From a virus: a stretch of DNA of 21,394 nt. The number at the start of each line of letters is the position of its first letter. The first letter of the stretch is position 1. The translations under genes were made by a program, and so were the position numbers. The notes below the pieces were generated by a model, which was not told where the DNA came from, did no database searches, and saw only the letters and a list, made by a program, of their open reading frames with translations. Positions 1 to 21,394 of the stretch are shown piece after piece. The DNA lies in IMG/VR virus record IMGVR_UViG_3300013094_000329, positions 1 through 21,394 of that record, one strand, 5' to 3'.

Positions 1-104
1 TAGATCTCTTTGTGCTCTTCGCCGTAACGTGCATACTCTAAACCGAACAATGCGTTCAAGCCTGGGAGCAGCTCTTTCAATAGTTGTGCGCGTGAAATAG
101 CCAT
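1..104 (-). CDS. Putative major capsid protein, N-terminus only (cut by window edge)
   Basis: Only the first 34 residues are present; the gene runs off the left edge. They begin MAISRAQLLKELLPGLNALF and continue with an aromatic, charged stretch. From memory this opening resembles major capsid proteins of uncultured aquatic phages, and its place downstream of portal and scaffold is where a capsid gene is expected. The start is supported by AGGAG seven bases upstream. The stop codon of the preceding 299-residue gene forms part of that ribosome binding site (TAAGGAG), so the two genes are tightly coupled. The call rests on position plus remembered similarity of a short stretch; another head protein is possible. 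Confidence 0.6.
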   Translation of the reverse strand, partial: MAISRAQLLKELLPGLNALFGLEYARYGEEHKEI

Positions 105-116
105 TTAGATTACTCC

Positions 117-1016
117 TTAGATTGAGGCATTAGGTGTATTGTTGTAATACTCATGTAAACCGAAGTTGATTTTCACCAATACTTCAGGATAGCAAGTAAA
201 CACAACAGTAGCGTTTGCTGGAATAGAGCTAACTGCTCCGCCTGGGGCTGCATTTAATGTTACGCTGGTACCACTTGTATAAGCAGAAGCAACATAAGAA
301 CCAGAGAAAGCAACAAATCCATTAGAGTCAAGGTAGCCAACTTCAGTACCAATTGGAATACTAGTATATCCAGAAGCAAAAGAAGTAATAGCAGAAGCTA
401 AAGTTAGCGTTGTGCTAGTACATGCTGTACCACCGTTAGTACCAGAAGTAGCAACAGCTGTATCACGAGCCAAGTCAATAACACGCAAAGGCATTGCTGT
501 GTTAGAAGCGCTTGGTAATGATGCAGATGTCAATGCAGCGTTCTTAGAGTTACCTGTAGCGGTAGAACCAGCCAAGTTAGAAACTGACAAGTTTTGACCG
601 ATAAACGCAGTAGAAGCAGATGCGATTGTTGTTCCGCCTTGTGAGCTTACAACAGCTGTTCTGAACACTGTATCAGGATCGTCTGTAACAACAGCAAACG
701 CGTCACCAGCAAGAGTACCACCGGGCCAGTATTGGCTAAATAGTTTTTGCTTAGTTGTTGGGTTTGTGTAAGAACAGCCAAGGAAAATACCAACCATACC
801 ATAACCAGCACCACCGGTAGTGCTTCCAGCACCGGTAGTAACAGTCATACGTGTGACGGTACCAGTCAAAGAGATATTAACAAAGTCACCATAATAGATG
901 TTTGTTGCATATCCATACTGGATAGGAATTTGACGAGTAGAACCCGCAAACACCTGTCCACCAATCAGATTGATTGGCTTCAGCCCGTAAGGGGCAGATA
1001 CTTGAGGAAAAGCCAT
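117..1016 (-). CDS. Virion structural protein, possibly capsid decoration or head-associated
   Basis: A 299-residue protein rich in Ser, Thr, Gly, Ala and Val, with few charges, as is common for beta-rich virion proteins. The N-terminus carries a PYGLKPIN motif. A mid-region motif reads GIFLGCSYTN, followed by QYWPGG and a VTDDPDTVF stretch. From memory, this arrangement recurs in capsid-associated proteins of other phages encoded beside the major capsid gene. No signal peptide or membrane segment is seen. The start has GGAGAT upstream. It lies 12 bases before the putative capsid gene and 13 bases after the 154-residue gene. A decoration protein, head fibre or minor capsid protein would all fit; the sequence does not decide between them. 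Confidence 0.75.
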   Translation of the reverse strand: MAFPQVSAPYGLKPINLIGGQVFAGSTRQIPIQYGYATNIYYGDFVNISLTGTVTRMTVTTGAGSTTGGAGYGMVGIFLGCSYTNPTTKQKLFSQYWPGGTLAGDAFAVVTDDPDTVFRTAVVSSQGGTTIASASTAFIGQNLSVSNLAGSTATGNSKNAALTSASLPSASNTAMPLRVIDLARDTAVATSGTNGGTACTSTTLTLASAITSFASGYTSIPIGTEVGYLDSNGFVAFSGSYVASAYTSGTSVTLNAAPGGAVSSIPANATVVFTCYPEVLVKINFGLHEYYNNTPNASI

Positions 1017-1029
1017 TTAAATCTCCAAA

Positions 1030-1494
1030 TTAAAAAGAACCTTTTCCAAAGGTCGTCGCAGACTTTCTCTCGTTAAAGATTGGCATACGAGGATCACTTT
1101 GGCGCATTAAATTGTTATCTACTGCTTGAGACTGAGCATGTGTTTGCTTTGCATAAAATTCATTAGCTTGGCGAACAAATTCTTCAGGAGTCTTACAAAG
1201 TAACAATCCGTCAATCTCAATACCGTCTTTAAAACGACTATCAGGATCAACTAGCAGTTTAAATTGTGGTTGCTCCGCGATGCCTACAGGTTCCCAACCT
1301 TCACGGAATCTACTAGAGATATTCTTGGGATCTGATTTACCGAGAGAAGCTACCCTAATCCATCTGTACGCGTAACCAGGCTGCTTATCGGGCTCTGGAA
1401 GTAATTCTGGTTGCTGCCACTGCTTAGGGCGCTCCTGAAGATTCCTAGATTCCATTTCACGCGTTAATCTATTTTTTTCTGCTGTTTGAGTCAT
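1030..1494 (-). CDS. Conserved head-module protein of unknown function (154 aa)
   Basis: I start this at the ATG at 1494 (MTQTAEKNRLTREM). An upstream ATG at 1536 in the same frame would overlap the scaffold gene by 38 bases, whereas 1494 lies only four bases after the scaffold stop. The protein is hydrophilic. It has a charged N-terminal helix, then YRWIRVASLG and a REGWEPV motif, then DGIEIDGLLLCKTPEEF, and a C-terminus with NNLMRQSDPRMP and an FGKGSF end. It has no membrane segment and no recognised catalytic motif. Its position between scaffold and capsid genes suggests a head assembly or minor virion role. That is inference from gene order only. Confidence 0.75.
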   Translation of the reverse strand: MTQTAEKNRLTREMESRNLQERPKQWQQPELLPEPDKQPGYAYRWIRVASLGKSDPKNISSRFREGWEPVGIAEQPQFKLLVDPDSRFKDGIEIDGLLLCKTPEEFVRQANEFYAKQTHAQSQAVDNNLMRQSDPRMPIFNERKSATTFGKGSF

Positions 1495-1498
1495 TTTG

Positions 1499-2467
1499 TT
1501 ACCCCAATTTAACTTGTTCGCGAGCATATTGCTCATTGGTTAGTCCGAGTTTTTTAGCTAAAGCTTGTTGTGTTTTTGTAAGCGTGACTTGCTTTGGAGC
1601 AGTACTTCGCTTGGCAGACGCAACCACTGGACTGGATTTTGTTCGAGTAGGTTTAGTTTCCTCCTCGATTTGGACATTGAGGCCGAATTCTTCTGGGAAC
1701 CGACGTCTTACTTCCTTGTCAATACTGTTGAAATATTCATCAGTACCAATATAAGCCCCGCCATATTTTTCGGCTAGTTCTTCATGAACGCCTCTGGCGT
1801 AACTACTCATACTTTTCTTTTTAGGATCTGTAAACCAGGGGTTTCTGGACACCCAGGATGCGACCTTTGGATCCATCTGTTGTTGTGCAACAGGTGGTGT
1901 ATGGGTAGTTTGTACACTATTTTCATTAGTTTGTACAGTAGGTTTAAAGTTTTTTACTTTATCTAACTTCAGTTGAGCCCTAATTAGCTCTTGTTGAGCC
2001 TCTAAAAGCTTGTCACTGTCGCCAGAATCATACGCTTCTTTGTAGTTGCGTTTGGCAAGATCAACTTCTGATTCAGCTGAAGTTTTATAGGTGGAAATAA
2101 GTTCTTTCTCACCTTCTTGCATGACATTTTTCAAGCGCTTATTCTCATCTAGCACTCGTTGAGCCATCGCTAAAGCTTCTTGTTGCTCACGATACGCGGC
2201 TTCTTTAGCTCTACGCTCGTCATGCCAAGCCTTCTTGTATTGCTTGAACTTTTGCTTTACGTTTTGAGAATAGTCTTCGGCTTCATCTGCCGTCTCTAAT
2301 TCTTCCTTAATCTTTTCAGGAAGAGGTTCGACATGTTGGTCTTCGGCGGGAGTGTCGTCAACAATCTTGACTTCGACTGGTTCATCGCCTTCAAACTTAA
2401 TATCTATTTCTTCTTCTGCGGGTTTATTTTTAGACTCTATTTCGTCTGGAAATTGAAATGATTGCAT
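1499..2467 (-). CDS. Putative capsid scaffolding protein
   Basis: A 322-residue protein with the profile of a phage scaffold. The N-terminal 70 residues are very acidic (many Glu and Asp). A long charged coiled-coil stretch follows at about residues 75-175, rich in Lys, Glu, Gln and Ala. Next comes a more ordered region with WVSRNPWFTD near residue 208 and an EKYGGAYIGTDEYF motif. The C-terminus is basic (SSPVVASAKRS, KQVTLTKTQQ), as expected for a tail that binds the capsid shell. It has no cysteine and no membrane segment. A strong AAGGAGG lies upstream of the ATG. Gene order portal, co-chaperonin, scaffold, capsid supports the role. No protease domain is visible. Confidence 0.75.
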   Translation of the reverse strand: MQSFQFPDEIESKNKPAEEEIDIKFEGDEPVEVKIVDDTPAEDQHVEPLPEKIKEELETADEAEDYSQNVKQKFKQYKKAWHDERRAKEAAYREQQEALAMAQRVLDENKRLKNVMQEGEKELISTYKTSAESEVDLAKRNYKEAYDSGDSDKLLEAQQELIRAQLKLDKVKNFKPTVQTNENSVQTTHTPPVAQQQMDPKVASWVSRNPWFTDPKKKSMSSYARGVHEELAEKYGGAYIGTDEYFNSIDKEVRRRFPEEFGLNVQIEEETKPTRTKSSPVVASAKRSTAPKQVTLTKTQQALAKKLGLTNEQYAREQVKLG

Positions 2468-2479
2468 GTTCGTTCCTCC

Positions 2480-2890
2480 TTAAGGACGATAAATTCCGCG
2501 TGGGTCTTCAACTACACCCTCGACAGAATCTTCATTGATCATACGGAATTCTCTTCCGTGGATTACCATTCTTGAGCCAGCGTTTGGTCTCACAAGAATA
2601 AAGTCTCCAACTGCGCACCAAGGTCCAGATGGATATCTTGTTTTATCGGTATAGCAGTCTGGTCCCATAGCCACTACGAATAAAACTGTGGTTAGCAATT
2701 CTTCATTCTTAATGGTTTCATCGGATTTGACAATACCGCTTGAGTACTCTTTCTCCTTTTCTGGAATTGCGCACAGTATTTTCCAACCTGCGGGCTTGGG
2801 CAATTGTGTTGCCTTTTGCTCTTGGGTTTTGTCCAATATATTGGACAAGTCTACCGCTTGCGTTAAATCAACCACGTTTGTATCAGTCAT
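2480..2890 (-). CDS. GroES-like (Cpn10) co-chaperonin
   Basis: A 136-residue protein. After a 30-residue leader it follows the GroES fold pattern: GWKILCAIPEKEKEYSSGIV (residues 35-54) matches the first strand and the mobile loop that contacts GroEL, with SGIV in place of GGIVL. VLFVVAMGPD matches the VVAVGPG strand. WCAVGDFILVRPNAG matches the VGDxVLFxxYAG strand. HGREFRMINEDSVEGVVED matches the end of the barrel (DGEEYLIMREDDILAVIE). Phage GroES analogues such as T4 gp31 let the host GroEL fold the capsid protein, which agrees with its position in the head operon. The gene overlaps the 67-residue gene by eight bases (ATGACTGA). The 30-residue leader and an 11-residue insert near residue 85 are unlike host GroES. 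Confidence 0.8.
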   Translation of the reverse strand: MTDTNVVDLTQAVDLSNILDKTQEQKATQLPKPAGWKILCAIPEKEKEYSSGIVKSDETIKNEELLTTVLFVVAMGPDCYTDKTRYPSGPWCAVGDFILVRPNAGSRMVIHGREFRMINEDSVEGVVEDPRGIYRP

Positions 2891-3086
2891 CTGATTCCTC
2901 TATTTGTTTTGTCAGGTCTGTGATGTATCTGCGCACGGTGAGCAGACCTGTAATTTCCCCACACATTGCACAGTATTCGGCATAGTCCTTGGCTGATCTA
3001 GAGCCAAGGGCTTCTTCAAGTTGTCTAACCTTTTCGTCGATTTTTTGAGCGACTAATTCGGTCAGTTTTGAGGTTTCATAGCTCAT
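2883..3086 (-). CDS. Small helical protein in head operon, unknown function (67 aa)
   Basis: A 67-residue, mostly helical protein: SKLTELVAQKIDEKVRQLEE is amphipathic and suits a coiled coil. A CAMCGEITG segment with two close cysteines lies near residue 40, and the end is acidic. It has no membrane segment. It starts inside the portal stop (ATGA, four-base overlap) and ends inside the start of the co-chaperonin gene (eight-base overlap), so it is clearly a gene of this operon. A role in head assembly is possible from context, but nothing in the sequence identifies it. Confidence 0.75.
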   Translation of the reverse strand: MSYETSKLTELVAQKIDEKVRQLEEALGSRSAKDYAEYCAMCGEITGLLTVRRYITDLTKQIEESDD

Positions 3087-5710
3087 TTATTACCTTTTTT
3101 AGCGTTATTTTGTTGTTTTTGGGCCATTTGGGACTGTTTTTCAGCCTGCATTCTGGCTGTTTCTGCCTGTTTTTCTGCTTGTAAACGACCTGTTTCAGCC
3201 TGTATTTGTGCGTTCATCATCTGCGCATGGGTCTGATTTCTTGACATTTCAGCCTGATTTTGAAGCATAGTCATGTGTTTTTGGATATCTACAGACGCTT
3301 TAAAGCCTTCAACTTCCTTTTGGTGCTGTGCTTGCTGATGAACTGTGGCTGCTTGTATTGCAAGTTTTGCCCCTTCTGTCTTCTCGTTTGACTGAACTCT
3401 TGCTGCTTCAATCTGCAACTGTTGTGCTTTAAGTTGGGCATCAGATTGATCTTTCTGAGCCTTGCGTTGCAAGTCTTGTTGCTTAATCTGTAACTCTTGT
3501 TGTTGGAGTTGAATAAGCGGGTCTTGGGCTTGTTGTTGATTCTGTTGTTGTTGAGCTTGTTGTTGGTGTTGCTGTAGCAGTTTTTGTGCTGCTTGAGCCG
3601 CCATTTGAGATACTTTGACTTCCATTTCTGGAGACATATTCTCATCTTCATCAGGTTTTTCGTTGTATGCGGGTAATGTTGTACCCATAGTTTGCTCAAG
3701 TTCTTTGCGATACTCCATGCCCAAATGTTCTGTAATGTGGGCTGACATTGTTGCCATCAACTGTTGTGCAAGTTGTGGGTTCATGCCAATAATCTGCTGG
3801 ATATGTGGGTCTTGCATTGCTGACATATGGACCGCTATGTGAGCCTTATGGTCTTGATATTGAAACGCTTTGACCGGCTTGTTACGCAATATATCTTGGT
3901 TTTCAGATACAGGATCACGTGGTTTAATATCATCTTCCATCGGCACAAGCTTCTGGTAATTCTTAATGCCAATCACTTCTAACATCTGACGATGTAATAG
4001 CGGAAGATCATATATCTGTGGTGCTGTTTGTGCTAGTTGTAGTGCAGCTTGATACTGAACAACTTTTTGAGCCATAGTTGCCGCATTTGGATCACTGACT
4101 GGGATGATGTTGACCATCTCATAGTCTTGTCTCTTAGCACGGCGATTGCCTGAGTCTGGATCGTAGTCATACTCGTCTGTACAGTTCTCAGCTATGATTT
4201 CCTTTAGCAACTCGAACTCTTGACGCATTGCATAATGTATTCTGGCTTGAACAGCAGACATTGCCTTAAGAGTTCTCTCAAGGATAGCAAGCGTAGTTCC
4301 TACAGGAGAAGCCGCAGACATATCACTTACTTGTAGATCAGCTGCGCCAGCAAACTTTCTACCTTCTTCAATGATACTATTAAATAACGTAAAGAGGACT
4401 TGGCTTGGCTCTTTGTATGGCAACGGCATGATATTATCGCGCATGCTACCTGACGGTACATCTACGTCACGGAACTCTCCAGGTGCTATAGGTGTATCAT
4501 CACCTTTCGTGCGCAAGCCTCTAGTTTTGAAGCCCCCAGGCAAGTTAGATAATGTACCAGCGTCCACAAGCTGACGAAGAATGCTAGTACCAGACTTAGC
4601 AAAAGCGCCAATAAGATGTATAAGTCCAAAAGCATAAAAACCAAACCCTGGAATATAAGGGTAATGAACAAAATGCTTACGTTTTTTATAAAGCTTATTA
4701 CCTTTCTTCCAGTTTCTTCTGATCCCGAGTACATTGGCTGTTCCTTTGTCTATAGTAATAATGTAAGGCAATGCTAAACCTGTTGGTTCGCCTTCATCGT
4801 CAACGTGCTCAAACCCTGGTAAGTCCCACTCTACCTGCATCTCAAGTAGTTTGTATCTATTATCTGTCTCAGCTCTGAAGCCTAATTTCTCAGCAATTTT
4901 TTTCTCAACTTCATCAAGAACATTGCTTGGTTCACCAAGATCTATATCTCTATAAAACCCAGAGTGAATGAGTCTCTTCATCTCATTCTCAGTCTTTCTC
5001 ATCACGTGGGTAATACGTTCTGCACTCTCAAGGTCTGACGCGCCGTACGGGACAACTACATCTTCTGCAGGCACATAGACTGATGTCTGTCTATCAAGAT
5101 CAGGGTCTTCATATACTTTCTTAAACGCATTACCTGATAGTCCCAAACCCCATAACATGCGCTCATGCTCAGGTCTATATTCTTTCATCACCTCAGTGAT
5201 CTCATAGTTCATATCATCATGAACACGTTCTGCTGCTTCTTTTTTATCAGGTGTCTCTTTACCTATGATTGCCGTCTTGACAGGTCCCGCTGCAGGGAAC
5301 GTCTCCATCATTGTCTCAGCTTGAAACTTCACAAGTGCTTCTGCAAGAAGTGGGTGAAACACGCCACACGCACCAGGCCAAGGCTCTATTCTTTCCTCTA
5401 TCTTTAACCCAAGAAGTTCTAATCCATCAGTATAAGTTTGTATCCATTCTTTACGTGAACCAAGGTCTGCTTCATAGTCGCTGATAAGTTCAGACGCTAT
5501 TTTTAATAGCTCTCCTTCATTCATGTACTCAGCTAAATTATCATCAAATCCTTCTTCGTTTTGATCGGCTTTCTCCATGTGCATTGCAAAGCCAGGACCC
5601 TCAATATCTACTGCTTCTGGATCTTCAATATGAATTTCAAGAGGTTCTTCACCTTCACCTAATTGATCTAGCCCTTGTGGGATTTGATATAGCGCTTTAT
5701 CTATAGCCAT
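3083..5710 (-). CDS. Portal protein (P22-type, with long Gln-rich C-terminus)
   Basis: An 875-residue protein placed after the terminase, forming the dodecameric ring through which DNA enters the head. The first 60 residues are acidic. The core follows: WPGACGVFHPLLAEALVKFQ (about 109-128), a motif typical of long portal proteins, then AETMMETFPAAGP, LSGNAFKKVYEDP, EDVVVPYGA, and a TRGLRTKGDD to DVPSGSMRDN loop region. The QARIHYAMRQEFELL helix comes before the C-terminal part. From about residue 670 to the end the protein is extremely Gln-rich and predicted as a long coiled coil, like a portal barrel but longer than usual. AAGGA precedes the start. The stop overlaps the next gene (ATGA). Exact family assignment needs a profile search. 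Confidence 0.88.
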   Translation of the reverse strand: MAIDKALYQIPQGLDQLGEGEEPLEIHIEDPEAVDIEGPGFAMHMEKADQNEEGFDDNLAEYMNEGELLKIASELISDYEADLGSRKEWIQTYTDGLELLGLKIEERIEPWPGACGVFHPLLAEALVKFQAETMMETFPAAGPVKTAIIGKETPDKKEAAERVHDDMNYEITEVMKEYRPEHERMLWGLGLSGNAFKKVYEDPDLDRQTSVYVPAEDVVVPYGASDLESAERITHVMRKTENEMKRLIHSGFYRDIDLGEPSNVLDEVEKKIAEKLGFRAETDNRYKLLEMQVEWDLPGFEHVDDEGEPTGLALPYIITIDKGTANVLGIRRNWKKGNKLYKKRKHFVHYPYIPGFGFYAFGLIHLIGAFAKSGTSILRQLVDAGTLSNLPGGFKTRGLRTKGDDTPIAPGEFRDVDVPSGSMRDNIMPLPYKEPSQVLFTLFNSIIEEGRKFAGAADLQVSDMSAASPVGTTLAILERTLKAMSAVQARIHYAMRQEFELLKEIIAENCTDEYDYDPDSGNRRAKRQDYEMVNIIPVSDPNAATMAQKVVQYQAALQLAQTAPQIYDLPLLHRQMLEVIGIKNYQKLVPMEDDIKPRDPVSENQDILRNKPVKAFQYQDHKAHIAVHMSAMQDPHIQQIIGMNPQLAQQLMATMSAHITEHLGMEYRKELEQTMGTTLPAYNEKPDEDENMSPEMEVKVSQMAAQAAQKLLQQHQQQAQQQQNQQQAQDPLIQLQQQELQIKQQDLQRKAQKDQSDAQLKAQQLQIEAARVQSNEKTEGAKLAIQAATVHQQAQHQKEVEGFKASVDIQKHMTMLQNQAEMSRNQTHAQMMNAQIQAETGRLQAEKQAETARMQAEKQSQMAQKQQNNAKKGNK

Positions 5711-5719
5711 TTTGTATCC

Positions 5720-6517
5720 TTAAATAATTTTATAGTTGCCTTGCAACGGTTTATCTATCATGCCACCCTTTTTATTTTGTACTACCGTATCCATGGGTGA
5801 TGCTTGTGCGAGTTGAATATCTGATTCTGGTTCTAATTCTGGACTTACTTGTGATATTGATTTTACTTGTGGCGCTGGTTTTGCTGACGGCACATATCCT
5901 AGTTTATCTTGAATAAATTGTTTAAGTTCTTGATTTTTTGGATGATCTACTACATCCAATGCTTTATTAACTCTTTGGTTATAGTTCCTTGCTGCTTCCC
6001 CTTTACCATTCCAAACTTCAAAAACAGGTTTATTTAAACGAGCCGCAACTTGATGTTTATCTAAAATTGCCGCAGGAAAACCCGCTGCATATGGATCAAA
6101 TCCTTGTTTGACCAACGCTTTATAAACATTCACTGCGTGTTTATTATTTTCATCAAAGTCATTAAAACCAAAATTAGAACGACCTTCTTCTAATGCCATA
6201 GCTGTTAGCTTATTAGGATGCATCATAGGTACACCGAATTGTTTATTAGCTACTTTATAGGCATCTAGTAGTTTACCCATTGTTTCTTTGTCATATCCCG
6301 TATCTAACGTCTCTACACCGTCTTTTGTTTTACGCGATACACGCCGTGCCGGTATGTAATTGTCTTTAGTTATTTCTTTGGTATCAGGTAAATAGTATTC
6401 GGGAGATTTAAGGTTCAACCCTTTTTTAGCTGCGTATTTATAAGACGCTGCATGTAATTCAGGCGCAGTTCCAGGTGGGTAATATCCGCCATGGATTGAG
6501 TACACTCTTTCATCCAT
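5720..6517 (-). CDS. Protein with possible lysozyme-like domain, between terminase and portal
   Basis: A 265-residue protein, mostly hydrophilic, without signal peptide. The central part (about 95-185) has features seen in lysozyme-like muramidases and transglycosylases: a Glu-Glu pair in TAMALEEGRSNFGF (residues 105-118) and, near residue 168, VWNGKGEAARNYNQRV, similar to the NG/YxxxV end of such folds. This is a tentative reading. The C-terminus ends with a GGMIDKPLQGNYKII segment; from memory, similar Gly-Gly-Met...Lys-Pro-Leu tails occur on other phage virion proteins. The large terminase stop overlaps the AAGGA binding site here, so the genes are coupled. It could be a cell-wall enzyme carried in the virion or a structural protein with an inactive fold. 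Confidence 0.7.
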   Translation of the reverse strand: MDERVYSIHGGYYPPGTAPELHAASYKYAAKKGLNLKSPEYYLPDTKEITKDNYIPARRVSRKTKDGVETLDTGYDKETMGKLLDAYKVANKQFGVPMMHPNKLTAMALEEGRSNFGFNDFDENNKHAVNVYKALVKQGFDPYAAGFPAAILDKHQVAARLNKPVFEVWNGKGEAARNYNQRVNKALDVVDHPKNQELKQFIQDKLGYVPSAKPAPQVKSISQVSPELEPESDIQLAQASPMDTVVQNKKGGMIDKPLQGNYKII

Positions 6518-6525
6518 ATCATTCC

Positions 6526-8046
6526 TTAATAGTATGCGGGCCTCTTGCGATATTGACGCAAAAAGGTATCGTCCGGTTCATCGTTGGGTAGGCGAAGGAA
6601 TCCCCCTTGCCTAAATCTGAGGAGCGCGAGTGTTGTAGAGTCCACCAAGTCGTCGTTTGCCCCGCTTGGGAAGTCGTTACATTCTTCAATTACTTCTTTT
6701 GCCCATCTGCGGTCTGGTGCCCACACTATGCCTGAAGCAAATAAATCTGATACTGCATTAACTCGTGCAATTTTATCCTGTCCTTTACCTGGAGTAAACT
6801 CCCCTACCGGGACGCCCATCCGTCTAAATTCTTGATACAAAGCCGACCCGTTTGATTTCTTCTCAACCATAAACGCATCAGGTTGCCACTCTTTATATTC
6901 TTCTAGTACCAGCTTTTTAAGTTCTGGATACTCCATACGTTTCTTTATCGCATTGAGCAGTATGATTGCGAAGTTATTTGTCTCTTCGTTATAAAACACG
7001 CCCCAAGTTGTGAGTGCGTTAAAGTCTGCTCTGTTATTTGTTTCTTGCGCCGCATCAAGAGACATGATGGTAAATTCACACATTGGCGGATGGTCTTTAT
7101 CCCATATCTTCCACCATTCTCTTTTTATAAGTGCGCCCTCTTCACTCACAGGATTTTGCATGTACTGCGCATTCCAGTAGCGAATATCTAATGCAGCTTT
7201 CTTCGCATACAACTCTTCTACGGGCCAAAACTCAGGCCACAATGCTTGACCATCTTCTTTGATTGCAGGGAACTCAACTACTTCCCACTTATCAACTTGA
7301 TCATCTTTATCCATTTGACTAACGATCTGTCCAGTTAAATCTAACTTAGACCACCGAGTCATCACGACCACAATAGCACCTCCAGGCATAAGACGCTGCA
7401 AAGGGCCAGACTGAAACCACTCCCAAGCAGGAAGAAATACTTCAGGTTTCCCAGTCTTGGCTTCTTGCTCCGAATGTGGGTCATCAATAATAAAAAGGTC
7501 TGCGCCTCGACCAGCCAAAGCACCGCCAACACCGATAGCAAAGTATTCACCATTGAAGTTTGTCCCCCATCGTGACGCCGATTTACTATCAGCTTGTAAT
7601 TCTATTTGCGGAAAAATATCCTTATATGAATCTGAACCCACAAGATTACGCACTCGACGACCAAAGTTGACTGCCAGATCAGCAGTGTGCGACGCCATAA
7701 TAACCTTCTTTTGCGGGTACTTACCGAGGAACCATGCGGGTGCAAGATAGGAAATGAGCTCAGACTTACCGTGTCTTGGCGCAATATTAACGATAACACG
7801 CTTGCTCTTTCCTGCTGCGATATCTTCAAATATCTGAGCGAGTTTAAGATGGTGTGGGCCAACTTTGTAGCCAGGATATACATGCTTAACAAAATCCAGA
7901 AAAGAGTCCTTTCCAACAGATTGAGTAATTTGTATTTGATATTGGCGTAGTAACTCAAGAGTCTTCCTTTTTTGTTTATCAGGCATCGTCGGCAATGCCT
8001 GACGAATTTTGAATAGTTGCTCCGGAGTTATATTAATTGCCGTCAT
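6526..8046 (-). CDS. Terminase large subunit
   Basis: A 506-residue DNA packaging motor, the usual size. The N-terminal ATPase domain shows an early HHLKL segment (65-69), the Walker A motif IAPRHGKSEL (88-97), a Walker B LFIIDDPHSE (184-193) and the VVVMTRWSKLD coupling region (226-236). The C-terminal RNase H-like nuclease domain shows the expected acidic residues: MSLDAAQE (Asp331), DAFMVEKKSNG (Glu395) and GANDDLVDSTTLAL (Asp466 and Asp469 region). It cuts concatemers and pumps DNA through the portal encoded downstream. Its start lies inside the end of the preceding gene (14-base overlap), a common arrangement for small and large terminase genes. All key motifs look intact. Confidence 0.95.
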   Translation of the reverse strand: MTAINITPEQLFKIRQALPTMPDKQKRKTLELLRQYQIQITQSVGKDSFLDFVKHVYPGYKVGPHHLKLAQIFEDIAAGKSKRVIVNIAPRHGKSELISYLAPAWFLGKYPQKKVIMASHTADLAVNFGRRVRNLVGSDSYKDIFPQIELQADSKSASRWGTNFNGEYFAIGVGGALAGRGADLFIIDDPHSEQEAKTGKPEVFLPAWEWFQSGPLQRLMPGGAIVVVMTRWSKLDLTGQIVSQMDKDDQVDKWEVVEFPAIKEDGQALWPEFWPVEELYAKKAALDIRYWNAQYMQNPVSEEGALIKREWWKIWDKDHPPMCEFTIMSLDAAQETNNRADFNALTTWGVFYNEETNNFAIILLNAIKKRMEYPELKKLVLEEYKEWQPDAFMVEKKSNGSALYQEFRRMGVPVGEFTPGKGQDKIARVNAVSDLFASGIVWAPDRRWAKEVIEECNDFPSGANDDLVDSTTLALLRFRQGGFLRLPNDEPDDTFLRQYRKRPAYY

Positions 8047-8593
8047 TTACGATCTGCTTAGCTTCGACGTCAATAACTTTTGTTTCGATACTCTCTAATG
8101 TCTGTAAAAGTTCTTTCTCAACTTCTTCCATCGTTTGATGTTTAACAGTCATTTCACTACGTTTCTTAAATGCATCGACACCGTCTATCTCACCTAGTTT
8201 AGATAGGGCAGCTACGCGTATCTTTGCATCTCGTGCATTCTCAACTTCCATAACAAGTTTGTTGACCACGTACATTTTTAAATCTGCAAGGTCATCTACG
8301 ATTGCAACATTAGTCTGTGCAACCATGCCTGCAAGGAATGCAAGTGTTTCGTTTCCGTACTTAGAAAAGTCTGGTCGATGATGAGGATCTTCCATCATCT
8401 GTTTTGCTATTTGCTTGGCGGTATCTACATCGCCTTGATTTGGTACGAGAGGATTCCCAGTGAGATCAGACATGAGCTTTATAACATTGGCTCGCATCTC
8501 TAATTCTTGTGCAGGAGATAATTCAGGGAAGGCTTCCGCTGCGCTGCTGGGCAACGGTATATTTTCTTCTATCGGAGGGATTATCTCATCCAT
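8033..8593 (-). CDS. Putative terminase small subunit
   Basis: A 186-residue, acidic, largely helical protein immediately upstream of and overlapping the large terminase gene. The N-terminal 30 residues are Pro- and Glu-rich and probably disordered. The middle holds helices (ELEMRANVIKLMSDLTG, VDTAKQIAKQMM). Next comes DAKIRVAALSKLGEIDGVDAF, which resembles the repeated helical segment of small terminase proteins. The C-terminus (EEVEKELLQTLESIET) suits a coiled coil. No clear helix-turn-helix could be assigned by eye, so the DNA-binding part is not proven. It is the first gene of the minus-strand operon. A weak AAAGG precedes the ATG. The call comes mainly from gene order and size. Confidence 0.7.
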   Translation of the reverse strand: MDEIIPPIEENIPLPSSAAEAFPELSPAQELEMRANVIKLMSDLTGNPLVPNQGDVDTAKQIAKQMMEDPHHRPDFSKYGNETLAFLAGMVAQTNVAIVDDLADLKMYVVNKLVMEVENARDAKIRVAALSKLGEIDGVDAFKKRSEMTVKHQTMEEVEKELLQTLESIETKVIDVEAKQIVNDGN

Positions 8594-8624
8594 GTCTACC
8601 TTTGTTGATTAGTAGTTGAATCGG

Positions 8625-8630
8625 ATTATA
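8625..8630 (-). promoter_or_regulatory. Candidate -10 element of the head operon promoter
   Basis: Read on the minus strand this is a perfect TATAAT, inside TTTTACTATATAATCC, 31 bases before the small terminase ATG. The hexamer 17 bases upstream (TCGCAG) is a poor -35 match, so an activator may be needed. The initiation site would fall near 8618. Confidence 0.45.
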
Positions 8631-8732
8631 TAGTAAAACTGGACGAACTGCGATCTGCCACGATTTATTAGGGCCCTTTTTTGGCAGGGCGAGTTATGGA
8701 AAATTTTTTATATATTTAAATTAGGGGCGATG

Positions 8733-8747
8733 TAACTTGACATATAA
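8733..8747 (-). repeat. 15-base element TTATATGTCAAGTTA shared with plus-strand promoters
   Basis: On the minus strand this reads TTATATGTCAAGTTA, identical to the first 15 bases of the promoter repeats at 10690 and 12304. Here it is not followed by the TATACT box present in those two copies. It lies about 105 bases upstream of the head operon -10 box, oriented toward that operon. Confidence 0.7.
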
Positions 8748-8860
8748 GGGGGTGGGTTTTGAAAATGAAGTGGTTATTTGTGCTCAGCTAAGGGTACGGG
8801 GCACGCGGAGAGGCTCATTTCAAAAAAGGGGGGTGGGGGCAGGGCGTGTACATGGGATAC

Positions 8861-8889
8861 TGGACATTACCCCACATATGGGGTAATAT
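8861..8889 (+). promoter_or_regulatory. Promoter with embedded operator dyad, upstream of 53-aa gene
   Basis: TGGACA (8861-8866, five of six to the -35 consensus) and TAATAT (8884-8889) are separated by 17 bases. The spacer holds the inverted repeat TACCCC-ACATAT-GGGGTA (8868-8885), whose right arm reaches into the -10 box. A repressor bound there would block polymerase. The same architecture recurs at 9264-9292, with one arm mismatch. Initiation would be near 8896, giving a leader of about 42 bases. Confidence 0.6.
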
Positions 8890-8937
8890 TACCTTAATGC
8901 AAAGCAATAGTGCAATGCAGATTATGAAAGGTACATC

Positions 8938-9099
8938 ATGTACAAAGTAACTATTCAGTGGGGCGATACAGTGTTTACTCATGTCACATATACAAAGCGT
9001 GAGGCTTATGAATATCTCCATTCATATCCTAAGCGTGATGTCTTCGGTGTTATCTATAACATCTTCGGTCAGCGCCTAGCAGTCCGCTACTATCGTTAA
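8938..9099 (+). CDS. Small protein of unknown function (53 aa)
   Basis: A 53-residue basic protein starting MYKVTIQWGDTVFTHVTYTK, with a middle of REAYEYLHSYPKRDVFGVIY and an end at QRLAVRYYR. It is rich in Tyr, Arg and beta-branched residues, with no cysteine, signal peptide or membrane segment. AAAGG lies about six bases before the ATG. It is a monocistronic unit: an operator-bearing promoter upstream and a hairpin plus intrinsic terminator directly after the stop. Being the first gene of the plus strand with its own controlled promoter, it could be an early regulatory or host-takeover protein, but the sequence shows no known family. Confidence 0.7.
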   Translation: MYKVTIQWGDTVFTHVTYTKREAYEYLHSYPKRDVFGVIYNIFGQRLAVRYYR

Positions 9100-9106
9100 T
9101 CAACCC

Positions 9107-9123
9107 GAGGGGCTTTGCCCCTC
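9107..9123 (+). other. Perfect hairpin after the 53-aa gene
   Basis: GAGGGGC, loop TTT, GCCCCTC: a seven-pair GC-rich stem seven bases after the stop codon. No T-run follows it, so it may stabilise the 3' end or help the terminator immediately downstream. Confidence 0.7.
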
Positions 9124-9128
9124 AGAGC

Positions 9129-9160
9129 AAAGGAGGACGCACAGCGTTCTCCTTTTTTTT
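9129..9160 (+). terminator. Intrinsic terminator of the 53-aa gene
   Basis: AAAGGAGGACGC, loop ACA, GCGTTCTCCTTT form a 12-pair stem with one G-T pair, followed by eight T residues (9153-9160). A clear rho-independent terminator that isolates the 53-aa gene from the next unit. Confidence 0.9.
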
Positions 9161-9170
9161 GTGCTTACAC

Positions 9171-9202
9171 ATTTGATACCAGTTATTGTGGTCGTGCGCG
9201 TG
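9171..9202 (+). repeat. 32-base repeat element, copy 1
   Basis: ATTTGATACCAGTTATTGTG followed by GTCGTGCGCGTG. It recurs at 10048-10080 with one inserted T and one changed base. Both copies lie about 10 bases after an intrinsic terminator, and AGTTAT in each is exactly 62 bases upstream of the 18-base palindrome. A shorter related stretch (GGTTATTTGTGCTC) is at 8772-8785. Confidence 0.75.
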
Positions 9203-9242
9203 TTGTGCGATCGCGTGTACGTGAGTGTTTTCTTATTTAGTG

Positions 9243-9260
9243 TTCCACGTGTACATGGAA
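9243..9260 (+). repeat. 18-base palindrome TTCCACG-N4-CGTGGAA family, copy 1
   Basis: TTCCACGTGTACATGGAA, with one arm mismatch to the family. It lies three bases before the -35 box of the promoter at 9264. The right half also appears at 8845-8857 before the twin promoter. Confidence 0.75.
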
Positions 9261-9263
9261 TAT

Positions 9264-9292
9264 TGGACAATACCCTAAATATGGGGTATTAT
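9264..9292 (+). promoter_or_regulatory. Promoter with embedded operator dyad, upstream of 212-aa gene
   Basis: TGGACA (9264-9269), 17-base spacer, TATTAT (9287-9292, five of six to consensus). The spacer contains TACCCT-AAATAT-GGGGTA (9271-9288), the same dyad as at 8868 with one arm mismatch. Initiation would be near 9299, leaving a leader of about 50 bases before the ATG at 9350. Two promoters with the same dyad imply a common repressor or activator. Confidence 0.6.
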
Positions 9293-9349
9293 TCAACTGT
9301 CAACGCAATAATGCGTTGATATTTTTCAACTTTCTAGGAGATAGCTATC

Positions 9350-9988
9350 ATGGTTACAAAAAAATCGGTTTTCGTTTCCGTTTCCCCAATTACATCTTTA
9401 AAAGATGGTGCGTATCAACAAGCTACTGCACATTCTAAGATTAGAGATTTTGCATCATACGCAATAGACAATATTGCGGGTTTTCCTGAGTCAATTGGGG
9501 ATGACGCAAGAGCGGATTTAAATGCGGGTTATCAATTGAAATTTTCAGAGAATAATCCCGCAAAATCTTATTCAGTTATTAACTCGCACTACGTTACACG
9601 TACTGCAGAGCACGACGACAAAATAGAAAAGATTGAATTATCTGTTGCGTACGTAATGAGTTTTACGTCTCAGGAATTTGGTAAACTCAAAAACGATAAC
9701 CCTGAATTGCATGGGTTAGTTAAGAGTTTAAGAGATTCAGTAGGCACGTATTGCAGTAATCGACGTCTTGATTTAATCCGCATGGGTAAAACTATAATAG
9801 CGGAAAGAGAAGGAAAGACTAAAACTCGCACTGCTAATAAAGATTTTGATGAGTCTATAACTGCATTATTTGAATCTCTTGATACTAAATTAAAATCCGC
9901 AAAATCAAGAGGAGATGTTACTGCGGATGAGACAAGGTTTAAAAAGGCAAAAATAGCTTTCCTTGCAATTTGGCGCCCCAATGCTTAA
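9350..9988 (+). CDS. Conserved phage protein of unknown function (212 aa)
   Basis: A 212-residue protein. It starts MVTKKSVFVSVSPITSLKDG, has a central stretch with SHYVTRTAEHDDKIEKIELS, and a long basic, helical C-terminal half (RRLDLIRMGKTIIAEREGKT, ADETRFKKAKIAFLAIW). It has no membrane segment, no Walker motif and no clear helix-turn-helix. AGGAGAT lies before the ATG. It has its own operator-bearing promoter and its own terminator, and sits next to the repeat array at 10142-10646. A DNA-binding or replication-linked role at that array is conceivable from position and from the basic C-terminus, but this is inference. I do not recognise the family. Confidence 0.8.
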   Translation: MVTKKSVFVSVSPITSLKDGAYQQATAHSKIRDFASYAIDNIAGFPESIGDDARADLNAGYQLKFSENNPAKSYSVINSHYVTRTAEHDDKIEKIELSVAYVMSFTSQEFGKLKNDNPELHGLVKSLRDSVGTYCSNRRLDLIRMGKTIIAEREGKTKTRTANKDFDESITALFESLDTKLKSAKSRGDVTADETRFKKAKIAFLAIWRPNA

Positions 9989-10003
9989 TTAGCATTATCT
10001 AGA

Positions 10004-10037
10004 AACCTCCTAGTCGAAAGGCTAGGAGGTTTTTTTT
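10004..10037 (+). terminator. Intrinsic terminator of the 212-aa gene
   Basis: AACCTCCTAG pairs perfectly with CTAGGAGGTT, extended inward by T-G and C-G pairs around a GAAA tetraloop (10016-10019), and followed by eight T residues. It begins 16 bases after the stop codon. Confidence 0.93.
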
Positions 10038-10047
10038 CGTCCCGACT

Positions 10048-10080
10048 ATTTGATACCAGTTATTTGTGGTCGCGCGCGTG
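10048..10080 (+). repeat. 32-base repeat element, copy 2
   Basis: ATTTGATACCAGTTATTTGT followed by GGTCGCGCGCGTG. It nearly matches 9171-9202 and is placed the same way: just after a terminator, with AGTTAT 62 bases before the palindrome at 10120. Confidence 0.75.
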
Positions 10081-10119
10081 ATTGCGTGGATGCGTGGTTA
10101 AAAAGAGTCTTAATTAGCT

Positions 10120-10137
10120 TTCCACGCACACGTGGAA
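10120..10137 (+). repeat. 18-base palindrome, copy 2
   Basis: TTCCACG-CACA-CGTGGAA with perfect arms; one extra T-A pair on each side makes the arms eight bases (10119-10138). No gene follows it directly; it borders the TTGTTCTA array. Confidence 0.85.
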
Positions 10138-10346
10138 AATCTTGTTCTATTTCGTAAAACGTAGAACAAAACCATGTTTGCATCATCTACCATTCTCAGA
10201 ACTGATAGAAAATAGTTTGTTCTATTTTTAAAAAGTAGAACAAGACCTACGTATGGGGATTTGTTCTATTCTGTGTTCTCAGTTGTGCCTAATTTTTAAT
10301 CAGCGTAGAACAAGAAAACCCAGTATCCATGCGGGTTGCGGAGGTT

Positions 10347-10494
10347 TTGTTCTAATGTTCTACGTTTTTCGACAATGAGTGTCCAAAAATACGAAAAAAC
10401 TCTGTTCGCAAGACTTGTTTTGCCGATGCAAGACTTTAGCAAAAAACATCAAAAATAGGAGCGTCCTCTCGAAAATCGTAGAACATTAGAACAA
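10347..10494. repeat. 26-base inverted repeat flanking a 96-base core
   Basis: The arm at 10347-10372 starts TTGTTCTAATGTTCTACG and the arm at 10469-10494 is its complement with one mismatch in 26. Each arm holds two tandem copies of the array site. The core between them carries two GCAAGACTT direct repeats (10408 and 10428). Confidence 0.8.
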
Positions 10495-10496
10495 GA

Positions 10497-10545
10497 ATAT
10501 ATTATATATAGTACTTATTATATTAATATTAATACTTCCTCTTAC
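10497..10545. other. AT-rich tract beside the repeat array
   Basis: Nearly pure A and T (ATATTATATATAG, then TTATTATATTAATATTAATA), directly after the right arm of the inverted repeat. This is a candidate DNA unwinding element if the region is an origin. Confidence 0.5.
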
Positions 10546-10689
10546 AGAAACTAATACCTCAAAGCAAAAAGTAATACCTAACCATGTTCTAAAAATCTTG
10601 TTCTATTAGAACAAAAATCGGAACACCAAGAACAAACTCAGAACATCACATCTGCCCCACTATTTAAAAAAGTTATACAACAACCGAGT

Positions 10690-10728
10690 TTATATGTCAA
10701 GTTATGTTATACTTATACCTGAGTCGCA
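10690..10728 (+). promoter_or_regulatory. Promoter repeat copy 1 (extended -10), upstream of the 84-aa gene operon
   Basis: A 39-base segment that matches 12304-12342 at 37 positions. It begins TTATATGTCAAGTTATG and contains TGTTATACT (10705-10713), an extended -10 box, then ends with AGTCGCA. No good -35 lies upstream (CGAGTT). Initiation would be near 10720. The palindrome at 10758 starts exactly 50 bases after TATACT. Confidence 0.65.
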
Positions 10729-10757
10729 ATGAGTCTTCAATGCGTTCTCATTTAGCT

Positions 10758-10775
10758 TTCCACGTACACGTGGAA
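10758..10775 (+). repeat. 18-base palindrome, copy 3
   Basis: TTCCACG-TACA-CGTGGAA with perfect arms (eight bases each counting the flanking T and A). It would lie in the untranslated leader of the 10690 promoter, 31 bases before the ATG at 10807. It could act as a DNA operator or as an RNA hairpin. Confidence 0.85.
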
Positions 10776-10806
10776 AATCTCATCAATATCAACTGGAGTC
10801 AGCATC

Positions 10807-11061
10807 ATGCAAAGAACCGATCAAATCATTCAGCTACACCTATACGATGCAAATCGTAATGACAAACACTATTACATGGTCAACACGTGTGACCCCGATG
10901 TACAGACCGATGAGTATTCAGACATCGACGATGACCTTGCGGGTTTGACCATTCACTATGAGGAGGAGTACTTCTCAACCAACACCTACATGACCGAGGA
11001 AGATGAGATACAAGAATGTCTACTCATCGAACTTGAGTGTCAACTCATTGCCAACAACTAA
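10807..11061 (+). CDS. Small acidic protein of unknown function (84 aa)
   Basis: An 84-residue, strongly acidic protein. The N-terminus MQRTDQIIQLHLYDANRNDK is followed by a run of Asp and Glu (DEYSDIDDDLAG, YEEEYFSTN, TEEDEIQECLLIELE). It has no membrane segment and no known motif. The very acidic surface recalls phage DNA mimics and host-takeover proteins, but that is speculation. GGAG precedes the ATG. It is the first gene of a five-gene run driven by the promoter at 10690. Confidence 0.7.
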   Translation: MQRTDQIIQLHLYDANRNDKHYYMVNTCDPDVQTDEYSDIDDDLAGLTIHYEEEYFSTNTYMTEEDEIQECLLIELECQLIANN

Positions 11062-11077
11062 CAACTAGGAGATTATT

Positions 11078-11386
11078 ATGGGACGTATGAAAGATGTACA
11101 CATTGACTTTATGGATGAGCATGGCTATGAGCCTACCAATGAAGATATTTTTAAGCGATACATGGTCAAAGCCATAGGGATGTCCGCACCACATTGTCGC
11201 AACTGCGATGAAGAGTATTCCATCGAGAGGTGGAAGCTTGGTTACAAGTGGTGCATGGACTGCGGTGAGTATTTCGTATCACAGACAAAGCGCACAATCG
11301 TGCCCATGCACAAATCCAATTATGTTCTCATCACCGATCTCAACGATCTCAAAGGTATCAACAACAAAGGAGGTAACGTCAAATGA
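11078..11386 (+). CDS. Zinc-ribbon-like small protein (102 aa)
   Basis: A 102-residue protein with two CxxC pairs: CRNC near residue 40 and CMDC near residue 59, separated by EEYSIERWKLGYKW. This is a plausible zinc ribbon. The region before it (MKDVHIDFMDEHGYEPTNED) is acidic; the tail is basic. AGGAG lies upstream of the ATG, 16 bases after the preceding stop. Zinc ribbons of this size often bind nucleic acid or protein. No family is recognised. Its stop overlaps the next start (ATGA). Confidence 0.75.
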   Translation: MGRMKDVHIDFMDEHGYEPTNEDIFKRYMVKAIGMSAPHCRNCDEEYSIERWKLGYKWCMDCGEYFVSQTKRTIVPMHKSNYVLITDLNDLKGINNKGGNVK

Positions 11387-11565
11387 TTGCTTTAAAGCTA
11401 AAAGTTAAAGACCAATATGGTCAAAGAGTTTTCTATCCCATGTGTGTAGTGAGCGATATCTTCGCACAGATGCTAGGCACAAAGACATTGACAGTAAGGG
11501 CTATCAACCACATCAAAGCATTGGGTTATGGCATTGAATTCATACACGACGAGGTGACACTATGA
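11383..11565 (+). CDS. Small protein of unknown function (60 aa)
   Basis: A 60-residue protein, MIALKLKVKDQYGQRVFYPM at the start, then VVSDIFAQMLGTKTLTVRAI and a short acidic end. It looks like a small alpha/beta domain. It overlaps the previous stop by four bases (ATGA) and has a strong AAAGGAGG upstream. The next gene starts in its own stop. No motif is recognised; the overlaps on both sides and good ribosome binding site make it a real gene. Confidence 0.7.
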   Translation: MIALKLKVKDQYGQRVFYPMCVVSDIFAQMLGTKTLTVRAINHIKALGYGIEFIHDEVTL

Positions 11566-11813
11566 CACAGAATAACTTTTCACTAGACGATGGAGACGAA
11601 GCTTTCATCATCAACTTACTTTTAGATCAGGGTCGGATGCTCGACTTAGATACCAAGATGGCAGACATGAGAGGACTCATGATGCTATCTAAAAAGTATG
11701 GGGCTGAGTACTTAGCTGAGGCAATACATCGTATCCATTCAGATATGAAAATCATTAACGAAGCGTTGTACGGCACAGATTCTATTGGATGCGAGTTCGA
11801 CCCCAAGCTATGA
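11562..11813 (+). CDS. Small helical protein of unknown function (83 aa)
   Basis: An 83-residue acidic helical protein: DEAFIINLLLDQGRMLDLDT, then MADMRGLMMLSKKYGAEYLA and an EAIHRIHSDMKIINEAL helix. It has no membrane segment. It starts in the stop of the 60-residue gene (ATGA overlap). Another ATGA overlap at its own stop would allow the next gene to start at 11810. Nothing identifies its function. Confidence 0.7.
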   Translation: MTQNNFSLDDGDEAFIINLLLDQGRMLDLDTKMADMRGLMMLSKKYGAEYLAEAIHRIHSDMKIINEALYGTDSIGCEFDPKL

Positions 11814-11860
11814 AAACCGATTTCACTAAAAACTACAGAATTAGATACAAGGAGAAAGAT

Positions 11861-12259
11861 ATGGGATACAGATCAGATGTAGCGTACACAATACGCTTTA
11901 ACCACGAGGACGACACAGTAGTCGACCATTCGTTCTATACATTCTTAGCTGAGGCAAAGTCTAAACCTGAATACGCTCTTGCTCTCTACGATAAGGACTT
12001 AGAGATCGACGAGGTGCGTTGTCGCATTAACTTCTCGGCAAACGATGTGAAATGGTACGAGGGTTATCCTGATGTCGATTCACATACAAAACTCTTAGAC
12101 CTTGCAAGAGACTGGGCAGACAACGAGGCGAACCCTAGCATTGGTTATATGTTCATGAGGGTCGGTGAAGAACCCGCTGATATTGAGCACTTAAATGGTG
12201 GTGCGTATGACTGGGACTGGATGCAAGTCAGTCGGCAAATCGTAACGGACTGGAACTAA
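11861..12259 (+). CDS. Conserved phage protein of the MGYRSDV type, unknown function (132 aa)
   Basis: I start at 11861 because AAGGAG lies about eight bases upstream and the protein then begins MGYRSDVAYTIRF, an opening I recall from small conserved proteins of many phages. Longer starts exist at 11810 (ATGA overlap with the previous stop) and 11789. Other recurring features are INFSANDVKWYEGYPDVD near residue 63 and a FMRVGEEPADIEHLNGG segment near residue 100. The protein is acidic and has several Trp and Tyr. No catalytic motif is seen. It ends the five-gene run; the next gene has its own promoter. Confidence 0.8.
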   Translation: MGYRSDVAYTIRFNHEDDTVVDHSFYTFLAEAKSKPEYALALYDKDLEIDEVRCRINFSANDVKWYEGYPDVDSHTKLLDLARDWADNEANPSIGYMFMRVGEEPADIEHLNGGAYDWDWMQVSRQIVTDWN

Positions 12260-12303
12260 ATAACTGGCATCTTTCGCATAAAAAAGTTGTGTAAATGCTT
12301 GTG

Positions 12304-12342
12304 TTATATGTCAAGTTATGTTATACTTATAACTCAGTCGCA
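12304..12342 (+). promoter_or_regulatory. Promoter repeat copy 2 (extended -10), upstream of the MoxR/VWA cassette
   Basis: Identical to 10690-10717 over 28 bases, then CT-N-AGTCGCA. TATACT lies at 12322-12327 preceded by TG one base earlier (extended -10). A weak -35, TTGTGT, is 17 bases upstream. Initiation would be near 12334. The palindrome at 12372 starts exactly 50 bases after TATACT, the same distance as in copy 1. Confidence 0.65.
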
Positions 12343-12371
12343 GAATGTTTTCAGTTAGTTGTTAGTTATCG

Positions 12372-12389
12372 TTCCACGTTAACGTGGAA
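12372..12389 (+). repeat. 18-base palindrome, copy 4
   Basis: TTCCACGTTAACGTGGAA, a perfect palindrome over all 18 bases. It ends 24 bases before the ATG at 12414, in the predicted leader. Confidence 0.88.
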
Positions 12390-12413
12390 TTCTTTTAAAT
12401 CAAAGGAGATAGT

Positions 12414-13328
12414 ATGTTAGAGAAACCAAGTCATCTTATATCGTTAGCATCTAGCGGGTTCTTAGTGTCACTCGATGTCAACGTGTGGTCAGCAACCAAG
12501 CAAGACCGAGGCATCAGCAATGAGGTTACTACGGCAAAGCATGCAGATAAAAATGCCGGCAAGTACGTTAAGAATCTACTAGCAGATCACCCAAGGCACA
12601 AAGCGATTGTGAATTATCGTCAGACGATTTACAACTGGCTGAAACGTAGGACTTATCGGTGGAACAATGCACAGGACTACTTGCCGTCAATTGATATGCC
12701 CAAGTTCAAACAAGAGTACAACGAGCATGAGACCGAGTTCTTCAGACTACGTGACGAGTTCATCATCCACTATGATTCTATTGTCTCAGACATGGCGTTC
12801 AAGCAAGGCGATATGTTCAACCGAGATGACTATCCCAGTAAAGACGATCTCACGCATAGGTTCAACGTTGAATTGTTCGTCGCAGATGTGCCGATGAATG
12901 ATTTCAGATGCGCCATAGCAAATGACATCGCTGATGAGTTGTTCAACACATACAGTAAGCAGACTGAGAAAATCATTTCTACCATTATGACTGAGCAACA
13001 AAGTCGGTTCGTGGAGGTCATGAAGTCAATCAGTCATTGTTGCGGTGTCGATGAAATCGGTGTCGATGACAACACAGGTGAGACCAAGACAAAGCGTAGG
13101 AAGATATACGACACAACAATTATCAAAGCCAAGGAGATGTGCGAGACGTTCAAAGACTTCAATCTTAGTGGCAGTAAGGAACTAGAAGATGCAAGGGCAT
13201 CGCTAGAGAAAGCATTGGATGGTGTAGACGCTGAGACTATTCGTGAGTCAGATGCGGTGCGTCATGCAGTAAAGGAGGATGTCGATGGCATCCTGAGTAA
13301 ATTCAGTTCGTTCAGTATGTTTCAGTAA
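12414..13328 (+). CDS. MoxR/VWA-cassette partner protein (304 aa), possibly DUF3150-like
   Basis: A 304-residue mostly helical protein just before the AAA+ ATPase gene. It opens with LISLASSGFLVSLDVNVWSA, then a TKQDRGISNEVT loop, then long charged helices (HKAIVNYRQTIYNWLKRRTY; ETEFFRLRDEFIIHY), an HCCGVD pair near residue 204, and Glu/Lys-rich helices at the C-terminus. No enzyme motif is seen. The SLDVNVWSATKQD opening and its place next to a MoxR-type ATPase recall DUF3150 proteins; this is from memory and weak. It is the first gene after the promoter at 12304 and has AAAGGAG before the ATG. A substrate adaptor or target of the ATPase is possible. Confidence 0.78.
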   Translation: MLEKPSHLISLASSGFLVSLDVNVWSATKQDRGISNEVTTAKHADKNAGKYVKNLLADHPRHKAIVNYRQTIYNWLKRRTYRWNNAQDYLPSIDMPKFKQEYNEHETEFFRLRDEFIIHYDSIVSDMAFKQGDMFNRDDYPSKDDLTHRFNVELFVADVPMNDFRCAIANDIADELFNTYSKQTEKIISTIMTEQQSRFVEVMKSISHCCGVDEIGVDDNTGETKTKRRKIYDTTIIKAKEMCETFKDFNLSGSKELEDARASLEKALDGVDAETIRESDAVRHAVKEDVDGILSKFSSFSMFQ

Positions 13329-13354
13329 TTATTAGTTTAACAAAGGAAAAAATC

Positions 13355-14470
13355 ATGTCTAAAGAAAAACTCAACTTTATCAACACAGTATCTATCAACG
13401 AACTCAGAACTATGATTCCACTCATAGGTGGAGAGATAACTCCGATCATCCAGTCCGAACCTGGTTGCGGTAAGACTTCTCTGTTATCTATGATAGCAAC
13501 AGACAATGGTGACAAGTGGCGCAAGGTCGGTGACTACTTCGAGTCAGACAAGTACGACTACATCTATGTCGATTGCCCCGTCAAAGATATGTCAGAGATA
13601 GGTATGACAATTCCTAACCACACATCGAAATCCCTTGAATATTATGTGTCAGATTTATTCAAGCTAGACAACGGCAAACCTAAAGTTATCTTACTCGATG
13701 AGTTCATGAAGTCTCCCAAGCTATTGCAAGTCATCTTCACTAGGCTGATGCTTGAGAGATGCGTAGGTGACGTTCCACTAACACGTGGGTCAATAGTTTT
13801 CGGTACAAGTAACAATGCGTCCGATGGTGTTGGTGACAATATGTTAGCCCATGCGGGGAATCGTGTATGTATCGTGCGTATGGCGAAGTCAACACCTGAT
13901 GAGTGGTTGCAATGGGCGACAGAGAACAACATATCTCGTGTCATTCGTGCGTTCGTGTCTATGTTCCCTCGTGTATTGGCATCTTATACGACAGGAGATC
14001 AAGCGGACAATCCCTACATCTTCAAGCCAAGCATGACAACACTATCGTTTTGCTCTCCTCGTTCATTGGCAAAGTGCGATGTGATCGTGAAGAACAGAGA
14101 CAGGTTGGGTGACAACGCAACAATGGTTGCACTAGCGGGTACGATCGGTGCATCAGCGGCTGGTGACATGAGTGCGTTCTTAAAACTTGAGAAGTCTCTC
14201 GTTGACTTCAAAGACATTATCAAATCTCCAAAGACTGTGGCATTGCCTAATGATATCTCTGCTCAACTTATGATCATGTTCCAAGCGGTCGATAGCATCG
14301 AGGCACAAGATCAACTAACAAACTTCATGGAGTTCGTAGAGCGCATTGAATCAAGCGAGGTACAAGCGGTGTTCTTTACGATGATGATGCGTACTGCCAA
14401 GACGATCAGACTTGCAAGGAACAATCAGAAGATAGCGATGTGGGCGAAAGACAACCACGAGTTGTTTTAA
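13355..14470 (+). CDS. MoxR-like AAA+ ATPase
   Basis: A 371-residue AAA+ protein. Walker A is SEPGCGKTSLL (34-44), Walker B is VILLDEFMKSP (111-121), sensor 1 lies in IVFGTSNNAS (147-156), and an Arg-containing motif HAGNRVCIVRM (167-177) matches the place of the MoxR arginine finger. The C-terminal 190 residues form the helical lid and an extra helical part. MoxR ATPases work with VWA-domain partners to remodel proteins or insert metal ions. The VWA/metallopeptidase gene is two genes downstream, with only a small membrane-protein gene between. AAAGGAAAAAATC precedes the ATG. Motifs look intact, so an active ATPase is likely; the substrate is not known. Confidence 0.9.
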   Translation: MSKEKLNFINTVSINELRTMIPLIGGEITPIIQSEPGCGKTSLLSMIATDNGDKWRKVGDYFESDKYDYIYVDCPVKDMSEIGMTIPNHTSKSLEYYVSDLFKLDNGKPKVILLDEFMKSPKLLQVIFTRLMLERCVGDVPLTRGSIVFGTSNNASDGVGDNMLAHAGNRVCIVRMAKSTPDEWLQWATENNISRVIRAFVSMFPRVLASYTTGDQADNPYIFKPSMTTLSFCSPRSLAKCDVIVKNRDRLGDNATMVALAGTIGASAAGDMSAFLKLEKSLVDFKDIIKSPKTVALPNDISAQLMIMFQAVDSIEAQDQLTNFMEFVERIESSEVQAVFFTMMMRTAKTIRLARNNQKIAMWAKDNHELF

Positions 14471-14494
14471 TTAATATTTCACTAGGAGATGGAA

Positions 14495-14680
14495 ATGGAA
14501 TTAACAAGTGCTGATTGTTTTCTACTAGGGTGGGCGTTCATGGCGACCATACTATATGTGAAGACTAGGGAAGAATTAAAGTTCTTTAAGTACAGAATGG
14601 GCAATACCTTGCAAGGTATTGCAAAGGGTAAGTTAAAAGTAATTGATCATGGTGATCATTGCGAAATCGAGGAGATTTAA
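14495..14680 (+). CDS. Small single-span membrane protein between ATPase and VWA genes (61 aa)
   Basis: I choose the ATG at 14495 because AGGAG (14484-14488) is six bases upstream; the ATG at 14489 directly abuts that site. The protein has one hydrophobic segment, CFLLGWAFMATILYV (about residues 8-22), then a basic region (KTREELKFFKYRMG) and an acidic end. This suits one membrane span with the C-terminus in the cytoplasm by the positive-inside rule. It lies between the MoxR ATPase and the VWA gene, which starts right after its stop. It could anchor the complex at the membrane or be a small lysis-type protein; gene position favours the former. Confidence 0.65.
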   Translation: MELTSADCFLLGWAFMATILYVKTREELKFFKYRMGNTLQGIAKGKLKVIDHGDHCEIEEI

Positions 14681-14681
14681 T

Positions 14682-15998
14682 ATGCAAGGCAAACAAGAAA
14701 CAAGACTAAAGAGAGCGCACATTGCGCTAATGAAACATCCAGCGACGGCACTTTACTCAGGTGTAATGCTGATGGGTAAGAGCGAGGTCATTGATGGTGA
14801 GGGTACGGCATACACCGATGGTGTCAACAAGCGTTACTATCGCAAGTTCCTTGAGGAGCATATCAAGGATGAATCTTCTTTGCGAGGCTTAGTACTTCAT
14901 GAGAATCTTCATGTCGCACTAAAGCAGATTCCACGTGGGCGTGACATGATAAATGACAACCGCAAACTGGCTAACATTGCGATGGACTTTGTGGTCAACG
15001 ATATCATTGTCAATGCGAAAGGTACAGTATCGGGCGGGACTGAGCCGATAGTTTCTTTACCGACAGAGGGTGCGGTGTATGACCCGATGTTCCACAATTG
15101 GTCAATGCGTGAGGTATACAACTATCTCAAGCCACTCGTAGGTAAAGCACCTCCTCCGTCACAAGGTAGCAAGGGCGATGAGCAAGGCGATGGTGATGGT
15201 GGGCAAGGTAATGGTTCACCCCAAGGTGGAACACAAGATAGTGATGAGGGTTGGGAGAACACAATCACAATCAACGGCAAGACCTATGATCTTTCTGACT
15301 CAGATGAACATGATACATCGGGCATGGAGGGTCTCGATCATGAGCAACTGAAAGAACTTAATGACAAGATAGATAGTGCTCTACGTGAGGGTGGAATGTT
15401 AGCGGGTCGCATGGGTGGCAAGATGCCAAGAGCAATCACAGATATGTTAGCACCCAAGGTTGACTGGCGACATGAGTTGCGTGAGTTTGTATCCTCATCA
15501 ACCAAGGGTAACGACGAGTTCACATGGCGCAAGATGAACAAGCGACATATGGTCAATGACATCTATCTACCAAGCGTGGAGAATGAATCAATCGGTGAGG
15601 TGGTTGTTGCTATCGACACATCGGGTTCAATTGGTGAGAAAGAATTGAATGAGTTCGCTAGTGAACTGGCATCAATTTGCGAATTGGTCGAACCTAGCAT
15701 GGTGCGTATCATTTGGTGGGACTACGATGTTCATGGTGAACAAGTCTTTACTGACAACTATGCCAACATCGGTGCAATGCTTAAACCATTGGGCGGTGGT
15801 GGTACACGCGTGACGAGCGTTAACGATTACATCAATGAGAAGAAGATTACCGCAGACTGTGTGCTGATCTTTACCGATGGATACCTTGAGAGCGACATCA
15901 CATGGACTATCAGTTCACCGACATTGTGGTTCATCACACAAGCGAAAAACTTCGTCGCACCTAATGGTGGAAAGGTAGTTGAGGTGAACGATGAGTAA
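14682..15998 (+). CDS. HExxH metallopeptidase with C-terminal VWA domain
   Basis: A 438-residue protein (start at 14682, after GAGGAGATTTAAT; a longer frame from 14643 lacks a binding site). The N-terminal half has RGLVLHENLHVALKQ (residues 68-82) with HENLH, an HExxH zinc motif. Residues 156-190 are a Gly/Gln/Asp linker. The C-terminal domain has VVVAIDTSGSIGEKE with the metal site residues Asp312, Ser314 and Ser316, plus GGGTRV (Thr375) and LIFTDGY (Asp399), completing a VWA MIDAS. This joint metallopeptidase-VWA layout resembles DUF2201-type proteins linked to MoxR ATPases. It probably pairs with the ATPase encoded two genes upstream. Whether the peptidase is active is not shown. Confidence 0.88.
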   Translation: MQGKQETRLKRAHIALMKHPATALYSGVMLMGKSEVIDGEGTAYTDGVNKRYYRKFLEEHIKDESSLRGLVLHENLHVALKQIPRGRDMINDNRKLANIAMDFVVNDIIVNAKGTVSGGTEPIVSLPTEGAVYDPMFHNWSMREVYNYLKPLVGKAPPPSQGSKGDEQGDGDGGQGNGSPQGGTQDSDEGWENTITINGKTYDLSDSDEHDTSGMEGLDHEQLKELNDKIDSALREGGMLAGRMGGKMPRAITDMLAPKVDWRHELREFVSSSTKGNDEFTWRKMNKRHMVNDIYLPSVENESIGEVVVAIDTSGSIGEKELNEFASELASICELVEPSMVRIIWWDYDVHGEQVFTDNYANIGAMLKPLGGGGTRVTSVNDYINEKKITADCVLIFTDGYLESDITWTISSPTLWFITQAKNFVAPNGGKVVEVNDE

Positions 15999-16287
15999 AC
16001 CAAACTTAAGAAACTCATTAGAACTTAGAGTGTGGATGCAAGAAAGTTCGGCACGAGTGGCAATAGCATCAAGCGTAGGAGGTGACCCCGATATGGCAAC
16101 TGCAAGATTCGCAGATCAGTTAGTCGATGAGCTATTAGAACTCTATAAGTCAAATCCTGACATGGCTTATGGCTATGCTCTAAGTGAGGCTGAACTGAGT
16201 CAAGATGAGTTCCAACGACAGATGTGGTTATCGGTGTGTAAAGTATTGGATGACAGACTAGGACTTAAAAAAGGAGATGAGCAATGA
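15991..16287 (+). CDS. Helical protein of unknown function (98 aa)
   Basis: A 98-residue acidic helical protein. Its start overlaps the VWA gene stop by eight bases (ATGAGTAA) and its own stop overlaps the next start (ATGA). Segments include LRNSLELRVWMQESSARVAI, MATARFADQLVDELLELY and a DEFQRQMWLSVCKVLDDRL helix. No motif is recognised. The tight overlap suggests production together with the VWA protein, and perhaps function with it. Confidence 0.72.
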   Translation: MSKPNLRNSLELRVWMQESSARVAIASSVGGDPDMATARFADQLVDELLELYKSNPDMAYGYALSEAELSQDEFQRQMWLSVCKVLDDRLGLKKGDEQ

Positions 16288-17327
16288 TGTACGGATTTAA
16301 CTATGAGCGACTGACCAAAGTCACAGAGCAACAAAAGCCCTATCGTGGTTCGGATAATCGTTTCCCGATGGAGCACAGATCACGCAATGAGAAATACTTT
16401 TTTGTTGAGGAGGAGAATGGCGAGAAAGTATACGATATCGTGTATGGCTCAAATTGGAGACAAGAAACTATCGACAAAGAAACTTATGATTCACTCTATG
16501 CAATCAAACCTAGTGGAGTATGGGCATATGAAGAATATGATCATGTCAATCATAAAAGCACAGGCAATTTCAGTTACTACAAGGTAATTCGTAATCCAAA
16601 CTTCATGGCGAGAGTACGTTCAGATAACACAGTTGAGTTTACCAAGGATGAGTATCATCAAGGAGAGCGCAACTTCTTATCACAAAACACAAGCGGTGGG
16701 TTCATTAACGATTCACGTAGAGGTGGACTGATATATAAACACTACGGATACAGGGACAAACGAAACACACTACTAATGCACGCAATTCATAAGGGTATGC
16801 GTATCGCTTGTGATAGTGACATGGCGGTCGTGCCTTATGAGGTAGAGTTGAAGAAGGTAGATCGTAGACTAGCCAAAGAAACTCTTAAACCATACGAGGA
16901 TTTCTTTAAGGTAAGCGAGGTCATGTGCAAGGCGATGCCGTATGAACAACTCAAGGACTTAGCAATAGAGGTATGCAAAGAGCGAATCCCAAGTAAAGTA
17001 CTTACTCATATTAATAGTCAAGAACTTTTACATGAGGCAAGGTTATGCACACAAAGCGCACCACTTGATGCGTTAGTACTCTATGCGTTGGCATACGATG
17101 TGAATCGGTTTGCATGGTCATTCAGATGGGGTAGAACAATTTCCGATGACAATGGTGAGAGAAGTCATCAACTGTATATAGCGACCAAGCGTAGGATACT
17201 GAAAGATTTATATACCACACATAAGGAAATATTTAAACCATACCGAGTGCAAGGCGGTGTGTATTTTCCAGCGAGTGAGTGGGGCACAGAAGTGATAGTA
17301 AATGGTAAAGTAATTCAACAACTTTAA
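16284..17327 (+). CDS. Protein of unknown function (347 aa)
   Basis: A 347-residue basic, Tyr-rich protein. The N-terminal half has many aromatic residues (MMYGFNYERLTK, RNEKYFFVEEENGEKVYDIV, SGVWAYEEYDHVNH), and the C-terminal half is helical (KVSEVMCKAMPYEQLKDLAI; DALVLYALAYDVNRFAWSF). No Walker, zinc or membrane motif is seen. AAGGAGATGAGC precedes the start; the second ATG at 16287 is an equal candidate. It belongs to the operon after the VWA gene. I do not recognise a family. Confidence 0.78.
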   Translation: MMYGFNYERLTKVTEQQKPYRGSDNRFPMEHRSRNEKYFFVEEENGEKVYDIVYGSNWRQETIDKETYDSLYAIKPSGVWAYEEYDHVNHKSTGNFSYYKVIRNPNFMARVRSDNTVEFTKDEYHQGERNFLSQNTSGGFINDSRRGGLIYKHYGYRDKRNTLLMHAIHKGMRIACDSDMAVVPYEVELKKVDRRLAKETLKPYEDFFKVSEVMCKAMPYEQLKDLAIEVCKERIPSKVLTHINSQELLHEARLCTQSAPLDALVLYALAYDVNRFAWSFRWGRTISDDNGERSHQLYIATKRRILKDLYTTHKEIFKPYRVQGGVYFPASEWGTEVIVNGKVIQQL

Positions 17328-17348
17328 CATACAAACAAGGATCTTAAA

Positions 17349-17510
17349 ATGGAAGGAAATGAACTAAGACTATTCTTAGCGTTGCTGAATTTAATGCAAC
17401 AAATAGAAGAAGATATGCCAAGAGAGTATATGACTAAGCACTTAAAAACTGCGATAGAAGATGCGTGTGAATTACTAAATGAAACAAGCCAAGGAGAAAA
17501 CGATGAGTAA
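17349..17510 (+). CDS. Small helical protein of unknown function (53 aa)
   Basis: A 53-residue protein of two helices: ELRLFLALLNLMQQIEEDMP and REYMTKHLKTAIEDACELLN, then an acidic tail. AAGGA lies nine bases before the ATG. The stop TAA overlaps the next gene start (ATGAGTAA, eight bases), the same overlap signature used elsewhere in this operon, which argues that it is real despite its length. No function can be read. Confidence 0.65.
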   Translation: MEGNELRLFLALLNLMQQIEEDMPREYMTKHLKTAIEDACELLNETSQGENDE

Positions 17511-18459
17511 ATATATTCTTACATCAGTAGCGGGAGATTCTGTACAAGACATGGACAAAGTTCTCAAGGAGAATATTTGCTTTCCACTTGTGCGTGAACT
17601 TGAATTTAAGTATGGCTTAAAAGTTTATAAGATATCGGGTGAGGTGAAAAACGTAATAACTCCACACTTTTATATGTGTTATTCCAATGGTTTACCATGC
17701 GGTGCGGTGTTTGCTAAGGCTCAGAAAGAATGGGACGCACACAAAGGTACTCACGTTGAGCATTGGGAGTACAACTTCAAGACACCATACTACAAGAAGG
17801 CAAGAGGCTCATCCGATAGTGATAGAGAAACTATATCGAGTAAGAAAATCTCTACTCTAATGGGCACAATACAGAGACAGAAAGTTATCAAGCCGTTGGA
17901 TGAGATTATCAATAAAGAATACAAATCAGAAATGCTAGAGTGTTTGGGAACGATGAAAGATTCTTTCGGTAAAGATCATAAATATGCACCTGTAGATGCG
18001 GATACTATTCATGCGTTGGTGGCTTATGCACTAGGTGAAAATCCTAATAGTTATGGGCTATCAATAAACACATCTGTATGTAAAGATTTGCTTGACAAAT
18101 TCAATAAGTGTGATAGCATCAGAGCCAAGAAATTAAAAGAGACAGAGAGATTTTTCAGTAATCCATTCTATGCAATCGGTGTTGATAAGAGTAAGCATAT
18201 CATCATCGGCAAGTTAAAAATAGTAGAAAACAAAATGCAAGTAGTAGAAGATTTCAGTCGAGTGTTATCGTTAGATCATAAGGAAGATTTAACTGCAATT
18301 CTTACTATGATGAGAGTTGCGAATGAGAACATGGGCGAACTCATATTAAATTGTTTTCCTAACAATACTAAGTATGATGCTAACCTTGATGTAATTTATA
18401 AGAGTGTATGGTATCGTAATGAGACAGACTTTCATTGGACTCTTATCCCATGTCAATAA
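17503..18459 (+). CDS. Protein of unknown function (318 aa)
   Basis: I start at 17503 (MSKYILTSVAG), where AAGGAG lies eight bases upstream and the start overlaps the previous stop; an in-frame start at 17479 would lengthen it by eight residues. The protein is 318 residues, Lys-rich, with HFYMCYSNGLPCGAVFAKAQ near residue 55, a basic loop KKARGSSDSDRE, and a region ADTIHALVAYALGENPNSYG near residue 170. The C-terminus has ILTMMRVANENMGELI and WHWTLIP-like ending FHWTLIPCQ. No known motif is seen. Confidence 0.75.
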   Translation: MSKYILTSVAGDSVQDMDKVLKENICFPLVRELEFKYGLKVYKISGEVKNVITPHFYMCYSNGLPCGAVFAKAQKEWDAHKGTHVEHWEYNFKTPYYKKARGSSDSDRETISSKKISTLMGTIQRQKVIKPLDEIINKEYKSEMLECLGTMKDSFGKDHKYAPVDADTIHALVAYALGENPNSYGLSINTSVCKDLLDKFNKCDSIRAKKLKETERFFSNPFYAIGVDKSKHIIIGKLKIVENKMQVVEDFSRVLSLDHKEDLTAILTMMRVANENMGELILNCFPNNTKYDANLDVIYKSVWYRNETDFHWTLIPCQ

Positions 18460-18821
18460 ATGAATTCTTTCCTACACTTACCCCAGTAGTTCATAAAACG
18501 AATTGGGACTTACTACGTGTGCCACTTATCAAATACGAAGGTCAATACAAAATCAACTTAGGTGATCGCATGGTGCGTATCTATGATGATAAAACATTAC
18601 CCGATGTTATAAAGACTAAGATGGCAATGATACTCGCACATCCACATGAGGTGGTACGTGATAATAACGTTCAACGTATAGATGTATACACAAACAACCA
18701 ATCGCCCGAACTTGATGAGGTGGGTTGGCAATCGTCTGAACATTATTTCTGTATGGTGTTAGATCGTTCAACAGTTAACGAACTGAAAGGTTCACATGAC
18801 GCTATGGCGCAAGAGAGGTAA
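18450..18821 (+). CDS. Protein of unknown function (123 aa)
   Basis: A 123-residue protein starting MSINEFFPTLTPVVHKTNWD. The ATG at 18450 overlaps the preceding stop by ten bases; a TTG at 18435 is an alternative. No clear ribosome binding site precedes either, so translation probably depends on the upstream gene. Motifs: YKINLGDRMVRIYDDK, MAMILAHPHEVVRDNNVQ and WQSSEHYFCMVLDRS. It looks like a small alpha/beta domain of unknown family. It ends one base before the VRR-NUC start. Confidence 0.7.
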   Translation: MSINEFFPTLTPVVHKTNWDLLRVPLIKYEGQYKINLGDRMVRIYDDKTLPDVIKTKMAMILAHPHEVVRDNNVQRIDVYTNNQSPELDEVGWQSSEHYFCMVLDRSTVNELKGSHDAMAQER

Positions 18822-18822
18822 C

Positions 18823-19122
18823 ATGACTCCTGAAGGTAAAGTCAAAGCAAAGGTTAAAAAACTTTTAGCTGAAGGGAAACACTACTACACCATGCCTGTG
18901 ACTGGGGGGTATGGCAATAGCGGAGTACCTGACTTTATCGTGTGTGTCAAAGGAAAGTTCTTAGCGATAGAGTGCAAGGCTAATGGCGGTAAGACGACTG
19001 CGCTACAGAATAAAAACCTCACCGATATTAAAACGAGTGGGGGTGTAGCGTTAGTCATTACTGAGGACGATTTAGATTATCTTAAACAAATTCTAACGAA
19101 CATGGAACACATATATGAATGA
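18823..19122 (+). CDS. VRR-NUC domain nuclease
   Basis: A 99-residue stand-alone VRR-NUC (PD-(D/E)xK) protein. The start at 18823 follows AGAGGTAAC; an upstream frame from 18796 lacks a site. Key motifs: VTGGYGNSGVPDFIVCV with the GVPD aspartate, LAIECKANGGK with the E-x-K catalytic pair, TALQNKNLTDIKTSGG with the conserved Gln, and VALVITEDDLDYL with the strand that ends the fold. Phage VRR-NUC proteins act as structure-specific nucleases, often near replication genes. Length is typical for the phage form. It sits in the replication-side operon, overlapping the next gene by eight bases. Confidence 0.9.
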   Translation: MTPEGKVKAKVKKLLAEGKHYYTMPVTGGYGNSGVPDFIVCVKGKFLAIECKANGGKTTALQNKNLTDIKTSGGVALVITEDDLDYLKQILTNMEHIYE

Positions 19123-19339
19123 AACAGACCGAGAACACTTGCATAAACTTTATGCGGGGTTCGCAATGATTGGGTTGTTGATGCGGGGTAATGACCCTCG
19201 CATACCCTCAGAGTCTTTTAACATAGCTGATGCTATGCTAGAGGAAATAGATGCAAGAGACAACAAAGGTATTGCATCAATAGTTAAAAAGTACAAACGT
19301 AAGGAAACTGTAAATGAAGAAACCAATAGCACAAATTAG
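19115..19339 (+). CDS. Small protein of unknown function (74 aa)
   Basis: A 74-residue protein, MNETDREHLHKLYAGFAMIG first, then LLMRGNDPRIPSESFNIADA, an acidic helix (MLEEIDARD) and a basic tail (IVKKYKRKET). It is mostly helical without a full membrane segment. It overlaps the VRR-NUC stop by eight bases and the next start by 26. Such helix-rich small proteins are common in phage early operons. Nothing identifies the function. Confidence 0.68.
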   Translation: MNETDREHLHKLYAGFAMIGLLMRGNDPRIPSESFNIADAMLEEIDARDNKGIASIVKKYKRKETVNEETNSTN

Positions 19340-19841
19340 TAGAGTAGAGCGTTACATGGCAAAGCGTCCCAATGCCAAACCAAAAGAGGTAGCGGATGCG
19401 TTAGACTTACCATTGAAGTCGGTATACAACTATCGTTCTCTCATCAACAAAAAGAATATTCAACTACAAGCGATGGATGACGTAGAGCGTTTTATAGTTA
19501 AGCCTGACTTTGACTTTGATACGGCTAAAAAAATTCATAGATTATCTAGGGGTAAGAGGATGCAGGGTAGAGATCATATTGTTTCTCTCAATCCTTTGCC
19601 TGATGTATTTAAGAATCCACGCCAAGGTGAAACAGTAGATAACGTCAATCATCCTCCGCATTACAAAGTGGGTGGCATCGAGACTATCGACTTCATTGAG
19701 GCGAAAGAGTTGGGTTACAACTTGGGTAACGTCATCAAATATATTTCTAGGGCAAGTCACAAACATTCTTATGCAGAAGACTTGAAGAAGGCTAGGTGGT
19801 ATCTCGATAGAGAGATTATGAAGCAACACGTTGGTAAGTAA
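19314..19841 (+). CDS. Helix-turn-helix / DUF3310 fusion protein
   Basis: A 175-residue protein of two parts. Residues 18-48 (PNAKPKEVADALDLPLKSVY) look like a helix-turn-helix. Residues 108-170 match DUF3310: DNVNHPPHYKVGGIETIDFI, then GNVIKYISRASHK and a DLKKARWYLDREI end. DUF3310 proteins are common in phages and have been linked in databases to nucleotide kinase-like annotation, but the reaction is not established by this sequence. The start overlaps the preceding gene by 26 bases. A terminator follows directly after the stop, closing this operon. Confidence 0.88.
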   Translation: MKKPIAQISRVERYMAKRPNAKPKEVADALDLPLKSVYNYRSLINKKNIQLQAMDDVERFIVKPDFDFDTAKKIHRLSRGKRMQGRDHIVSLNPLPDVFKNPRQGETVDNVNHPPHYKVGGIETIDFIEAKELGYNLGNVIKYISRASHKHSYAEDLKKARWYLDREIMKQHVGK

Positions 19842-19846
19842 TTCTT

Positions 19847-19880
19847 AGGAGGTTATGCTCAGGCATAACTTCCTTTTTTT
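19847..19880 (+). terminator. Intrinsic terminator after the DUF3310 gene
   Basis: AGGAGGTTATGC pairs with GCATAACTTCCT (12 pairs, one G-T) around a TCAG loop, then seven T residues. It begins six bases after the stop codon. Downstream genes need read-through or another promoter. Confidence 0.92.
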
Positions 19881-19918
19881 GTATCTATTAAAAACGTTAT
19901 TTAAGGAAAACTGGCATC

Positions 19919-20359
19919 ATGGAATTAAAACTAAATGCGGGGGTAGAAATCATAATTGAGCGTATGAAATCTCACCCTGAAGAATTTATAGAAGATAAAG
20001 GCTCTCTCATAGATGGCGATACAGTCGTGCGTGGAAGATGGCATAAGATTATCCTAGCTGTTCTTACAAAAAAGAAAGTGCGTGTCGTCAAGAACAAACA
20101 AGAAGATGTGTACTGGAAAGAACTATCGTGGATGACCGATGAAGAGATTGATGCGTTGTACGATGGGTTTATGGAGATGATGCGTAATAAATTCACAGGC
20201 GACGTTATGGTTAAGTTGGCGGGCGAAACGCAACAAGTCGAGGAAGAAGGGCTTACTGTTCCACACATAGCAAGATTCAATAATAGTAATAGATACTCAT
20301 ATGAATGGGCAGATCCTAGAAGCGTAACTGGATTTTTTGCAAAAAAGGAAACAAAATGA
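19919..20359 (+). CDS. Protein of unknown function, first of a tandem related pair (146 aa)
   Basis: A 146-residue protein. The start has AAGGAAAACTGGCATC upstream. The N-terminal signature is GVEIIIERMKSHPEEF, and a later one is MTDEEIDALYDGFMEMMRNK followed by KFTGDVMVKLAG. Both recur in the next gene as TILLERMKTHPEEF and MTEDEFFKLEKGLRDCAR...IFNGKVLEVLAG, so the two genes are related and probably arose by duplication. No membrane segment or catalytic motif. This is the first gene after the terminator at 19847. Its stop overlaps the next start (ATGA). Confidence 0.75.
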   Translation: MELKLNAGVEIIIERMKSHPEEFIEDKGSLIDGDTVVRGRWHKIILAVLTKKKVRVVKNKQEDVYWKELSWMTDEEIDALYDGFMEMMRNKFTGDVMVKLAGETQQVEEEGLTVPHIARFNNSNRYSYEWADPRSVTGFFAKKETK

Positions 20360-20766
20360 CAGAAAGAATAGAACCAGTAGAACTAACAGGCTTAACGATT
20401 TTGTTAGAGCGCATGAAGACGCACCCCGAGGAGTTTGTAACATCCTACGATGGGGAGTTTACTCGGAGAAGGGCTAAATGGGACGGCATATTGAACAACG
20501 CTAGTTCGTTTATGACTGAGGACGAATTCTTTAAACTTGAGAAAGGACTCAGGGACTGCGCTAGAACAATCTTTAATGGTAAGGTTCTTGAGGTACTTGC
20601 TGGTCAGGGTCATGATGAGCTTGGGGTGGAATTGAAAAATATGTCTGCAAGTGGAATACATCAAAGCGCACTTTCGGAACTAACACGACAAAATAATAAT
20701 GCAATTCGTAAGATGATTGATAATGCGCCATTCGAAGTGCAACGCAATAGATCGAGGATGATATGA
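20356..20766 (+). CDS. Protein of unknown function, second of a tandem related pair (136 aa)
   Basis: A 136-residue protein starting MTERIEPVELTGLTILLERM. The HPEEF segment and the MTEDEFFKLEKG to VLEVLAG stretch parallel the preceding protein at the same spacing. The C-terminal third differs (ASGIHQSALSELTRQNNNAI) and ends in a basic stretch. It starts within the previous stop (ATGA) and ends in the start of the zinc-ribbon gene (ATGA). Function is unknown; the pair may form a heteromer. Confidence 0.75.
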   Translation: MTERIEPVELTGLTILLERMKTHPEEFVTSYDGEFTRRRAKWDGILNNASSFMTEDEFFKLEKGLRDCARTIFNGKVLEVLAGQGHDELGVELKNMSASGIHQSALSELTRQNNNAIRKMIDNAPFEVQRNRSRMI

Positions 20767-20966
20767 AATGTCCCAAATGCGAACACACAAAATCAATGGT
20801 AGTGGAGTCAAGGAAGTCTCCCGATCACGACAATCTAAGAAAGCGATATTGCCTGAAGTGCGGGAACAACTTTATAACGAAGGAAGTTCTATACGAAGGC
20901 AGACTCAGTCGTGCGGACAAAATCAAGCGCAGAGACCACAATGGCCTTTTCCAACCAAAGTCTTAG
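20763..20966 (+). CDS. NrdR-like zinc ribbon protein (67 aa)
   Basis: A 67-residue protein with a zinc ribbon MKCPKCEHTKSMVVESRKSP, then RKRYCLKCGNNFITKE: C-x2-C ... C-x2-C with a VVESR strand between. This matches the N-terminal DNA-binding ribbon of the ribonucleotide reductase repressor NrdR (CPxC...VVDSR...RRxC..CxxRFTTxE). The NrdR ATP-cone domain is absent, so it may be a DNA-binding fragment used by the phage, or an unrelated small zinc protein such as an Ogr-type activator. It starts in the preceding stop (ATGA). The basic C-terminus (RLSRADKIKRRDH) would suit nucleic acid binding. Confidence 0.8.
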   Translation: MKCPKCEHTKSMVVESRKSPDHDNLRKRYCLKCGNNFITKEVLYEGRLSRADKIKRRDHNGLFQPKS

Positions 20967-21021
20967 ATGGCTTAGGAAATTCTTTAGCGTTCAATTCTGA
21001 CAATTTTGAAGAGGCATTATT

Positions 21022-21394
21022 TTGAGCATTATTACGATTGACTTTGAGACGTACTACGACTCCAAGATCAAACTAGGGTTCAAGCACCAAACGACCGAGG
21101 AGTACGTGCGAGACAAACGATTCCATGTAATTGGTGTCGGTGTTAACGTGGATGGCAAAACAACGTGGGTAAGTGGGACTCATCAAGAGATAAAAGATTT
21201 CTTATTGACTCTTAATATACCGCAGCGGGCACTACTCGCACACAATACTCTTTTCGATGGATGTATTCTTAAATGGATATTTGGTATTGAGGCTAAGTTT
21301 TATCTTGATACGCTATGTATGGCGAGGGCGGTCAATGGCGTTGATGTAGGCGGGTCACTGGCATCGCTAAGTAAGCTCTATGCGTTAGGCGAAA
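21022..21394 (+). CDS. DNA polymerase, N-terminal 3'-5' exonuclease part (cut by window edge)
   Basis: The first 124 residues of a gene running off the right edge. The start is TTG at 21022 with GAGG eight bases upstream; no ATG lies between an in-frame TGA at 21007 and this point. The protein begins SIITIDFETYYD, the ExoI DxE motif of DEDD proofreading exonucleases, and later has LLAHNTLFDGCILKW, the ExoII NTxFD motif, followed by FYLDTLCMAR. This pattern suits phage family A DNA polymerases, whose polymerase domain would lie beyond the window. A stand-alone exonuclease is possible but less likely. Its place fits a replication module. Confidence 0.82.
   Translation, partial: MSIITIDFETYYDSKIKLGFKHQTTEEYVRDKRFHVIGVGVNVDGKTTWVSGTHQEIKDFLLTLNIPQRALLAHNTLFDGCILKWIFGIEAKFYLDTLCMARAVNGVDVGGSLASLSKLYALGE

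Follow-up and report, generated by a model that had tools for sequence, protein, structure and literature searches.

A DUF3150-like protein, a MoxR-like ATPase and a putative metallopeptidase–VWA protein form a conserved gene set in an aquatic phage lineage

Gene layout and promoter of the cassette

We analysed the whole of IMG/VR virus record IMGVR_UViG_3300013094_000329 (21,394 nucleotides, or 21.4 kb; hereafter the window), in which minus-strand structural genes lie on the left and a plus-strand arm lies on the right. The minus-strand genes include those for a terminase (phrog_38, E = 1.9e-99) and a portal protein (phrog_1216), and in these phages the structural arm encodes very large proteins of 2352 and 988 aa. 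A 66.7-kb contig near-identical to the record, G001, extends the plus-strand arm beyond the cassette studied here and encodes a family-A DNA polymerase, a PD-(D/E)XK exonuclease, an SNF2-type helicase and a DUF927/primase-helicase-like protein. The cassette (12414–15998) is located in the same arm as these replication genes, opposite the structural genes.

An earlier note on this DNA had described four genes in a row, and all four open reading frames (ORFs) were indeed present on the plus strand. Gene A (12414–13328) encodes a 304-aa protein that fold and profile data mark as divergent DUF3150-like and linkage data mark as a constant third partner; B (13355–14470) encodes a 371-aa MoxR-like AAA+ ATPase of phrog_1297, as indicated by family match and motifs; C (14489–14680) encodes a 63-aa one-span membrane protein with a conserved tail (..GK.KV.D.GD..EI..I); and D (14682–15998) encodes a 438-aa DUF2201 protein of phrog_1314 with an N-terminal HExxH putative metallopeptidase domain and a C-terminal VWA/MIDAS domain. 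A TTG start for D at 14643 overlaps C and is unsupported; because most relatives of D align from residue 14–17 and the ATG at 14682 is preceded by a GAGGAG box, we place the start of the 438-aa protein at this ATG. Two further plus-strand genes lie downstream, both outside the claimed machine: E (15991–16287), a 98-aa ORF that overlaps the end of D and occurs in close relatives only, and F (16284–17327), which encodes a conserved but faster-evolving 347-aa protein. We rejected the 'AcrVA2' protein of phage Pag-Yong1 as a relative of F; the AcrVA2 label itself had no PDB match.

Upstream of A, we identified a sigma70-like promoter (TTGTGT-17-TATACT) at 12299–12327 on the plus strand. An exact 22-mer, GTCAAGTTATGTTATACTTATA, covers 12310–12331 and recurs at 10696–10717, with no such repeat expected by chance. 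Promoter-like sites were found 5' of A in 56 out of 75 relatives, compared with 113 out of 6963 background tiles, although a scan with a strict promoter consensus did not list the site 5' of A. The earlier suggestion that one promoter serves the cassette is thus backed by conservation. The leader between promoter and A contains a plus-strand hairpin, TTCCACGTTAACGTGGAA (12371–12390), followed by a T-rich tract, and this element is attenuator- or terminator-like.

A DNA-level search of cultured phages returned no matches. Phages of Pelagibacter, phages of cyanobacteria and one phage of a gammaproteobacterium are among the nearest relatives by terminase. All viral relatives are uncultured except Pag-Yong1/MinM2/Pra-JY27, and the lineage is aquatic.

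Protein families and conserved motifs

Profile searches, which the earlier note had proposed for each protein, assigned B to an ATPase family and D to DUF2201. B matched phrog_1297 ('ATPase') with E = 9e-51, and its Pfam matches were weak and below the curated cut-off. Its motifs are all intact (Walker A SEPGCGKTS, Walker B VILLDEF, sensor-1 TSNN, Arg-finger NR and sensor-2 SPRSL), in agreement with its original description as a MoxR-like AAA+ ATPase with intact Walker motifs. D matched PF13203 (DUF2201_N, 'putative metallopeptidase'; E = 1.7e-23, 84.1 bits against a cut-off of 23.2) and PF09967 (DUF2201, 'VWA-like'; E = 6.5e-17, 62.2 bits against a cut-off of 26.4). HENLH and the MIDAS elements DTSGS, GGGGT and FTDG are all intact in D, so the combination of HENLH with a complete VWA metal site in one protein, as first noted, is real. 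The locus therefore encodes a MoxR-like ATPase with complete motifs and, in the same cassette, the adjoining VWA gene of such a pair.

We compared 28 diverse systems from phages and plasmids and found the motifs of B, together with the HExxH motif of D, its following Asp and Asn, and the MIDAS, to be conserved, with one exception: relative L023 reads LENLH and has lost the first His. Judging from these motifs, D is probably a peptidase. An AlphaFold2 model of D was of moderate quality (pLDDT 68, pTM 0.49), and a fold search with it retrieved VWA domains only (Z about 13), barely probing the metallopeptidase half. The PHROG name of phrog_1314, 'HNH endonuclease', is wrong for D, and many cultured-phage records misname the peptidase–VWA protein in the same way. 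Among 50,697 cultured-phage records, 679 encode the peptidase–VWA protein and 402 encode the ATPase.

By itself, A gave no significant match in Pfam, PHROG, NCBIfam or PADLOC. Its relatives were more informative: 5 out of 21 matched PF11348 (DUF3150) weakly, with a best E value of 3.6e-4. The top viral fold match of A was a DUF3150 protein (E = 3.6e-13), and profile A1 matched the A protein of Pag-Yong1 with E = 1.8e-17; the copy in Synechococcus phage MinM2, identical to the Pag-Yong1 protein, carries a DUF3150 annotation. On the basis of these weak PF11348 matches in relatives and the fold and profile matches, A is a divergent DUF3150-like protein. We do not claim formal DUF3150 membership, because the match at the locus (10.2 bits) falls below the curated PF11348 cut-off of 24.9 bits. 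The AlphaFold2 model of A was also moderate (pLDDT 78, pTM 0.50). With A, a PDB fold search returned no match at E ≤ 0.001; at the sequence level, A, B and D had no meaningful match in the PDB.

We searched more widely for DUF3150. IncC plasmid peH4H, which we took to be a source of the domain, gave no match. A set of 296 genomes from the phylum to which the L039 metagenome-assembled genome (MAG) belongs yielded no DUF3150, but the control was equally silent in this search. One copy of A sits in an actinobacterial MAG contig. A full-text literature search for DUF3150 found no paper.

Gene linkage, the membrane slot and occurrence outside the lineage

The earlier note had held that its reading would fall if the neighbouring genes were not conserved together. 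For A, B and D, they are. In viral contigs found by A alone, B followed in all 71 that had room for it and D in all 61 that had room. In contigs found by the terminase alone, A was present in 22 out of 22 offering 6.5 kb or more of room, and the trio was present in 15 out of 15 offering 8 kb or more. In divergent relatives, the median identities of A, B and D were 68%, 73% and 64%, respectively, compared with 32–53% for flanking genes. A, B and D are therefore core, slowly evolving genes in this phage lineage rather than patchy accessories.

Conservation of all four genes together, by contrast, held only in part, as the C family was missing from 24 out of 77 B–D junctions, 12 of which carried an unrelated one-span peptide instead. 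C itself is a real gene encoding a one-span membrane protein between the ATPase and VWA genes, as had been proposed: its family members are 63–68 aa long, share the single span and conserved tail, and are under purifying selection (dN/dS about 0.1–0.25). The family was detected solely between B and D, and it was present in every locus of the lineage with a B–D gap of at least 198 bp.

Further inspection of the slot between B and D revealed a one-span membrane ORF in 65 out of 77 junctions (53 from the C family and 12 unrelated short sequences), leaving 12 out of 77 without any. These counts were computed from predicted ORFs and hydropathy, with a threshold that misses four weak C proteins, and the 77 distinct junctions exclude exact duplicates but retain related contigs. 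Among the 14 gaps of 90–189 bp, 12 held a strongly hydrophobic ORF of 28–42 aa, whereas 0.2 were expected in shuffles; these ORFs belong to several unrelated sequences. None of the ten gaps shorter than 90 bp held a membrane ORF. Control slots in the same genomes contained one-span ORFs far less often, in 0 out of 55 (D–F), 2 out of 29 (F–G), 2 out of 14 (H–I) and 11 out of 53 (I–K) cases. Of all our results, the most unusual is that unrelated, predicted one-span peptides recur in this single slot.

The A–B–D set also occurs on conjugative and other plasmids of Burkholderiales and Rhodovastum. Plasmids of Cupriavidus, Burkholderia and Rhodovastum carry full-length A homologues flanked by the ATPase and VWA genes; in Simplicispira, the ATPase gene is found a few kilobases from the A homologue. 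The Burkholderia plasmid module adjoins type IV secretion system (T4SS) genes, and the Rhodovastum module is near partition genes. Cyanophage MinM2/Pag-Yong1, a single cultured genome, carries all three families. In the plasmids and in MinM2/Pag-Yong1, the A proteins are full-length and 22–26% identical to the phage A query, but the gene order is B-A-D, compared with A-B-(C)-D in the lineage studied here; none of the ORFs annotated in the Pag-Yong1 slots encodes a one-span membrane protein. A single origin of all A-bearing systems was not rejected by the B tree (p = 0.32) and was weakly rejected by the D tree, which has long branches (p = 0.023).

B and D are found in still other replicons, namely N4, LIT1, EcP1, RaK2, phage G and plasmid pSYSA. 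N4 gp24/gp25 and their counterparts in N4-like phages (Schitoviridae) form a pair of the phrog_1297 and phrog_1314 type with the same catalytic motifs, although the D proteins are about 25–27% identical and the B–D slots checked lack a one-span ORF. Searches of LIT1, EcP1, phage G and pSYSA detected no A homologue, and the three-gene form is thus a sub-type within a more widespread pair. Two candidates for a hidden A homologue, LIT1 gp31 and phage G gp569, were rejected; the former is an AAA protein in its own right.

Candidate functions of the A–B–D set

We lean towards a three-subunit AAA+ machine of A, B and D that would carry out ATP-driven and probably proteolytic protein remodelling in the early programme and, in this lineage, would be linked to the membrane, a reading that we hold tentatively and that falls a little short of probable. 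B would assemble into a ring and power D by hydrolysing ATP, and D would dock on this ring through its VWA/MIDAS domain. The zincin-like N-terminal domain of D would cut, or at least hold, the remodelled target, and A would belong to this complex as a structural (scaffold) subunit or as an adaptor. Tethering to the inner membrane would fall to C or to the unrelated one-span peptide that occupies its slot, and the target in the early or replication programme may be a membrane-associated or host protein. Because the plasmid and N4-like versions lack a membrane peptide, tethering would lie outside the core mechanism.

That the subunits assemble, that D is catalytic, that the machine is tethered and when it acts are all inferred; for the B ring that would drive D, we draw on the analogy with NorQ/NorD and RavA/ViaA. 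The likeness is one of working principle, an ATPase ring with a VWA partner; to our knowledge, the VWA partners in those two systems are not DUF2201 metallopeptidases, and neither system has a DUF3150 partner. Pfam and NCBIfam scans gave no match to RavA/ViaA-type families. In NorQ/NorD, the VWA protein inserts a finger into the hexameric MoxR ring, and its linker is twisted as ATP is hydrolysed (PMC13036017); RavA and ViaA act at the inner membrane and bind lipids (PMC9489729).

A closer parallel in protein architecture is the pair described in group 2.2 jumbo phages, in which a MoxR-like AAA+ ATPase adjoins a protein with an N-terminal metallopeptidase and a C-terminal vWA domain and for which a role in virion assembly has been proposed; the portion of that source available to us mentions no DUF3150 partner or membrane peptide, and its phages are jumbo (PMC7824862). 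A virion-assembly chaperone with proteolytic processing would suit this architecture, the 2352- and 988-aa proteins of the structural arm, which might need help, and the virion proteins that roseophage RPP1 encodes near its homologues of N4 gp24/25. We nevertheless consider it unlikely: the cassette lies among replication genes, N4 gp24/gp25 are middle genes, and the presence of the A–B–D set on plasmids without virions argues against virion assembly as its only role. Somewhat less likely again is a remodeller of replication or DNA-handling complexes (for example, at the transfer machinery or at the replisome of a phage or plasmid) acting away from the membrane. It would fit the replication arm here, the helicase and DNA polymerase next to the pair in N4-like phages, and the T4SS and partition genes near the plasmid modules, but it leaves the enrichment of membrane ORFs in the B–D slot unexplained.

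The earlier note had suggested takeover, anti-defence or membrane remodelling, of which the link to the membrane gained ground through C and the slot enrichment, and anti-defence lost it. An anti-defence or host-takeover machine, which would unfold a defence protein of the host or cleave it, would suit the early-type operon and the sharing of the module by phages and conjugative plasmids, as both arrive in the cell as foreign DNA. We regard this as distinctly unlikely, however, given that PADLOC returned no matches, that no relative with room lacks the genes and they evolve slowly, unlike patchy, fast-changing counter-defence genes, and that F is not AcrVA2-like. The suggested kinship with ternary conflict systems also failed, since the third component is DUF3150-like, no VMAP or iSTAND component was found, and no effector domain is fused to D. 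Metal chelation is the least probable function, and we give it very little credence. Metal insertion is an activity of MoxR/VWA pairs, and the name cobST has been applied to viral AAA/VWA pairs, with archaeal tailed viruses argued to raise cobalamin (PMC8651126); B and D would then be CobS/CobT-like subunits borrowing host CobN to that end. Yet no CobS/CobT family appeared among the Pfam matches of B and D at E ≤ 1, B belongs to phrog_1297 and not to phrog_249 ('porphyrin biosynthesis'), and a chelatase leaves no place for the HExxH domain or the constant DUF3150-like partner.

The B and D pair was already known, whereas the constant A partner, the plasmid occurrence and the membrane slot are undescribed in the literature searched. 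A bolder extension of the remodelling machine, which we think rather doubtful, is that MoxR, DUF3150-like and metallopeptidase–VWA proteins make up a distinct class of three-subunit AAA+ metalloprotease common to phages and conjugative plasmids, and that this phage lineage has repeatedly placed unrelated one-span peptides between the ATPase and VWA genes so that the machine docks at the membrane while the genome becomes established. We found no paper showing the role of the ATPase or the peptidase–VWA protein in any phage. DUF3150 gains a context here that no paper found in the literature searched reports. The constant third subunit, the virion-free plasmid version and the recurrent membrane-peptide slot narrow the possible roles, and the question becomes testable with small gene sets.

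Naming and active-site variation of D

The "HNH endonuclease" label attached to phrog_1314, the PHROG family of D (window 14682-15998), was rejected as wrong: this family, to which N4 gp25 and its counterparts in LIT1, RaK2 and phage G also belong, is the DUF2201 metallopeptidase-VWA family. RefSeq phage records carry the same wrong name for it. In the related locus L023, the D gene (6041-7345) encodes LENLH, so that the first His of HExxH is gone, and its MIDAS is intact. Judged from its sequence, the L023 protein is a natural variant of the putative peptidase site.

Neighbors of the cassette and records of relatives

Downstream of D, F (347 aa; window 16284-17327) and G (326 aa; window 17479-18459) are found beside the cassette in most relatives. 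Neither protein had a family match, and between the window and its relatives F and G show roughly half the sequence identity seen for A, B and D. In locus L010, a 172-aa ORF (1870-2388) lies between the genes for the ATPase (B) and the small membrane protein (C) and by eye resembles an HNH homing endonuclease. Two genes downstream of D in cyanophage Pag-Yong1 (L131:5454-6494), a gene is annotated as the anti-CRISPR AcrVA2, an annotation left unconfirmed by a PDB sequence search.

The cyanophage records OQ594354, OL906435 and PP438419 have the same length, exactly 65,014 bp, and their A proteins are identical; each of the three is assigned to a different host. A phage contig with A-B-D (L039; CAIPLJ010000099.1) sits inside an actinobacterial metagenome-assembled genome, a placement that reflects either misbinning or a clue to the host.

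Elements upstream of A

A hairpin lies in the leader upstream of A (window 12371-12390) and is present in many relatives too; in other relatives, this stretch falls within a small one-span ORF (..YLAIHVVVDF..). The window holds two exact copies of a 22-base promoter element (10696-10717 and 12310-12331). Among relatives, a dyad, CTTGAC-N6-GTCAAG, covers the -35 upstream of A in 34 out of 75, a position in which it might serve as an operator.
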